NCBI RefSeq assembly: GCF_017356245.1
Contig: NZ_JAFMZZ010000001.1
Location: 2,149,490-2,213,489, forward strand
DNA: 64,000 nucleotides
Source of the DNA: Bordetella petrii
Lineage (GTDB): Bacteria; Pseudomonadota; Gammaproteobacteria; Burkholderiales; Burkholderiaceae_B
Reading direction: 5' to 3'
A model generated the notes under the pieces. That model had not been told where the DNA came from. It did not search any database and saw only the letters and a list, made by a program, of their open reading frames with translations. Each line of letters opens with the position of its first letter. Position 1 is the stretch's first letter. The position numbers and the translations under genes were made by a program. Positions 1 to 64,000 of this stretch are shown one piece after another.

Positions 1-224
1 CGCGCGCCGCGCTGGCCAGGGCCGATGCGGTGCTGGTGGTGGGGTCGTCGCTGATGGTGCATTCGGGCTACCGCTATGTGCGCGCCGCGGCCGAGGACGG
101 CCTGCCCATCGCGGCCTTGAACCTGGGGCGCACCCGCGCCGATGGGCTGTTTGCCTTGAAGGTATCCCGGCCTTGCGCCGAGGCGCTGGATGCGCTGTAT
201 GGTCCTTTTGTCGCGCTACCGTGA
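1..224 (+). CDS. Sir2-family NAD-dependent deacetylase, C-terminal fragment
   Basis: The reading frame is open from base 3 and ends with TGA at 222-224, so only the last 73 or so residues are present. The segment ADAVLVVGSSLMVHSG followed by an arginine/tyrosine-rich helix and INLG-like strand (here AALNLGRTRAD) is the typical C-terminal part of the sirtuin Rossmann fold, where GSSL contacts NAD. Known sirtuins remove acyl groups from lysine using NAD in the cytoplasm. The catalytic His and the zinc-binding region would lie upstream of the window. It converges on the inositol-monophosphatase gene, 152 bases away. The family is clear; the exact substrate class cannot be judged from this fragment. 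Confidence 0.8.
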   Translation, partial: RAALARADAVLVVGSSLMVHSGYRYVRAAAEDGLPIAALNLGRTRADGLFALKVSRPCAEALDALYGPFVALP

Positions 225-288
225 GCGCAATAGGCAAGTGCTTGGCGCGATTGGCTTTTTTACAGATGGCCCCAAGCTTTCCATAGGG

Positions 289-311
289 TTGTCCACAGAA
301 ACTGGGGATAA
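289..311. promoter_or_regulatory. Pair of inverted DnaA-box-like 9-mers
   Basis: TTGTCCACA (289-297) on the plus strand and TTATCCCCA (complement of 303-311) each differ by one base from the DnaA consensus TTATCCACA. They face each other across five bases in the 152-base gap between two convergent genes. I see no other replication feature nearby, so this is at most a DnaA-binding or titration site and not an origin. It could be chance. Confidence 0.3.
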
Positions 312-376
312 GCCGGCCGGTTTCAGTGCTTCACCGCGCCAAGCACGACCCGCGCGCAGCGCTTCGGGGGTGGGCT

Positions 377-1222
377 TCAAACAGGGAAGTCGTCGCCCAT
401 CAGGGCCCGGCGGGTGGCATGCCAGCTGCCCACGTCGGGCGCATACAGCAGGCCGCCCGTGCGGTGGGTGGGCTTGTAGGGGCTGGCGTCGAAGTGGGCC
501 GCGAAGCCGCCGGCTTCGCGGTGCAGCAGCCAGCCGGCCGCGTGGTCCCAGGGGTCGAGCTTGTTGTACAGCATGACGTGGCAATGGCCGCTGGCCGCCA
601 TGCGGTATTCGTGCGCCGCGCAGCGCAGCGAGGCGCTGGAGCCCAGCGTGGCCAGATTGCCGTTGACCGTGCTGCGCAGCGGCTCGGGCAGAAAGCCGGT
701 GGCGATAAGGCCGTCCATTTCGTGGGGCGGCGCGGGCCGCGCCACTTTCAGCGGCGTTTGCGTGCCGTCGCCGGATTCGGACCATGCCCCTTCGCCGCGC
801 ACCGCCATGGCCCAGTCGTGCGCGACGGGGTCGTAGATGACGCCGGCCAGCACATCGCCGCGGTGGCATACCGCGACCATCATGCCGAACAGCGGCAGCC
901 CCGCCACGAAATTGCGGGTGCCGTCGATGGGGTCGATCAGGAAGGCCAGGTCGGCGTCGACCAGCATATTGAGCAGCGCCGGGTTGCGCGTGGAGGCTTC
1001 TTCGCCCACCATGATCGCGCCCGGATGCAGCTTGGCCAGGCGCGCCGCGATAAAGCGCTCGGCGGCTTCGTCGGCGTCGGTGACGAGATCGCGCGGCGAA
1101 CTCTTGGCATGCACGGCGTCGGCCGGCAGCCGGCGAAAGCGCGGCATGACTTCGGCCTGGGCGGCCTCGGCAAGAATTGCGGCGATGCGGCGCGTGTCTT
1201 CGCGGGTATAGGTCTTGGTCAT
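377..1222 (-). CDS. Inositol monophosphatase family protein
   Basis: A 281-residue protein starting at ATG 1222 (MTKTYTRED). It carries the metal-dependent phosphatase signatures: GEEAS (first metal ligand), DPIDGTRNF (the family's DPxDGT core) and the C-terminal WDHAAGWLL motif. The family dephosphorylates inositol-1-phosphate, 3'(2')-phosphoadenosine phosphate or sugar phosphates with Mg2+; the length fits. Substrate cannot be told from sequence, so SuhB, HisN-like or CysQ-like roles remain possible. An upstream in-frame ATG at 1294 would translate through the 1264-1294 hairpin repeat and is unlikely to be the start. The gene lies downstream of gabD on the same strand, but the hairpin between them argues for separate transcription. 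Confidence 0.82.
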   Translation of the reverse strand: MTKTYTREDTRRIAAILAEAAQAEVMPRFRRLPADAVHAKSSPRDLVTDADEAAERFIAARLAKLHPGAIMVGEEASTRNPALLNMLVDADLAFLIDPIDGTRNFVAGLPLFGMMVAVCHRGDVLAGVIYDPVAHDWAMAVRGEGAWSESGDGTQTPLKVARPAPPHEMDGLIATGFLPEPLRSTVNGNLATLGSSASLRCAAHEYRMAASGHCHVMLYNKLDPWDHAAGWLLHREAGGFAAHFDASPYKPTHRTGGLLYAPDVGSWHATRRALMGDDFPV

Positions 1223-1263
1223 GCCGGACTCGTCAGGAAGAGTCGCAAATCTAGCATGATTGT

Positions 1264-1294
1264 GTGTCAGGCACCCTTGATGGGAGCCTGACAC
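1264..1294. repeat. Half copy of the dispersed palindromic intergenic element
   Basis: An inverted repeat with arms GTGTCAGGC (1264-1272) and GCCTGACAC (1286-1294), with a further CCC/GGG pairing inside the loop. The arms match those of elements at 16283, 46121, 47527 and 53596. It lies between the gabD stop and the inositol-monophosphatase start. No T-run follows, so it is not a classical terminator, though the hairpin may stop or stabilise transcripts. Confidence 0.75.
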
Positions 1295-1310
1295 TTGCCG
1301 GATGGCTGGC

Positions 1311-2780
1311 TTACGCCCCCAGATCCACGCACAGGTACTTCAGTTCCAGGTATTCCTCGATACCGTATTTCGAGCCTTCGCGGCCCAGGCCGGATTGCTT
1401 TACGCCGCCGAACGGGCCGACTTCATTCGAGATGATGCCGGTGTTGATGCCCACGATGCCGTATTCCAGCGCTTCGGACACACGCCACACGCGCGCGTAG
1501 TCGCGCGTGTAGAAATACGCGGCGAGCCCGAAGATGGTGTTGTTGGCCTGCTTGAGCACTTCTTCTTCGGTGTCGAACTTGAACAGCGGCGCCACCGGGC
1601 CGAAGGTTTCTTCGATGGCGAAGCGCATCGACGGGGTCACGTCGCGCACGATGGTGGGCTGGAAGAACGTGCCGCCCAGGGCGTGCGGCTTGCCGCCGGT
1701 GACGATCTTGGCGCCGTGCTCGGTGGCGTCGGCAATGTGCTCTTGCACCTTGGCCACCGCATTGCTGTCGATCAGCGGGCCCTGCGTCACGCCGTCGGCG
1801 AAGCCGTCGCCCACTTTCATGGCCTCGACCTTGGCGGTCAGGCGCTTGACCAGGTCTTCGTACACGCCCGACTGGATGTAGATGCGGTTGGCGCACACGC
1901 AGGTCTGGCCGGCGTTGCGGTACTTCGAGGCCAGGATGCCGTCGACCGCGCGGTCGAGGTCGGCGTCGTCGAACACGATGAAGGGCGCGTTGCCGCCCAG
2001 TTCCAGCGACAGTTTCTTGATGGTGGGGGCGCATTGCTCCATCAGCGTGCGGCCCACTTCGGTCGATCCGGTGAAGCTCAGCTTGCGCACCGCATCGCTT
2101 TCGCACAGCGCGGCGCCGATTTCGCGCGAGCTGCCGGTAATGACGTGGAACACGCCGGGCGGCACGCCGGCTTCTTCGGCCAGCACGGCCAGGGCCAGCG
2201 CGGTAAGCGGAGTCTGTTGGGCCGGCTTGACCACCATGGTGCAGCCGGCGGCCAGCGCCGGGCCGACCTTGCGCGTGATCATCGCGGCCGGGAAGTTCCA
2301 GGGCGTGATGGCGGCGGTGACGCCGATGGGCTGCTTCAGAACCATCAGGCGCTGGCCGGCCTTGGGGCTTTGCAGCACGTCGCCGTCGATGCGCTTGGCT
2401 TCTTCCGAGAACCATTCCAGGAACGAGGCGGCATAGGCGATTTCGCCGGCGGCTTCGGTAACCGGCTTGCCCTGCTCCGAGGTCATGATGATGGCCAGGT
2501 CTTGCTGGTTGGCCATCATCAGCTGGGCCCATTTCAGCAGGATGGCGGCGCGTTCCTTGCCGGTCTTGGCGGCCCAGGCGGGCAGGGCGACCTCGGCGCT
2601 GGCGATGGCCTGCTCGGTTTCTTTGCGGCCCAGCTTGGGTACCGACACGATGGTTTTGCCGGTGGACGGGTTGTCGACGGGAATGCTGGCGCCGCCGCCG
2701 GCGCCCACCCATTTGCCATCGATGTAGCAGGCGTCGCGCAGCAGTTCGGCGCGCTTGAGCGGTTGGGGCAATTGCGACAT
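1311..2780 (-). CDS. gabD: Succinate-semialdehyde dehydrogenase (NADP+)
   Basis: A 489-residue aldehyde dehydrogenase that would oxidise succinic semialdehyde to succinate, the second step of GABA breakdown. The visible ALDH marks are PWNFPAAM (cofactor pocket), FTGSTEVGR, the glutamate motif LELGGNAPF and the nucleophile motif GQTCVCAN, where the first Cys is residue 294. The Cys-x-Cys arrangement at the active site is typical of GabD proteins and can be redox-sensitive. The start ATG at 2780 has a strong AAGGAG ribosome site. It lies 97 bases downstream of gabT on the same strand, supporting a gabT-gabD operon. Glutarate-semialdehyde dehydrogenase activity is the main alternative, but the gabT partner favours GabD. 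Confidence 0.92.
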   Translation of the reverse strand: MSQLPQPLKRAELLRDACYIDGKWVGAGGGASIPVDNPSTGKTIVSVPKLGRKETEQAIASAEVALPAWAAKTGKERAAILLKWAQLMMANQQDLAIIMTSEQGKPVTEAAGEIAYAASFLEWFSEEAKRIDGDVLQSPKAGQRLMVLKQPIGVTAAITPWNFPAAMITRKVGPALAAGCTMVVKPAQQTPLTALALAVLAEEAGVPPGVFHVITGSSREIGAALCESDAVRKLSFTGSTEVGRTLMEQCAPTIKKLSLELGGNAPFIVFDDADLDRAVDGILASKYRNAGQTCVCANRIYIQSGVYEDLVKRLTAKVEAMKVGDGFADGVTQGPLIDSNAVAKVQEHIADATEHGAKIVTGGKPHALGGTFFQPTIVRDVTPSMRFAIEETFGPVAPLFKFDTEEEVLKQANNTIFGLAAYFYTRDYARVWRVSEALEYGIVGINTGIISNEVGPFGGVKQSGLGREGSKYGIEEYLELKYLCVDLGA

Positions 2781-2877
2781 GGAGACTCCTTGATGTATGA
2801 AAGCGCGAAATGGCCAACCGGCCGCCCGCGCCCGGCAATGGGCGCGCGCGGCCGGATATCTTGCCGGAACGGCCGGG

Positions 2878-4143
2878 TCAGGCGGTCAGGACATCGGCAA
2901 GGATGTCCAGCGCCTGGGCGAACTGGGCGTCCGGGATGGTCAAGGGATACAGGAAGCGCAATACGTTTCCGTATACACCGCAGCTTAGCAAAATCAGGCC
3001 GCGTTGAATTGCCTCATCCTGCACGCGCTTGACGGCCGCCGCGTCGGGCTGGCCGGTGGCCGGGTCGCGCAATTCCAGCGCCACCATCGAGCCCAGGCCG
3101 CGCACGTCGGCAATGGCCGGGCAGCGCGGGCGCAGGCTGTTCAAGTGGTCTTGCAGGCGCCGGCCCAGTGCGTCGGCGCGCGCGCACAGCTGTTCTTCTT
3201 CGATGACGTCCAGCACCGCATGCGCGGCGGCCACCGCCAGCGGGTTGCCGGCATAGGTGCCGCCCAGGCCGCCGGGGGCCGGGCCGTCCATGACATCGGC
3301 GCGGCCCACCACGCCCGAAATCGGGAAGCCGCCGCCCAGGCTCTTGGCCATGGTGATCAGATCGGCCTGCACGTTGTGGTGCTGCATGGCGAACAGCTTG
3401 CCGGTGCGCGCGAAGCCGGTCTGCACTTCGTCGGCGATCAGCATGATGCCGTGCTCGTCGCACACCTTGCGCAGGGCTGTCATCAATTCGGGCGGCGTGA
3501 TGTTGAAGCCGCCTTCGCCCTGCACCGGCTCGATGATGATGGCCGCCACGCGCTTGGGGTCGATGTCGGACTTGAACAGCAGGTCCAGCGCCTTGAGCGA
3601 GTCGGCCACGCTGATGTCCTGCGTGCCGTTGGGGAAGGGCACGTGGTAAATGTCGCCGGGCATGGGGCCGAAAGCCAGCTTGTAGGGCGCGACCTTGCCG
3701 GTCAGGGCCATGCCCAGCATGGTGCGGCCGTGGAACGAGCCCGTGAACGCCACTACGCCCGAACGGCCGGTGTAGGCGCGCGCGATTTTCACGGCGTTCT
3801 CGACCGCTTCGACGCCGGTGGTGAAGAAAGCCGTCTTTTTCAGGCCGTCGATCGGCGCCAGGGCGTTGATGCGCTCGGCCAGCGCCACGTAGCTTTCGTA
3901 CGGCACGATCTGGTAGGCCGTGTGCGTGAATGCCTCGAGCTGCTCGGCCACGGCCGCCTTCACCTTGGGGTGGCGGTGGCCGGTGTTCAGCACGGCGATG
4001 CCGCCGGCGAAATCGATGTATTCCTTGCCGGTGCTGTCCCACAGCGTGGCGTTTTCCGCGCGCACGGCATACAGGTCGCACATTACGCCCACGCCGCGCG
4101 GCGTGGCCAGCGAGCGGCGGGTATTCAAGTCTCGGTTCTGCAT
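2878..4143 (-). CDS. gabT: 4-aminobutyrate aminotransferase
   Basis: A 421-residue class III PLP aminotransferase that moves the amino group of GABA to 2-oxoglutarate, giving succinic semialdehyde. Seen in the sequence: substrate-side GGIAVLNTGHRHP, the cofactor segment GFHGRT-like (GSFHGRTMLG), the aspartate motif LIADEVQTGFARTG, and the PLP lysine in TMAKSLGGGFP at residue 267. The start at ATG 4143 (MQNRDLNTRR) has GAGG about nine bases upstream; a longer form from 4164 lacks a good ribosome site. It is first in an operon with gabD and is divergent from a MocR/GabR-type regulator. The family also includes 5-aminovalerate aminotransferases, but the gabD neighbour supports GabT. Confidence 0.92.
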   Translation of the reverse strand: MQNRDLNTRRSLATPRGVGVMCDLYAVRAENATLWDSTGKEYIDFAGGIAVLNTGHRHPKVKAAVAEQLEAFTHTAYQIVPYESYVALAERINALAPIDGLKKTAFFTTGVEAVENAVKIARAYTGRSGVVAFTGSFHGRTMLGMALTGKVAPYKLAFGPMPGDIYHVPFPNGTQDISVADSLKALDLLFKSDIDPKRVAAIIIEPVQGEGGFNITPPELMTALRKVCDEHGIMLIADEVQTGFARTGKLFAMQHHNVQADLITMAKSLGGGFPISGVVGRADVMDGPAPGGLGGTYAGNPLAVAAAHAVLDVIEEEQLCARADALGRRLQDHLNSLRPRCPAIADVRGLGSMVALELRDPATGQPDAAAVKRVQDEAIQRGLILLSCGVYGNVLRFLYPLTIPDAQFAQALDILADVLTA

Positions 4144-4256
4144 TTCAGCCTCGATGGCAAACAAGGGGCGCCGCGGAAGCGGCGGGGGAAGCGCCGGCGC
4201 CGCCGGCGGCGGCGCCTGTCCAGGGTTTATTTAATGCTAAGATGGCCCTATTGATA

Positions 4257-4286
4257 AGAACCACTCTGGCAAAACTGGTAGAACCA
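4257..4286. promoter_or_regulatory. Candidate GabR/MocR operator (direct repeat)
   Basis: AGAACCA occurs twice in direct orientation, at 4257-4263 and 4280-4286, 23 bases apart, with CTGG also repeated between them. It lies between gabT and the divergent MocR-type gene, right before the regulator's TTG start. MocR regulators such as Bacillus GabR are known to bind spaced direct repeats. A plausible gabT promoter on the minus strand (TTATCA, 17 bases, TTAAAT) overlaps the first repeat. Binding is inferred. Confidence 0.45.
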
Positions 4287-4287
4287 A

Positions 4288-5778
4288 TTGCGTACCCTAG
4301 CCGGCGACCTGCTGCAATTGCGGCTGGGCGACCCCGCCGACGGGCCGATGAACAAGCGCCTGTACCGCGGCATCCGCGAAGCCATCCTGGACGGCGCCAT
4401 TGCCGCCGGCACGCGGTTGCCGGCCTCGCGCGACCTGGCGGCCGAGCTGGGCATCGCGCGCAATACGGTCGTGCACGTGTACGGCCAGCTGCTGGCCGAA
4501 GGCTATACCTATAGCCGCCAGGGCAACGGCACCTTCGTCACCGATTCGGTGCCCGACACCTACCTGGCCAGCGGGCGCGGCCGGCGCCATGCGCCCGCGG
4601 CGCAGGCGGGCGCGGCCCTGTCGGCGCGCGGCGCGCGGATCGTCGACGAGGCCTCGGCCTCGCCGTACCAATGGGGCGCTTTCATGCCCGGCGTGCCCGA
4701 CGTCACCGAATTTCCGCACCAGAAATTCGCCCGCATCGTCGGCGCGCTGTGGCGCAACCCCACCCCCGCCATGCTGAGCTATTCCTATGGCGGCGGGCTG
4801 CCGGCCCTGCGCGAAGCGCTGGCCCAGCACCTGGCGGTCACGCGCTCGATCGACTGCGAACCCGAGCAGATCATCATCGTGGAAGGGTCGCACCAGGCCA
4901 TCGACCTGGCCACCCGCATCCTGGGCGACACGGGCGACGTGGCCTGGGTCGAGAACCCCGGCTACTGGGGCGCGCGCACGGTGCTGGCGGCCAATGGCAT
5001 CCGCATCGTGCACCAGCCGGTGGATGAAGAAGGCATGCAGCTGCCGGCGCAGCCCGACGGCGCGCCGCCGCGCTTTGTCTTCGTCACGCCGTCGCACCAG
5101 TATCCGCTGGGCCCGGTGATGTCGCTGGCGCGCCGCCGGCAGCTGCTGGCCATGGCGCGCGGCTGGGGCAGCTGGATCATCGAAGACGACTACGACAGCG
5201 AGTTCCGCTTTTCGGGCCGGCCGATCGCCTCGCTGCAGGGGCTGGAGCCCGACGCGCCGGTGATTTACCTGGGCACGTTCAGCAAGACGCTGTACCCCGG
5301 CCTGCGGGTGGGATACCTGGTGCTGCCCAAGCCCCTGACCGATGCCTTCCAGGCCGCGCACGCCGAGTTGTACCGCGAGGGCCACCTGATGACGCACGCG
5401 GCGCTGGCCACCTTCATTGCCGACGGCCACTACGCGGCGCACATCCGGCGCATGCGCATGCTGTACGCGCGGCGCCGAGCCATTCTGGTCAACCTGATCG
5501 AGCGTCGGCTGGGGGCGGGGTGGCTGCACCGCGATTCCAGCGACGCAGGGCTGCACCTGGTGCTGAACCTGCCCGCCGGCATGGACGACGTGCGCGTGGT
5601 GGAAGAAGCGCACGCGCGCGGCGTGCTGACCCGGCCGCTGTCGCGCTACTACGCCAACGGCACGCCCAGCCGGCCGGGGCTGCTGCTGGGCTACGCCTGC
5701 GTGCCCGAAAGCGACATCGCGCGCAAGTTCGAAGTGCTGCTCGACAGCCTGGCCGCCGTGGCGCGGCGGCGGGCATAG
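4288..5778 (+). CDS. MocR/GabR-type transcriptional regulator (GntR DNA-binding plus aminotransferase fold)
   Basis: A 496-residue protein with an N-terminal GntR winged helix (about 10-85; RLPASRDLAAELGIARNTV) and a class I aminotransferase-like domain (about 120-490). The PLP-binding motif GTFSKTLYPGLRVGY places the Schiff-base lysine at 333, and the cofactor aspartate lies in IIEDDYDSEFRF. Regulators of this type sense GABA or pyridoxal phosphate through the PLP domain. Divergence from gabT-gabD suggests a GabR role; PdxR is the alternative. The start is TTG 4288, the first start codon after an in-frame stop at 4279. The next ATG (4348) would cut into the conserved helix leading to the HTH, so TTG is preferred. 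A candidate direct-repeat operator overlaps the start region. Confidence 0.85.
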   Translation: MRTLAGDLLQLRLGDPADGPMNKRLYRGIREAILDGAIAAGTRLPASRDLAAELGIARNTVVHVYGQLLAEGYTYSRQGNGTFVTDSVPDTYLASGRGRRHAPAAQAGAALSARGARIVDEASASPYQWGAFMPGVPDVTEFPHQKFARIVGALWRNPTPAMLSYSYGGGLPALREALAQHLAVTRSIDCEPEQIIIVEGSHQAIDLATRILGDTGDVAWVENPGYWGARTVLAANGIRIVHQPVDEEGMQLPAQPDGAPPRFVFVTPSHQYPLGPVMSLARRRQLLAMARGWGSWIIEDDYDSEFRFSGRPIASLQGLEPDAPVIYLGTFSKTLYPGLRVGYLVLPKPLTDAFQAAHAELYREGHLMTHAALATFIADGHYAAHIRRMRMLYARRRAILVNLIERRLGAGWLHRDSSDAGLHLVLNLPAGMDDVRVVEEAHARGVLTRPLSRYYANGTPSRPGLLLGYACVPESDIARKFEVLLDSLAAVARRRA

Positions 5779-5780
5779 CG

Positions 5781-6743
5781 CTAGGCGTTTGCCGCCAGCG
5801 CCGCCGCCAGCCCGGCCGCGTTGCGCATGCCCTGGTCTTGATAATTGGTGTTCAGCACGGCGTGCGCGCTGCGCACGCGTTCGGCCAGGCGCTTCAGGCG
5901 GTCGGCCAGTTCGGCCAGCTCGGCCGGCGTGTATTCGTATTGAAAGCGCCCCGACGATGCCCCGCTCAGGTTGTTCCAGGCGGCCGCGTTGCGGCCGTGC
6001 AGGCGCAGGACGGCCAGGTCGGGATGGGTGGCGTCCCAGATGGCGGGCACGGTGTTGTCCGACCCCTGCGGCGCGTCGACGATGGTGTGCACCACGCCCA
6101 GGCTGCGCTCGAACGCCAGCGTGGCGGCGCTGCGGGCGGGGCTGTCGAACCAGCTGCGGTGGCGGAACTCCACCGCCATCAGGTGTTCTTCCATATGGCG
6201 GGCGCATTCGCCGACCAGGCCGCGGCCGCGCGCATTGCACTGCACCCAGGGGGCGAACTGGAACTGCACCGCGCCCAGCTTGCCGGCCATGCGCAAGGGT
6301 TCCAGCGCGACCAGGAAGCGGCGCCACAGTTCGTCCTGCAAGTCGGCGGGCAGCTGGTTGTAGAACAGGGCGGGTTCGGCCCGGGCGAGCCGGCGGGCGG
6401 CCGCCGGGCCGGCTGGCGGGGCGCCGTGGCCGGCTTCGTCGTCGGCGCCGCCCAGTTCGCGCCGGATGTCGGCCGGCAGCGCGCGCAGCGGCGCCGGATG
6501 CCCGGTGAATAGGCGGAACGCCTTGATATCGAAGACAAAATCGTCGGGAGTGCGGGTGGACCACAGGTGCGCCATCTGCCCGCTGGGCAGCCCGTAGTAG
6601 GTGGCATCGACTTCGGCCAGCGGAAACAGGCTGGCGTAATGGCGCAGGCGCGACGCGGGGGTGCGCACGTGCGGCGGGTAGAAGCGGCCGCAGGCCAGCA
6701 GGGTGGGGTCGGTCCAGGAAGCGGTGCCGGTCAGGATGGGCAT
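5781..6743 (-). CDS. DUF72 (YecE-like) domain protein
   Basis: A 320-residue protein of the DUF72 family, a TIM-barrel-like group of unknown activity. The family's N-terminal pattern is present (LTGTASWTDP, a FYP segment, then FPLAEVDATYYGLPS) as are WSTRTPDDFVFDIKAF and the later RHRSWF and EYTPAELAELA segments. About 20 residues around 145-165 are rich in Ala/Pro/Gly and may be a loose insertion. It converges on the MocR-type regulator with only two bases between stop codons, and its 5' end faces the SOS-type promoter of the helicase gene. No function can be assigned from sequence; the divergent position is not evidence of an SOS role. Confidence 0.8.
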   Translation of the reverse strand: MPILTGTASWTDPTLLACGRFYPPHVRTPASRLRHYASLFPLAEVDATYYGLPSGQMAHLWSTRTPDDFVFDIKAFRLFTGHPAPLRALPADIRRELGGADDEAGHGAPPAGPAAARRLARAEPALFYNQLPADLQDELWRRFLVALEPLRMAGKLGAVQFQFAPWVQCNARGRGLVGECARHMEEHLMAVEFRHRSWFDSPARSAATLAFERSLGVVHTIVDAPQGSDNTVPAIWDATHPDLAVLRLHGRNAAAWNNLSGASSGRFQYEYTPAELAELADRLKRLAERVRSAHAVLNTNYQDQGMRNAAGLAAALAANA

Positions 6744-6792
6744 GGCGGGCGGGCGCCGCCGGGCGACAGCGGCGGGCCAGTTCCGTTATAGT

Positions 6793-6808
6793 CTGTATAA
6801 ATATACAG
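6793..6808. promoter_or_regulatory. LexA (SOS) box upstream of the helicase gene
   Basis: CTGTATAAATATACAG is a perfect CTGT-N8-ACAG match to the enterobacterial LexA consensus, with an almost wholly symmetric AT core. It ends 16 bases before the helicase ATG and directly abuts a TATAGT -10-like hexamer (6787-6792), with GCGACA 18 bases further upstream as a weak -35. A repressor here would cover the promoter. Confidence 0.85.
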
Positions 6809-6824
6809 TATTGCTGCCCGCCCC

Positions 6825-8909
6825 ATGTCCGTTGCCTCCGATTCCGGCCCCGCCGATTACCTGTCCGACCTGAACCCCGCGCAGCGGGCCGCCGCCGAAT
6901 TCGGCGTGGGCCAGCCGGACGCGCCCGCCTTGCTGGTCATCGCGGGCGCGGGGTCGGGCAAGACCAGCACGCTGGCCCACCGGGTGGCCCACCTGATCCT
7001 GAACGGCGCCGACCCGCAGCGCATGCTGCTGCTCACGTTTTCGCGCCGCGCCGCCCAGGAAATGGAGCGCCGCGTGGGCATGGTGCTGCGCCGCGTAATG
7101 AAGCTGCACGCCACCCAGCAGGCGCCCGCGCTGCCGTGGGCCGGCACGTTCCACAGCATCGGCGCGCGGCTGCTGCGCGACTGCGCCGGCCGCATCGGCC
7201 TGTCCGACAGCTTTACCATCCACGACCGCGGCGATGCCGAAGACCTGATGGGCATGGTGCGGCACGAACGGGGCCTGTCGGCCACCGCCGAGCGCTTTCC
7301 GCTCAAGGGCACCTGCCTGGCGATTTATTCGCGGGTTGTCAACAGCCAGGCCCCGCTGGCCGATGTATTGAAGCAGGCGTTCCCGTGGTGCGCCCAATGG
7401 GAAGAGGCCCTGAAGGACCTGTTCAACGCCTACGTGCAGGCCAAGCAGGACCAGCAGGTGCTCGACTACGACGACCTGCTGCTGTATTGGTCTGAAATGA
7501 TGCAGGACGAAGTTCTGGCCCACGACATCGGGGCGCGTTTCGACCATGTGCTGGTCGACGAATACCAGGACACCAACCGCCTGCAGTCGGCCATCTTGCT
7601 GGCCATGAAGCCCGACGGCCGCGGCCTGACCGTGGTGGGCGACGACGCGCAGTCCATCTATTCGTTCCGCGCCGCCACGGTGCGCAATATTCTCGACTTT
7701 CCGGGGCAGTTCGCGCGGCCCGCGCAGGTCATCACGCTGGAACGCAACTACCGCTCGACCCAGCCCATCCTGGATGCCTCCAACGCGGTCATCGAGCTGG
7801 CCGCCGAGCGCTACACCAAGAACCTCTGGACCGATCGCGCCTCGTCGAGCCGGCCCGCGCTGGTCACCGTCAGCGACGAGGCCGGCCAGGCGCGCTGGGT
7901 GGCCGACCAGGTGCTGGCGCAGCGCGAAGAAGGGGCCACCCTGAAGTCGCAGGCGGCGCTGTTCCGCGCGTCGAACCACAGCGCGGCGCTGGAACTCGAG
8001 CTCACCCGCCGCAATATCCCGTTCGTGAAATTCGGCGGGCTGCGCTTCCTGGAAGCCGCCCACATCAAAGACGTGCTGTCATTGCTGCGCTGGGCCGAAA
8101 ATCCGCGCGGGCGGCTGGCCGGATTCCGCGTGGCGCAGCTGCTGCCCGGCATCGGGCCGGCCATCGCCGGGCGCCTGATGGATACGCTGGCCGAAGCCGC
8201 CGAGCCGCTGGCGGCGCTGCGCGATTTCAAGCCCGGCGCGGCGGCCAGGGCCGACTGGGACGCTTTTGCGCAAACCTATGCCGCTCTGCGCGCGCCGGGC
8301 CTGCAGTGGCCGGCCGACCTGGACCTGGCGCTGCGCTGGTATGCGCCGCAGCTCGAACGCCTGTACGAAGATGCGCGCGTGCGCAAGGCCGACCTCGACC
8401 AGCTGGCCCGCATCGCCGCCGGGTACGCCAGCCGCGAGCGCTTCCTGACCGAACTGACGCTGGACCCGCCCGATGCCACCAGCGCCGAATCGGGCCCGCC
8501 GCTGCGCGACGAAGACTACATGATCCTGTCCACCATCCATTCGGCCAAGGGCCAGGAATGGAAGGCGGTGTACGTGCTTAACGCGGTCGACGGCTGCATT
8601 CCTTCCGACATGAGCACCGGCACGGCCGAGGAAATCGAAGAAGAGCGGCGCCTGCTGTACGTGGCCATGACGCGCGCCAAAGAATGCCTGCAGCTGGTGG
8701 TGCCGCAGCGGTTCTACGTGCACCAGCAAACCGGCCTGGGCGACCGCCATGTATACGGGTCGCGCACGCGCTTCATTCCGGATGCCTTGCTGCCGCTGTT
8801 CGAAATGCTGCCCCGGCCGCCCGAACTGCCCCATGGCCGTGGCCAGCCGCCGGCCGCGGCGGCGCCGCGCATCGATGTGGCGCAGCGGGTCCGCAAGCTG
8901 TTTTCTTAG
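6825..8909 (+). CDS. UvrD/Rep-family ATP-dependent DNA helicase
   Basis: A 694-residue superfamily 1A helicase. Motifs in order: Q-like motif LNPAQRAAAE (16-25), Walker A AGAGSGKTS (40-48), motif Ia TFSRRAAQEM, Walker B VDEYQDTN, motif III VGDDAQSIYSFR, motif IV ERNYRST, motif V STIHSAKGQEWKAVY and motif VI YVAMTRAK. All catalytic motifs look intact. Such helicases unwind 3'-5' DNA in repair or restart. The protein is a little shorter than UvrD (about 720-780) and its C-terminal Tudor-like tail is absent or minimal, so it is better called UvrD-like than UvrD itself. A perfect LexA box immediately upstream strongly suggests induction by DNA damage. No clear ribosome site precedes the ATG, so a near-leaderless transcript is possible. 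Confidence 0.88.
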   Translation: MSVASDSGPADYLSDLNPAQRAAAEFGVGQPDAPALLVIAGAGSGKTSTLAHRVAHLILNGADPQRMLLLTFSRRAAQEMERRVGMVLRRVMKLHATQQAPALPWAGTFHSIGARLLRDCAGRIGLSDSFTIHDRGDAEDLMGMVRHERGLSATAERFPLKGTCLAIYSRVVNSQAPLADVLKQAFPWCAQWEEALKDLFNAYVQAKQDQQVLDYDDLLLYWSEMMQDEVLAHDIGARFDHVLVDEYQDTNRLQSAILLAMKPDGRGLTVVGDDAQSIYSFRAATVRNILDFPGQFARPAQVITLERNYRSTQPILDASNAVIELAAERYTKNLWTDRASSSRPALVTVSDEAGQARWVADQVLAQREEGATLKSQAALFRASNHSAALELELTRRNIPFVKFGGLRFLEAAHIKDVLSLLRWAENPRGRLAGFRVAQLLPGIGPAIAGRLMDTLAEAAEPLAALRDFKPGAAARADWDAFAQTYAALRAPGLQWPADLDLALRWYAPQLERLYEDARVRKADLDQLARIAAGYASRERFLTELTLDPPDATSAESGPPLRDEDYMILSTIHSAKGQEWKAVYVLNAVDGCIPSDMSTGTAEEIEEERRLLYVAMTRAKECLQLVVPQRFYVHQQTGLGDRHVYGSRTRFIPDALLPLFEMLPRPPELPHGRGQPPAAAAPRIDVAQRVRKLFS

Positions 8910-8921
8910 CCGGGCAGGCCC

Positions 8922-9689
8922 TTATGTGTCGTCGCGCTCGCGCCGCACGACGCGCACCGCGATGACCGCGCCCACGATCACCATCGCGGCCAGCGCGAAC
9001 CAGGTGATGGCATAAGACAGATGGCTGTTCCGAAAGTTGACCACCGTCAGGCCCGGCACCGGGGCCACGGCGGGGTCGGGCGCCTGGCCGGGCCCTTTTT
9101 CCACGTCGATGAAGTAGGGGGCGACCTCGCCCAGGCCGCGCGCCGCCGCGATGGCGCCGGTATCGCGCGAATACCAGATGTTGCGGGCCGGGTCGTTGTG
9201 GCGCAGGAAGCGCAGGTCGGGTTCAGACATGCGCAGCAGGCCGGCCACGCTGATTTCGCCGGCCGGATGGTCGGGGCCGGCCCGCTTGCGCCAGGCCGGC
9301 AGCACGAAGCCGCGGTTGACCAGCACTGTGCCGCCGCCGCGCAGCTGCAGCGGCGTCATGACCCAATAGCCGCTGCCGTAGTCGGTGGTGGCCTGCACCA
9401 GGGTTTCCTGGTCGTAGCGCGGCGTGCCGGTGGCCTGCACATGGCGGTATTCGTCGCCGCCGCGGCTCAGGGCCGGCCATTGGGCCGGCCCCGGGGCCGG
9501 GGTGGCGGGCCGGTGCACGCGCTGGTCGACCTGCGAAATCAGTTCCAGTTTCCAGGCGCGGCGCTGCACCTGCCATACGCCCAGCGAGCAGAATACGGCA
9601 AACAGGACGAGCGCCAGCACGGCCAGGAAAACGATCCTGGCGGTGCGGCGCGGCGGCGGGGAAGAATGCGTGGACGGCGGGGAATTCAA
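8922..9689 (-). CDS. SURF1 family oxidase-assembly protein
   Basis: A 255-residue inner-membrane protein with the SURF1 layout: one N-terminal transmembrane helix (about 19-40, containing the family's LGVWQVQRRAWK), a periplasmic domain with GEYRH-like (GDEYRHVQATG), WVMTPL and VLVNRGFV segments, and a C-terminal helix (about 220-242). SURF1 proteins help insert heme into heme-copper oxidases. The start is TTG at 9689, overlapping the cyoD stop by four bases (TTGA), so translation is probably coupled to cyoD. No better start exists in frame near the N-terminus. The placement as fifth gene of the quinol oxidase operon suggests it serves this bo3 enzyme. Confidence 0.85.
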   Translation of the reverse strand: MNSPPSTHSSPPPRRTARIVFLAVLALVLFAVFCSLGVWQVQRRAWKLELISQVDQRVHRPATPAPGPAQWPALSRGGDEYRHVQATGTPRYDQETLVQATTDYGSGYWVMTPLQLRGGGTVLVNRGFVLPAWRKRAGPDHPAGEISVAGLLRMSEPDLRFLRHNDPARNIWYSRDTGAIAAARGLGEVAPYFIDVEKGPGQAPDPAVAPVPGLTVVNFRNSHLSYAITWFALAAMVIVGAVIAVRVVRRERDDT

Positions 9690-10069
9690 GGAATGTTTCG
9701 CATGTCGTGCAGCGACATGGGCATCATGTTGTGATCCAGATGGTACATGATCCAGATCGACCCGCTGAGCGCGATGACCACCAGCACCAGCGTGAACACA
9801 ATGGAAAGCAGGTTCCAGCCGCCTTCGGACTGGAAGTCGACGTGCAGGAAATAGATGACGTGGACCACGATCTGGACAATGGCGATAGCCAGGATCACCA
9901 GCCCGGTTACCCGTGAGCTGGAAAAGACATTGGCCATCACAATGAAGAAGGGCACGGCGGTCAGGATGGCCGCCAGGGCGAAGCCCAGCAGATAGCCATG
10001 CAGCGAGGCGTGGGCCAGGGGGTCTTCTTCGTGGTCGTGGCCGTTGTTGGCGGTTGCCGGGGTGCTCAT
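9686..10069 (-). CDS. cyoD: Cytochrome bo3 ubiquinol oxidase subunit IV
   Basis: A 127-residue small membrane subunit with three predicted transmembrane helices and the family's central [19 protein letters not shown] stretch. Subunit IV aids assembly and copper-site formation of the bo3 oxidase. ATG 10069 overlaps the cyoC stop by four bases (ATGA); an upstream start at 10150 would run far into cyoC and is rejected. A His/Asp-rich cytoplasmic N-terminus ([10 protein letters not shown]) precedes the first helix, as is common in this family. Confidence 0.93.
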
Positions 10070-10692
10070 GGCAGGACTCCCATCAGGTAGACCACAGTGA
10101 ATACGCCGATCCAGACCACATCCAGGAAGTGCCAGAACATGGACAGGCACATCAGGCGGCGCTTGTTCGGGATGATCAGGCCGTGCATGCCGATCTGCAC
10201 CATCAGCACCACCAGCCAGACGATGCCGAACGTGACGTGCAGCCCGTGGGTGCCGACCAGCGTGAAGAACGCCGACAGAAAGGCGCTGCGCTGCGGGCCG
10301 GCCCCTTCGGAGATCAGGTGGGTGAACTCATAGATTTCCAGGCCCAGGAAGCCGGCGCCCAGCAGGCCCGTGACCGCCAGCCAGCCCAGCAGCGAGCCGA
10401 CCCGGCCCTTGCGGCCCTGCAGCAGCGCAAAGCCGTAGGTAATGGAAGAGAGCAGCAGCAGCGAAGTGTTCAGCGCCACCAGCGGCAGGTCGAAGAGATC
10501 GGCGCCGGTCGGGCCGCCATTGTAGTTGCGGCCCAGCACGCCGTAGGTGGCGAACAGGCAGGCGAAGATCAGGCAGTCGCTCATCACGTACACCCAGAAG
10601 CCCAGCAGGGTGCCGTTCTTTGCGTGATGCTCTTCGGTCAGGTAGAACTGGCGACCGGCGTCGCCCGGCAGGGTAGCGGTGTGTTCAGGCAT
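10066..10692 (-). CDS. cyoC: Cytochrome bo3 ubiquinol oxidase subunit III
   Basis: A 208-residue protein with five predicted membrane spans, the number usual for CyoC rather than the seven of COX3. It contains [20 protein letters not shown] and [12 protein letters not shown], both hallmark segments of heme-copper oxidase subunit III. It packs against subunit I in the inner membrane. Its start overlaps the end of cyoB by eight bases and its stop overlaps cyoD by four, so the operon is tightly coupled. Confidence 0.94.
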
Positions 10693-12688
10693 GGCTGGCC
10701 AGCAGTCGGGTGCGATCGGCCTCGCAGCGGGCGACGTCGTCGGCCGGCACGTAGTAATCGCGGTTGTAGTTGAACGTGTGGAAGATCGCGACGCCGATCA
10801 CGGCGACGAAGCTCAGGATCGCCAGCGGCCACATATGCCAGATCAGCGCGAAGCCCATCACCAGCGAAATGCCCGCCAGCACGATGCCCGCCCAGGTGTT
10901 GGCCGGCATGTGGATGGGAATGAAGCCGTCCTGCGGCCGCGTGTGGCCCAGCTGCTTCATCTGCCACCAGGCGTCGCGGTCGTGCACCAGGGGAGTGAAG
11001 GCATAGTTGTAGGCCGGCGGAGGCGACGAGGTGGACCATTCCAGCGTGCGGGCGTCCCAGGGGTCGCCGGTGTGGTCGCGCAGTTCCTCGCGCCGCTTGA
11101 AGCTGACATACAGCTGGATCAGGAAGCACGCGATGCCGCCGGCGATCAGCAGCGCGCCCAGGGCGGCGAGCTGGAACCAGATCTGCAGCGACGGATCGTC
11201 GAAGTGGTTCATGCGCCGCGTAACCCCCAGCAGCCCCAGCACGTACAGCGGCATGAACGCCAGGTAGAAGCCCACCAGCCACAGCCAGAACGACCATTTG
11301 CCCCAGTACGAGTCCAGGCGGTAGCCGAAGGCCTTGGGAAACCAGTAAGTAATGCCGGCGAACAGGCCGAACACCACGCCGCCGATGATCACGTTGTGGA
11401 AATGCGCGATCAGGAACAGGCTGTTGTGCAGGGCGAAGTCGGCGGGCGGCACCGCCAGCAGCACGCCGGTCATGCCGCCGATCACGAAGGTCACCATGAA
11501 GCCCACCGTCCAGAGCATCGGCACCTCGAAGCGGATGCGCCCGCGGAACATCGTGAACAGCCAGTTGAACACCTTGGCCCCGGTGGGGATCGAGATGATC
11601 ATGGTGGTGATGCCGAAGAACGAATTGACGCTGGCGCCGGACCCCATCGTGAAAAAGTGGTGCAGCCACACCAGGTAGGACAGCACGGTGATCACCACCG
11701 TGGCGTACACCATGGACGCGTAGCCGAACAGCCGCTTGCGGCAGAAGGTGGGCACGACTTCAGAAAATATGCCGAAAGCCGGCAGCACCAGGATATAGAC
11801 CTCGGGGTGGCCCCAGATCCAGATCAGGTTCACGTACATCATGGCGTTGCCGCCGCCGTCGGCCGTGAAGAAGTTCATGCCCAGGTAACGGTCGAGCGCC
11901 AGCAGCGCCAGCGCCACCGTCAGCACCGGGAACGACACGACGATCAGGACGTTGGTGCACAGCGCGGTCCAGGTGAAGATCGGCATGCGCATCATGTTCA
12001 TGCCCGGGGCGCGCATCTTGACGATGGTGACCAGCAGGTTCACGCCCGACAGCAGCGTGCCCACCCCCGCTATCTGCAATGCCCATATGTAATAGTCCAC
12101 CCCCACGTCCGGACTGTTCAGAATGCCCGACAGCGGTGGATACGCCAGCCAGCCGGTGCGCGCGAACTCGCCCACGAACAGCGACAGCATCACCAGCACG
12201 GCGCCGACCACGGTCATCCAGAAGCTGAAGTTGTTCAGGAACGGAAACGCCACGTCGCGCGCGCCGATCTGCAACGGCACCACGTAGTTCATCAGGCCGG
12301 TGACCAGCGGCATGGCCATGAAGAAAATCATGATCACGCCGTGGGCGGTGAAAATCTGGTCGTAGTGGTGCGGCGGCAGGTAGCCCGCGCTTTCGCCGAA
12401 GGCGATGGCCTGCTGGCTGCGCATCATCAGGGCGTCGGCGAAGCCGCGCAGCAGCATGATCAGGCCCAGCACCACGTACATGATGCCGATTTTCTTGTGG
12501 TCGATGCTGGTGAACCATTCGCGCCACAGGTAGCCCCACAGGCGGAAGTAGGTAATGGCGCCCAGCACGGCGGCTGCGCCCAGCGCCACGCCGATGAACG
12601 TGACCACCAGGATGGGCTCGTGGTAGGGAATCGCGTCCCAGCTCAGGCGTCCGAACAACAGGCTATCGGTGACGGGATGGTCTGGCAT
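10685..12688 (-). CDS. cyoB: Cytochrome bo3 ubiquinol oxidase subunit I
   Basis: A 667-residue heme-copper oxidase catalytic subunit, close to the E. coli length of 663. Seen: [12 protein letters not shown] with a heme ligand His, the [15 protein letters not shown] motif holding the CuB histidine and the cross-linked Tyr, the paired-His [11 protein letters not shown], and the [10 protein letters not shown] segment carrying heme-ligand histidines. The N-terminal [14 protein letters not shown] is the CyoB-type entry to the core fold. It reduces oxygen to water and pumps protons through a low-spin heme b and a high-spin heme o/CuB centre. It follows cyoA by 63 bases. Confidence 0.96.
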
Positions 12689-12751
12689 TTTCTGTGTTCC
12701 TGCAAGATTCGTTCGTCGAGCTGGGCTGGGGTGGGGCGGCGGCCTGGCCGG

Positions 12752-13726
12752 CTACATGGCCGGCGGCGCGGCCAGGGGCGGCGGCAGTTCCAGGGACGCC
12801 TGCCGGGGCGCCCGGCAGATCGCGCCGGCCATGTCGCGCATGCATTGGGCGCCGGGCTGCACGCAGCGGTTCAGGATGGCGTCGTACAGGCTGGATTCCA
12901 CCGTGCCGAAGCGCTGCACCGGCGCGGCCACGCTGGGCTGTTCGAGCTGCAGGTAGGCGGCGCGGTCCAGCGCCTTGCCGGACGCCTTGCCGGTTTGCAC
13001 CCATTTGTCGAAGTCGGCTTGCGACAGGCCGTGGAACTTGAAGCGCATCTGGGAAAAGCCCGCGCCGCTGTAGTTGGCCGAAAAGCCGTCGTACACGCCG
13101 GGGTGGTTGATGACGGCATGCAGGCGGGTCTGCATGCCCGGCATGGCGTAGATCTGGCCGGCCAGCGCGGGAATGTAGAACGAGTTCATCACGCTGGACG
13201 CGGTGATCTTGAATTCGATGGGGCGGTCGACCGGCGCGGCCATTTCGTTGACGGTGGCGATGCCCTGCTCGGGGTACAGGAACAGCCATTTCCAGTCCAG
13301 CGCCACCACCTGCACTTCGAGCGGCTTGACGCCGGCGGGCACGGGCCGGTCGGCGCCGATGCGGGAAAGCGGCCGGTAGGGGTCCAGCTGGTGGGTGCTG
13401 ACCCAGGTCAGCGCGCTGAGCGCGATGATGATCAGCAGCGGCGCCGCCCAGATCAGCAGCTCGAGAATGGTGGAGTGGTCCCAGTCGGGGGTGTAGGTGG
13501 CTTCGGCGTTGCTTTCGCGGTAGCGCCAGGCGAACCACAGCGTGGCGGCGATGACCGGCACGATGATCAGCAGCATCAGTCCGGTGGAAACGAGGATGAT
13601 GTCGCGCAACTGCCAGGCGACATCGCCAGAGGGCGACAGCAGCACCGCTTTGCTGCAGCCGCCCAGCGCGCCGAGTACGGGAAGGATCAGTGCGGCTTTT
13701 AGTTTTCTGAAAAACGGCACGGACAT
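12752..13726 (-). CDS. cyoA: Cytochrome bo3 ubiquinol oxidase subunit II (lipoprotein)
   Basis: A 324-residue subunit with a lipobox LGGC (lipidated Cys24), two transmembrane helices (about 40-65 and 87-108) and a periplasmic cupredoxin domain. The CuA ligands of cytochrome c oxidases are missing: the region reads SANYSGAGFSQMRFKFHG, as in quinol oxidases. This supports ubiquinol rather than cytochrome c as electron donor. It is first in cyoABCD-SURF1, with AGGGGGA upstream of the start. The divergent gap of 174 bases to the MFS gene should hold the operon promoter; I see no convincing FNR/ANR box there. Confidence 0.94.
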   Translation of the reverse strand: MSVPFFRKLKAALILPVLGALGGCSKAVLLSPSGDVAWQLRDIILVSTGLMLLIIVPVIAATLWFAWRYRESNAEATYTPDWDHSTILELLIWAAPLLIIIALSALTWVSTHQLDPYRPLSRIGADRPVPAGVKPLEVQVVALDWKWLFLYPEQGIATVNEMAAPVDRPIEFKITASSVMNSFYIPALAGQIYAMPGMQTRLHAVINHPGVYDGFSANYSGAGFSQMRFKFHGLSQADFDKWVQTGKASGKALDRAAYLQLEQPSVAAPVQRFGTVESSLYDAILNRCVQPGAQCMRDMAGAICRAPRQASLELPPPLAAPPAM

Positions 13727-13900
13727 GCAATCCCCCTAAGGATATGGCCCACCCTCAAAGAATATTTGCAACCCTACTCTGGAAGCTTTGAAAAATCTAG
13801 AGTAAAAAGGAAGTCAGTTCGATTCGTGGAGCGGCCGGCAGCCCCGTAGTCGCCTGATCGGGGCAGTCTGTTTCCCACCACAGACGGAGCGAGTCATCGT

Positions 13901-15205
13901 ATGTCCAGTACCGCGATGCAGTATCCTCAATCCGCCCAAGAGTCGGACCACGCCAACGTTGCGCCGGGAGAAATCGCGGTAGGCGTGGTCATCGGCCGGG
14001 CATCCGAATACTTCGACTTCTTCGTCTTCGGCATTGCTTGTGTTGCCGTTTTCCCACACGTTTTCTTTCCGTTCGAGCCGCTGCTGTACGGCACGCTGTG
14101 GTCGTTCGCGATCTTTTCTTTCGCCTTCATCTGCCGGCCGTTCGGCACCGCCATTTTCATGGCGGTGCAGCGCCGCTGGGGCCGGGGCACCAAACTGACG
14201 CTGGCTCTGTTCCTGCTGGGCACTTCTACTGTGGGCATGGCGTTCCTGCCCAGCTACGAAGCGATCGGCCCCATGGCCATTGCGCTGCTGTCGGTGTTCC
14301 GCTGCCTGCAGGGCATTGCCCTGGGCGGCTCGTGGGATGGCCTGCCGTCGCTGCTGGCGCTGAACGCGCCGCCGGGCCGGCGCGGCTGGTACGCCATGCT
14401 GGGCCAGCTGGGCGCGCCGGTGGGCTTCATGCTGGCCAGCGCGATCTTCCTGTACCTGCTCAGCACGCTCAGCACCCAGGACCTGCTCGAATGGGGCTGG
14501 CGCTATCCGTTCTTCGTGGCATTCGCGATCAACGTAGTGGCGCTGTTCGCGCGGCTGCGGCTGGTGCTTACCGAGGAATACACCCGGCTGCTCGAAGAAC
14601 GCGAACTCTCGCCCATCCGCGTTTCCCAGGTGATCGACGAGCAGGCCTATAACGTCTTCATCGGCGCTTTCGCGGCCCTGGCAAGCTATGCGCTGTTCCA
14701 CCTGGTCAGCATTTTCCCGCTGTCGTGGATCAGCCTGCACGGCGAACGCTCGCTGGTCAGCATATTAAGCGTGCAGATCGTGGGCGCGGCCGTCAGCTTC
14801 GTGGCCACGATCGCTTCCGGCTGGATCGCCGACCATTTCGGGCGCCGCAGAACGCTGGGCACGCTGGCCGCGCTGATCGGCCTGTTCGCGCTGTCCGCGC
14901 CGTGGCTGCTGGCCGGCGGCGCGCTGGGCGAAAACACCTTCATTCTGTGCGGGTTCGTGCTGCTGGGCCTGTCGTACGGCCAGGCGTCGGGCACCGTGAC
15001 GTCGAATTTTTCCATGCACTTCCGCTACACCGGGGCCGCGCTCACCACCGACATGGCCTGGCTGTTCGGCGCGGCGTTCGCGCCCCTGGTCGCGCTGGGG
15101 CTGTCCATGAAATTCGGCCTGATCGCCACCAGCGCCTACCTGATTTCGGGCGCCGTCTGCACGCTGGTTGCGCTGCGCATCAACCGGCTGATCGAAGCCA
15201 ACTGA
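13901..15205 (+). CDS. MFS transporter, metabolite:H+ symporter (MHS) type
   Basis: A 434-residue inner-membrane carrier with about twelve hydrophobic spans. It carries the MHS-family signatures: the N-terminal GRASEYFDFFVFG (family GxxxEWYDFxxYG), FICRPFGTAIF, the GWRYPFF motif after helix 6, and GWIADHFGRRRT in the loop between helices 8 and 9. MHS proteins import carboxylates, betaines or aromatic acids with protons; the substrate is unknown. In the first signature the usual W-Y is Y-F. The start ATG 13901 is preceded by a small hairpin (GTCTGT at 13866-13871, ACAGAC at 13880-13885). It is divergent from cyoA and followed 59 bases later by corA. Confidence 0.85.
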   Translation: MSSTAMQYPQSAQESDHANVAPGEIAVGVVIGRASEYFDFFVFGIACVAVFPHVFFPFEPLLYGTLWSFAIFSFAFICRPFGTAIFMAVQRRWGRGTKLTLALFLLGTSTVGMAFLPSYEAIGPMAIALLSVFRCLQGIALGGSWDGLPSLLALNAPPGRRGWYAMLGQLGAPVGFMLASAIFLYLLSTLSTQDLLEWGWRYPFFVAFAINVVALFARLRLVLTEEYTRLLEERELSPIRVSQVIDEQAYNVFIGAFAALASYALFHLVSIFPLSWISLHGERSLVSILSVQIVGAAVSFVATIASGWIADHFGRRRTLGTLAALIGLFALSAPWLLAGGALGENTFILCGFVLLGLSYGQASGTVTSNFSMHFRYTGAALTTDMAWLFGAAFAPLVALGLSMKFGLIATSAYLISGAVCTLVALRINRLIEAN

Positions 15206-15264
15206 GCTATCATGCCCCGATCGTCCGGCGCCCGGCGCCGGGCGCGATTCAAGCGGAGGCATGC

Positions 15265-16266
15265 ATGCCGCAAGACCAACCCGTTGCGCCGCCTGAAAGC
15301 GAAGTGGTGGCGTCGGTGGCGTATGTGCAGGGCCGGCGTTCGCACGACGTGCCCCTGGAAGACATCAAGTCGTACACCTGCCAGGATGAAAACCTGCTGT
15401 GGATCGGGCTGCGCAACCCCTGCACCGAAGTGCTGCGGCAAGTGGCCGACGACCTGGGCATCCGGCCCAAGACCCGCGACGAAATGCTCGAACCGCACCG
15501 CCGGCCCAAGATCATCGACTTCGGCCATTGTGTGCTGGTGGTGGCCATTACCGTTGAAATCGACCAGGGCCGGCCGGTCTTCGGCGAAACCCAGATCCTG
15601 ATCGGCCGCGGGTTCCTGCTGACGGTGCGGCGCGGCGCCACCACCAACTACAGTGCGCTGCGCGAGCGCCTGGAATCCGCGCCCGACCTGCTGCGGCGCG
15701 GCAGCGACTACGTGGCCTCGGAATTGCTCGACCTGCTGATCGACCATTACGTGGCGGCCGCGGGCGAACTGGAAAGCGTGGTCGAATCAGCCGAGCAAAA
15801 GCTGTTGATCCGCGGCGCCAAGGATTCCGATATCCGCAAGCTGTATCGGCGCCGCCGCGACCTGCTGCGCATCCATACCGTGATCGCGCCGCTGGCCGAG
15901 ATCTGCCGCCGGCTGGCCACCATGGACATGTCGGCGGTCGACGCCAATGCCCGCCCGTATTTTTCGGTGGTGGCCGACCGCGTGCTGCGCGTGGACGAAC
16001 TGATCAACGGGCTGCGCGAGGCCCTGGCGTTCGCGTTCGAGGCCAGCATGATGATCTCGCAGACTCAGCAGAACGACATCACCCGCCGGCTGGCCGCCTG
16101 GGCCGCCATCCTGGCCGTGCCCACCGCGGTTGCCGGCATTTACGGCATGAACTTCGAATTCATGCCCGAACTGAAAACCCATTGGGGCTACCCGCTTACG
16201 CTGACCGGCATCGCGACGGCGTGCGGCGTGCTGTACTGGCGGTTCCGCAAATCCGGCTGGCTGTGA
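15265..16266 (+). CDS. CorA-type magnesium/cobalt channel
   Basis: A 333-residue protein with the CorA plan: an acidic, mostly helical cytoplasmic N-terminus, a long helix around 200-270, then two C-terminal membrane helices separated by the signature loop YGMNFEFMPE, which forms the ion-selective pore mouth. The pentameric channel takes up Mg2+ and other divalent cations. ATG 15265 follows GCGGAGG at a good distance; a frame-shifted ATG at 15261 is not used. Being 59 bases downstream of the MFS gene, it may be co-transcribed with it. A half copy of the dispersed palindromic repeat follows the stop codon. Confidence 0.92.
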   Translation: MPQDQPVAPPESEVVASVAYVQGRRSHDVPLEDIKSYTCQDENLLWIGLRNPCTEVLRQVADDLGIRPKTRDEMLEPHRRPKIIDFGHCVLVVAITVEIDQGRPVFGETQILIGRGFLLTVRRGATTNYSALRERLESAPDLLRRGSDYVASELLDLLIDHYVAAAGELESVVESAEQKLLIRGAKDSDIRKLYRRRRDLLRIHTVIAPLAEICRRLATMDMSAVDANARPYFSVVADRVLRVDELINGLREALAFAFEASMMISQTQQNDITRRLAAWAAILAVPTAVAGIYGMNFEFMPELKTHWGYPLTLTGIATACGVLYWRFRKSGWL

Positions 16267-16282
16267 CGGAGCCAGGCGATGA

Positions 16283-16313
16283 GGTGTCAGGCACCTTGCG
16301 GAGCCTGACGCCT
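16283..16313. repeat. Half copy of the dispersed palindromic intergenic element
   Basis: Arms GGTGTCAGGC (16283-16292) and GCCTGACGCC (16303-16312) flank a short loop; one base differs in the right arm. It sits 17 bases after the corA stop codon and before the nuclease gene. It matches the right-hand arm of the full elements at 46121, 47527 and 53596. No T-run follows the stem. Confidence 0.75.
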
Positions 16314-16386
16314 GCCCAGGTGTAACCGGGGGCGGGCGCGATGTGGCACACTGCACGCCATCGATTCTTTTCGGGGCCTTTCCATC

Positions 16387-17055
16387 TTGCGCAGGCAGTT
16401 TTCCTTCGGCCGTCTGGGCCGCCGGCTGGGCGGCGTGCTGGGCGTGGCGCTGGCCGCCGCGCTGGTGCACTGGTTCCAGGGCAGCCGCAACGAGCCGCCG
16501 GCCCAGGCCCCGGCTTCGGCCCCGGCCCGGCAGCCATCCCAGCCGGCGGCCACGGCCGATTCCCCCCGCGCCGGCCAGGCCGTGCCGCCGGGCCGCTATA
16601 CCCTGACGGGCACGGTTACCAAAGTGGCCGATGGCGACACGGTCACCCTGCGGGTGGGCGGCAGGCAGCACCGCGTCCGCCTGGACAGCATCGATGCGCC
16701 GGAAGCGGGGCACAGCGCGCAGGAGCCCGGCCAGCCCTATGCCGACGCATCGCGGCGGCACCTGGAACAACTGGTCGGCGGCAAGACACTGACCGCGCAA
16801 TGCTATGAGCAAGATCAATTCGAACGCGATGTGTGCGCGCTGATGCTGCCCGACGGCAATTCGGCCAACCGGGCCCAGGTGGCCGCGGGCTATGCCTGGG
16901 CCTATACCGCGCGGCGCGGCGACTACCTGAACGACGCGGCCATGCGCGGCCTGCAGCAGCAGGCCCGCCAGGCCCGCAGCGGCCTGTGGGGGCAGGGCGG
17001 CGCCACCGAGCCCTGGAAATGGCGTTACGAGTGCTGGCGGAACCAGCGCTGCTAG
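16387..17055 (+). CDS. Membrane-anchored thermonuclease (SNase-like) family protein
   Basis: A 222-residue protein starting at TTG 16387. It has a basic N-terminus and one hydrophobic helix (about 13-30), an Ala/Pro-rich linker (35-65), then a staphylococcal-nuclease-like OB fold (about 70-222). The core DGDTVTLRVGG, HRVRLDSIDAPE and the later FERDVCAL segment cover the metal-binding Asp and the catalytic Arg/Glu positions of the family. It would cut nucleic acids with Ca2+ in the periplasm or at the membrane. C-terminal YECWRNQRC has paired cysteines that could form a disulfide. It precedes the ABC operon by 119 bases; no functional link is evident. Confidence 0.82.
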   Translation: MRRQFSFGRLGRRLGGVLGVALAAALVHWFQGSRNEPPAQAPASAPARQPSQPAATADSPRAGQAVPPGRYTLTGTVTKVADGDTVTLRVGGRQHRVRLDSIDAPEAGHSAQEPGQPYADASRRHLEQLVGGKTLTAQCYEQDQFERDVCALMLPDGNSANRAQVAAGYAWAYTARRGDYLNDAAMRGLQQQARQARSGLWGQGGATEPWKWRYECWRNQRC

Positions 17056-17174
17056 CCCCCGGTCCAAGATGAAAACCCCGGCCCGGTTCAGGGCGGCCCG
17101 GCTGGGGTGCGCGGGCAGCCTTTGCTATGCTGTGCGCCGGGCTCGATGCGGGATAACTATACGGAAACGGCTTT

Positions 17175-19421
17175 ATGGGTGCATGGCTGCGGATCTCGAT
17201 GGCGGCGCTGGTGTCGGCGCTGGCGCTGGCCGGTTGCAGCCGCGACCCCATCAATAGTCCCTACGAAACCGGGGCCCTGGCCGAAAACACGCTTTACACG
17301 GCTTTCGTCAAGCGTTCGCCCAAGTACCTGGACCCGGCCCGCTCGTATTCCACCGACGAAACCCCGTACACCTACAACATCTACGAACCGCTGTACGGGT
17401 ACCAGTACCTGAAGCGGCCGTACGAACTGATTCCGCGCGCCGCCGCGGCCATCGCGCCGCCGCGCTATTACGACGCGCAGGGCAATGCGCTGCCGCCCGA
17501 TGCGCCCGGCCAGCAGGTGGCCGAAAGCGTTTACGACATTCCCATCCGGCCCGGCATTCTGTTCCAGCCGCATCCGGCCTTCGCGCGCGAGGCCGATGGC
17601 CGCTACAGCTATTTTCCGCTGCAGCCCGGCGAGCTCGACGACAAGTTCTATGTGCCCGATTTTCCCAAGACCGGCACGCGCGAGCTCACCGCCGACGACT
17701 ACGTCTACGCCTTTCGCCGCCTGGCCAGCCCGCGCGTGGCTTCGCCCATTTATTCGGTCATGGCCGACTACGTGCTGGGCATGCAAGACTACGGCAAGCG
17801 CCTGCGGGCGCGCGACGCCGAACTGCGGCGCGGCCTGCCGCCCGGCCAGCGCGACCTGCCCTGGCTCGACCTGCGCGAAGGCGACGGCTTCGACGGCGTG
17901 CAGGCGCTCGACCCGCACACCCTGCGCATCCGCATCAAGGGCAAGTATCCGCAGTTCAAGTATTGGCTGGCCATGACCTTCACCGCGCCCATTCCCTGGG
18001 AAGCGGACCGCTTCTACAGCCAGCCGGGCATGGCCGAGCACGATTTGTCGCTGAATACCTGGCCGGTGGGCACCGGCCCCTATCTGCTGGCCGAATCGGT
18101 GCAGAACCGCCGGCACGTGCTGGCCCGCAACCCGAACTTCCGCGGCGAGCCCTATCCCTGCGAAGGCGAGCCGGCCGACCGCGCCGCCGGCCTGCTTGAA
18201 GATTGCGGCAAGCCCACGCCGTTCGTCGACCGCGTGGTGTTCAGCGTCGAGAAAGAAGCCGTGCCCCTGACCGGCAAGTTCATGCAGGGCTACTACGACA
18301 TGCCCCAGGTCGAGCGCGGCGAGTACGGCGTGGCCATGCTGGTGGCGGCCAGCGATTCGCCCGACAAGGCCCGGCGCTATCGCGACCACGGCATCCAGCT
18401 GCCCACCGCCATCGAAACCTCGAGCTGGTACATGGGTTTCAACTGGCTCGATCCGGTGGTCGGGCGCGGCGACACGCCCGAGCAGCAAGAAAAAAACCGC
18501 AAGCTGCGCCAGGCCATCAGCATTGCTTTCAACTGGGAAGAATACGTGGCCGTATTCGAGAACAGCCAGGCCATGGTGGCGTACGGCCCGGTGCCGCCTG
18601 GCGTGCTGGGCTACCGCGAACCGCCCGAGGGCATCAACCCGGTGGTGTACGACCTGGTCGACGGCAAGCCCCGCCGCAAGCCGCTGGACGCGGCGCGCCA
18701 GTTGCTGGCCGAAGCCGGTTACCCCGACGGGCGCAACGCCGAAACCGGCGCGCCCCTGGTGCTGTACTACGACGCCATGACCGGCGGCGGCTCGAACCCG
18801 CAGTTCGACTGGATGCGCCGCCAGCTGGCCAAGATCGGCATCCAGATGGACGTGCGCTCCACCGACTACAGCCGCTTCCAGGACAAGATGCAGCGCGGCA
18901 CCGCGCAGATTTTCTTCTGGGGCTGGGTGGCCGACTACCCCGATGCCGAGAACTTCCTGTTCTTGCTGTACGGGCCCAACGGCAAGGCCAGGCATGGCGG
19001 CGAAAACGCCGCCAACTATGCCAACCCCGAATACGACCGGCTGTTCGAGCAAATGAAATACCTGGACGACGGCCCCGAGAAAGAGGCGGTCATCGCCCGC
19101 ATGGTGGCCATCGTGCAGCGCGACGCGCCCTGGATGTTCGGCTTCTTTCCCATGTCGGGCGGGGCCTACCAGCAGTGGGTGGGCAATGCCAAGCCCACGC
19201 AGATGGTGCGCAACACCCTGCAGTACGTGAAAATCGACCCCGCGCTGCGGGTGCGCAAGGTGCACGAATGGAACACGCCGCGCTGGTGGCCGCTGGCGCT
19301 GCTGGCCATCGTGCTGGCGCTGGCGATCTGGCCGTCGTATGTGACGCTGAAGCGGCGTGAACGGCAAACCGCCTTCGGCGCCAGCGCCCGGCCCGCCCCT
19401 TCCAAGGAGCACCAGCCATGA
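17175..19421 (+). CDS. ABC transporter solute-binding lipoprotein (SBP_bac_5 family) with C-terminal membrane anchor
   Basis: A 748-residue binding protein of the oligopeptide type. The signal peptide ends in lipobox LAGC (Cys21). The family pattern LDPARSYSTDETPYTYNIYEPLYG is visible early in the mature protein, along with SLNTWPVGTGPY, RQAISIAFNWEEY and DVRSTDYSRFQDKM. It is longer than typical OppA/DppA proteins (about 530-600). The extreme C-terminus has a hydrophobic span (about 703-724, WWPLALLAIVLALAIWPSY) followed by basic residues, which a soluble binding protein should not have. The stop overlaps the first permease start by four bases. It delivers an unknown peptide-like ligand to the downstream permeases. 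Confidence 0.85.
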   Translation: MGAWLRISMAALVSALALAGCSRDPINSPYETGALAENTLYTAFVKRSPKYLDPARSYSTDETPYTYNIYEPLYGYQYLKRPYELIPRAAAAIAPPRYYDAQGNALPPDAPGQQVAESVYDIPIRPGILFQPHPAFAREADGRYSYFPLQPGELDDKFYVPDFPKTGTRELTADDYVYAFRRLASPRVASPIYSVMADYVLGMQDYGKRLRARDAELRRGLPPGQRDLPWLDLREGDGFDGVQALDPHTLRIRIKGKYPQFKYWLAMTFTAPIPWEADRFYSQPGMAEHDLSLNTWPVGTGPYLLAESVQNRRHVLARNPNFRGEPYPCEGEPADRAAGLLEDCGKPTPFVDRVVFSVEKEAVPLTGKFMQGYYDMPQVERGEYGVAMLVAASDSPDKARRYRDHGIQLPTAIETSSWYMGFNWLDPVVGRGDTPEQQEKNRKLRQAISIAFNWEEYVAVFENSQAMVAYGPVPPGVLGYREPPEGINPVVYDLVDGKPRRKPLDAARQLLAEAGYPDGRNAETGAPLVLYYDAMTGGGSNPQFDWMRRQLAKIGIQMDVRSTDYSRFQDKMQRGTAQIFFWGWVADYPDAENFLFLLYGPNGKARHGGENAANYANPEYDRLFEQMKYLDDGPEKEAVIARMVAIVQRDAPWMFGFFPMSGGAYQQWVGNAKPTQMVRNTLQYVKIDPALRVRKVHEWNTPRWWPLALLAIVLALAIWPSYVTLKRRERQTAFGASARPAPSKEHQP

Positions 19422-20395
19422 TCGGCTACGTCATCCGCCGCCTGCTGTACGGGGTGCTGATCCTGATCGGCGTGAACCTGTTCACGTTCATCCTGTTCTT
19501 TGCCGTGAACACGCCCGACGACATGGCGCGCCTGGCCATCGGCGGGCAGCGCGTCAGCCAGGAAGCCATCGAACGCTGGAAAACCGAACACGGCTACGAC
19601 AAGCCCCTGTTCGTGAACACCCAGGCGCAGGGCACGCAGCGGCTGACCGACACGGTGTTCTACCAGCGCTCGGTGCCGCTGCTGGCGCTGGAATTCGGCG
19701 CCTCGGACGCGGGGCGCGACATCGGCCGCGAGATCCGCATGCGCATGGGCCCCAGCCTGGCGCTGGCCATCCCCACCTTCTTCCTGGGCTTGTTCGCCAG
19801 CGTGGTGTTCTCGCTGCTGCTGGTGTACTTCCGGGCCACCCGGCTGGATTTCTGGGGCGTGGTGCTGTGCGTGGTATTGCTGTCGATATCCAGCCTGTTC
19901 TACATCATTGCCGGCCAGTGGCTGTTTTCGAAAGTGCTGCGGCTAGTGCCGTATTCGGGGTTTGCCGGCGGGCTGGACGCCATCAAGTTCCTGGCCCTGC
20001 CGGTGCTGGTGGCGATCGTGTCGCGCCTGGGCCCCGAGGCGCGCTTTTACCGGGCGCTGTTCCTGGAAGAAGTCGGCAAAGACTACGTGCGCACCGCGCG
20101 CGCCAAAGGCCTGGCCGAACGCGTGGTGCTGCTGCGCCACGTGCTGCGCAACGCCATGCTGCCCATCCTGACCGGCACGGTGTCGGCCTTGCCGCTGCTG
20201 TTCATGGGCAGCCTGATCGCCGAATCGTTCTTCGGCATTCCGGGGCTGGGCAGCTACACCATCGACGCCATCAACGCGCAGGATTTCTCCATCGTGCGGG
20301 CCATGGTGTTCCTGGGCTCGGCCCTGTATATCGTGGGCCTGATCCTGGCCGATATTTCATACACGCTGGCTGACCCCCGCGTGCGCTTCGAGTGA
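19418..20395 (+). CDS. ABC transporter permease (DppB/OppB type)
   Basis: A 325-residue inner-membrane permease. The N-terminal helix MIGYVIRRLLYGVLILIGVN is the classic DppB/OppB start. The cytoplasmic coupling segment reads EEVGKDYVRTARAKGLAERVV, matching the EAA loop that contacts the ATPase. About six membrane spans are visible, with an extended periplasmic region after the first helix. It begins with ATG inside the binding-protein stop (ATGA) and its stop overlaps the next gene, so the operon is translationally coupled. The substrate follows the binding protein and is unknown. Confidence 0.88.
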   Translation: MIGYVIRRLLYGVLILIGVNLFTFILFFAVNTPDDMARLAIGGQRVSQEAIERWKTEHGYDKPLFVNTQAQGTQRLTDTVFYQRSVPLLALEFGASDAGRDIGREIRMRMGPSLALAIPTFFLGLFASVVFSLLLVYFRATRLDFWGVVLCVVLLSISSLFYIIAGQWLFSKVLRLVPYSGFAGGLDAIKFLALPVLVAIVSRLGPEARFYRALFLEEVGKDYVRTARAKGLAERVVLLRHVLRNAMLPILTGTVSALPLLFMGSLIAESFFGIPGLGSYTIDAINAQDFSIVRAMVFLGSALYIVGLILADISYTLADPRVRFE

Positions 20396-21876
20396 CCGCC
20401 ATGCCCAAGTTCGTGTTCCTGTGGACGGATGTCGCGCTGTTCCTGATGGTGGCCGGCGCGCTGGGATACCTGTGGCGCGTGCGCCGCAGCCGCACGCTGC
20501 GCGCCACCTGGACGCAGGTGGGCCGCGATGCGCCGGCCATGTGCTCGGCGGTGGTGCTGGCCGCGTTCGTGGTGGTGGGGCTGCTGGACTCGGTCCATTA
20601 CCGGCCGCAGCTGCCGCCCGTGCCCGGCACGCCGGCCGGCGCGCCGCCCATCTACGCCCCGGCGGTGCAGTCGGCGCTGGACGGGCTGCTGGCGGGCACC
20701 GTGCTGGCCCGCCCCGAAAAAACCTATTCCGCGCCGCTGGCCGCGCGCCAGTTCACCAAAGAAACCGAACTCATCGACGGCCATCCGGTGCGCGATTTTC
20801 CGCGCCTGCGCAGCGGCGGCGCGCACCTGGACGACCCCGAAACCCAGCTGGCGGGCGACGTGCTGCGGCGCCTGGCCTGGGGCCTGGCCGGCGGCGTGGC
20901 GGCCGCGCTGGCAGGCGGCGCGCTGCTGTGCGCCGCGCTGGCGCGCGCCCGCGGCGGATGGCGGCGAGCCGCGTCGGATATCGCGCGGGCGCGTACCGAC
21001 GCGCCCTGGCGCGCCGTGTGGATCACCTACGCGCTGCTGTGCGTGGTGGTGGGGGCGGTGGCCGGCCTGGCCAGCGGCTACCATGTGTTCGGCACCGACC
21101 GCACCGGCAACGACGTGCTCTGGCAGGCCCTGAAAAGCGTGCGCACGGCCCTGGTCATCGGCAGCCTGACTTCGCTGGCCATGCTGCCACCGGCCATCGG
21201 CTTCGGCATCGCGGCCGGCTATTTCAAGGGCAAGATCGACGATGCCATCCAGTACCTGTACACCACGCTGACCTCCATTCCGGGCGTGCTGCTGGTGGCG
21301 GCTTGCGCGCTGATGATGCAGGTGTACATCGACAGCCACCCCGACCTGTTCGACACTTCCGCGGCGCGCGCCGACTTGCGGCTGTTCCTGCTGTGCATGA
21401 TTCTGGGCCTGACCGGCTGGTCGGGCCTGTGCCGGCTGCTGCGCGCCGAAACGCTCAAGCTGCGCGAGCAAGAGTACGTGCAGGCCGCGCGCGCCTTCGG
21501 CGTGTCGCACTGGCGCATCATGCGCCGCCACTTGCTGCCCAACGTGATGCATATCGTGCTGATCACCGCCGTGCTGGAATTTTCCGGGCTGGTGCTCTAC
21601 GAGGCCGTGCTGTCCTACCTGGGCATCGGGGTCGATCCCAGCATGAATTCGTTCGGCTCCATGATCGACCGCGCGCGCGTCGAGATGTCGCGCGATCCGA
21701 TGGTGTGGTGGAACCTGCTGACCGCGTTCGTGTTCATGCTGGCGCTGGTGCTGGCGGCCAATCTGTTCGCCGACGCGGTGCGCGAGGCCTTCGACCCGCG
21801 CGCGCGCCGCTACCGGCCCGGCCGGCCGGGCGGCAACACGGCGCCTGCCGCCGCCGAAACCGGAGCGCCGCGATGA
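20392..21876 (+). CDS. ABC transporter permease (DppC/OppC type), enlarged
   Basis: A 494-residue permease, much longer than the 280-330 residues usual for DppC-like proteins. The extra 170 or so residues form an N-terminal region with several membrane spans and a periplasmic stretch with a short FTKETELIDG motif. The canonical part starts near residue 225 (YHVFGTDRTGNDVLWQALKS) and holds the EAA loop EQEYVQAARAFGVSHWRIM. GTG 20392 overlaps the previous stop (GTGA); ATG 20401 is an equally possible start. The stop overlaps the ATPase start by four bases. It pairs with the upstream permease to form the transmembrane channel. Confidence 0.86.
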   Translation: MTAMPKFVFLWTDVALFLMVAGALGYLWRVRRSRTLRATWTQVGRDAPAMCSAVVLAAFVVVGLLDSVHYRPQLPPVPGTPAGAPPIYAPAVQSALDGLLAGTVLARPEKTYSAPLAARQFTKETELIDGHPVRDFPRLRSGGAHLDDPETQLAGDVLRRLAWGLAGGVAAALAGGALLCAALARARGGWRRAASDIARARTDAPWRAVWITYALLCVVVGAVAGLASGYHVFGTDRTGNDVLWQALKSVRTALVIGSLTSLAMLPPAIGFGIAAGYFKGKIDDAIQYLYTTLTSIPGVLLVAACALMMQVYIDSHPDLFDTSAARADLRLFLLCMILGLTGWSGLCRLLRAETLKLREQEYVQAARAFGVSHWRIMRRHLLPNVMHIVLITAVLEFSGLVLYEAVLSYLGIGVDPSMNSFGSMIDRARVEMSRDPMVWWNLLTAFVFMLALVLAANLFADAVREAFDPRARRYRPGRPGGNTAPAAAETGAPR

Positions 21877-23546
21877 GCCATTCCAGTCATGCCCTGCTGG
21901 CGGTAGACGGCCTGGACGTGGACATCGCGGGCGACGCCGGCCTGACGCATGCGGTCAAGCGCCTGCAGCTGGCCATCGAGCGCGGCGAAACCTTTGCGCT
22001 GGTGGGCGAATCGGGCTGCGGCAAAAGCATCACGGCCCTGGCGCTGCTGCGCCTGCTGCCCGATGCCGGCCGCATCGTAAAAGGGCAGATCGCGCTGGAC
22101 GGCCAGGACCTGAACCAGCTGCCCGAAAGCGCCATGCGCGGCGTGCGCGGCGGGCGCATCGGCATCATCTTCCAGGAACCTTCCACCAGCCTCAACCCGG
22201 TGATGAGGGTGGGCGACCAGATCCTGGAAACCCTGGTGGCGCATACGCCGCTGCGCGGCGCCGCCGCCCGCGCCCGCGCCGTCGAATGGCTGCGCCGCGT
22301 GGGCATTCCCGAGCCCGAGCGCCGCATCGACGACTACCCGTTCCAGTTTTCGGGCGGGCAGAAGCAGCGGGTGATGATCGCCATCGCATTGGCGGCCGAG
22401 CCCGCGCTGCTGATCGCCGACGAGCCCACCACCGCGCTGGATGTCACGGTGCAGGCGCAGGTGCTGGACCTGCTGGCCGATATCCAGCGCGAAATGGGCA
22501 TGGCCATCCTGCTGATCACCCATGACCTGGCGGTGGTGCGCAATGTGGCCAGGCACGTGGCCCTGATGCGCGGCGGCGAAATCGTCGAAAGCGCGCCTGC
22601 CCAGGTTTTTTTCGAGGCGCCGCGCCACCCTTACGCGCGCCAGTTGTTCGACGCGATTCCCACCTACCAGAAACGCGGCCGGCCCCTGGCCGGCGGCGCT
22701 TCCGGCGCGCCCACGGTTGCGCCGGCGCCGGCCGGCGATATCGTGCTGGACGTGCAAGACCTGCTGGTGCACTACCCGGTGCGCAAGGGGCTGCTGCGGC
22801 GCATCGATTCGTGGGTGCGCGCCGTCAATGGCGTCACCTTCTCATTGCGCGCCGGCGAAACCCTGGCCCTGCTGGGCGAATCGGGCTGCGGCAAGACCAC
22901 CACCGGCAAGGCCCTGCTGCGGCTGGTGGAAGGCGCCAGGGTGCGGGGCCGCGCGCTGCTGCGCGGGCGCGACCTGCTGCGCGCCGGCCGCCGCGAATTG
23001 CGCAGCCTGCGACAGGACATCCAGATCGTGTTCCAGGACCCGTATGCGTCGCTGAATCCGCGCATGCGCGTGGGCGACATCCTGGACGAGGGCATTGCCT
23101 CGCTGCGGCCCGAGCTTGACGAAGCCGCCCGCGGCGAGCGCACCCGCTACCTGCTGCAGCGCGTGGGGCTGCCGGCCGATACCGCCAGCCGCTATCCGCA
23201 CGAATTTTCCGGCGGCCAGCGCCAGCGCATCGCGATCGCGCGGGCCCTGGCGGTAGAGCCGAAAGTGCTGATCTGCGACGAGCCCACGTCGGCGCTGGAC
23301 GTATCGGTGCAGGCGCAGATACTGGATCTGCTGCGCGAATTGCAGGCCGAGCTGGGTATCGCCTATTTGTTCATCACGCACAATTTCGGCGTGGTGGAAT
23401 ACCTGGCCGATCGCATCGCCATCATGCACGAAGGGCGCATCGTCGAAGAAGGCAGCGCCGATGCGGTACTGCATGCGCCGCGGCACGAGATGACCCGCCG
23501 CCTGCTGGCGGCGGTCCCTCGGTTGGCGTTCGGGCCGGCGCGCTAA
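21873..23546 (+). CDS. ABC transporter double ATPase (DppD-DppF fusion type)
   Basis: A 557-residue protein with two complete ABC domains in one chain. Domain 1 (about 1-265) has Walker A GESGCGKS, signature FSGGQKQR and Walker [13 protein letters not shown]. Domain 2 (about 290-557) has [16 protein letters not shown] and [11 protein letters not shown], with HDLAVV and HNFGVV switch histidines. Both sites look catalytically intact. The fused form resembles YejF or GsiA, which energise peptide, microcin C or glutathione import. ATG 21873 lies in the preceding stop (ATGA). With the binding protein and two permeases this completes a four-gene importer; the ligand is not predictable. Confidence 0.92.
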
Positions 23547-23581
23547 GCCGCGTCGGCGGCCGGCTCCGAACCAGGGGCCGT

Positions 23582-24127
23582 TCAGTCGTCCAGCCCGTGC
23601 ACGTGGCGGGTTTCCAGCCATACCCGCGTGTCGTGCCGCAAGGCTTTCAGGCACTGGGCCAGGAAGCTGTGCACCGTTTCCAATTGCGCCGTATCGAAGT
23701 TGCGCGACAGCAGCGCGACTTCGCGGGCGATGGCATGGCGTTCGGCCAGCAGTGCGCGGCACTGCTCGTCGACCGGCCGGATCACGATGATCCGCCGGTC
23801 CAGCGGATGGCGGCCGCGCTCGACATAGCCGGCTGCTTCCAGCCGGTTGATGAGCGCGGTGGCGCCGCCCGGGCTGATGCCCATCAATTGCGCCAGCTGG
23901 CCGGTGGGCAGGGACTCGAATTCGAGCACCAGGTCCAGCGCTTTCAGGTCGGCCAGCGCAATTCCCATCTTTTCGGACAAGGCGGCCTGGCAGGCTGCCG
24001 TGTAGGCGGCGAACTGCCGCCCGAGCATCAATGAGATGTCATCTATCATGCCAGGCCGTGTCTCGTCGCTTTCGGAAACCGATGCGGAAGGGCGGCTAAG
24101 GTGTATCGCAGAATCCAGGTGCAACAT
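23582..24127 (-). CDS. MarR-family transcriptional regulator
   Basis: A 181-residue regulator. The winged helix is visible as LPTGQLAQLMGISPGGATALINRLEAAGYVERGRHPLDRRIIVIR, with the conserved DxR wing (LDRR); this is the MarR pattern. ATG 24127 (MLHLDSAI) follows GGAG about twelve bases upstream; an internal ATG at 24049 (MIDDISLML) would also keep the full domain. It lies 31 bases downstream of the Gly-rich repeat lipoprotein gene on the same strand, so the two may share a transcript. It converges on the ABC operon. MarR proteins often sense small phenolic ligands and repress neighbours; the target here is unknown. Confidence 0.85.
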   Translation of the reverse strand: MLHLDSAIHLSRPSASVSESDETRPGMIDDISLMLGRQFAAYTAACQAALSEKMGIALADLKALDLVLEFESLPTGQLAQLMGISPGGATALINRLEAAGYVERGRHPLDRRIIVIRPVDEQCRALLAERHAIAREVALLSRNFDTAQLETVHSFLAQCLKALRHDTRVWLETRHVHGLDD

Positions 24128-24158
24128 GGGTTCACGCTCCGTTGTCCGCCGATCCGGT

Positions 24159-25721
24159 TTACTTGGCGCCACCGCCCAGGCCGCCCAGGACGCCGCCCAG
24201 GAGACCGCCGAGCAGGCCGCCATTGGCGCCGCCGCTGCCGCCGCTACCCGAACCGCCGCCCGTGTCGCCACCCAGGCCGCCGGTCAGGCCGCTGACCAGA
24301 CCGGTAACCGGAGCCAGCAGGCCGCCCGCGGCATCGCCGCCGGCGCCGCCGCCCAGGCCGCCCGTCAGGCCGCCCACCAGGCTGGTCACCGGAGCCAGCA
24401 GGCCGCCGCCGGCGCCGCCGCTGCCGCCCGTGCCGCCGCCCAGGCCGCCGGTCAGGCCACCCACCAGGCCGGTAATCGGCGAAAGCAGTCCGCCCGCGTC
24501 ACCGCCGGCGCCGCCACCCAGGCCGCCGGTCAGGCCGCCCACCAGATTGGTCACCGGCGCCAGCAGGCCGCCGGTGGCGCCGTCGCCGCCGCCCAGGCCA
24601 CCCAGCAAGCCGGTCACGGGGGCCAGCAGGCCGCCGTCGCCGCCGCCCAGGCCGCCGCCCAGTCCGCCCGTCAGCGACGCCACCGCGGCGGTCGCGCTGC
24701 CCAGCGTGGCGCCCAGCGGATTCGGATTACCCGGCGTGGCATGCAGCACGCCGCCCGCGCTGGCGACCGCGTTGCCCAGGTTGCTGAGCACGCCATCGAG
24801 CGGCGTACCGTCGGGCAGGGTGCCGTCCGCGCCGGCCAGCGTGCTGCCGATCTGGGTCAGCAGGCCGGCCACGGGAGCGCCCACGGTGGCGTCGCCCAGT
24901 TGCTGGGTCACGTCGACGAGCTGGCCGGCAATCGGGCTGACCACGCCGTCCAGGCTCTTGCCCACGCCGCCCAGCGCCGGGTTCAGGCCCAGCGGCAGCA
25001 CGTTGTCGACGGTAGAGCCGACATTGCCCAGGGCCGGTTCGAGAATGGGCTGCGCATCGCCGCCGCCCAGGCCGCCAGTCAGGCCGCCCACCAGGCCGGT
25101 TACCGGATTGAGCAGGCCGCCGTCGCCGGCCAGGCTGCCGGTCAGCGCGCCGACCGCGTTGGTGGCATTGCCCAGCACGGTAGTCAGGGGTTGGGGGTTG
25201 TCCGGGTTGGCGTTGAGCAGGTCGCCCGCGCTGGCGACCGTGTCGCCCAGGCCGCTGACCAGGCCGCCTACGCCGGTGTCCAGCCCGCCGGGCAGGCCGG
25301 TGCCGGCAACGGTGTCGCCCAGGTTGCTGACCGTGCCGCCGACTTGCGTCAGCACGCCGTCAACCGGCGCGCCCAGGCCGGTGGCCGCGCCCACTTGCTG
25401 CGTCAGGCCGGTAACGGTGTCGACCACCGGCGCGAGGGTGGGGTCGAGCGATTTGCCGATGCCGCCCAGCGCGTCGCTCAGCTGCAGCGGCGCCACGTTG
25501 TCGACCGCATCGCCGGTATTGCCCAGCGTGGTCTCGAGCAGGCCCGCCGGCACGGTAGAGGGGTTGTCGCCGCCGCCGCCGGGCAGGCCGGAAGAAGCGT
25601 GCTTGTCGCCGTCGCCGCCGCCCCCGCCGCAAGCGGCAAGCGCGGCTGCCAGCGCAGCCGTGATGGCCGTTCTGGCCAGGACGCGTTGAACGCGACGTAC
25701 GTCGGAAGATTTCGCAGACAT
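24159..25721 (-). CDS. Gly/Leu-rich repeat lipoprotein of unknown function
   Basis: A 520-residue protein with lipobox LAAC (Cys31), followed by a Gly run and an acidic GDGDK. I do not recognise a catalytic domain. Residues about 80-225 and 230-370 look like an internal duplication: both halves contain ALGGxGKSLD, TQQxG, GAPVxGxLTQxG, ASAGxxLxAxPxNPxPL and LTGxLxG. After that come five to six tandem units built on LLAPVTGLVGGLTGGLGGG, then a Gly-rich tail ending GGLGGGAK. Proteins like this are often labelled collagen-like, but a strict Gly-X-Y period is not seen. The gene sits downstream of an orphan TpsB gene and 31 bases upstream of marR. An envelope or surface role is only inferred from the lipobox and repeats. 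Confidence 0.75.
   Translation of the reverse strand: MSAKSSDVRRVQRVLARTAITAALAAALAACGGGGGDGDKHASSGLPGGGGDNPSTVPAGLLETTLGNTGDAVDNVAPLQLSDALGGIGKSLDPTLAPVVDTVTGLTQQVGAATGLGAPVDGVLTQVGGTVSNLGDTVAGTGLPGGLDTGVGGLVSGLGDTVASAGDLLNANPDNPQPLTTVLGNATNAVGALTGSLAGDGGLLNPVTGLVGGLTGGLGGGDAQPILEPALGNVGSTVDNVLPLGLNPALGGVGKSLDGVVSPIAGQLVDVTQQLGDATVGAPVAGLLTQIGSTLAGADGTLPDGTPLDGVLSNLGNAVASAGGVLHATPGNPNPLGATLGSATAAVASLTGGLGGGLGGGDGGLLAPVTGLLGGLGGGDGATGGLLAPVTNLVGGLTGGLGGGAGGDAGGLLSPITGLVGGLTGGLGGGTGGSGGAGGGLLAPVTSLVGGLTGGLGGGAGGDAAGGLLAPVTGLVSGLTGGLGGDTGGGSGSGGSGGANGGLLGGLLGGVLGGLGGGAK
24271..24651. repeat. In-frame tandem repeat array inside the repeat lipoprotein gene
   Basis: The landmark CCCAGG of the repeated unit recurs at 24271, 24352, 24439, 24517, 24592 and 24646, giving spacings of 81, 87, 78, 75 and 54 bases. 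All are multiples of three, so the units add or remove 18-29 residues without a frameshift. A related but isolated unit occurs near 25066-25140. Such arrays are prone to copy-number change. Confidence 0.75.
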
Positions 25722-25906
25722 GATTGCACTCCTGTGGGGGACGAGTCGGCGTCACATATGCGCCGGTTACGTCCCTTGAAGCACAATCCGTGCCAACTTT
25801 TTGAAGCGGCTGGAAACAGCCCGAAATTCAAAGCGGCGTTGGAATTAAATTGTTTATAAATCAATGCCCAGCAATCGAATCGAAGATTTTCCCTGAAAAG
25901 TGAACA

Positions 25907-25920
25907 TCCCAAATTTGGGA
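25907..25920. promoter_or_regulatory. Perfect 14-bp palindrome TCCCAAATTTGGGA
   Basis: A fully symmetric sequence about 190 bases upstream of the repeat lipoprotein start. A symmetric 14-mer of this kind is a plausible dimer-protein operator. The nearby MarR-family gene is a candidate binder, by position only. Confidence 0.35.
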
Positions 25921-25980
25921 CGTTGCGCATCCTGCGAATGTTACGGTTTCAGGGGTACATGACGTTACGTTCCGGGCGAT

Positions 25981-25990
25981 GTTACGTAAC
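25981..25990. promoter_or_regulatory. Palindrome GTTACGTAAC
   Basis: A 10-bp perfect palindrome whose core TTACGTAA recurs at 28027-28034 (within ATTACGTAAT) on the other side of the tpsB-like gene. A third, partial copy GTTACGT lies at 25964-25970. Function unknown; a shared regulator site is inferred. Confidence 0.3.
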
Positions 25991-26032
25991 GTTGCGGGCG
26001 GCGCGGCCGCCGCGGGCGGCCGCGCCGCGCGT

Positions 26033-27751
26033 TCAGAACGCGTCGTAGAACAGCGAGTAGTTGGCGTTGAAACGCAGGTCGCGGTCGCCGTCGTCGACGG
26101 TGCGCGAACCCACCGGCTTGGCCACGTTCACGTCGAACAGGTAGTACTTGTCGTCGGTGAAGCGCATGCCCAGGCCCACCGAAGACAGATGGCCGGGGTT
26201 GTTGTTCTGCACGGTGCGGTTGTTGTACCAGGTGCGCGCGTAGTCGACCATGGCGTACGGCTGCACGCTGGTCAGGTACTTCCAGCCGATGCCGAAGCGG
26301 CGGTTGATCTCGGCCGACACGCCCACCCCCTTGTCGCCGCTTTTCTCACCCTGCGGGTAGCCCATGCCGTAGCGCCAGCTGCCGTACGACACCTGTTCCG
26401 AACTGGGCAGAATGTCGTCGGTGTACTGGCCCGCGGCGTTCAGCACCAGCCCGAACTGGGCGGGCAGGGTGAAGGTCTGCTTCACGTCGAGGTTGTAGCG
26501 GGTGAAGTTCAGGCTGACATCGGGCACGCCGGTGTAGCCGTAGTTGGTGTCGACCGTCTTGTCGGCGCCGGCCGCGTTGAAGCCCTGCGACACGCCCAGG
26601 CCGACTTCGGTCGAGCGGCTGGGCAGCACATCGCGGTAGCGCAGTTCGGCCGTGGCCGCGCGCACGTCCACGTCCTGCTGCAGCCAGCGGTCGCTGTTGC
26701 GCGCTTCGTAGCGGTCTTTGGCATTGACCGCGTACACGCCGGCGGTGGCGACCAGCGAGCGCCGGTTGTTCAGCAGCAGCGGATAGCTCAGGCCGACGCC
26801 GACCCGGTTGTTGGTGACTTCGCGGTCATAGCCCAGGCGCTCGACCGCGTCGTCCTGCGGCCACGACTGGTAGTGGTGGGCGTCGACGTGCAGGGCCAGG
26901 CCGTCGGCGCCCAGCGGGACGGTAATCCGGGCCGCGACATAGCGGACATCGTCGCTGTTGAGCGGAATGCTGCTGGTCAGCTTCACCTGCTCGCCCAGCG
27001 GCGTGAGGCTGTTGCCGGCCACGTTCACCAGCGGCTGCATGCCTGTGCCGAGGTCGGCGATGCCGCCATCGGCCGTTACCGGACGCCGGGTGGCGGCCAG
27101 CACCAGTTCGGTGGCGCCGTCGGCGCGGCGCGGCAAGTCCAGCTTGGGCTGGAACCGCACGCCCGGCACGGTGCGCATCAGGTTCAGCACCCGTTCCAGC
27201 GTGGGCTGCGTCAGCGGTTTTTCTTCCAGCAGGGGGGCGGCCAGGCTTTCGAGGCGGTCGCGCGCGTTGCCGATGTCGCCATCGATCTGCACGTTCGAGA
27301 TGTACCCCTCGACCACCGTCACCGCCACCAGGCCATTGGCGAACGACTGGTTCTGCAGCAGCGCGAACGACAGCGGATAGCCGCGGTCGCGGTACAGCGC
27401 GGTGATCTTGTTCACCTCGGCCACCAGCGCGCCCACCGTGGTTTCCTTGCCGGCCAGCGGGGTCAGAATGGCCGACACCTCGTCGAACGGCAGGGTTCTG
27501 ACTCCCGACACATCGAAGTTGCGCGGCACGATGCGCTGCGCCAGGCGCGCCTGCACCGCCTGCTGTTCCGGCGTGGGCGCCTGCAGGGCCGGCTGCGGCC
27601 GCGGCGCGCCGGTGTTGGCCGGGGTCTGCACGCGCGGCAGGGCATCCACCGGGTTGCCGCGCAGCGGACCGTCGGCGCGGCTGGCCGCGCTGGCCAGCAA
27701 GGCCAGCAGCGCAGAAGAAACAAGAACGCCGGTACGCAGGGAAGCTGTCAT
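26033..27751 (-). CDS. ShlB/FhaC/HecB-family outer-membrane transporter (TpsB), orphan
   Basis: A 572-residue protein with signal peptide (MTASLRTGVLVSSALLALLA, cleavage likely after SRA), a Pro/Ala/Gln-rich linker, a POTRA-like region (about 75-220; RNFDVSGVRTLPFDEV, YRDRGYPLSFALLQNQ, GYISNVQIDGDIGN) and a C-terminal 16-strand barrel ending in aromatic YSLFYDAF, as expected for BamA recognition. TpsB pores export a partner TpsA exoprotein across the outer membrane. No TpsA gene with a haemagglutinin-type secretion domain is visible on either side. ATG 27751 is preferred over TTG 27760. The neighbouring repeat lipoprotein carries its own lipobox and lacks TPS features, so it is not an obvious substrate. 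Confidence 0.85.
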   Translation of the reverse strand: MTASLRTGVLVSSALLALLASAASRADGPLRGNPVDALPRVQTPANTGAPRPQPALQAPTPEQQAVQARLAQRIVPRNFDVSGVRTLPFDEVSAILTPLAGKETTVGALVAEVNKITALYRDRGYPLSFALLQNQSFANGLVAVTVVEGYISNVQIDGDIGNARDRLESLAAPLLEEKPLTQPTLERVLNLMRTVPGVRFQPKLDLPRRADGATELVLAATRRPVTADGGIADLGTGMQPLVNVAGNSLTPLGEQVKLTSSIPLNSDDVRYVAARITVPLGADGLALHVDAHHYQSWPQDDAVERLGYDREVTNNRVGVGLSYPLLLNNRRSLVATAGVYAVNAKDRYEARNSDRWLQQDVDVRAATAELRYRDVLPSRSTEVGLGVSQGFNAAGADKTVDTNYGYTGVPDVSLNFTRYNLDVKQTFTLPAQFGLVLNAAGQYTDDILPSSEQVSYGSWRYGMGYPQGEKSGDKGVGVSAEINRRFGIGWKYLTSVQPYAMVDYARTWYNNRTVQNNNPGHLSSVGLGMRFTDDKYYLFDVNVAKPVGSRTVDDGDRDLRFNANYSLFYDAF

Positions 27752-27972
27752 GGGCCGCAATCAACAAAATGTGGCGGCCTCGCCACGATGCGGGCTGGCA
27801 CGCGAAGTGAAACAGAATAGTTATTAAGTCTTCTGCATGTTGCCATACTGCAAAAGTTTTGCCAGCAACTAAGTAATAAAAATATACAAAAATCACTTCT
27901 CTATATAGTTTCTCTGAGCAAATTTTGCCTATATGTAACGTATATGCTGCATTTTATTAACGTTTTTCATCA

Positions 27973-27997
27973 TTATCTGGACTTATTGTCCGGATAA
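27973..27997. promoter_or_regulatory. Inverted repeat, candidate operator
   Basis: TTATCTGGAC (27973-27982) and GTCCGGATAA (27988-27997) pair at nine of ten positions around a 5-base spacer. It lies in the AT-rich island between divergent transcription units, about 220 bases upstream of each. No downstream T-run, so an operator is likelier than a terminator. Confidence 0.4.
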
Positions 27998-28124
27998 GCT
28001 AGGATAGTCGGAAATATAAACATAAATTACGTAATAACCCTAATGCTATTTGTCTGTTAATAGTTGAGACTATCTTCGACCTTATGCAATTTGTTTTGTC
28101 GCAGCTAGTTTCTGGAGTCTCCAA

Positions 28125-28178
28125 ATGAAACTTGCTGACGTGTTTCATCAAAAAACAGGCAAGCAGGGACAGGCGTAG
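28125..28178 (+). CDS. Possible 17-residue leader peptide
   Basis: ATG at 28125 follows TGGAG at eight bases or so and opens a frame encoding MKLADVFHQKTGKQGQA, closed by TAG at 28176. It ends 18 bases before the MHYT gene start, on the same strand. It could be a leader peptide or a chance short frame in AT-rich DNA. There is no regulatory codon run. Confidence 0.2.
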   Translation: MKLADVFHQKTGKQGQA

Positions 28179-28196
28179 CTCGCAACGGACGGATTT

Positions 28197-29030
28197 ATGA
28201 CCCCCGGTGAAATTGTTCCGCTGTCATTTGCCTCTGGACTGGTGATCCTTTCGTTTCTGATCGCCGGCTATGGCGCTTATGTGGCGCTGACCGCCGCGGC
28301 CCATATCCGGGCGGTGGCCGCAGACGGCCAGCCCTGGCTGCCATTCGTGGGGATCGCGGCGGTGGCGATGGGCGGCATCGGCATCTGGAGCATGCATTTC
28401 ATCGGCATACAGGCGCAGGCCATGCCCTTCGACGCGGGCTACGAGGTGTGGCTGACGGCCCTGAGCTTCCTGCTGGCGGTGCTGTGTTCGGGCATTGCGC
28501 TGTGGTATGTGGCGCGCGCGCGGTTTTCGGCGCTGCGCTGCGTGGCGGGCGGCTTGATCGCCGGCCTGGGCATTGCCGCCATGCACTACGTGGGCATCGC
28601 CGCGATGCGCATCCCCGCGTTGTTTCTGTGGAGCCTGCCGTTGATCGTGGCCTCGGTGCTGATCGCCGTGGTGGTGGCCACCGCGGCGCTGTGGCTGGCG
28701 TTCCATGTGCAAACCACGTGGCAGCGCGCGCTGGCCGCCACCATCATGGCCATGGCCGTGTGCGGCATGCATTACACCGCCGCGGCGGCGGGCGCCATGG
28801 TATGCACCACGCCGCGTGAATTCGCGGGCCTGCTGATCGGCGGCGCTTCGCTGCCGTATGTGGTTTTCGTCTTGTCGATTGCCGTGCTGGCGCTGCTGCG
28901 CTGGCAATTGCACCGCTCGTCCCTGCGTTTCCGCCAGAAGCTGGCGCAGCGCGTGGACCAGCTGATCGGATCTGGCGCCGCAGGGACCGCGGCGGGCAAT
29001 GGGCCCGTGGGTTCACTGGGGCGCGGATAG
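28197..29030 (+). CDS. MHYT-domain integral membrane sensor
   Basis: A 277-residue protein with seven hydrophobic spans over residues 10-245. The three MHYT repeats are visible as SMHFIG, AMHYVG and GMHYTA, each at the outer end of a helix. This domain is thought to bind copper and sense a diatomic gas or redox state. In most proteins MHYT is fused to GGDEF/EAL or kinase domains; here only a short cytoplasmic tail follows, so it must act through a partner or be a stand-alone sensor. It lies directly upstream of the flp pilus gene on the same strand, with a hairpin between them, so a link to pilus control is possible but unproven. Confidence 0.82.
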   Translation: MTPGEIVPLSFASGLVILSFLIAGYGAYVALTAAAHIRAVAADGQPWLPFVGIAAVAMGGIGIWSMHFIGIQAQAMPFDAGYEVWLTALSFLLAVLCSGIALWYVARARFSALRCVAGGLIAGLGIAAMHYVGIAAMRIPALFLWSLPLIVASVLIAVVVATAALWLAFHVQTTWQRALAATIMAMAVCGMHYTAAAAGAMVCTTPREFAGLLIGGASLPYVVFVLSIAVLALLRWQLHRSSLRFRQKLAQRVDQLIGSGAAGTAAGNGPVGSLGRG

Positions 29031-29034
29031 CAAA

Positions 29035-29051
29035 CCCCGGCCGTGCCGGGG
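29035..29051 (+). terminator. GC hairpin between MHYT gene and flp
   Basis: CCCCGGC (29035-29041) and GCCGGGG (29045-29051) form a perfect 7-bp stem with a 3-base loop, four bases after the MHYT stop codon. No T-run follows. It may be a weak terminator or an RNA-stability hairpin that sets flp transcript levels. Confidence 0.4.
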
Positions 29052-29125
29052 CGGGTGGCTGCTTGCCGGGTTGTTCCACGACGACAGCCGGGGTGTATCA
29101 ACATGCGCACGCATGGGAGAGAGAA

Positions 29126-29335
29126 ATGAAAGAGCAACTTCTGATGTTCTGGAATGACGAAGAAGGCGTGACCACGCTGGAATACGCGATTCTGGCCGCG
29201 TTGCTGGTGGCGGGGTTGGCGACGGTGATCAGCGCGTTGACCGGAGGGTTGGAGACGTTCTTCAAGACCATCGCCACCAAACTGGATGGCCTGACAGGCA
29301 CTTCGGGAACGGGAACAGGAACGACCTCGGGCTGA
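29126..29335 (+). CDS. flp: Flp-family type IVb pilin
   Basis: A 69-residue prepilin. The short leader ends at Gly14 and the mature protein begins VTTLEYAILAALLVAG, with the conserved Glu at +5 and Tyr at +6 that mark Flp pilins, followed by one hydrophobic helix. The C-terminus is rich in Gly, Ser and Thr (GTSGTGTGTTSG), a low-complexity tail likely exposed on the pilus. The prepilin would be processed by the TadV peptidase next door and assembled by the Tad machinery. ATG 29126 has GGGAGAGAG upstream. Being first in the locus, it is probably the most highly expressed gene. Confidence 0.93.
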   Translation: MKEQLLMFWNDEEGVTTLEYAILAALLVAGLATVISALTGGLETFFKTIATKLDGLTGTSGTGTGTTSG

Positions 29336-29373
29336 TACGAGTACCGCGCAAGCGTAGCGAACGCAAAGGTGGC

Positions 29374-29868
29374 GTGTTGTCCCTAGGGGAATCGTTGTGG
29401 TGGGTGTTGTTCATCCTGTGGAGTCTGGCGCTGGTGCACGCCGATTGGCGGCACCGGCGGATTCCCAATGTGCTGATCGCCGGCGCGCTCTGCCTGCAGC
29501 TGCTGTGGGCGATCGCGGCCGCGTCGGGCCTGGGATGGCAGTACGCGCCGCCGTGGCCGGGGTGGGGCATGGCCCTGGCGGGCTTCCTGCTGGCGCTGCC
29601 GTTCGTGCCGCTGTGGCGGCATCGCGTGATGGGAGCGGGCGACATCAAGGTCATCGCCACCTATGGTTTCGCTTTCGGGCCCCTGAACCTGATGCTGGTA
29701 TTGGCGGCGGGCAGCCTGCTGGCGGGCGCGCATGCGGCGCTGTACCTGCTCGCGGCGCGCTGGTGGGTGCCGCCCCATCGCCTGCGCCAGGTGCCGTATG
29801 CCGGCTATCTGGCCATAGGCGCGCTCAGCGTGGCGTATATGCTCTTGAGTTCGCGATGGTCTTCATAG
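29374..29868 (+). CDS. tadV: Tad prepilin peptidase (A24 family)
   Basis: A 164-residue aspartic protease with four to five membrane spans. The first catalytic Asp is in HADWRHRRIPN and the second in MGAGDIKV, the GxGD motif of type IV prepilin peptidases. The short form lacking the N-methylase domain is typical of TadV/CpaA. It cleaves the leaders of Flp and the TadE-like pseudopilins. The start is GTG 29374 after an AAAGGTGG ribosome site. Its last hundred bases probably also encode, in another frame, the leader of the next gene. Confidence 0.9.
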   Translation: MLSLGESLWWVLFILWSLALVHADWRHRRIPNVLIAGALCLQLLWAIAAASGLGWQYAPPWPGWGMALAGFLLALPFVPLWRHRVMGAGDIKVIATYGFAFGPLNLMLVLAAGSLLAGAHAALYLLAARWWVPPHRLRQVPYAGYLAIGALSVAYMLLSSRWSS

Positions 29869-30302
29869 CGTTCTTCCTGGTGCTGTACGGCATCATGATG
29901 TACGGCATGATCTTCACCGCCCAGCAGTCGCTGATTCTGGCGGCGCAGGATGGCGCGCGCAGGGCGCTGCAGTGGCAGCCCGGCGCCGGCCATATGCAGT
30001 TGCGCGCCGAGGCCGCGCGCAGCACCGCGCTGCAGCAGGCCGACTGGCTCACCACGGTTTCCGGCGCGCCGCTGGCCGTGGCGGTGTGCGGCGTCGGCGG
30101 CGCCTTGAGCGCCACCGGCGGCGCCACATGCAGCGGCACGGCCCTGGCCGATGACCAGATCGAAGTCATTGTCAGCTTCCCTTACCGAGAACATCCGCTG
30201 ATCCCGAATCTGCCCCTGCTGCGGCAGGCCATGGTGCCCGCGCAACTGCAGGCGCGGGCCTCCGTGCGCCTGAGCAATCTGGCCACCAGCGCAGGAAGCT
30301 GA
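29763..30302 (+). CDS. TadE-like pseudopilin 1 (start uncertain)
   Basis: A TadE-family minor pilin. The prepilin site QRG followed by VYALEFAMVFIAFFLV, with Glu at +5, is encoded upstream of the first in-frame ATG (29856). The real start must therefore lie inside tadV. The only usual start codon in that stretch is GTG 29763, giving a 25-residue or so leader and a 106-base overlap with tadV. The mature part has one helix followed by a periplasmic domain with QSLILAAQDGARRALQ and a Cys pair (VCGVG, ATCSG). TadE-like proteins are processed by TadV and needed for pilus assembly. If 29856 were used, the cleavage motif would be lost. Confidence 0.75.
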   Translation: MGAAPSPAPGAVCRLSGHRRAQRGVYALEFAMVFIAFFLVLYGIMMYGMIFTAQQSLILAAQDGARRALQWQPGAGHMQLRAEAARSTALQQADWLTTVSGAPLAVAVCGVGGALSATGGATCSGTALADDQIEVIVSFPYREHPLIPNLPLLRQAMVPAQLQARASVRLSNLATSAGS

Positions 30303-30303
30303 C

Positions 30304-30801
30304 ATGGCGGCGCGACGCTTTCCCAGCCTCGATCGTCTTGCCGGCCGCCAGCGGGGCGTGGCGGCCATCGAGTTCGCCATGGTGCTGACAGTATTGCTGC
30401 TGATCCTGCTGGCCATTGTCGGCTATGGCGCCATTTTCTGGGCGCAGCAGCAGTTGTCGGCGGCCGCGGGCGAGGGCGCGCGCGCGGGCTTGCAGGCCCG
30501 CTACGAGGGCCTGCCCGACGCCCAGGCAGTTGCCTGCGATGCCGCGGTCAGCGTGTTCGGCGCCGGCACCCAGGTGCAATGCAACCGCGGCGCGGCGCCG
30601 TTTCCCTGCGCCTGGACAGCGGTGGGGGGCACGGCAGTGGGCTGCATGAGCGTGGTGCTGCAGTACGACGTCGCCCAATGGCCTTTGCTCAAATCGTTCC
30701 AGGGCCTGCTGGGGCTCGTTATCCGCAGTGAGGGCGACACCTTGATTCCCAAGACGCTGTCCGCCCACGCCACCATTCAAATCACACAGGAGCCGCTATG
30801 A
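30304..30801 (+). CDS. TadE-like pseudopilin 2
   Basis: A 165-residue protein with a basic leader ending QRG and then VAAIEFAMVLTVLLLILLAI, which again has Glu at +5 and one membrane helix. The periplasmic part contains EGARAGLQAR and three or more cysteines, probably disulfide-bonded. It resembles the preceding gene in layout and is likely a paralogue (TadE/TadF role). It starts one base after the upstream stop and its own stop overlaps rcpC by four bases, so the three are translated in series. Confidence 0.87.
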   Translation: MAARRFPSLDRLAGRQRGVAAIEFAMVLTVLLLILLAIVGYGAIFWAQQQLSAAAGEGARAGLQARYEGLPDAQAVACDAAVSVFGAGTQVQCNRGAAPFPCAWTAVGGTAVGCMSVVLQYDVAQWPLLKSFQGLLGLVIRSEGDTLIPKTLSAHATIQITQEPL

Positions 30802-31757
30802 CCGGCGTAAGTAAGATTCTCGCCGCTGTCTTGCTGGCGGCAGGCATTGTTCTGGCGGCACTGGCTTATTACCTGGCCAGCCGCCCGGCGCCGGCGCCCG
30901 CGGCCGCGCCAGTGGCCGCGGCGCCCGCGCCGGCCCGGCCGGCGGCGCCGCAGGCCAGCCACCCGGTGGTGCTGGCGGCCAAGGCGCTGCAGGCGGGCAC
31001 GCGCCTGGATGCAAGCATGCTGGAAGTACAGCAATGGCCGGTGGCGTTGAGCCAGGGCTATGCCCAGCCGGAAGCGCTGGTGGGCGAAGTGGTGCGGCTG
31101 GACATCGCGGCGGGTGAACCCGTTACCAGCCAGATGCTGGCGCAAGGCCTGGCCAGACAGCTGCATGAAGGCGAACGCGCCGTGGCCGTGCCGGTGGATG
31201 AAATCGTGGGCGCGGGCAATCGCGTCATGCCGGGCGACCTGGTGGATGTGTTCTTCTCGCTGCAGAAGGGGCAGGAAGTGCAGGGCAGCCAGGTGCGTCT
31301 GCTGCAGTCGCGCGTGCGGGTGCTGGCGTACGGGGCGCAATCCATCGATGGCCCGCCGGTCGAGGCCGACAAGCCGGCGGTGCAGCGCCCGGTGGCCGCG
31401 CCGCCGGCCCGTTCGGCGCTGCTGGCGGTGCCCGTGGAACGCGTGAACGAACTGCTGCTAGCCAGCCGTTCCGGCCACCTGCAACTGGCCCTGCGCGCCC
31501 CGGACGACGAAACCTTGCCCGACCGCGAGCTGTTCGCGCCGCGCCAGCCGGTCATCTCGGCCCGCAAAGACCTTACCGCCGAACAGCGCGCCGCGCTGGC
31601 CGACGGCGTCAACCGCGCTTACGCGGGCGACAGCCTGGCGCAGCTGGACGGGCCGGCGCCGCAGCCGGTCAAGCGTTCCGCCGGCGCCTCGTCGGGCGGC
31701 GGGGGGCGCTCGATCGAGATCTTGCGCGGCGACAGTGCGCAGCGCGTGCGCTATTGA
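30798..31757 (+). CDS. rcpC: Flp pilus assembly protein RcpC/CpaB
   Basis: A 319-residue protein with one N-terminal membrane helix (about 5-25), an Ala/Pro linker, then an SAF domain (about 55-120; VVLAAKALQAGTRLDASMLEV) and the RcpC/CpaB domain (DEIVGAGNRVMPGDLVDVFFS). The known role is in the periplasm, helping the secretin channel form and possibly binding peptidoglycan. The start codon is in the tadE2 stop (ATGA). The tail is Ser/Gly-rich. It is followed directly by the secretin gene, as in most tad loci. Confidence 0.9.
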   Translation: MTGVSKILAAVLLAAGIVLAALAYYLASRPAPAPAAAPVAAAPAPARPAAPQASHPVVLAAKALQAGTRLDASMLEVQQWPVALSQGYAQPEALVGEVVRLDIAAGEPVTSQMLAQGLARQLHEGERAVAVPVDEIVGAGNRVMPGDLVDVFFSLQKGQEVQGSQVRLLQSRVRVLAYGAQSIDGPPVEADKPAVQRPVAAPPARSALLAVPVERVNELLLASRSGHLQLALRAPDDETLPDRELFAPRQPVISARKDLTAEQRAALADGVNRAYAGDSLAQLDGPAPQPVKRSAGASSGGGGRSIEILRGDSAQRVRY

Positions 31758-31792
31758 ATATCCAGCCAGATCACACCGGCCCACTATCCACC

Positions 31793-33184
31793 ATGTCGAC
31801 TCTGATGAAACCCCGTATGCGCGCCTCTCTGATCTGCACCGCGCTGGCCATGGCCGGCGCCTTCTACGGCGCGCCCGCTGCAAGCCAGGCCCAGCCGGCG
31901 AAGCCGGCCGCGGCGCCCGCCGCCGCCCAGGAAATCTCGCTGCCCGTCAAAGGGCAGGAGCTGCTGCCCCTGCAGGGCACGCCCACCCGCATCGCGGTAG
32001 CCGACCCGGATGTGGCCGACGTCAAGATATTGCCCGCGGCGGCCGGCCGGCCGGCCGCGGTCATGCTGATCGGCAAGCAGGCCGGCACCACCCAGGTACA
32101 GGTCTGGGCCCGCAACAGCCGTATGCCCATGGCCTGGACGGTGCGCGTGGTGGGCGCGGTGCAGGCGGAACTGGCGCGCCGCGGCGAGTCCGGCGGCGCC
32201 AATGTGGATGTGGCGGGCACCCATGCGCTGGTGTCGGGCCATGCGTCTTCGGCGCTGTCGCACCAGAGCTCGGTGGCGGCGGCCGCCGCCGCGGTGGGCG
32301 ACAAGAACGTCGTCGACGTGGCCACCGCCGGCAGCGGCGGGGTGGTGCAGGTCGAAGTCAAGGTCGTGGAAATATCGCGCTCGGTCATGAAACAGGTGGG
32401 CCTGTCGATGACGGGCAGCGCGGGCGGCTGGGGGTTCGGCGTGCGCACCTCGCCGGATGGCTTTGCCGTTCCCGGCGCATTGGGCACCCGCGGCATCCTC
32501 AGCGACGGCTTCAGCCTGCTGTTCGACTCGAACCATTTCGGCGCCACGCTGCGCCTGCTGCAAAGCAACGGCATGGCGCGCGTGCTGGCCGAACCCACGC
32601 TGGTCGCGCTCAGCGGCCAGAGCGCCAGCTTCCTGGCGGGCGGCGAAATCCCCATCCCCGAATCGGGCGGCCTGGGCACGCAGAACGTAGTGTTCAAGCC
32701 GTTCGGCATCGGGCTGACGGTGACGCCCACCGTGCTGTCGCGCGACCGCATCGCGCTGAAAGTGGCGCCCGAGGCCAGCGAACTGGACTACGTCAACGGC
32801 ATTCCCATCCTGAACGGCGAGACCGCCACCCTGATCCCGGCGCTGCGCACGCGCCGGGCCGACACCATGATCGAACTGGGCGACGGCGAAAGCTTCGTCA
32901 TCAGCGGGCTGGTGTCGCGCCAGACCAAGGCGTCGGTGAACAAAGTGCCGTTCCTGGGCGAGCTGCCCATCATCGGCGCGTTCTTCCGCGGCATCGAGTA
33001 TTCGCAGGAGGAGCGTGAGCTGGTCATTGTGGTGACGCCGCGGCTGGTGCGGCCGATTGCGCGCGGCGTGGCCCTGCCACTGCCCGGCGAACGGCAGGAG
33101 CGGCCCGAGTCCATGACCAATGCCTGGGGCTATTACCTGATGGGGCCTGCCGGCGGCCAACAAGTGCCGGGTTTTTCGCGGTGA
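31793..33184 (+). CDS. rcpA: Tad outer-membrane secretin RcpA/CpaC
   Basis: A 463-residue type II/III secretin. A signal peptide (to about residue 30) is followed by an N-domain with LPLQGTPTRIAVADPDVADVKIL, a BON-like segment, and the C-terminal secretin core with VEVKVVEISRS, RVLAEPTLVALSGQSASFLAGGE and VPFLGELPIIGAFFRG. It should form the outer-membrane ring through which the Flp pilus passes. A TTG at 31754 overlaps the rcpC stop, but ATG 31793 gives a cleaner signal peptide. Length fits the shorter Tad secretins. Confidence 0.92.
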   Translation: MSTLMKPRMRASLICTALAMAGAFYGAPAASQAQPAKPAAAPAAAQEISLPVKGQELLPLQGTPTRIAVADPDVADVKILPAAAGRPAAVMLIGKQAGTTQVQVWARNSRMPMAWTVRVVGAVQAELARRGESGGANVDVAGTHALVSGHASSALSHQSSVAAAAAAVGDKNVVDVATAGSGGVVQVEVKVVEISRSVMKQVGLSMTGSAGGWGFGVRTSPDGFAVPGALGTRGILSDGFSLLFDSNHFGATLRLLQSNGMARVLAEPTLVALSGQSASFLAGGEIPIPESGGLGTQNVVFKPFGIGLTVTPTVLSRDRIALKVAPEASELDYVNGIPILNGETATLIPALRTRRADTMIELGDGESFVISGLVSRQTKASVNKVPFLGELPIIGAFFRGIEYSQEERELVIVVTPRLVRPIARGVALPLPGERQERPESMTNAWGYYLMGPAGGQQVPGFSR

Positions 33185-34509
33185 AGGATATGAAGGCTTA
33201 TTCCACAGAGTTGCCCGGGCTGCAGAGCGGCATCCGGTTTCTTTTCTGCTCGCAGGGCGACGGCGTGGCCGCGCAGCTGGTCGAGGCATTGGGCCCCATG
33301 GGCGTGCTGACCCAGGAGTCGCCGTCGGTCGAGCAGCTGGGGCGGCGGCTGGCCGATATCGATCCGCAGATCATCTTCCTGGACTTCACGCTGGCCGGCA
33401 ATGACCCGGGCAAGCTGCTGCGCTCGGCCGACCTGGCGCGCACGCTGGCGCGCGTGGCGCCCGCCATCCCGCGGGTGGCGGTGGGCCTGCTGGGCCAGCC
33501 CGAGGGCGCCATTGCCGCCCTGCGCGCCGGGGTGACCGACTTCGTCGACCCTTCGGTGGCCCCGCAGGAAGTGCGCGAGATCGTGCAGCGCCTGCTGGAC
33601 ATGCCCAGCCTGGGCGGAGCCGAAGGCGGCTCGCGCCGCGACGTGCTGCTGATCGGCGCGCGCGGCGGCGTGGGCACCAGCACGCTGGCGGCCCACCTGG
33701 CGGGCATCGCGCAAGACCGCTACGTACAGGCGCAGTCCGAATCGAATGGCGCGGCCCGCAAGCCGGCCGATGCGGACGCCACGCTGCCGCTGGCGGCGCG
33801 CGTGGCTCTGCTGGACCTGGGCTGGCCCATCGGCGACGCGCAGTTGTATGTGAACGTGGCCGGCGATTTCGACTTTGCCGAAGCCGCGCGCAACCTGCAG
33901 CGGCTCGACGCCACGCTGCTGGGCTCGGCCATGGCGCATACGCGCGACGGCCTGAGCGTGATGGCCCTGCCGCGCGATCCGGCCCAGATGAACCATATGT
34001 CGCAGTCGGACTCGCTGCTGGTGTTCGAGCGCCTGCGCCAGCACTTCGGGCTGATGATCACCGACACGGGCGGGTTTTCCAATATGGATTTCGTGGCCGC
34101 GCTGGCGCGCACCTCGCACACGACCTGGCTCGTCACCGACCAGAGCGTCAGTTCGCTGGTGGCCCTGTCCGCCACGCTGCAGGACCTGGAGCGCCGCCAT
34201 GTCGAGCGCAGTTCGCTGGGGCTGGTGGTCAACCGCTATGACGAGCGCTACGGCATGACCGCCCAGCAGATCGCCGACCGGTTCCAGCTGGACCTGGTGG
34301 GCACGCTGCCCGACCGGGCGCTGGCCTTGATGGTATGCACCAACCAGGGCCGGCTGCTGCACCAGGATGCCGAGCGCGATGTATACGTGCGCGGCGTGCA
34401 GGCCCTGGCCGAAAAGCTGTGCAATGAAACGCACCAGGCTGCCGGGCGCGGCAGCTGGCTGGCCACCTGGCTGCCCGGGGTGCACCGGCGCATGCTGGTG
34501 GCCGAATAG
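33181..34509 (+). CDS. tadZ: Tad pilus polar-localisation ATPase TadZ/CpaE
   Basis: A 442-residue protein with an N-terminal receiver-like domain (about 15-135; IIFLDFTLAGNDP) that lacks a clear phospho-acceptor set, then a MinD/ParA-type ATPase domain (about 150-430). The P-loop reads GARGGVGTST, a deviant Walker A without the usual lysine before T, as often seen in TadZ. The role in other systems is placing the pilus machine at a pole. GTG 33181 overlaps the rcpA stop (GTGA); ATG 33190 is possible but has AAGGA too close. Confidence 0.88.
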   Translation: MKDMKAYSTELPGLQSGIRFLFCSQGDGVAAQLVEALGPMGVLTQESPSVEQLGRRLADIDPQIIFLDFTLAGNDPGKLLRSADLARTLARVAPAIPRVAVGLLGQPEGAIAALRAGVTDFVDPSVAPQEVREIVQRLLDMPSLGGAEGGSRRDVLLIGARGGVGTSTLAAHLAGIAQDRYVQAQSESNGAARKPADADATLPLAARVALLDLGWPIGDAQLYVNVAGDFDFAEAARNLQRLDATLLGSAMAHTRDGLSVMALPRDPAQMNHMSQSDSLLVFERLRQHFGLMITDTGGFSNMDFVAALARTSHTTWLVTDQSVSSLVALSATLQDLERRHVERSSLGLVVNRYDERYGMTAQQIADRFQLDLVGTLPDRALALMVCTNQGRLLHQDAERDVYVRGVQALAEKLCNETHQAAGRGSWLATWLPGVHRRMLVAE

Positions 34510-34544
34510 TGGGCCCACGGCATACCCACTGAACAGGACCCGAC

Positions 34545-35900
34545 ATGATCATGACAGCCACGATCCAATTCGGCCCCGACAGCGACAAGAGTTTTGTCGG
34601 ATCAGCCCGCTACCAGGAAGTCAAGAGCGCCGCCTACGAGCACCTGCTCTCGCGCATCGAAGAACTGGGCGCCGAATTCGGCCGCTGGGCACGCGACGCG
34701 ATCCAGGACTTCGTCGATATCGAAGTGGCCAGTTTCGCGCGCACCAAGCGCGTGGCCATCAACGAAGGCGAAATGCGCCACATCGCCGCGGCGCTGACCA
34801 AAGAGCTGGCCGGCCTGGGCCCGCTGGAAGACCTGCTGGCCGATCCCGCGGTGGAAGACATCCTGATCAACGGCTACGACAATGTGTTCGTGTCGCGCGG
34901 CGGCGTGCTGACGCGCGAATCGCTGGGGTTTTCCGACAACCAGCATGTGCTGCGCATCGTGCGGCGCATTCTGGCGCCGATCGGGCGCCGGCTGGATGAA
35001 TCCAGCCCCATGGTGGATGCGCGCCTGCCCGACGGCGGCCGGCTGAATGTGGTGATCGAGCCGCTGGCCGTGGACGGGCCGATGGTGTCGATCCGCAAGT
35101 TCCGCAAAGACCCGCTCAAGCCGGCCGACCTGCTGACGCTGGGCAGTTTCAACGAAGACATCCACCGGCTGCTGAACATGGCGGTGGCCAACCGCTGCAA
35201 TATCCTCGTGTCGGGCGGCACCAGCTCGGGCAAGACTTCGCTGCTGAACGCGCTGGCGTTTTTCATTCCCACCAACGAGCGCGTGGTTACCGTGGAAGAC
35301 ACGGCCGAGCTGTCGCTGAACCACCCGCACGTGGTGCGGCTGGAGTCGCGCCAGGGCGGCTTCGACGGCGACGGCCTGGTCACCATCCGCGACCTGATCC
35401 GCAACAGCCTGCGCATGCGGCCCGACCGCGTGGTGGTGGGCGAAGTGCGCGGCGCCGAAGTCATGGACATGCTGCAGGCCATGAACACCGGCCATGAAGG
35501 CTCGATGGCCACCATTCACGCCAACTCGCCGCGCGAATGCTTGTACCGGATCGAGATGCTGGCCGGCTTTGCCGGTTTCCAGGGCAGCGAAGACAGCCTG
35601 CGCCGGCAGATCGCCAGCGCGCTGGATTTCATCGTGCAGATCGGCCGCCTGCCCAACGGCAAGCGGCGCGTGCTGTCGATTACCGAAGTCACCGGCATGG
35701 GCGATACCGTCATCGCCACCCAGGAACTGTATCGCCACGAGTTGTTCGTAACGCCGGACGGCGAGGAAAAAGACACCTGGAACTGGCTGGGCGTGCATCC
35801 GCATACACCCAAGCTGGCCAAGCTGCGCGATGAAATGCGCGCCAGCGTCGCCGCGCAGGAAGATTCGTCCGGCGGCGGCTTCTGGGGCCGGAGGCGCTGA
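34545..35900 (+). CDS. tadA: Tad pilus assembly/secretion ATPase TadA/CpaF
   Basis: A 451-residue type II/IV secretion ATPase. The N-terminal helical region leads to a core with Walker A GGTSSGKT (224-231), the Asp box TVEDTAELSLNHPHVVRLE, Walker B LRMRPDRVVVGEVRGAE and the His box NTGHEGSMATIHAN. It powers pilus extension, and in this family also retraction, at the inner membrane together with TadB and TadC. ATG 34545 has an AGGA site. The stop shares one base with the tadB start (TGATG). Confidence 0.95.
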   Translation: MIMTATIQFGPDSDKSFVGSARYQEVKSAAYEHLLSRIEELGAEFGRWARDAIQDFVDIEVASFARTKRVAINEGEMRHIAAALTKELAGLGPLEDLLADPAVEDILINGYDNVFVSRGGVLTRESLGFSDNQHVLRIVRRILAPIGRRLDESSPMVDARLPDGGRLNVVIEPLAVDGPMVSIRKFRKDPLKPADLLTLGSFNEDIHRLLNMAVANRCNILVSGGTSSGKTSLLNALAFFIPTNERVVTVEDTAELSLNHPHVVRLESRQGGFDGDGLVTIRDLIRNSLRMRPDRVVVGEVRGAEVMDMLQAMNTGHEGSMATIHANSPRECLYRIEMLAGFAGFQGSEDSLRRQIASALDFIVQIGRLPNGKRRVLSITEVTGMGDTVIATQELYRHELFVTPDGEEKDTWNWLGVHPHTPKLAKLRDEMRASVAAQEDSSGGGFWGRRR

Positions 35901-36826
35901 TGGCCGCCGCATGGGTACTGGCGGCCGCGGCGCTGGCCCTGGTTCTGGGGGCCGCGCTGCTATGGCATCGCGCCGGGCAGGGGCAGCGCCGCCAGGCCAC
36001 GTCGGTGTTCCTGGAGCGCCAGCTCAGCCAGGGCCAGCCGGGCGTGCAGGCCGACGACGGCGCCGAGGCGCCCAGCACGGCGCTGCGCAGCGGCATCGAG
36101 CACTGGGATATCCTGCTGCGCTGCGCCGGCCTGCGGCAGACCGCCGGGCTGTACACCGCCATTGCCGCCGTCCTGTGCGCGGGCGTCCTGCTGGCGGCCG
36201 TGTTCGGCGGGCTGGTGTCGGCCATCGTGGCGGCGGTCATGCTGCTGGTGGCCGTGTATTTCTACATCTGGCTGCGCGCCGACCGGCGCCGGGGGCGCAT
36301 GTTCGACCAGTTGCCCGAAATGCTGGACACCATGGTGCGCCTGATCACCATCGGCAACAGCATGGCGGCGGCTTTCCAGGCCGCGGCGGCCAATACGAAC
36401 GAGCCCCTGCGCGAAGTGGTCGAGAAAGCCGCGCACCTGAGCCGTTCGACCCAAGAGCTGGATGCCGCCCTGGCCAACGTGGCGCGCCAGTACGGATTCG
36501 AAGAACTGCGCCTGCTGGCCGCCGTGGTGCGCGTGGCCCAGAAGTATGGCGGGCGCAGCGATGTGGTGCTGGAGCGCATTGCCGCCTTCATGCGCGACGT
36601 GGCGCAGGCGCGCGGCGAACTGGTGGCCGCGTCGGCCGAGATCCGCCTGTCGGCCTGGGTGCTGGCGCTGATGCCGCTGGGCATCGCCTGCTACATCATG
36701 CTGACCAACAACGCGATGTTCATGGACATGTGGGACGACGCGCTGGGTTTCAAGATGCTGATGGCCGCCCTGGGGTTGCAGGTCGCGGGTTCGTACTGGC
36801 TGTATCGCATGACCAAATCCATATGA
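35900..36826 (+). CDS. tadB: Tad inner-membrane platform protein TadB
   Basis: A 308-residue type II secretion F-domain protein. Membrane spans lie near 5-22, 90-125 (two), and 250-300 (two), with the cytoplasmic F domain between (about 130-250; FDQLPEMLDTMVRLITIGNS). The segment AFQAAAANTNEPL is the usual F-domain helix pair. It forms the inner-membrane platform that couples TadA to pilus growth, together with TadC. Start ATG 35900 is joined to the tadA stop. Confidence 0.92.
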   Translation: MAAAWVLAAAALALVLGAALLWHRAGQGQRRQATSVFLERQLSQGQPGVQADDGAEAPSTALRSGIEHWDILLRCAGLRQTAGLYTAIAAVLCAGVLLAAVFGGLVSAIVAAVMLLVAVYFYIWLRADRRRGRMFDQLPEMLDTMVRLITIGNSMAAAFQAAAANTNEPLREVVEKAAHLSRSTQELDAALANVARQYGFEELRLLAAVVRVAQKYGGRSDVVLERIAAFMRDVAQARGELVAASAEIRLSAWVLALMPLGIACYIMLTNNAMFMDMWDDALGFKMLMAALGLQVAGSYWLYRMTKSI

Positions 36827-36836
36827 CGGCGGCGCC

Positions 36837-37835
36837 ATGGACATTCTGACCGCTCCCACTTCTTCAGGCCTGCTGGCCGCGGCGGTATTGCTGGTGGGCC
36901 TGGCGCTGCTGGTGGCCGGCCTGGGCATGGCCTGGCGCCTGCGCGGACAGGCGCGCAGCATGCGCGTGGTCGAGCAGGCGCTGGCCGGGCGCGACCCGGC
37001 GCGCGCCGCGAGGCCGGCTGGCGAGCCGGAGCCGGCCGGCCGCCTGGCGGCGCTGGCGCAGGGTACCGACGCCCTGGGCAGGCGCCTGAGCGAAGGCCGC
37101 CTGGCGGAATCGCTGCTGCCCGACGAAGACAACAAGCTGATCGAGCTGGCCGGCTATGCCAACGTAGCGGGCGCACGCGCCCGCTACGTGGCGCTGCGCT
37201 TCGGGCTGGCGCTGGCGCTGCCCGTGGGGGCCGTGCTGCTGCGCCGCGCGTGGTCCGGGCCGGGTTCGCTGATGGTCATGGTGTTTACCTTGTTCATCGG
37301 CTTTGCCGTGGGCTACATGCTGCCCAAATGGCTGCTGGCCCGGCGCGTCAAGGCGCGCAAGAAGCAAGCCGAGAAAGAATTGCCCCTGCTGGTGGACTTG
37401 CTGCGCCTGCTGCAGGGCGTGGGCCTGTCGGTGGACCAGAGCCTGAGCGTGATCGTCAACGATTTCAAGGCGGTGCTGCCGGTATTGGGCCATGAGCTGG
37501 GCGCCGCCACCGCGGTGTATGCCCGCGGCCGCACGCGCGAGCAGTCGCTGGCGCGGCTGTCGCAGGGCTTCGACAACGATGACCTGGCCGCGATCTGCCG
37601 GCTGCTGGTGCAGGTGGACCGCCATGGCGGCGCCGTGCAGGAACCCCTGAACCGGTTCGCGCAGCGCATCCGCGACAAGCGCCGCTTCGAGCTCAAGGAA
37701 AAAATCGGCCGCCTGACGGTCAAGATGACCGGGGTGATGATCGTGACCCTGCTGCCCGCGCTGCTGATCGTGACGGGCGGCATGGGCATCTTGTCGGTGC
37801 TGCGCGGGCTGTCGCGCATTGCGGGAGGAATGTGA
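36837..37835 (+). CDS. tadC: Tad inner-membrane platform protein TadC
   Basis: A 332-residue paralogue of TadB with the same F-domain fold. One N-terminal helix (about 9-33), two helices around 120-160 and a last helix at about 298-325 frame a cytoplasmic domain with ELPLLVDLLRLLQGVGLSVDQ and LNRFAQRIRDKRRFELKEKI. It partners TadB in the inner membrane. It begins 10 bases after tadB and overlaps or abuts tadD. Confidence 0.92.
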   Translation: MDILTAPTSSGLLAAAVLLVGLALLVAGLGMAWRLRGQARSMRVVEQALAGRDPARAARPAGEPEPAGRLAALAQGTDALGRRLSEGRLAESLLPDEDNKLIELAGYANVAGARARYVALRFGLALALPVGAVLLRRAWSGPGSLMVMVFTLFIGFAVGYMLPKWLLARRVKARKKQAEKELPLLVDLLRLLQGVGLSVDQSLSVIVNDFKAVLPVLGHELGAATAVYARGRTREQSLARLSQGFDNDDLAAICRLLVQVDRHGGAVQEPLNRFAQRIRDKRRFELKEKIGRLTVKMTGVMIVTLLPALLIVTGGMGILSVLRGLSRIAGGM

Positions 37836-38722
37836 TGAAGCGCGTGTCGCGACCCCATGGACGGCTGGGCGCGGTGCTGTGCACCGTGCTGCTGGCCGGT
37901 TGCCAGAGCAACAAGATGGAATCGGCCTGGGAGCTGATCCAGCAACAGCAGCAGGAGCAGGCCTTGATGCGGCAGTCCGAAGACGATCCGGATGCCGGCA
38001 AGCAGCCTACCGAGCCGCAGCTGATGTTGGCCCTGATCCGTGAAAACCAGGCCCAGGGGCGGTATTTCGCGTCGCTGGCCTATATCGACGCCTATCGCCA
38101 GCGCTTTGGCAACAGCGACCAATTAGAGGCGCTGCAGGCCGACGCGCTGCGGCGCACGGGCCAGCAAGAGCAGAGCGAGGCGGCCTACCGGAAGCTGCTG
38201 GGCGGCGCCCAGGCCGCGCAAGGCTGGCACGGCCTGGGCCTGCTGGCCGGGGCGCGCGGCGATTACGCCCAGGCCGCGCAAGACCTGGAGCACGCCGTCA
38301 AGCTGGCCCCCACCGATGCGCAGATGCTGGGCGACCTGGGCTACGCGCGCCTGCGCGCCGGCGACAGCGCCGGCGCGCGCGTGCCGCTGGGCAAGGCGGC
38401 CGAACTCGATCCGTCCAACACCAAGGTGCTGGCCAATATGGCCCTGCTGCTGGTGGTCGAGGGCAACGCCGTGCAGGCGCAGCAGCTGATGGACCGCGCC
38501 CGCCTGGGGCAGGACGCGCGCAGCCAGATCTACCAGCTGGCCAGCCAGATGCAGGCGCAGGGCCGCGCGGGCAGTACGCCGCGCGCCCAGGGCGTGGTGC
38601 GCGACGTGACGCGGGTGTCCGGCGCGCACGGCGCCACCCAGGTGTCCAGTGGGCGCGACGTGGTCATGCCCATGCTGCAGCCGGTGATGGACCGCATGAT
38701 CAACCCGCCCATGGTGCAGTAG
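37835..38722 (+). CDS. tadD: TPR lipoprotein TadD
   Basis: A 295-residue lipoprotein with lipobox LAGC (Cys23) and at least three tetratricopeptide repeats (about 70-210), for example AAYRKLLGGAQAAQGWHGLGLL and QDLEHAVKLAPTDAQMLGDLGY. TadD-type pilotins help the secretin reach or assemble in the outer membrane. ATG 37835 follows GGGAGGA at seven bases; a GTG at 37832 would add one residue. The Gln-rich stretch IQQQQQEQ near the N-terminus is a flexible spacer. Confidence 0.9.
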   Translation: MKRVSRPHGRLGAVLCTVLLAGCQSNKMESAWELIQQQQQEQALMRQSEDDPDAGKQPTEPQLMLALIRENQAQGRYFASLAYIDAYRQRFGNSDQLEALQADALRRTGQQEQSEAAYRKLLGGAQAAQGWHGLGLLAGARGDYAQAAQDLEHAVKLAPTDAQMLGDLGYARLRAGDSAGARVPLGKAAELDPSNTKVLANMALLLVVEGNAVQAQQLMDRARLGQDARSQIYQLASQMQAQGRAGSTPRAQGVVRDVTRVSGAHGATQVSSGRDVVMPMLQPVMDRMINPPMVQ

Positions 38723-38774
38723 GGCATTGCCCGGCGCCCGGCCATCGTATTCACGAACCTGAAAGAGACTGACC

Positions 38775-39224
38775 ATGTCCCGATACTTTCTTCGCCTTCC
38801 GCTGGTCCTGGCCGCCGCGCTGCCCTGGGCGGCGGCGGCGCAGATGAATGCGCCGCTGACGGGCGGCGGCGCCCAGCCTGCCGCGGTGGCGGCGCCGGCG
38901 GCCGCGCCCGCCGCGCAGGCCATGCCCGCCCGCCCGGTGGTCCGGCAGGTGCAGACGCCGATGCCGGCCGCGGCCGCGCCCGCGGCGCCGGCCAGGGCAT
39001 CGGCCGCCAGCGCGCCGGCTGCCACGGCGCCCGCCGAGCGCCATGAAGGCTTCGGCGATGTCACGCGCGGCCTGCTGGCCGCCCAGGCCGACGGCCGCCG
39101 CGCCGGCGGGGCGCTACCCATGCTGGGGCCGGTGTCCACGGCGGCATGGAACCGCTACCTGGAGAGCTTCCGCCAGCCCATTCCGCAATGGTTCACCGAG
39201 AAGGTGAAGACGGACAGCAAGTAA
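38775..39224 (+). CDS. DUF3613 family exported protein
   Basis: A 149-residue protein with a signal peptide (cleavage likely after WAAAA), a long Ala/Pro-rich linker (about 30-90) and a conserved C-terminal part: GFGDVTRGLLAAQADGRR, ALPMLGPVSTAAWNRYLESF and PIPQWF. This C-terminal pattern is that of DUF3613, found beside tad genes in beta-proteobacteria. Its function is unknown; the location between tadD and the tadG-like gene suggests a periplasmic accessory of the Flp pilus. Confidence 0.78.
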   Translation: MSRYFLRLPLVLAAALPWAAAAQMNAPLTGGGAQPAAVAAPAAAPAAQAMPARPVVRQVQTPMPAAAAPAAPARASAASAPAATAPAERHEGFGDVTRGLLAAQADGRRAGGALPMLGPVSTAAWNRYLESFRQPIPQWFTEKVKTDSK

Positions 39225-39249
39225 TCCGCCGCAACGGGCAGCCGCCGAT

Positions 39250-41370
39250 ATGAAACCGTCTTTGCGCCTTTCGCCATCGCGCACCCGCCAGCGCGGCTCT
39301 ATCGCCGTGTCGACGGCGTTCGCCGTGCTGATCGGCCTGGTGGTGCTGCTGTCGGCACAGATCGGCTACCTGTTCTACATGAAGCGCGAACTGCAGAAGG
39401 CGGCTGACCTGGCGGCCCTGTCGGCCGTGCAGGTGCTGGCGCCCACCGGGGCCGCGTCCGATTGCGCGGCGGCCTCGCCCGTCGCCGCCGCGGCCCAGGC
39501 CAGCGCGGTGGCCAACGTGCCGGATTTTGTCGATCCCATCACGGCCGCAGACGTAACCGTCGACTGCAAATTCTGGGATCCCACTCGCGCCGATCCGGCC
39601 GGCATGCACCTGTTCGATCCCGACGCCGCCGCCGGCGGGCGCGTCAACGCGGTGCGGGTGCGCATCGACAAGACGCTCAGCGCCCTGATTCCCAGCGTGG
39701 TCGGCGGCTGGATGGGGGGCACGGAAGTCAGCGTCGTGGCGGTGGCTTCGAATACCGCGCCCACGGCGACGTTCAGTGTGGAGTCGCGCCTGTTGCGCCT
39801 GGCTTCGGACGGGCTGCTCGGCAAGGTGCTGGCATCGCTGGGCGCCACGCCCGCGCAGTTGAGCGTGCTGGATTCGGCCGGCCTGCTCGACCTGAACGTG
39901 ACGCCCTCGGGCCTGTTGCAGCAATTGGGCTTGCCTTTGTCGGTATTGTCCGGCATCGGCACGCCCGAGGAATTGGCGGCGCTGAAGGCGGTATCGCTGG
40001 GCGATCTGCTCAATGCCACGCTGGCGGTGGCTCAGCGCACCAGCGGCACGGCACAGGCGCAGATTGGTTTGCTGTCCGACATTGTCGGCGTGCTGCTCGA
40101 TCTGGCGCCCCTGGATGTGCCCATCAAACTGTTCGGTGAAGGCGGCGTACTGGATGCGTCGCTGGTGACGGATGCGCAGTCGGCGTTGCTGGCCGACGTC
40201 AAGGTTACTGACCTGCTGCAAACCAGCCTGATGATCGCCAATGGCGACAACCTGATCAACTTGGGCCTGGATGTGCCCATCCTGGGGGTGCAGAGCCGTG
40301 TGCGCGTAATCGAGCCCCCTTCGATTGCCGTCGGCGGGGTGGGCACGCGCGCCAGCACCGCCGGGGTGCGCGTGTACTTTCGCTTGAAGACCGACGACAT
40401 CCCTGTAGTGGGGCCGCTGCTGAGCACGCTGGGAACACGGGTAGACCTGCCGCTCATCATCGAAGCGGGCCAGTCCGACGCCACCTTGACGGCCCTGTGC
40501 GAAGCGCCCTTGACGCCGCATCAGGCCAGCTTCGACGTGCGCTCATCGGTGGCCAACGTATGCCTGGGGAAATTCCCGGACATGGACCCGTCCGACGACA
40601 ATTCCTTTTTTTCCCGCGCCAATGCGTGCGTCGAAAGCGATTTCATCTCTGTGCAACGATACCCGGTGCTCAATGTGCTGGGCATCCTGCCCATCAACAG
40701 CCGGGTGACCCTGCCGCTTTTCCGCCCGGGCACTCCGGTGCCCGTCACGCTGACCGAGCCGCCTTCGCCGGACGCCACCCGCACCGTTCAGGCCACCGAC
40801 CTCGACCTGGCCCAGATGAGCCAGGACACGGCCGACGCCGTCATCGGCGGCATCCTGGGCGACCTGCTCGGCGCCAATGGCTCCAGCCCGGTTTCGATGA
40901 CCGATGCCGAACGCAAGTCGCTGGCCGCGCAACTGGTGGGGCCGTCCACCAACGGCCGCTCGATCACGACAGTGGTCAATGAATTGCAGTGGTCCGGCCA
41001 GGCGATGGATGCCCTGGCCAGCCGCATGACCACAGGCGGCCTGACCGGCGCGCTGGGCGGCACCCTGCAGCTCGTGGGCAATGTGCTGGGCTCGCTGCTG
41101 TCGCCGGTACTGGATATCGGCTGCGGCGTGGGCAGCCTGTTCGGCAGCCTGAAGGAATGCCGCATCAATACCGTGGCGGATGTGGTGCTCAAGGCGAACG
41201 GCAACGGCCTCAGCGGCCTGGCCGGCATCGTCGTGGCCCTGCTGCAGCCGCTGCTGGACCCGCTGTCGGCCCTGCTGCAGCAGTTGCTGAATCTGCTCGG
41301 CCTGAATCTCGGCGAAACCGACCTGTCCCTGCTGTCCGTGGACTGCGGCAAGCCGCGGCTGGTTTACTGA
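39250..41370 (+). CDS. TadG-like pilus-associated protein
   Basis: A 706-residue protein. The N-terminus has a basic leader, the motif RQRG followed by a membrane helix (about 17-42) and KRELQKAADLAALSAVQVLA, which is the TadG/TadE-like entry segment. The long periplasmic part has repeated Leu/Gly-rich stretches (LGLPLSVLSGIG, LNLLGLNLGETDL) and scattered cysteines. Large proteins of this type occur at the end of tad operons and are presumed to be minor components or anchors of the fibre. It has no recognisable von Willebrand domain. The start ATG 39250 lacks a strong ribosome site. Confidence 0.8.
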   Translation: MKPSLRLSPSRTRQRGSIAVSTAFAVLIGLVVLLSAQIGYLFYMKRELQKAADLAALSAVQVLAPTGAASDCAAASPVAAAAQASAVANVPDFVDPITAADVTVDCKFWDPTRADPAGMHLFDPDAAAGGRVNAVRVRIDKTLSALIPSVVGGWMGGTEVSVVAVASNTAPTATFSVESRLLRLASDGLLGKVLASLGATPAQLSVLDSAGLLDLNVTPSGLLQQLGLPLSVLSGIGTPEELAALKAVSLGDLLNATLAVAQRTSGTAQAQIGLLSDIVGVLLDLAPLDVPIKLFGEGGVLDASLVTDAQSALLADVKVTDLLQTSLMIANGDNLINLGLDVPILGVQSRVRVIEPPSIAVGGVGTRASTAGVRVYFRLKTDDIPVVGPLLSTLGTRVDLPLIIEAGQSDATLTALCEAPLTPHQASFDVRSSVANVCLGKFPDMDPSDDNSFFSRANACVESDFISVQRYPVLNVLGILPINSRVTLPLFRPGTPVPVTLTEPPSPDATRTVQATDLDLAQMSQDTADAVIGGILGDLLGANGSSPVSMTDAERKSLAAQLVGPSTNGRSITTVVNELQWSGQAMDALASRMTTGGLTGALGGTLQLVGNVLGSLLSPVLDIGCGVGSLFGSLKECRINTVADVVLKANGNGLSGLAGIVVALLQPLLDPLSALLQQLLNLLGLNLGETDLSLLSVDCGKPRLVY

Positions 41371-41394
41371 CAAGAACAAGGAACCCCAGAAGGA

Positions 41395-42792
41395 ATGACC
41401 AAGCCTGCCATCCGCGACGACTTCGACCTCTATGTCTGGGAGGGTCTGTCCGATATTGCGGCGCGCGCCGAACGGTGCCTGGCCGGCATGGACGTCACCG
41501 TGGTGCGCGCCGATGCCGGCACCGCCTTTCCGCCGCCGCGCGACATCACCCGCGCGGCGGTGGCGCTGGTGTCGGTGTCGGTCATGGGCGACAAGCGCTT
41601 CAGCGGCTACGACTGGCTGGCCTCGCAGGGCATGCCGGTCATCTGGGTGGCGTCCGAAGTGCGCGGCAATGATCCGCGCTTCTATCCGCCCGAGTATTCG
41701 CACACCTTGCCGCTGATGTTCACCACGGCGGAACTGCGCAAGCAGCTGTTCGACCTGCTGGGCTCGCTGGACCGCGCCGACCGCCAGGTGGCGCGCCGCG
41801 AGCAGCCCTTCGTGGCGGTGTCCGAGCCCATGCAGGCCCTGCTGGCAGAGGCGCAGATGTTCGCCGACTGCCGCAGCAACGTGCTGATCCATGGCCAGAC
41901 CGGCGTGGGCAAAGAACGCGTGGCGCGCCTGCTGCACGATCGCGCCGCCTGGGCCGAAGGGCCGTTCGTGGCGGTGAACTGCGGGGCCATTCCCGAAGGC
42001 CTGTTCGAGGCGCATTTCTTCGGCCATGCCAAGGGGGCTTTCACGGGGGCGGTGGGGGCGCACAAGGGCTATTTCGAGCAGGCCGACGGCGGCACGCTGT
42101 TCCTGGATGAAATCGGCGATTTGCCGCTGTACCAGCAAGTGAAGCTGCTGCGCGTGCTGGAGCAGAATGCCGTGACCCGGCTGGGCTCGACGGTGCAGGT
42201 GCCGGTGGACTTCCGGCTGGTGGCGGCCACCAACAAAGACCTGCGCGAGCTGTGCGCGCAGGACGAATTCCGTTCCGACCTGTACTACCGCCTGGCGGTC
42301 ATCGAGCTGTACATCCCCAGCCTGGAAGAACGGGGGCCTGAAGAAAAGATCGCCATTTTCCGCGCGCTGCTGGAACGCCATGATGCCGGGCAGGACGAAC
42401 CGCCGCCGGGCTGGCTGCTGGAACGCGTGGCCGGCACCGCCTTTGCCGGCAATGTGCGCGAACTGTCGAACGTGGTCGAACGGGTGGCTATTGTGCGGCG
42501 CCAGTTCCGGCAATGGGACCGGCCGCGCATCGAGCAGATATTCGACCGGCTGGCGGCCGCGCCGGCCAAGGCCGCCCTGGTGCTGGCGGCCGGGGCCGGC
42601 GACAGCCTGAGCGATGCCGAGCGGGCCGAGCGCGCCCGCATCCTGGCGGCGCTGGAGTCGCACGGCTGGCGGCGCCAGGATACCGCCCATTACCTGGGCA
42701 TCAGCCGCAAGGTGCTGTGGGAAAAGATGCGCAAGCTGCGCCTGGGCAACAACCAGGGCGAGCTGGCCGAAGGGCTGGCCGAACCGTCGTAG
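41395..42792 (+). CDS. Sigma-54-dependent activator (AAA+ and Fis-type HTH)
   Basis: A 465-residue bacterial enhancer-binding protein. The N-terminal 135 residues resemble a receiver-like fold without a clear phosphorylation site. The AAA+ domain has Walker A GQTGVGKE (167-174), the sigma-54 contact loop GAFTGA (214-219), Walker [14 protein letters not shown] and the arginine-finger region FRSDLYYRL. The C-terminus (about 405-455) is a Fis HTH ([31 protein letters not shown]). AGAAGGA precedes ATG 41395. At the end of the tad operon it is the obvious candidate activator of pilus genes, but I found no convincing -24/-12 promoter in the window. Confidence 0.9.
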
Positions 42793-42875
42793 GCGCCGCC
42801 GGGGACTGGGGAAAATCAGGCCCCTAAGAGTTGAAATTAATTGGTATAGTTCTGCAACGTTTTCTTGGGGAAGGC

Positions 42876-43586
42876 ATGCGAGTCCATCAACTTCATACCG
42901 CCGCGCGGCTGGTTGTGCTGGGCGCGGTACTGTCCGGCCTGGCGGCCTGCGCCAGCGCCCAGTCCGAAGCCAGCCGCCCGCCGGTGCAGCAAGTGGAAAG
43001 CAAGCAGGCGGGCGACACGCCCGTCACGCCGCCCGCGCCCGCGCCCAAGGCCAATTCCACGGTTTCCGAGCTGCAATCGCTGATCCAGAGCCGCCAGGTT
43101 TCCGAACTGCGCACCACGTATAACGGCACCTACGGCGCCAGCCTGCTGTTCAAGCCCGACGACCTTACCTATTACGTCGCGCTGTTCCAGCAAAAGGATT
43201 TCTGGCGCGTGGTGCAAACACAGTCGGACAAGCAGGCCGAATCCACGTATCGCGCCTTCGCGCAGCAGTCGGCCGACCTGGCCGAAGTGGACATCAAGCG
43301 CATCAAGCTGCAGGCCGAATATGCGCGGTCCGAGCGGCTGCTGGCCGAACGCAGCAGCGAACTGGCCACACTGCAGGCCGACCAGTCGCTGCGCCGCCAG
43401 CAGGAACAGCAGGTGGCGGCCCGCCAGGAACAGGCGCGCCAGCAGGCGGCGGCGCTGTCGCAGCAACAGCAGCAGCTGCGCAAAGAGCTCAGCGCCATGC
43501 AGCGCCAGATCGACGCCCTGCAGGCCCAGCAAGACGAACTGCAGCGCGAAAAGACCGCGGCCGTGCGCAAGAAAAGCCGCAAATAA
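42876..43586 (+). CDS. DUF2968 family coiled-coil lipoprotein
   Basis: A 236-residue lipoprotein with lipobox LAAC (Cys25). After a Pro/Ala linker, residues about 60-115 form the conserved DUF2968 region (TVSELQSLIQSRQVSELRTTYNG, then a LLFKPDDLTYYVALFQQK segment). The rest (about 125-225) is a Gln/Glu/Arg-rich coiled coil ending in a basic tail. Function is unknown. ATG 42876 has GGGGAAGG upstream. It lies 83 bases after the sigma-54 activator and is followed by a strong terminator, so it closes this transcription block; its own AT-rich leader (42832-42850) could hold a promoter. Confidence 0.8.
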   Translation: MRVHQLHTAARLVVLGAVLSGLAACASAQSEASRPPVQQVESKQAGDTPVTPPAPAPKANSTVSELQSLIQSRQVSELRTTYNGTYGASLLFKPDDLTYYVALFQQKDFWRVVQTQSDKQAESTYRAFAQQSADLAEVDIKRIKLQAEYARSERLLAERSSELATLQADQSLRRQQEQQVAARQEQARQQAAALSQQQQQLRKELSAMQRQIDALQAQQDELQREKTAAVRKKSRK

Positions 43587-43610
43587 ATACGCGGCGGCAT
43601 GTGCCAAAAC

Positions 43611-43640
43611 CAACGGGCCCGTTCAGGGCCCGTTGTTTTT
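43611..43640 (+). terminator. Strong intrinsic terminator
   Basis: CAACGGGCCC (43611-43620) and GGGCCCGTTG (43626-43635) form a perfect 10-bp stem with loop GTTCA, followed by five T residues (43636-43640). It lies 25 bases after the DUF2968 stop and ends the plus-strand block that begins with the Tad genes. Confidence 0.92.
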
Positions 43641-43661
43641 GGAGGCCGGCGGCGCGCCGGA

Positions 43662-44126
43662 CTATTGCAGCCGGTCGTCGTCCAGGAAGTCGGGCAGCGC
43701 CATGACGTCGATGCCGTCTTCGCTCAGGGCCAGGCGTTCTTCGGCCGTGGCCGTGCCGCGGATGGGGCGTTCGTCGGCATCGCCCTCGTGGATGCGCCGC
43801 GCCTCTTCGGCGAAACGCGGGCCGACGTTCTCGGTTTTGCGGACCATGTCGCGTATTTGCCGCAGCACGGCGGCCTGCATGCGGGCCATGGCGGCCGGGC
43901 CCGCCTCGGCTGGCCGGGCGGCGCCCGAAGCCGGGGCCGGCGGCGCATGCAGGTGCGCCACGTTCAGGCGCGGCGCCGACAGGCGCTTGGTGATGTGGGC
44001 GGATGCGCACACCGGGCACGTGACCAGTCCGCGCGCCTGCTGCGCGTCGTAATCGTCGTGCGAGCCGAACCAGCCTTCGAAAAGGTGGCCCTGGCCGCAT
44101 TGCAGGTCGAAAACTTTGAGTGCCAT
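43662..44126 (-). CDS. DUF1178 family protein
   Basis: A 154-residue protein starting MALKVFDLQCGQGHLFEGWF, the hallmark of DUF1178. The next conserved piece is TCPVCASAHITKRLSAPRLN. CPVC together with the N-terminal Cys and His residues suggests a small zinc site. The middle is Ala/Pro-rich and the C-terminal part reads RIHEGDADERPIRGTATAEE, also typical. Function is unknown. ATG 44126 is chosen because upstream in-frame starts add an unconserved tail. It is preceded by efp and earP on the same strand, 140 bases upstream. Confidence 0.83.
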   Translation of the reverse strand: MALKVFDLQCGQGHLFEGWFGSHDDYDAQQARGLVTCPVCASAHITKRLSAPRLNVAHLHAPPAPASGAARPAEAGPAAMARMQAAVLRQIRDMVRKTENVGPRFAEEARRIHEGDADERPIRGTATAEERLALSEDGIDVMALPDFLDDDRLQ

Positions 44127-44266
44127 GATGGAAATATGGGGGCGCGTGGCGGCGAATACAAGCATTTTCGGCCATCGGCCGGCCCGGGTGTGGCGCCGCA
44201 GCAATAACGGCGCCTGCCGGCGCCGTTATTTGCAGGTGCGGGGCGGGCCGCCGGCCCGCCGGGCGA

Positions 44267-44824
44267 TCAGTTCACGCGGCTGCGGTATTCGTTGGTGCGC
44301 GTGTCGATTTCGATCTTGTCGCCAATGGCGCAGAACAGCGGCACGTTCAGCTCGAAGCCGGTGTTGATCTTGGCGGGCTTGAGTACCTTGCCCGAGGTGT
44401 CGCCGCGCACGGCGGGCTCGGTGTAGGTGATTTCGCGCACCAGGATGGTGGGCAGTTCGACCGAAATGGCGCGGCCGTCGTAGAACACCACTTCGACGGG
44501 CATGGCTTCTTCAAGGTAGTTCAGCGCGTCGCCCATGCTTTCGGCTTCGATCTCGTACTGGTTGTACTCTTCGTCCATGAAGACATACATGGGGTCGCCA
44601 AAGTACGAGTAGGTGCATTCTTTGCGGTCGAGCACGACGACGTCGAATTTTTCGTCGGCCTTGTAGACCGATTCGCTGCCCGAACCGGTGAGCAGGTTCT
44701 TGAACTTGAGCTTGACGACGGCGGCGTTGCGGCCGGACTTGTTGTATTCAGCTTTCTGGACGACGAGGGGATCCTTGCCGACCATGATCACGTTGCCGAC
44801 TCGCAATTCCTGAGCGGTTTTCAT
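44267..44824 (-). CDS. efp: Translation elongation factor P (Arg32 type)
   Basis: A 185-residue EF-P, which rescues ribosomes stalled at polyproline. It starts [22 protein letters not shown]. The modification loop reads [12 protein letters not shown], with Arg at position 32 rather than the Lys34 used in E. coli. Arg32 EF-P is activated by rhamnosylation, and the required enzyme EarP is encoded immediately upstream. ATG 44824 follows GGAG at about twelve bases. The later [17 protein letters not shown] and C-terminal [18 protein letters not shown] are also typical. Confidence 0.96.
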
Positions 44825-44975
44825 CGATGTAAAACTCCGGGTGATATAGCGCGCTCGCCGTGCTTGCGCGCAGGTGCCGGCATGATGGCGGCCCACGTGC
44901 CCCGGGAGGCTGTCAGTTCGAGACCTGGCTCGGCGCGACATGCGCGGGGCAAAGGAACTCGGAAAACTCTCTATT

Positions 44976-46085
44976 CTAGCGTTTCCTGGCCAGTTCTGCG
45001 CAAAAATCAGCCAAAGCGTCCCCTAAATCGGGGCGTGCCGCCTGGCTGGCGTCCCAGGCGCGGGCCGCGGCCTGCCAGTCGGACCACGGCTGGGCGGCCA
45101 GGGCGGCCGGCAGGGCCGCGGCCACGGCCTGGGCGGCGCCGTCCGGGGCGTTCCAGGCGCGGATCAGCGCCTGGGCCTGGGGCGGGCAGGGGTAGCGGCC
45201 CAGCCAGGCCTCGAGCTTGTCCAGGTGCGCGTCGTCGGCCTGGGGGTAAATCTGCCAGACCAGCGGGCGGGCCGCCCATGCCGCCCGCACGAAAGAATCT
45301 TCGCCGCGCACGAAGTTCAGGTCGGCGCACCACAACAGGCGGTCGAAATCGGGCTGCGGCATGAAGGGCACCCGGGCGATCCGCAAGGCGCCGCCGCCGG
45401 CATCTTCCAGGCCGGGCGCGGTGCCTTCGGGCGCCAGCAGCAGGGTGGGCCGGGTGTCGCGGGCCAGGGCCCGCGCCAGCGCGGCCAGCGGCGCGTGCGG
45501 ATAGCAGAACAGATTGGCCAGGCGGGCGCCGGCCCGCCAGTGCGCCAGGGCGGCATCGTCCAGGCCCAGGCCGCGCAGGAAGGCTTCCTGGCGCGGGCGT
45601 TCGGCCTGGAAGGCGTCGCGCTCGGCGCTCAGGCCCGGTTCACGCAGCAGGCCGCCGGTGGCGGCCGTGAAGCCGGGAAAGAAAAAGTGCTTGACCAGCC
45701 CGTCGGCGCGCCGCGACGGCAGGCCGTGGCAGCTTTCCACCCAGGGCTCGGCGCTGAGGTATTCAAGATTGATCCATACCGGCGGCCGGGCGCGCATGGC
45801 CTGCACGAAGGCGGCCGGCGGGTCGCAGGCAAAGGCCTCGATGGCCACGTCGCCCGGTTCCAGCGGCGGCGGCGATGAGGTCCAGTGCACGATGTCGATG
45901 CCGGTATGCCGCTGCAGCCCGGCATCGGCCGCGATGCCGGGCTGGATGCGGGCGAAGGCGCGCAGATCGTCGACCCACAGGCGCACCTGCCAGCCGCGCC
46001 CCTGGGCCAGGCGCCGCGCCAGGCGCCAGCACACGCCGATATCGCCGTAATTGTCGATGACGCGGCAGAAAATATCGGCCCGCAT
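44976..46085 (-). CDS. earP: EF-P arginine rhamnosyltransferase EarP
   Basis: A 369-residue glycosyltransferase of the GT-B fold (the former DUF2331). The N-terminus [25 protein letters not shown] is diagnostic and holds the catalytic Asp of the family (DNYGD). The C-terminal nucleotide-sugar site contains [19 protein letters not shown] and [19 protein letters not shown]. It transfers rhamnose from dTDP-L-rhamnose to Arg32 of EF-P. ATG 46085 follows GGGGAGG; a longer form would read into the dispersed repeat. The 151-base gap to efp leaves room for a separate efp promoter. Confidence 0.95.
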
Positions 46086-46120
46086 TACGCCTCCCCAGCA
46101 TGAAACGGGAACAAGGCATG

Positions 46121-46213
46121 CCAGGTGTCTGGCTCCGCAGGCGCCAGACACCGAAGTGTGCCGCGATTGTCTCGACAGCACGGTGTCAGGCACCTGCGGA
46201 GCCTGACACCTGG
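46121..46213. repeat. Full copy A of the 92-93 bp dispersed palindromic element
   Basis: The ends CCAGGTGTC and GACACCTGG mirror each other, and each arm of about 30 bases is itself a hairpin (GGTGTCTGGC / GCCAGACACC on the left, GGTGTCAGGC / GCCTGACACC on the right). The core between arms contains GTGC...GCAC around the shared TGTCTC. It lies between earP and the DUF2863 gene. Confidence 0.85.
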
Positions 46214-46247
46214 CAAAACCCGGGCGTTGCGGCGCAGAGGTTTCACT

Positions 46248-47450
46248 TCAGTGGAACTGGGCCGGCGCGGTGTCGGCGTCTTCGGGCAGCTCGGCGTGCA
46301 CCAGCTCGCCCAGCGGGTTCGGAAACTGCGGCGCTCCGCAATCTTCGCAGTACTCGGGCGGCAGCACGCCGGGGATGCGGCGCACGTCGTGCACGCCGTA
46401 TTCCTTGAGCAGCGCGGCGATCTCGTCGACCGTGTCGGGCAAGTCTTCGTCGGCCGGCTGGTCTTCTTCGCGGCCGTACAGCGGCCATACGCAGCCGTAG
46501 TAGACGTCGTTGCTGTTGCGGGCGGTAAAGCCGATGCGGTATTCGTCGATGCGCACGTCGCCGCAGCCGGCCACCACCGCGCGCAGTTCGGAGGGTTCGA
46601 GGTTGACGGCGCCTTCCAGCCAGTTGACGGCGGCGCGCAGCGACAGCGGCCGCACGCGGCGGTCGGCTTCGCGGTTGCTGACGTAATAGGCGTCGGGCAG
46701 CAGGCATTCGATGCCGCAGCCGGGCAGCAGCGCCGCCAGGGTGGGCTGGGCCTGTTCCACCCAGTTCGCCAGGCAGCTGTCGCGGCTGTGGGCGGCGTCG
46801 CCGGGCTGTTCTTGCCAGCGGAATACCGGCGCGCCCGCGGGCACGGCCACGGCCGCCACCACGTAGCGGGTGTCGGCCAGCATGTTGGCGGTTTCGGCGT
46901 CGTCGTTCAGGGCCGGCTTGGCGGTCTCGGCGCCCAGCGCCTGGCTGCCCAGACGCTGCAGCCACTGCCAGGTTTCGGAGAACGTGCGCGGCATCTGGTC
47001 GATGCTGACCAGCCAGGGCATCAGGGCCGCGCGCGCGCCGTCGGCCAGCACGTGGCCGTGCAGTTGCGCCAGCAGGGCCTGCTGCGCCGGCGCCGCGATG
47101 GGGCCGGTGGGAATCGTGTAGCGGGTCCAGGCCACCACGGGCGCCACCACCAGCAGCACGTCGTAGCGCTGTCCGTTCTTGTCGACGTGCATGGATTCGG
47201 ACAGGGTTTCGGCCTGTTCGATCAGCACTTCGTAGGCGCCCGGATCGCGTTGGGCGAGGTGGTCCAGGGCCGATTCGAGCGGGGCGTCCTGGCCGGCGCG
47301 CAACAGCTTGGGAATGGCCTCGGCGAGCAGGCTTTCCCAGTACAGGTCTTCGACCCGGCTGCCGGAGCGGTTCAGCGACTGCGCAAGCGCCGCCAGCCGC
47401 GATGCATCGCGGCCTAGGCGGGAAGAAGAGGGGCTACGGGCTCGGGCCAT
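46248..47450 (-). CDS. DUF2863 family protein
   Basis: A 400-residue soluble protein. The N-terminal LAALAQSLNRSGSRVEDLYWESLL and the middle segment YDVLLVVAPVVAWTRYTIPTG match the DUF2863 family of beta-proteobacteria, which has no known function. The C-terminus carries PEYCEDCGAPQFPNPLGELVHAE, a CxxC pair that may bind a metal. No signal peptide or membrane span is seen. ATG 47450 lacks a strong ribosome site. Both flanks carry a copy of the dispersed palindromic element, so this gene looks insulated from its neighbours. Confidence 0.78.
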   Translation of the reverse strand: MARARSPSSSRLGRDASRLAALAQSLNRSGSRVEDLYWESLLAEAIPKLLRAGQDAPLESALDHLAQRDPGAYEVLIEQAETLSESMHVDKNGQRYDVLLVVAPVVAWTRYTIPTGPIAAPAQQALLAQLHGHVLADGARAALMPWLVSIDQMPRTFSETWQWLQRLGSQALGAETAKPALNDDAETANMLADTRYVVAAVAVPAGAPVFRWQEQPGDAAHSRDSCLANWVEQAQPTLAALLPGCGIECLLPDAYYVSNREADRRVRPLSLRAAVNWLEGAVNLEPSELRAVVAGCGDVRIDEYRIGFTARNSNDVYYGCVWPLYGREEDQPADEDLPDTVDEIAALLKEYGVHDVRRIPGVLPPEYCEDCGAPQFPNPLGELVHAELPEDADTAPAQFH

Positions 47451-47526
47451 GCTGGGTCAGGATCCATTTCAGAATGCGAACTGGATAGTGTAACCCTGCG
47501 GACCTGTGCAGGCTCGGGCCTTGGGT

Positions 47527-47618
47527 CAGGGGTCAGGCTCCGCAGGTGCCTGACCCCGAAGCGGGCAGCCAGTGTCTCAATCGAACGGTGTCAGGCACCT
47601 TGCGGAGCCTGACACCTG
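47527..47618. repeat. Full copy B of the 92-93 bp dispersed palindromic element
   Basis: The left arm reads GGGTCAGGC / GCCTGACCC, a pair of compensating changes compared with the other copies, and the right arm is GGTGTCAGGC / GCCTGACACC. The core keeps TGTCTC. It lies between the acnA stop codon and the DUF2863 start. The left arm's paired changes show that the stem is maintained. Confidence 0.83.
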
Positions 47619-47644
47619 ATGGCTGAAACACCTGGCTTCGGCCG

Positions 47645-50344
<2,700 letters not shown>

Positions 50345-50450
50345 GATGGGACTCCGTGGGTTTGGGACCGCGTAAAGCTGCCATTTTCTGGCGTTTTGGC
50401 GCGCTTGTCATTGTATGTGAGACAAGGTTACCCGGCCTTGAATGTCTTTG

Positions 50451-50471
50451 GTCTTATATCTTATATAAGAC
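50451..50471. promoter_or_regulatory. Perfect inverted repeat upstream of acnA
   Basis: GTCTTATAT (50451-50459) and ATATAAGAC (50463-50471) are exact complements around CTT. The site is AT-rich in a GC-rich genome and falls in the acnA promoter region. Its form suits a GntR-type dimer. The regulator is not identified; the LysR gene on the other side is transcribed the same way and is less likely to bind here. Confidence 0.55.
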
Positions 50472-50542
50472 TTGATTTTACTGCGGGAGTTCCCGTGCCG
50501 TTTCCAGGGGCATTGGGGGGGGCGGCCTGCCGGCGCGCCCGG

Positions 50543-51469
50543 TCAGGCCGGCGCGGGGCCGGCCGCCAGGCGCTCGCGCAGGAAGTCCGCGAATACCCGC
50601 AATTTGGGCGCCATCTGCGTCCGGTGCGGGTAGTACAGGTAGAAGCCGGGAAAATTCGCGGCCCAGGATGTCAGCACGGGCGCCAGCGCGCCGCTGGCCA
50701 GGTGCCGGGCGATCGGATCTTCGAGCACGTGGATCAGCCCCAGGCCGTCCAGCGCCGCCTGCACCATCAGCGCGAAATCATTGGTCACGATGCGGTGCGG
50801 CACGTCGACTTCGAGCAGCTGGCCGTCGGGCTGGCGGTATTCCCAGCGGTACAGGGTGCCGCGTGTTTCGAAGCGGGTGCCGATGCAGGTGTGCGCCGCC
50901 AGGTCGGCCGGCTGCCGCGGCGCGGCGCCGCACTGCCTGAAATAGGCCGGCGAACCGGCGGTCACCATGCGCTGGTTGCGGCTGATGCGCACTGCCACCA
51001 TGTCGCGCGCCAGGTTTTCGCCCAGCCGGATGCCGGCGTCGAAGCCACCGGCCACCAGGTCGGTCAGGCCGTCGTCCAGAATCAGTTCGAGCACGATGCC
51101 GGGGTAGCGCGCGGTGAATTCGGCCAGATGCGGCGTGACCAGCAGGGCGCAGGCCACCCGCGAGGTGTTGATGCGCAGCGTGCCGGCCGGACGGCCGCGG
51201 GTGTCGTCCATGTCTTCGAGCGCGTCGCCGATGGCGCCCAGGGCGGGCCGCACGCGCTGCAGAAAGCGCTGCCCTTCTTCGGTCAGGGCCACCCGGCGGG
51301 TGGTGCGGTTCAGCAGGCGCACGCCCAGCCGGGCTTCCAGGCCGCGCACCGTTTGCGACAGCGCCGAGGCCGATACGCCCAGGTCGGCCGCCGCGCGGGT
51401 GAAGCTGCCGTAGCGGGCCACGCGGGTGAAGGCGTGCACGGCGGGCAGCAATTGGGCAGGGTAGTCCAT
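50543..51469 (-). CDS. LysR-family transcriptional regulator
   Basis: A 308-residue regulator with an N-terminal winged helix (FTRVARYGSFTRAAADLGVSASALSQTVRGLE, about 10-45, then LGVRLLNRTTRRVALTEEG) and a C-terminal effector domain (about 90-295). The effector domain contains GIRLGENLARDM, typical of LysR proteins related to CrgA/AaeR. ATG 51469 (MDYPAQLL) gives the usual short lead before the HTH; ATG 51496 would add nine residues. It is divergent from the aldo/keto reductase gene with 128 bases between them, so it probably controls that gene and itself. Confidence 0.86.
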   Translation of the reverse strand: MDYPAQLLPAVHAFTRVARYGSFTRAAADLGVSASALSQTVRGLEARLGVRLLNRTTRRVALTEEGQRFLQRVRPALGAIGDALEDMDDTRGRPAGTLRINTSRVACALLVTPHLAEFTARYPGIVLELILDDGLTDLVAGGFDAGIRLGENLARDMVAVRISRNQRMVTAGSPAYFRQCGAAPRQPADLAAHTCIGTRFETRGTLYRWEYRQPDGQLLEVDVPHRIVTNDFALMVQAALDGLGLIHVLEDPIARHLASGALAPVLTSWAANFPGFYLYYPHRTQMAPKLRVFADFLRERLAAGPAPA

Positions 51470-51597
51470 GCGGCAGATTATGAAGCCAGGCTTCATTAAT
51501 TATCAACCGATAGGCCATTTTTCTTATCAGTGGTGTTGCCTAGAGTACCCACATGGCCGCCGCATCCCGCGCCGCCGCTTTCCAGGAAGGCACCACC

Positions 51598-52716
51598 ATG
51601 ACCATGAAGCAATATCTCACGCTGGGCCGTTCGGGCCTGCGCGTCAGCCCGCTGTCGCTGGGCACCATGACTTTCGGCAACGAATGGGGCTGGGGCGCCG
51701 ACCAGGACGCCGCGCGGGCGCTGTTCAACCTGTACCGCGAGGCGGGCGGCAACTTCATCGACACCGCCGACATGTACACCGAAGGCACCAGCGAGCGCTG
51801 GCTGGGGCAGTTCGTACAGGAAACGGGCAGCCGCGACGAACTGGTGATCGCCACCAAGTATTCATATAACGCGCAGCCGGGCAACCCCAACGCGGGCGGC
51901 AACCAGCGCAAGAATTTCCAGCGCGCGCTGGAAGGTTCGCTCAAGCGCCTGCGCACCGACTACATCGACCTTTACTACCTGCACACCTGGGACCGCCTGA
52001 CGCCGGTGGACGAAGTGATGCGCGCCATGGACGATGCTGTGCGGGCGGGCAAGATCCGCTACGTGGGCCTGTCGGACGTGCCGGCCTGGTATGCCTCGCG
52101 CGCGCAGGCGCTGGCGCAGTGGCGCGGCTTCGAGCCGGTGGCCGCGCTGCAGCTGGAATACTCGCTGGTCGAGCGCAATGCCGAGCGCGAGTTCGCCGAC
52201 CTGGCGGTCGAGCAGGGTATGGGCATCGTGCCCTGGAGCCCGCTGGCCATGGGGCTGCTGTCGGGCAAATACCGGCCCAGCCAGGACGGCCAGTTCGGGC
52301 AGGGGCGCCTGCAGGCGGTGTCGCAGAATCCGGGGCCCGGCTTCGACCGCTTCACCCCGCGCAATTTCGCCATTGTGGCGGAACTGGAAAGCGTGGCGCG
52401 CGATGTCGGCAAGCCCATGGCGCAGGTGGCGCTGAACTGGCTGGCCGGCAAGCAGGGCGTGTCCAGCATCATTGTGGGCGCCACCCGGCCGGCGCAATTG
52501 CGGGAATCGCTGGCGTCGCTGGAATTCACGCTGCCGCCCGATGCCGTGCGGCGGCTCGACGCCGCCAGCGCCATGCCGGCGCCATTTCCGTATTACATGT
52601 TCGCCGACGTGCAGCAGCAGCGCATCCACGGCGGTGTGCAGGTGGCGTCGCGGCCCGGCGGCTATGCGCCCGCCACGGTGATCGGCGCCGCCGCGCCGCA
52701 GCCGCAGCAAGCCTAG
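51598..52716 (+). CDS. Aldo/keto reductase
   Basis: A 372-residue NADP-dependent oxidoreductase of the AKR superfamily. The catalytic set is visible: Asp and Tyr in DTADMYTEG, Lys in VIATKYSY and His in YYLHTWD. NADP-binding GATRPAQL lies near the C-terminus. LGTMTFGNEWGWGAD places it among the AKR11/AKR12-like sugar or general aldehyde reductases. ATG 51598 follows CAGGAAGG; an earlier frame from 51553 is less supported. The C-terminal 40 residues are Ala/Gln-rich and probably disordered. Divergent from a LysR gene; stop overlaps the nat gene stop by four bases on the opposite strand. Confidence 0.86.
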   Translation: MTMKQYLTLGRSGLRVSPLSLGTMTFGNEWGWGADQDAARALFNLYREAGGNFIDTADMYTEGTSERWLGQFVQETGSRDELVIATKYSYNAQPGNPNAGGNQRKNFQRALEGSLKRLRTDYIDLYYLHTWDRLTPVDEVMRAMDDAVRAGKIRYVGLSDVPAWYASRAQALAQWRGFEPVAALQLEYSLVERNAEREFADLAVEQGMGIVPWSPLAMGLLSGKYRPSQDGQFGQGRLQAVSQNPGPGFDRFTPRNFAIVAELESVARDVGKPMAQVALNWLAGKQGVSSIIVGATRPAQLRESLASLEFTLPPDAVRRLDAASAMPAPFPYYMFADVQQQRIHGGVQVASRPGGYAPATVIGAAAPQPQQA

Positions 52717-53528
52717 GGCAGGGCGTCCAGCCGGCGGTTCAGCGCGGGCGTGTCAGGCAGCGCCAGGCCGAAGGCATCGTGCAGCACGGCGCGAATCTCG
52801 GCCGTGCCGACCAGCTGGCGCCGGGTGGCGGAGCCATCCAGCCCGTACTCGGTGTAGTCGCGGTTGATCAGGGCCAGGCGGCCCCGCGGCGTGGGCCGGG
52901 CCGCGACCAGCCGCGTCACGAAATGCGAATCGGGGTGCGTGGACAAGTAGTAGTTGCTGACTTCATAGTCCACCCGGTAGGCGGGCTGCAGGTCGAAGCG
53001 GTACAGCGAACGCCACTCGCCCTGCATGCTGCTTTGCAGGCGCCAGGTGTCGGCGTCCCGCAGCAGCCGGAAGAGGCCGTGGGGCGTGTTCTGCGCCACG
53101 CCGGCCTGCAGGCGCAGCACGCCGGTGGGCGTGCTGCCGCCGAAGCCCACGTCGACGATGCAGGGCTCATCGTCCAGCCGCACCGCCAGCAGCATGTGCG
53201 AGCGCGGCGTGATGGCGTCGTCGGGCCGGTTCCACAGCACGCGCGCCGACAGGTCGTCGACCGGCAAGCCCAGGCTGCGCAGCACGGCGCCGAACAGCAG
53301 GTTGTGTTCGTAGCAATAGCCGCCGCGCTGGCCGCGCACCAGCTTGCGCTGCACGTCGGCCAGTTCCAGGCTGACGGGCAGCCCCGCGAACGGGTTCAGG
53401 TTCTCGAACGGAATGGCCTGTGTGTGGTGCAGCACCAGGGCCTGCAGCGCGTCGCGCGCGGGGGCGGCGGGCGCGCCGGGCAGGCCGATGCGGGCGAAGT
53501 AGGCGGGCAGGTCGAGGAAGTCGGACAT
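52713..53528 (-). CDS. Arylamine N-acetyltransferase
   Basis: A 271-residue NAT. The cysteine-protease-like triad is complete: Cys72 in RGGYCYEHN, His111 in PRSHMLL and Asp126 in VDVGFGG. IPFENLNPF near the N-terminus is also diagnostic. The enzyme transfers acetyl from acetyl-CoA to arylamines or hydrazines in the cytoplasm. ATG 53528 (MSDFLDLP) is chosen; an ATG four codons upstream is less likely. It converges with the aldo/keto reductase gene with overlapping stop codons, and a full palindromic repeat lies just upstream. Confidence 0.93.
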   Translation of the reverse strand: MSDFLDLPAYFARIGLPGAPAAPARDALQALVLHHTQAIPFENLNPFAGLPVSLELADVQRKLVRGQRGGYCYEHNLLFGAVLRSLGLPVDDLSARVLWNRPDDAITPRSHMLLAVRLDDEPCIVDVGFGGSTPTGVLRLQAGVAQNTPHGLFRLLRDADTWRLQSSMQGEWRSLYRFDLQPAYRVDYEVSNYYLSTHPDSHFVTRLVAARPTPRGRLALINRDYTEYGLDGSATRRQLVGTAEIRAVLHDAFGLALPDTPALNRRLDALP

Positions 53529-53595
53529 GTGCGGGGGCAAGGTGGCCGAAGTGGCGTTCAGTGTATTCGCGCTGCCGGGGCGATTTCGAACTATT

Positions 53596-53688
53596 CCAGG
53601 TGTCAGGCTCCGCAGGTGCCTGACACCGCGGTGTGCAACGACTGTCTCAACGTTGCGGTGTCAGGCGCCTGCGGAGCCTGACACCTGG
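53596..53688. repeat. Full copy C of the 92-93 bp dispersed palindromic element
   Basis: Ends CCAGGTGTC and GACACCTGG; arms GGTGTCAGGC / GCCTGACACC and GGTGTCAGGC / GCCTGACACC; core with GCAACG and CGTTGC pairing around ACTGTCTCAA. It lies between the nat gene and the fused ABC exporter gene. It is the most symmetric of the three full copies. Confidence 0.87.
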
Positions 53689-53737
53689 CGGGGGGCTTCC
53701 GGCAGAACTGCATCCAGCCGGACTGACGCGGCGGCCT

Positions 53738-56700
53738 TCAGGCGGCCTGCCGCGCCGCCATCATCTGCCGGTTCACCAGGTGCGCATAGGCGCCGCCGCG
53801 GCGCAGCAGGTCGTCGTGCGTGCCTGATTCCACGATGCGGCCGCCGTCTACCACGGCGATCGTGTCGGCCTGGCGGATGGTGGACAGCCGGTGCGCGATG
53901 ATCAGCGTGGTGCGGTGGCGCATCAGCTCGGCCAGCGCCTGGTGCACCTGGGCCTCGCTGATGGCGTCCAGGTGCGACGTGGCCTCGTCCAGGATCAGGA
54001 TCGGCGCGTCGCGCAGGAAGGCGCGGGCGATGGCGATGCGCTGCCGCTGGCCGCCCGACAGCGCCACGCCGCGCTCACCCACGCGGGTGCGCAGGCCGTC
54101 CGGCAGGCCGGCCACCAGCTCGGCCAGCGCGGCGCGTTCCACCGCCTGCCGCACGGCATCGGCGCTGGCGTCGGGGCGGGCCAGCCGGATGTTGTCTTCC
54201 AGGGTGCCGTTGAGCAGCCAGGTATCCTGCGCCACCAGGGCAATGCGGCGATACAGCGCGTCGAGCGTCAGCTCGGGCAGGCCGATGCCGCCGATGCGCA
54301 CGGCGCCCTGCTGCGGATCCCAGAAGCGCAGCAGCAGGCTGGCCAGCGTGCTCTTGCCCGCGCCCGACGGGCCGACCAGCGCCAGGGTGGCGCCGGCCGG
54401 CAGGTCCAGTGCGACCTGGTTCAGGGCGGGATGCCGGCGGCCCGGATAAGTGAAGGTCACCTGGTCGAAAGCCAGCGGCAGGCCGGCGCTGTCCAGCGGC
54501 GGCGCCAGCGGGCCATCGGCGATCGGCACCGGCTCGTCGTGGATGGCGCGCAGGCGCCGCGTCGAGGCCAGCGTGTCGGCCAGCTGGCGGCTGACCTGGG
54601 CGATTTCCGACACCGGCAAAAAGGCAGCCACCGACAGCAACACCAGCAGCGGCAGCAGGCCGGCCGCCAGCTGGCCCTGTGCCACCCACCAGGCGCCCAC
54701 CGCCGCCACCGCCAGCCCGCCCAGGCCGGTGGCGATTTCAAGCAGGGCGCCCTGGCGCGACAGGTCGGCCAGCAAGGCCAGCCGCACACGCTGGTAGTCG
54801 TGGGCAATCGCCAGGAAGGCGGCGCGCCGCCGGCCGGCCGCCGAGAACGCCACCAGGTCGGACAGCCCCTGGATGGTTTCGGAAAGGTGGGCGCCGAGCA
54901 GGCCCAGCGACTGGCGCGCCAGGCTGCCCTGCGCGTCCACGCGCGCGCGGCTCAGCCAGGGCGAGGCGCCGGCCCACAGCAGGAACGGCAGCAGCGCCAG
55001 CACCAGCGGCCACGCCGTGACGCCCAGGATGGCCAGCACCACGGCCGGCACCAGCACTGCGACAAATGCCGGTGCCACCGTGTGGGCGAAGAAGTACTCG
55101 ATGGTTTCCACGTCCTGCGTGGCCAGGCCGACCAGGTCGCCCGAGCGCCTGCGCAGCAAGTAGGCGGGCGCCAGCGCTTCCAGCTTCTGGTACAGCGCGA
55201 TGCGCATTTCGGCCAGCAGCTGATAGGCGATGGCATGCGCCAGCCAGGATTCGAGCCAGTGCAGCGCCGCGGCGGCCACTGCCGCTGCGAACAGGCCGGC
55301 CAGCAGGCCATCGAAGGGCTCGCCGTTCTTCAGGCGCGCAATGACCAGCGCGCCCAGCACCGAAACGCCGATGAACGCCGCCACGCGCCCGACGCCGCTG
55401 GCGACCGTGATGGCGAACTGCCGCTTCCAGGGGCGGATGATCTGCATCAGCGTCTGCATCACCTGCCGCGTGCCGATGTGGCGCGCGTCGGCTTCCAGCG
55501 GCGCGGGGGCGGGGCGGCCGTCGCCGCTGCCGGCTTCGGCCTGCAAGGCATCGGCCTGCAAGGCATCGGCCGCGGCCGGCAGCACTGCTGCCTGCGGCGC
55601 GCCCTGCTGGCCGCCCATCAGGCGCCGGTACAGGGTGTCGCCGGCCATCAGGGCGTCGTGCGTGCCCGATTCCACGATGCGGCCGCCGTCCAGCACCAGG
55701 ATGCGGTCGGCATTGACGACACTGGACAGGCGATGCGCCAGCACCAGGGTGGTGCGGCCGCGGCTGAGCCGGTCGAGCGCCTGCTGGATCCCGGCTTCGT
55801 TTTCGGCGTCCACCGACGACAGCGCCTCATCCAGGATCAGGATCGGCGTGTCGCGCAGCAGCGCCCGCGCAATCGCCAGGCGCTGCCGCTGGCCGCCCGA
55901 TAATTGCAGCCCGCGCTCGCCCAGCACGGTCTGGTAGCCCTGCGGCAGCGCCATGATGAACGCATGCGCGTTGGCCGCCGCCGCGGCCGCCTGCAATTGG
56001 TCCGGCGTGGCGTCGGGCCGCGCCAGCAGCAGGTTTTCTTCCACCGTGCCGTGAAACAGCGTGCTGTCCTGGGCCACCAGCGAAATGCGCGCGCGCACGG
56101 CTTCGGGGTCGAGCGCGCGCAGGTCGTGGCCGCCGATTTCGATATTGCCGGCCTGCGGGTCATGCAGGCGCAGCAGCAGGCGCACCAGGGTGGATTTGCC
56201 CGAGCCGCTGGGCCCCACGATGCCGACGCGCTCGCCGGGCTGTATGTCGAAGCTCATGCCCTGGTGCGTGATGCGGCGTCCGCCGGGATACGAGAATTCC
56301 ACATTCTTGAAGGCGATGGCCAGGCCGCCCGCGGCGGCCGGCGCGGTGCCGCCCGCGCCTCGCGGCGCCGGGCTGGCGGCGTCGAGCAGCGCGCGCACGC
56401 TGGCCGCGGCCGACTGGCCCATCAAGCCCTGGTGCAGCACCGAGCGCATGTCGCGCAGGGGGCGGAAGATTTCGGTGCCGGCCATCAGCACGACCAGCAG
56501 CGCGGCCAGCGTCATCTCGCCCTGCGACACGCGCCAGGCGCCCAGCGCCAGCGCGGCGGCGGCCCCCACGGTAATGCCGATGTCGGTGGCGAAGCGCGCC
56601 GAGACTTCGCGGCCCAGCACCTTGAAGGTATTGTCCGACAGGGCGCGCGCGCGGTCGGCCAGCCGTTCGCCCCAGGCGCGGCTTTGGCCGAACGCCTTCA

Positions 56701-57322
56701 GCGTGGGCAGGCCCTGCATTGCATCGAGGAATTCTTCGCCGAAGGCCTTGAAGGCCTGGGCCCGGCGCCGCGAGGCATCGCGATGGCTGCCGTGCGCCGC
56801 CAGCGGCAGGATCAGCGTGACCAGCGCGGCGGCCATCAGCACCAGCGCCACCGGCCAGTCCCACCAGGCAATGAAGGCGAAGATCACGACCGGCGCGCAG
56901 GCCGCGATGAACAGCTGCGGCAGGTAGCGGCCGAAGAAGCTCTGCAGCTGCTCGACACCGTCGATCACGGCCAGCATCACGCCGCCGGTGCGCTGGCCGC
57001 CGAACCAGGCCGGGCCCAGCTCGACGATCTTGTCGTACAGCTGCGCGCGCAGGTTGTTCTGGATGAGCGCGGCATTGCGGTTGGCCAGCAGGTTCAGCGC
57101 ATGCTCGAACATGCCGCGCAGCAGGATCGCGCCGGCCGCGCCGGCCAGGGGCCACCACAGTGCGCCGCCCTCGGCGCCGGCGAACAGCCGCGCCAGGAAC
57201 TGCCCCAGCAGCACGAAGCGCGCGATGCCCGCCGCCAGCCCCAGCAGGCCCAGCAGGGCGCAGGCCAGCATGCGCAGGCGCACGCCGCGCGTCATCGCCC
57301 AGAGTGTCGAATCGAAATACAT
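53738..57322 (-). CDS. Fused two-half ABC exporter (TMD-NBD-TMD-NBD)
   Basis: A 1194-residue protein joining two exporter half-units. Half 1 (about 1-570) has six membrane spans, Walker A GPSGSGKST, signature LSGGQRQR and Walker B ILILDEALSSVD. Half 2 (about 630-1190) repeats this with GPSGAGKST, LSGGQRQR and ILILDEATSHLD. The first NBD has Ala for Thr after DEA, a mild difference. The TMDs resemble CydDC and multidrug/lipid exporters. The linker (575-625) is Ala/Pro-rich with a short repeat LQADALQA. Both halves look active, so it could act as a monomeric full transporter; substrate unknown. AAAGGGG precedes ATG 57322. Confidence 0.9.
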   Translation of the reverse strand: MYFDSTLWAMTRGVRLRMLACALLGLLGLAAGIARFVLLGQFLARLFAGAEGGALWWPLAGAAGAILLRGMFEHALNLLANRNAALIQNNLRAQLYDKIVELGPAWFGGQRTGGVMLAVIDGVEQLQSFFGRYLPQLFIAACAPVVIFAFIAWWDWPVALVLMAAALVTLILPLAAHGSHRDASRRRAQAFKAFGEEFLDAMQGLPTLKAFGQSRAWGERLADRARALSDNTFKVLGREVSARFATDIGITVGAAAALALGAWRVSQGEMTLAALLVVLMAGTEIFRPLRDMRSVLHQGLMGQSAAASVRALLDAASPAPRGAGGTAPAAAGGLAIAFKNVEFSYPGGRRITHQGMSFDIQPGERVGIVGPSGSGKSTLVRLLLRLHDPQAGNIEIGGHDLRALDPEAVRARISLVAQDSTLFHGTVEENLLLARPDATPDQLQAAAAAANAHAFIMALPQGYQTVLGERGLQLSGGQRQRLAIARALLRDTPILILDEALSSVDAENEAGIQQALDRLSRGRTTLVLAHRLSSVVNADRILVLDGGRIVESGTHDALMAGDTLYRRLMGGQQGAPQAAVLPAAADALQADALQAEAGSGDGRPAPAPLEADARHIGTRQVMQTLMQIIRPWKRQFAITVASGVGRVAAFIGVSVLGALVIARLKNGEPFDGLLAGLFAAAVAAAALHWLESWLAHAIAYQLLAEMRIALYQKLEALAPAYLLRRRSGDLVGLATQDVETIEYFFAHTVAPAFVAVLVPAVVLAILGVTAWPLVLALLPFLLWAGASPWLSRARVDAQGSLARQSLGLLGAHLSETIQGLSDLVAFSAAGRRRAAFLAIAHDYQRVRLALLADLSRQGALLEIATGLGGLAVAAVGAWWVAQGQLAAGLLPLLVLLSVAAFLPVSEIAQVSRQLADTLASTRRLRAIHDEPVPIADGPLAPPLDSAGLPLAFDQVTFTYPGRRHPALNQVALDLPAGATLALVGPSGAGKSTLASLLLRFWDPQQGAVRIGGIGLPELTLDALYRRIALVAQDTWLLNGTLEDNIRLARPDASADAVRQAVERAALAELVAGLPDGLRTRVGERGVALSGGQRQRIAIARAFLRDAPILILDEATSHLDAISEAQVHQALAELMRHRTTLIIAHRLSTIRQADTIAVVDGGRIVESGTHDDLLRRGGAYAHLVNRQMMAARQAA

Positions 57323-57367
57323 GGTGCCCCTTTCGTGTAGCCGACAGGATAGCGCAGCGCGCGAACC

Positions 57368-57988
57368 TCAGAACACGCCGAACAGGCCGCCCCGGTTCAG
57401 TTCTTTTTCGCACGAGCGGTATTGCGCGCCGAATCGTTCTGCGCGGGCCTGCACCTGCCGGGCCACGCGCATGAGCCAGGCCTTGCGCTCGTAGCTGCGG
57501 TTGCGGTAGCCCGTCCAGCCTTCGTGATAGTTCAGGTACTGCCCGTAGGCGTCCCATTTCGACACGCCGTTGATGCGCTGGGTCTTGCTGATGTACCAGC
57601 CCATGAAGTCCAGCGCGTCGGCCAGGTTGTCGCGGCTGGCGGTCCAGCCGCCGGCCTCGCGCTTGTAGTCGGCCCAGGTCTCGTCCTTGGCCTGGGCATA
57701 GCCATAGGCCGAACTGACGCGGCCCCAGGGGATGAAGCCCAGGAAGTAGTAGCGCGGCGGCAGGGCATCGTGCCGGAAGCTGGATTCCTGGTACATCATG
57801 GCGAACGGCACCTGCACCGGCACGCCCCATTTTTCGCGCATGTCCAGCGCGGCGTCGTGCCAGTCGGGCTTTTCGCGGAAGATGGCGCAGAGATTGTCGG
57901 GGTTCGACGGCGGCGTGGCGGCGCAGCCTGTCAATACCATCAGCAGGGCCAGCAGCGGCGGCCCCAGTGCGCTGCCCCATAGTCGCAT
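57368..57988 (-). CDS. Transglycosylase (SLT-like) lipoprotein
   Basis: A 206-residue lipoprotein with lipobox LTGC (Cys22). The motif MMYQESSFRHDA holds the presumed catalytic Glu68 of the lysozyme-like SLT fold, and SSAYGYAQAKDETW provides the usual GxxQ-type segment. Such enzymes cut the glycan strands of peptidoglycan, leaving anhydro ends. The family of short SLT lipoproteins is distinct from MltC or EmtA, so no symbol is given. ATG 57988 follows AAGGAA. It lies 45 bases upstream of the ABC exporter on the same strand, so the two may be co-transcribed. Confidence 0.86.
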   Translation of the reverse strand: MRLWGSALGPPLLALLMVLTGCAATPPSNPDNLCAIFREKPDWHDAALDMREKWGVPVQVPFAMMYQESSFRHDALPPRYYFLGFIPWGRVSSAYGYAQAKDETWADYKREAGGWTASRDNLADALDFMGWYISKTQRINGVSKWDAYGQYLNYHEGWTGYRNRSYERKAWLMRVARQVQARAERFGAQYRSCEKELNRGGLFGVF

Positions 57989-58076
57989 TGCCGGATTCCT
58001 TGTTGGGAGGATGGCGGCATTCTAAGCGCTGCGGCCCGTCATCGTCGCGCCGCCCCCGGCGTCCGGCCGGCCGCGT

Positions 58077-58832
58077 TCAGGGCAGCACGTCGCGGGTCAG
58101 GATGAATTCGCTGGCGCTGGTCAGGTCCGCCACCAGCGCGGCGCGGGCGGCTTCGCCGTCTTGCCGCGCAATCGCCGCGACCATGTTGGCGTGGTGCATG
58201 TACGCTTCGCCTTCGGCCAGCCGGCGCGGGCTGCTGGCCAGGTCGTAGTTGAGCACCGGGCCGACCTGCAGCCACAGGCCTTCGATGATCTGCAGCAGCG
58301 CCGGCATGCGGGCCGCCCGGTAGATGGCGAAGTGCAGGCCCTTGTTGGCGCGCACGGCCTGGCGCCCATCGGGCACCGCTTGTTCGCGCGCCAGCCGGAA
58401 TTCCTGCTCGTAGGCCTGGATTCCGGCCAGCTCGGCCGCGCTGCGATGCTGCGCGGCCTGCACGATGGCCAGGCCTTCGAGCTGGATGCGGATGGTGCGC
58501 AGTTCCAGAAAGCGGTTGCGCGTCATGATGGGCACGCGGATGGCGCGGTTGGGCATCACTTCCAGCGCCTGCTCGGCGGCCAGCCGGCCGACGGCCTCGC
58601 GCACCGGCATGGCGCTGGTGCCCACGGTGGCGGCCAGGCCGCGCAGCGTGAAGCGCTGCCCCGGCTCCATTTCGCCCGATTGCAGCAGTTCCTTCAAATC
58701 GGCATAGACCCGGTCCGACAAGGTATGCCGGACGATTTTCTCCATTTTCCCTTCTAGTTCAGTGGCTGGCGGCAGGCGGTCGGCCACATCGGCGGCGGGC
58801 GGGGCGGGTGGTTGCATGGCTGGATTTCTCAT
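58077..58832 (-). CDS. GntR-family (FCD) transcriptional regulator
   Basis: A 251-residue regulator with a GntR winged helix (about 35-100; LSDRVYADLKELLQSGEMEPGQRFTLRGLA and MPVREAVGRLAAEQAL) and an all-helical FCD ligand domain (about 115-245; LEGLAIVQAAQ, NKGLHFAIYRAA, HHANMVAAIARQDGEAARAA). The His and Asp residues of FCD metal sites are present. ATG 58748 (MEKIVRHT) has AGAAGG upstream and would give 223 residues; 58832 keeps a low-complexity lead. It is divergent from a sugar-type ABC operon, and a perfect palindrome lies in between, so it probably represses that operon and itself. Confidence 0.86.
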   Translation of the reverse strand: MRNPAMQPPAPPAADVADRLPPATELEGKMEKIVRHTLSDRVYADLKELLQSGEMEPGQRFTLRGLAATVGTSAMPVREAVGRLAAEQALEVMPNRAIRVPIMTRNRFLELRTIRIQLEGLAIVQAAQHRSAAELAGIQAYEQEFRLAREQAVPDGRQAVRANKGLHFAIYRAARMPALLQIIEGLWLQVGPVLNYDLASSPRRLAEGEAYMHHANMVAAIARQDGEAARAALVADLTSASEFILTRDVLP

Positions 58833-58850
58833 CGTATTATGCATTTTATG

Positions 58851-58866
58851 ATCTGTGATCACAGAT
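58851..58866. promoter_or_regulatory. Perfect 16-bp palindrome, candidate GntR operator
   Basis: ATCTGTGATCACAGAT is fully symmetric and sits 19 bases before the GntR-family start at 58832 and 105 bases before the binding-protein start. Palindromes with a GTnnnAC-like core (here TGTGATCACA) are typical of FCD GntR regulators. It also resembles a CRP half-site arrangement, but the spacing is shorter than CRP's. Confidence 0.65.
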
Positions 58867-58970
58867 ATACCTGATTCAACAATAAGCTTAACCCGACCCG
58901 GAGCACAAGAATTCCGGCGCGGCAAAAAATCCACAAACCATCCTCAATGGATACGGATACGGAGACAGGC

Positions 58971-60101
58971 ATGAATCGGTGCAAGACAATATTGGCCGCC
59001 GCCGCCCTGGCCGCCGCGGGCCTCGCCCCGGCGCTGTATGGCGCGCCGGCGCAGGCGCAGCAGAAAGCCAAAGTGTTCCTCAGCATGAGCTACGTCGGCA
59101 ACGACTGGCAGGCCGAGGCATCCAACATGGTCAAGGCCATGGCGGCCCATCCGTCGATGGCCGGCAAGGTCGACCTGCAGGTGCAGGTGGCCGGACCGAA
59201 CGCGCAAAAGCAGATCCAGCAGATCAATGCCATGGTGCAGGCCGGCGCCAAGGCCATCGTCGTTTATCCGATCTCGCCCACGGCCTTGAACCATGTCATC
59301 AAGAACGCCTGCGCCAAGAACGTGCTGGTGTTCGCCTACGACGCCGAGGTCACCGAGCCCTGCGCCCACAACGTCACGATCGACCAGGAAGAGGCAGGCC
59401 GCGTCACCGCGCAGTGGCTGGCCGACAAGCTGGGCGGCAAGGGCAATGTGGTGCTGGTCACGGGCGTGCCGGGCACCTCGGTCGATACGCAGCGCACCGC
59501 GGCGGCCAAGAAAGTCTTCGCCAAATACCCCGATATCAAGATCGTGGGCGAGGCGGTGGGCATGTGGAGCCAGGCGGTGGCGCGCACCGAACTGTCCAAG
59601 CTGCTGGCCACGCGCAACTGGGACAGCATCGATGGCTTGTGGATGCAGGTGGGCTGCTACACCGCGAATTCCATGCAGATCGAGGCGGGCCGCAAGCCGC
59701 AGGACCTGCTGCCCTGCGCGGGCGAGGGCTCCAACGGCGGGCGGGTGCAGATGCTGCCGCCCGGCACCCAGGCCGACGGCGCCGCCGGCACGTATGCGCC
59801 GATGGGCGCGCCGCGCGTGTCGTACGCGTCGCCGCCGTATTCGGGGGCGCTGGCCCTGAAGCTGGCCGTGCAGGCGCTGGAAGGCAAGCAAGTGCCCAAG
59901 CACGTCACGCTGCCGCTGCCGCTGGTCACCAACGAAACCATCAAGCTGTGCGACACCGGAAGCTGGGCCGAAATGAAGGCCGGCTGCAATGTGTTCAAGC
60001 CGTCGGCCGTCAAGAACCCCGGCTGGTTCGCCTCGATTTTCTCGAACGAAACACCGGAAGTGGGCCTGAACGCGGCGCTGGCGTCGCAGCCCGAACCCTG
60101 A
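58971..60101 (+). CDS. Sugar-type ABC transporter periplasmic binding protein
   Basis: A 376-residue type I periplasmic binding protein. A signal peptide (to about residue 30) is cleaved after AQA; the mature protein starts QQKAKVFLSMSYVGNDWQAE. Family marks are QINAMVQAGAKAIVVYPISP, IDQEEAGRVTAQWLADKL and GKGNVVLVTGVPG. The C-terminal half has four cysteines (GCYTAN, LPCAGEG, LCDTG, GCNVFK), unusual for RbsB-like proteins, which might form disulfides. ATG 58971 follows GGAGACAGG. It supplies an unknown sugar or polyol to the downstream permease. Confidence 0.86.
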   Translation: MNRCKTILAAAALAAAGLAPALYGAPAQAQQKAKVFLSMSYVGNDWQAEASNMVKAMAAHPSMAGKVDLQVQVAGPNAQKQIQQINAMVQAGAKAIVVYPISPTALNHVIKNACAKNVLVFAYDAEVTEPCAHNVTIDQEEAGRVTAQWLADKLGGKGNVVLVTGVPGTSVDTQRTAAAKKVFAKYPDIKIVGEAVGMWSQAVARTELSKLLATRNWDSIDGLWMQVGCYTANSMQIEAGRKPQDLLPCAGEGSNGGRVQMLPPGTQADGAAGTYAPMGAPRVSYASPPYSGALALKLAVQALEGKQVPKHVTLPLPLVTNETIKLCDTGSWAEMKAGCNVFKPSAVKNPGWFASIFSNETPEVGLNAALASQPEP

Positions 60102-60129
60102 CGCCCGCCCGCACCGCAAGGAAACTGCC

Positions 60130-61665
60130 ATGAATATCGCCGATCCTGCTGTCGCGGCGGTGCGGGCTGTCGGCCTGCGCAAGGCCTTCGGCCCCACCGT
60201 GGCGGTGGACGACGTGTCGTTCGAGATCCAGCCGGGCACCGTGCATGCCCTGCTGGGTGAAAACGGCGCGGGCAAGTCCACGGTCGTCAAGCTGTTGTCG
60301 GGCCTGATCGAACCCAGCGGCGGCCGGCTCGAAGTGCACGGCCGGCCCGTGCGGCTGCGTTCGCCGCGCGCCGCCCATGCGCTGGGCATCCAGACGGCCT
60401 TCCAGGAAATGACCCTGGTGGCCGACCTGTCGGTGCTCGACAATATGCTGATGCCCTACGCGCCGCGCGGCCCGCTGGGCATGGTGCGGCGCCGGGCGGC
60501 GGCCGAGCGCGTGTCGCAGCATTTGCGCGACCTGGATTTCGACGTGGACTTGCACGCCGAGGCCGGCACGCTGGACCTGGCGCTGCGCCAGAAGATCGAA
60601 ATCGCCCGCGCGGTGCTGCGCGCGCCGCGCATCCTGCTGCTGGACGAGCCCACGTCCACGCTGGCCGGCCGCGATGTCGACTGGCTGGGCGGCCTGATCG
60701 CGCGCCTGAAAGCGCAGGGCACCACTGTAGTGTTCATCTCGCACCGCATGCGTGAAGTGCGGGCCTTCTGCGACCGCCTGACCATTCTGCGCAACGGCAG
60801 GCATATTTCCACCGGCCCGGCCGGCGAACTGGACGACGATGCCGTCATCGAGCGCATCGTGGGCCGCAGCGTATCGCGCGTGTTCCCCCCACGCCCGGCC
60901 GACGCGCCGGCGTTCGGCCCGGAAGTACTCGGCGCGCGCGGGCTGGATGCCGGCAAGGCGCGCGGCATCGATTTCAGCCTGCGGCGCGGCGAGATACTGG
61001 GCGTGGCGGGGCTGCAGGGCATGGGCCAGCTGGATCTGTTCCATGCCTGCTTCGGCATGCTGGCGCCCAGGCAGGGGCAGATCCTGGTCGACGGGCGCGC
61101 CGTCATGCTGGGCTCGCCGGCCGATGCCATCCGGCCCAACATCGGCATCGGCATGGTGCCGGAAGACCGCAAGACCGAAGGCCTGTTCCTGAAACTGGAC
61201 GGACGCGCCAATGCGACCCTGCCGGTGGTGCGGCGCTATACGCGCGGCGGCGTGATCCGCACCGCGGCCGAGAACGCCGCGGTCGAGCGCGCCTTCGAGC
61301 GCGTGCAGGTCGACCGCCGCGCCGTGTGGACGCCGGCCGGCGCTTTCTCGGGCGGCAACCAGCAGAAGATCGCGATCGCCAAATGGTTGCTGGCGCAAAG
61401 CCGCATTCTGCTGCTGTTCGACCCCACGCGCGGCATCGACGTGGGCACCAAGCACGAGCTGTATGTATTGATGCGGCAGTATGTGGCCGAAGGCGGCGCT
61501 ATCTTGTTCCATTCCACCGAGATCCCTGAAATCGTCAACCTGTGCGATCGCGCGCTGGTGCTGTATGGCGGCAGCGTGCAGGGCGAACTGGCCGGGGCGG
61601 CCCTGACCGAGCAGGGCATCATGCGCATTGCGCTGGGCGGCCAAACGCAGCAGAGGGCGGCATGA
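60130..61665 (+). CDS. Sugar ABC transporter double ATPase (RbsA/MglA type)
   Basis: A 511-residue protein with two ABC domains. The first has Walker A GENGAGKS, ILLLDEPTSTLAGRD and switch His in ISHRMREV; its signature is degenerate (LALRQKIEIARA). The second lacks a proper P-loop (GLQGMGQLD) but has the signature SGGNQQKIAIAKW and LFDPTRGIDVGTK, the pattern of RbsA/MglA proteins. The two sites would form one composite active site. AAGGAA precedes ATG 60130. The stop overlaps the permease start by four bases. Confidence 0.92.
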   Translation: MNIADPAVAAVRAVGLRKAFGPTVAVDDVSFEIQPGTVHALLGENGAGKSTVVKLLSGLIEPSGGRLEVHGRPVRLRSPRAAHALGIQTAFQEMTLVADLSVLDNMLMPYAPRGPLGMVRRRAAAERVSQHLRDLDFDVDLHAEAGTLDLALRQKIEIARAVLRAPRILLLDEPTSTLAGRDVDWLGGLIARLKAQGTTVVFISHRMREVRAFCDRLTILRNGRHISTGPAGELDDDAVIERIVGRSVSRVFPPRPADAPAFGPEVLGARGLDAGKARGIDFSLRRGEILGVAGLQGMGQLDLFHACFGMLAPRQGQILVDGRAVMLGSPADAIRPNIGIGMVPEDRKTEGLFLKLDGRANATLPVVRRYTRGGVIRTAAENAAVERAFERVQVDRRAVWTPAGAFSGGNQQKIAIAKWLLAQSRILLLFDPTRGIDVGTKHELYVLMRQYVAEGGAILFHSTEIPEIVNLCDRALVLYGGSVQGELAGAALTEQGIMRIALGGQTQQRAA

Positions 61666-63740
61666 TCACCCAGCCCCGCCTCGAACATCCGCTGGACACC
61701 GCGCCGGCGCGCCGCGCCGGACCGTCGCCGCTGGCGGCCCATCGCGGCCTGCTGACGGCCATGGCGGTGTTCGCCGTGATGCTGTGCACGGTCGTCATGC
61801 TGGGCAGCGGCACGCTGACTTATTTCGACGTCGCGTTCCTGAGCAGCGGCGGCGCCACGCTGGCCATCGCGGCCATCGGCGCCACCGTGGTCATCCTGAC
61901 CGGCGGCTTCGACCTGTCGGTGGGCGCGGTGATATCGCTGGTGAACGTGGCGCTGGCCGCCGGCCTGGTGCTGGGCGGCCCGCAGGCCTCGGTATGGCAG
62001 GCCACCGCCACCGGCGTGGCGATCGGCATGGCGGCCGGCGCCTTCAACGGTTTCTTCGTCGCGGCCCTGCGCCTGCAGCCCATCGTGGTCACGCTGTCGA
62101 CCATGTTCATCCTGCAAGGGGTGACGCTGCTGGTCATGGACAAGCCGGGCGGCGCGGTGCCGCCGGCGCTGGGCGACTTCTACATGGGCGACGCCTGGCC
62201 CGAGCTGCTGCCCATGCCGCTGGCGCTGCTGGCCGTGCTGGCCCTGCTGTGGCTGTGGCTCAAGCGCACGCCCGTCGGCACGGCCCTGTATGCGGTAGGC
62301 AGCGATGCCGATTCCGCGCGCGCCGCGGGCGTGCGCGTCGACGCGGTGCGCTTCCTGGCCTACGTGCTGGCGGGCGGGCTGTATGGCCTGGCGGGCGTGT
62401 TCCTTAGCGCGCAGACCGGCGCCGGCGATCCGCTGGTGGGCAATCCGCTGCTGCTGTCGATTTTCGCCGCCGTGGTGGTGGGCGGCACGCGGCTGGGCGG
62501 CGGCCGGGGCGGGCCGATGGGGTCGGTGTTCGGCGCCTACATATTGATGATCGTGGTGAACATCCTGCTGGTGCTCAACGTGTCGGCCTACTACTCCACG
62601 GTGGTCGAGGGCGTCATCCTGATCATTGCCGCCCTGGCCGCCGCCGCCAATAGCGACTCGGTTCCGGTGCGTCAGCTGCGCGCGGCAGCCGCGCGTTGGC
62701 GCGCCTGGCGCGCCGGCACCTTGCCGCGCCAGCTGGGCGGCGCCGACCGGCGCCTGCCCGCGTCCACGGCACTGCCGCCCGCCGCGCCGGCTGCCGCGCC
62801 GCCGTTCACGGTGCGCCACGCCCAGACCCTGCGCTATTCGCTGCCCGCCGTGGCCTGCCTGGTGCTGGTGCTGGCGGCCACCGAACTGACCCTGGGCCGT
62901 TCGCTGGCGCATTGGGGCTACTGGAATTCGCTGATCGTGCTGGCCAGCTTCCTGGCCATTCTGGCGCTGGGACAGGGCGCCGTCATCCTGACCGGCGGGC
63001 TGGACCTGTCGCTGCCCTGGACGATCGGCCTGTCGGGCATCCTGTTCGCGGGTATCGCGCAGGGCGCCGATGCCGCGCTGCCCCACGCCATGCTGATCGT
63101 GCTGCTGCTGGGCTGCCTGGTCGGCCTGGTCAACGGCCTGGCCGTGGTGGCGCTGGGGCTGTCGCCCATCGTGGCCACGCTTGCCGTCAACGGCATTCTG
63201 CAGGGGCTGGCGCTGCTGTACTCGGGCGGCACGCCGGCGGGTTTCGCGCCGCCGCTCTTGCGCAGTTTCATGACCGGCCATCTGGCCGGCGTGACCCCCG
63301 TGGTGCTGTTCGTGGCCGTATTCGCGGCGGCGGCGGTGCTGCTGCTGTCGCACACGGCGTTCGGCCGGCGCGTCTATGCGGTGGGCAACAGCCAGCTGGC
63401 GGCCCGCCTGGCCGGCGTGCCGGTCGGCCGCACCCTGATCGGCGTGTATGTGCTGTCCGGATTGTGCGCGGCGCTGGTGGGCATTCTGCTGACCGGTTTT
63501 TCGGGCCAGGCCAGCCTGGGCATGGGCGACGACTACCTGTTGCCGTCGATCGCCGTGGTGGTGGTGGGCGGCGGCCTGATCACCGGGGGGCGCGGCCATT
63601 ACCTGGGCATGCTGGCGGGGGTGCTGCTGCTGACAGCCCTGCAGACCCTGCTGGCGGGCAGCAACCTGCCTTACGCCACCCGCGCCATTTTGTATGGCGC
63701 GGTCGTGCTGGGCGCGGTGATCGCCCTGCGCGAGAAATGA
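61662..63740 (+). CDS. Fused double permease of a sugar-type ABC transporter
   Basis: A 692-residue protein containing two full RbsC-like permease domains. Domain 1 (about 30-325) carries GATVVILTGGFDLSVGAV, VAVGSDADSARAAGV-like (YAVGSDADSARAAGV) and the GGTRLGGGRG loop. Domain 2 (about 375-690) repeats these as ILTGGLDLSLPWTIG, YAVGNSQLAARLAGV and GGGLITGGRGHYLG. RbsC proteins normally work as homodimers of about 320 residues, so here both halves are in one chain. They are joined by an Ala/Pro/Arg-rich linker (about 325-375). ATG 61662 lies in the ATPase stop (ATGA). Confidence 0.9.
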   Translation: MITQPRLEHPLDTAPARRAGPSPLAAHRGLLTAMAVFAVMLCTVVMLGSGTLTYFDVAFLSSGGATLAIAAIGATVVILTGGFDLSVGAVISLVNVALAAGLVLGGPQASVWQATATGVAIGMAAGAFNGFFVAALRLQPIVVTLSTMFILQGVTLLVMDKPGGAVPPALGDFYMGDAWPELLPMPLALLAVLALLWLWLKRTPVGTALYAVGSDADSARAAGVRVDAVRFLAYVLAGGLYGLAGVFLSAQTGAGDPLVGNPLLLSIFAAVVVGGTRLGGGRGGPMGSVFGAYILMIVVNILLVLNVSAYYSTVVEGVILIIAALAAAANSDSVPVRQLRAAAARWRAWRAGTLPRQLGGADRRLPASTALPPAAPAAAPPFTVRHAQTLRYSLPAVACLVLVLAATELTLGRSLAHWGYWNSLIVLASFLAILALGQGAVILTGGLDLSLPWTIGLSGILFAGIAQGADAALPHAMLIVLLLGCLVGLVNGLAVVALGLSPIVATLAVNGILQGLALLYSGGTPAGFAPPLLRSFMTGHLAGVTPVVLFVAVFAAAAVLLLSHTAFGRRVYAVGNSQLAARLAGVPVGRTLIGVYVLSGLCAALVGILLTGFSGQASLGMGDDYLLPSIAVVVVGGGLITGGRGHYLGMLAGVLLLTALQTLLAGSNLPYATRAILYGAVVLGAVIALREK

Positions 63741-63805
63741 ACACACTATGCGGCGCCGCGCCGGCCAGGTAAGGTCAGCGCACACACATTTGCCAAGGAG
63801 CAGAC

Positions 63806-64000
63806 ATGTCGAATATCGCCATCATCGGTGCCGGGCTCATCGGCCGGGCCTGGGGCATCGTCTTTGCGCGCGGCGGCCACCGGGTCGCCCTGTGGGACAG
63901 CCAGCCGGGCCAGGCCGCGCGGGCGCGCGAGTTCGCCGCCACCGTGCTGCCCGACCTGGCCGGCCAGGGCCTGCTGCGCGGCCAGCCGCCGGCCCAGGTG
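63806..64000 (+). CDS. 3-hydroxyacyl-CoA dehydrogenase-family protein, N-terminal fragment
   Basis: The first 65 residues are in the window and the gene runs off the end. MSNIAIIGAGLIGRAWGIVFARGGHRVALWD is the NAD-binding Rossmann start with GAGLIG as the glycine motif and an acidic Asp at the end of strand 2, suiting NAD. This subfamily includes 3-hydroxybutyryl-CoA, L-carnitine and L-gulonate 3-dehydrogenases. AAGGAG precedes ATG 63806. The position after a sugar ABC importer, 65 bases downstream, suggests a catabolic step for the imported compound, perhaps a sugar acid or polyol, but this is inference. Confidence 0.75.
   Translation, partial: MSNIAIIGAGLIGRAWGIVFARGGHRVALWDSQPGQAARAREFAATVLPDLAGQGLLRGQPPAQV

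Follow-up and report, generated by a model that had tools for sequence, protein, structure and literature searches.

What is the palindromic element that recurs in this stretch of the Bordetella petrii genome (64,000 nucleotides, referred to here as the window), and how did it come to lie where it does? We observed three full copies of 92–93 bp, each made of two inverted hairpins: copy A (46121..46213, hairpins 46125-46151 and 46183-46209), copy B (47527..47618, hairpins 47530-47556 and 47588-47615) and copy C (53596..53688, hairpins 53600-53626 and 53658-53684). The outer feet of copies A and C read CCAG/CTGG. Two half copies of one hairpin each lie at 1264..1294 (GTGTCAGGC...GCCTGACAC; -23.8 kcal/mol, z -6.4) and at 16284..16311 (GTGTCAGGC...GCCTGACGC, with one G-T foot pair; -23.7 kcal/mol, z -5.1). 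The sequence bears out the initial annotation in listing three full and two half elements at these places and in setting them at gene 3' ends, all five being 12–49 bp past a stop codon. Copy A is in a tandem gap 3' of the stop of gene 46248-47450 (-), while copies B and C follow the stops of genes 47645-50344 (-) and 53738-57322 (-), respectively. The half copies are 12 bp 3' of the stop of gene 1311-2780 (-) and 13 bp 3' of the stop of a gene ending at 16266 (+). For two of the five elements, the start of the next gene is only 35 and 37 bp away. With at most one mismatch allowed, the window contains the word GTGTCAGGCNCC 18 times (mean 2.4 and maximum 8 in 100 shuffles), and an Rfam scan of the window gave no family at or above the gathering score.

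The element is far commoner in the genome than its copies in the window suggest. In the assembly of 14 contigs, a degenerate stem (consensus GGTGTCNGRC/GYCNGACACC) detected 306 hairpins and GTGTCAGGC detected 112 exact ones, with 0 in the backward-read control in each case; a finding of only a few copies genome-wide had been named in advance as an argument against a mobile element. In a 464 kb sample with our own gene calling, 27 of 29 elements were intergenic and adjoined stop codons, shortly 3' of genes; their gaps were convergent in 17 cases, tandem in 10 and divergent in none. Doublets made up 20 of these 29 elements, and single hairpins also occurred alone. Of 45 doublets, 39 had a core of 31 nt between the two inverted hairpins. 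The core word TGTCTC, described earlier as invariant, was carried by only 17 of the 45 two-hairpin copies genome-wide, and GTCTC by 29. Two inverted hairpins at a set distance are the common unit, present at high copy number and extragenic, which are among the features by which a REPIN is recognized.

We compared pairing within each hairpin with pairing across the whole element. Within the two hairpins, non-Watson-Crick pairs numbered 13 and 16 of 405. Permuting the 3' arms 2000 times never did as well: the mean numbers were 24 and 52, and the lowest 14 and 36. Double-change cells numbered 33 in the local hairpins versus 6 in the long fold. The minimum-energy fold of a whole copy is a single long hairpin, which speaks against the two-hairpin structure, but the covariation favours two local hairpins. 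The compensating changes that had been pointed out in copy B are real (left hairpin GGGTCAGGC/GCCTGACCC), and a double change is found in copy A as well (GTGTCTGGC/GCCAGACAC); that they reflect selection for the structure, as was then supposed, is not proven by them. Quasi-palindrome correction, a mutational route, could also generate double changes. CCAG is the common outer foot (26 of 45 on the left and 23 of 45 on the right), and GTAG, GTGG and CGTC were each seen at 1 of 180 feet; the repeat does not have the tag of the GTAG/CGTC super-family of REPs.

Stable hairpins placed in this manner could also be host RNA elements, either terminators or 3' mRNA stabilizers, held at gene ends by selection, in which case any link to a transposase would be secondary. 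The folds are very stable, local pairing is preserved, stop codons were always near in the sample and convergent gaps were enriched, all of which agree with such a role. However, avoidance of promoter regions alone would yield identical placement, and the elements lack a T-run on their 3' side, as none of the four terminator-like sites in 46000-53800 coincides with an element. Neither are the sites conserved. Site A was empty in all 47 comparable relatives. Site B was filled in one of 40, solely in B. petrii BT 1 9.2 (L053), and the other 39 were empty if a single weak hit in each of two of them is disregarded. This gives a single site, in a dated lineage, with both a filled and an empty state, and conservation at the same loci in all relatives, the other outcome named as contradicting spread, was not what we observed at sites A and B. 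Between copy B and its counterpart in L053, there is a double change, GTGTC/GACAC to GGGTC/GACCC. No relative carried both flanks of site C together.

In L053, the site B doublet lies between GC-rich arms, GGCCCCGCCCC / GGGGCGGGCC, and the corresponding GC-rich hairpin runs without interruption in L054 and L056. Insertion into terminator loops was considered as a general rule and was dropped because the flanks of 45 elements of the window's genome show no excess complementarity (mean duplex energy -21.2 kcal/mol; shuffled -21.8, sd 0.5). Site A differs from the empty relatives by about 55–60 bp beyond the element itself, so that neither a clean junction nor a target duplication could be defined there.

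The initial annotation had suggested a search for a RAYT gene. RAYT stands for REP-associated tyrosine transposase, an HUH/Y1 single-strand transposase. One such gene is present in each of six of the nine genomes of the genus, with hairpins on both sides in all six; within 1 kb of these genes, we counted 4–8 hairpins versus 0.03–0.23 expected. Both the HUH motif (HVH) and the Y-x3-NP motif (YIELNP) were found in all five aligned proteins. Five of the six scored above the cut-off of 80 bits of the NCBIfam model REP_Tyr_transpos, and that of G006 fell just below it (78.5); the best PDB match was TnpAREP (4er8). On these motifs and matches, the linked gene belongs to the RAYT/TnpAREP family. Two congeners (G002 and G007) have neither the gene nor any hairpin. 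That two congeners lack the hairpins speaks against a set of host RNA elements, which also leaves the six RAYT flanks unexplained. We therefore regard a primary RNA role as improbable, though not negligible.

Some observations count against movement by RAYT. The RAYT gene of G005 has an in-frame stop, and yet this genome carries 470 hairpins. Related RAYTs of G068, G066, G089, G091 and G098 are found in genomes with only 0–2 hairpins. In the 14 contigs of the window's own genome, too, hairpins are present and no catalytic RAYT was found, so that these hairpins have probably been orphaned. The genome would have lost its RAYT, rather than carrying it in an assembly gap.

Short elements with long inverted ends, occurring at filled and empty sites, could also be classical MITEs, i.e. 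deleted DNA transposons that a DDE transposase moves in trans by their terminal inverted repeats. We consider this highly improbable. Each arm is itself a hairpin that covaries internally and not with the opposite end, lone single hairpins exist, and the linked gene encodes a Y1 transposase. In addition, sites A and B, with their blurred junctions, show no evident target duplication.

What was directly observed is the number of copies, their architecture as doublets, the covariation within hairpins, the placement at 3' ends, the filled/empty site and the RAYT–hairpin linkage in relatives. From this we conclude, with a probability of roughly 0.8, that the element is non-autonomous and REPIN-like, a pair of inverted REP hairpins that RAYT moves in trans. 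The earlier suggestion of REP/MITE-like elements moved in trans is thus the best reading after testing. The hairpins were most likely spread by the single-strand DNA transposase that is still present beside them in close relatives. In the mechanism that we propose, RAYT would recognize the hairpin as folded single-stranded DNA and cut adjoining the hairpin foot, where CCAG might play a part, and the doublet would be carried to new places. Insertions would survive mainly just 3' of stop codons, the place of least harm. Once there, the hairpins may become stable 3' hairpins of mRNAs, and an RNA role for them is possible.

Three Achromobacter-like genomes of group g4 (G062, G083 and G099) have 25–52 hairpins each, and their RAYTs cluster with those of the genus (clade support 100/98). 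After the Y motif, 63–82 residues remain in this eight-row clade versus 109–116 in eight related RAYTs; the RAYTs of G068, G141 and G031 are also short there. The proteins of the genus and of these three g4 genomes thus do not have the C-terminal extension of TIRYT (subclass 2.1). Related RAYTs of the family have flanking inverted repeats that begin with GG[G/T]GTCAGAC. Two findings weaken the idea that loss of the extension caused the amplification. In G143, the extension is retained (112 residues follow the Y motif), and yet GGKGTCAGAC is present in 164+140 copies; and the short RAYTs of G031, G068 and G141 go with very different numbers (1072+1075, 5+9 and 24+25, respectively).

A tentative history, to which we give somewhat less than even odds, is that a TIRYT-kind RAYT with the flanking word GG[G/T]GTCAGAC shed its C-terminal extension in the B. 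petrii clade and in some Achromobacter-like genomes. Its flanking inverted repeats would have become self-complementary hairpins and would then have multiplied into REPIN-like doublets by the hundreds, their foot being CCAG in place of GTAG. If this is true, a living intermediate between a terminal-repeat transposon and a REP system survives in these genomes, with that of the window at the stage after enzyme loss.

Position, presence or absence, and protein clade all link a Bordetella repeat family to one particular transposase. Depending on the genome, the genus has both enzyme and repeats, the repeats alone or neither of them, which allows tests of how the repeats spread, whether a foot other than GTAG is usable and what becomes of repeats after enzyme loss.

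Published repeats of the genus had to be considered in this connection. Among the matches listed in the open-licence literature, we found by title no description of the window repeat, and the words palindrom-, hairpin and repetitive do not occur in the available part of the B. petrii genome paper (PMC2572626). The Bor repeats are, as far as the accessible text describes them, REP-like intergenic Bordetella hairpins near gene ends (PMC1590033, PMC2267715), and the accessible text of another paper names Bordetella REP-like repeats among the families without terminal motifs (PMC3733652). The 93-nt model of Bor-1 in B. pertussis (PMC2267715, in the part available) has the length of our element, shares its genus name and is intergenic, and on its length we first assumed identity. 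A B. pertussis-like genome (G140) led us to abandon this view, which we now consider very unlikely. In G140, the degenerate stem gave 0 hairpins, and a 400 kb part held 1 chance-level hit. The abundant hairpin of that genome has another stem, GTGCCTGTCCC-N4-GGGACAGGCAC, present in 26 copies and matching the printed 26-bp size; a count over 464 kb of the window's genome gave 0. Matched by printed size, this hairpin is probably the published Bor repeat. We found no RAYT match in the B. pertussis-like genome.

With the TIRYT/TIRtron elements of TnpAY1 subclass 2.1, the likeness lies in the word GG[G/T]GTCAGAC, which is near the printed GGGGWSAS, and the accessible parts of the two papers report no REP-like sequences near genes of this subclass (PMC3733652, PMC6006769). 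In contrast, the genus and the three g4 genomes have hairpin doublets and an enzyme without the C-terminal extension. The REP/BIME elements of Escherichia coli with TnpAREP (PDB 4er8) share gene-end hairpins and a homologous HUH/Y1 enzyme; however, as stated in the part of PMC8266576 available, TnpAREP requires GTAG and a bulged stem, whereas the window repeat has a CCAG foot and regular stems. The REPINs of Pseudomonas fluorescens SBW25 differ from the window repeat, which does not have the GTAG tag, has a 31-nt core and a length of 93 bp, and lies in a genome of its own in which no RAYT was found. Nevertheless, like our repeat, those described in the available text on SBW25 (PMC3116915) form hundreds of dispersed intergenic inverted REP doublets besides single and clustered REPs, and they flank a RAYT, as the hairpins do in six of the nine genomes of the genus.

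All five copies of the palindromic element listed in the initial annotation, three full and two half, were present in the window: the full elements A (46121-46213), B (47527-47618) and C (53596-53688), and single hairpins at 1264-1294 and 16284-16311. The genome (4.95 Mb in 14 contigs, the window being bases 2149490-2213489 of contig 1) gave at least 80 matches to copy C (both strands counted; 40 of 174 first-look candidates scored). A genome-wide count, which that annotation had called for, yielded 112 exact hairpins, GTGTCAGGC-N6..16-GCCTGACAC, and 306 with the relaxed stem GTGTCNGRC / GYCNGACAC, while the backward-read control gave 0 in both cases. Using the relaxed stem on 268 genomes of the family, we observed 306 (own), 361, 888, 252, 470, 106, 88, 0 and 0 hairpins in the nine genomes of the genus. 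Among 43 genomes of g4, an Achromobacter-like genus, three had 34, 52 and 25 and the other 40 had 0-4; the remaining 216 family genomes had 0-2, where the control reached up to 3. Contig C1 of one congener (G003) also carries direct tandem hairpin arrays (518316-518862, 574801-575219, 854316-855465 and 898427-899455; spacings near 104, 130, 112 and 326-346 bp), a possible source of length differences between strains.

The anatomy of the doublet was analyzed on 45 two-hairpin copies (42 search loci, the window, a 400-kb stretch and two further loci), a set leaning towards copy C, as 27 of its loci were fetched for likeness to it. In 39 of the 45, a 31-nt core separates the hairpins. The word TGTCTC, claimed to be invariant, did not hold up: it occurs in 17 of 45 cores, and GTCTC in 29. 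The inner feet have CG at the end and the outer feet are CCAG (first C 63%, C 91%, A 90% and G 100% of 90 feet); the tags GTAG, GTGG and CGTC were each found at one of 180 feet.

By predicted energy, an entire copy folds best into a single long hairpin (-61 to -79 kcal/mol, z -7 to -14). Within the separate hairpins, 13/405 and 16/405 pairs were non-Watson-Crick, and permuting the 3' arms among copies 2000 times gave means of 24 (minimum 14) and 52 (minimum 36); the long fold had 42/405 and 47/405. Cells altered on both sides numbered 33 within hairpins versus 6 in the long fold. The finder tolerated up to two unpaired positions in nine, which biases these values somewhat towards the local-hairpin result. 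Covariation thus points to two separate hairpins, although the lowest-energy fold is a single long one. For copy B, where the initial annotation described compensating changes, one such pair is placeable on a lineage: GGGTC/GACCC in the window against GTGTC/GACAC at site B of the sister locus L053.

Placement relative to genes was scored in the window and the 400-kb stretch, which was picked after its copy richness was known and whose density is atypical, with genes called by a simple purpose-made codon-model caller. There were 29 elements, including 20 doublets; the caller put two inside genes, of which one is a real copy and the other a chance hit. The other 27 lay in convergent (17) or tandem (10) gaps and never in divergent ones, which make up 27.5% of element-free intergenic bases (P 1.8e-4; P 0.007 when tested by number of gaps). 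In agreement with the proposed position by gene 3' ends, 24 of the 27 had a gene end no more than 49 bp away, with an overlap of the called end in four.

Relatives were compared at 51 named loci, obtained by a scan with the protein whose gene (window 46248-47450) separates copies A and B. A hairpin at site A was found in 0 of 47 loci whose two flanks aligned within 3 kb, and two hairpins at site B solely in L053 (Bordetella petrii BT 1 9.2) among 40 such loci, with single weak matches in L089 and L092; site C was comparable in 0 of the 51. The alternative raised earlier, that copies sit at identical loci in all relatives, therefore fails at A and B. The stop-to-start gap at site A is 162 bp here versus roughly 6-15 bp in six loci (L053, L054, L055, L057, L058 and L064; longer in L056), so some 55-60 bp besides the element also differ. 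At site B of L053 (about 9810-9940), the doublet is flanked by GC-rich arms, which in L054 and L056 pair into a single hairpin; this resembles insertion into a terminator-like hairpin loop, but was rejected as a general rule. The repeats, their doublets, local pairing, 3'-end placement and filled and empty sites are thereby established.

The proposed search for a REP-associated tyrosine transposase (RAYT) was borne out in six of the nine genus genomes, where one lies beside hairpins; no catalytic RAYT was found in the own genome. PF01797 detected a single Y1 transposase in each of G001, G003, G004, G005, G006 and G008, and gave no match in G000 (own), G002 or G007. The protein has HVH and YIELNP motifs, among PDB entries it matches TnpAREP 4er8 best (E 1.2e-5), and five of the six exceed the 80-bit cut-off of REP_Tyr_transpos (G006, 78.5). 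Hairpins occur on both sides of the gene in 6/6, with 4-8 within 1 kb against 0.03-0.23 expected (exact degenerate pattern, each genome's own density; count designed after the first case had been seen). The stems vary by genome: GTGTCAGGC and GTGTCTGAC in G003 and G008, GTGTCAGGC in G004, GTGTCCGGC in G001, mainly GTGTCTGAC in G005 and GTGTCAGAC in G006. Genome-wide populations match these in part, GTGTCAGGC making up 67/88 hairpins in G004, 8/252 in G001, 12/470 in G005 and 15/106 in G006. The gene-repeat linkage is established, as is the joint lack of RAYT and hairpins in two congeners (G002, G007).

The RAYT locus is common to G003, G005 and, by the sole flank on its contig, G008, and differs in G001, G004 and G006. 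At the G003 locus, the own genome has both sides intact in one contig, with two worn hairpins in 182 bp and no RAYT. The G005 gene (L107, G005:C4:169043-169381) has an in-frame TGA despite 470 hairpins in that genome. A profile search of the own genome found solely a diverged homologue without the HUH pair or Y-x3-NP, present also in G002, G005 and G007 (237-246 aa; L118:1315-2055, minus strand; G000:C4:918948-919373; also L117, L119 and L120). Lacking the catalytic Y motif and retained also in genomes without hairpins, it may be a domesticated, non-catalytic RAYT relative; in the own genome a doublet lies directly behind it.

REP_Tyr_transpos matched in 76 of the 268 family genomes, above cut-off in 22, and 20 further RAYT stretches were fetched outside the genus. 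A tree was built with 25 rows, of which 23 are RAYTs and two are HUH-less homologues (G005 omitted for its stop, two stretches without intact ORF absent). One of its clades (support 100/98) unites the five genus RAYTs that could be used with those from the three hairpin-bearing g4 genomes, G062, G083 and G099. GGKGTCAGAC, tested in 14 of the 20 stretches, was on both RAYT sides in 12 and missing in G068 and G141; in G143 and G098 it sits in plain inverted repeats, not hairpins. Genome-wide it numbers 60+66 in the own genome, 140-436 per strand in G143, G062, G083 and G099, 10-20 per strand in G066, G089, G091 and G098, and is close to control in G027, G242, G068 and G166. Given these uneven counts, RAYTs of the wider group are not always accompanied by many repeats. 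G031 (genus g24) carries a related repeat in very high numbers (1072+1075; control 5+4), with GGGTCAGACCC hairpins flanking its RAYT (L236); because of these >2,000 copies, the flanking there is only weakly beyond chance (P 0.018).

Bor repeats are described as 26-30 bp hairpins in B. bronchiseptica, B. parapertussis and B. pertussis (PMC1590033), and Bor-1 as a 93-nt model in B. pertussis (PMC2267715). The B. pertussis-like genome G140 carries 26 copies of GTGCCTGTCCC-N4-GGGACAGGCAC in 400 kb (up to three mismatches), which we infer to be the Bor repeat. This 26-bp hairpin is clustered in places, 15-77 bp apart (L152-L171), and an IS-like sequence occurs 27-28 times in the same length. The reading of our element as Bor was set aside, since this abundant hairpin differs and the window's type numbers 0 in G140 by degenerate stem; G140 is also not among the genomes matched by REP_Tyr_transpos. 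Di Nocera (2013, PMC3733652) places Bordetella repeats among families without terminal motifs, and Quentin (2018, PMC6006769) describes no REP-like sequences in the vicinity of subclass 2.1 genes.

The whole set fits a REPIN-like element and its RAYT, with putative binding, cutting, movement and RNA effect. Compared with the tagged REP families, the element has the outer foot CCAG and no GTAG foot, and so stands outside these families as defined; this weakens its identity as a 'GTAG REP' and leaves unweakened the view that it works like one.
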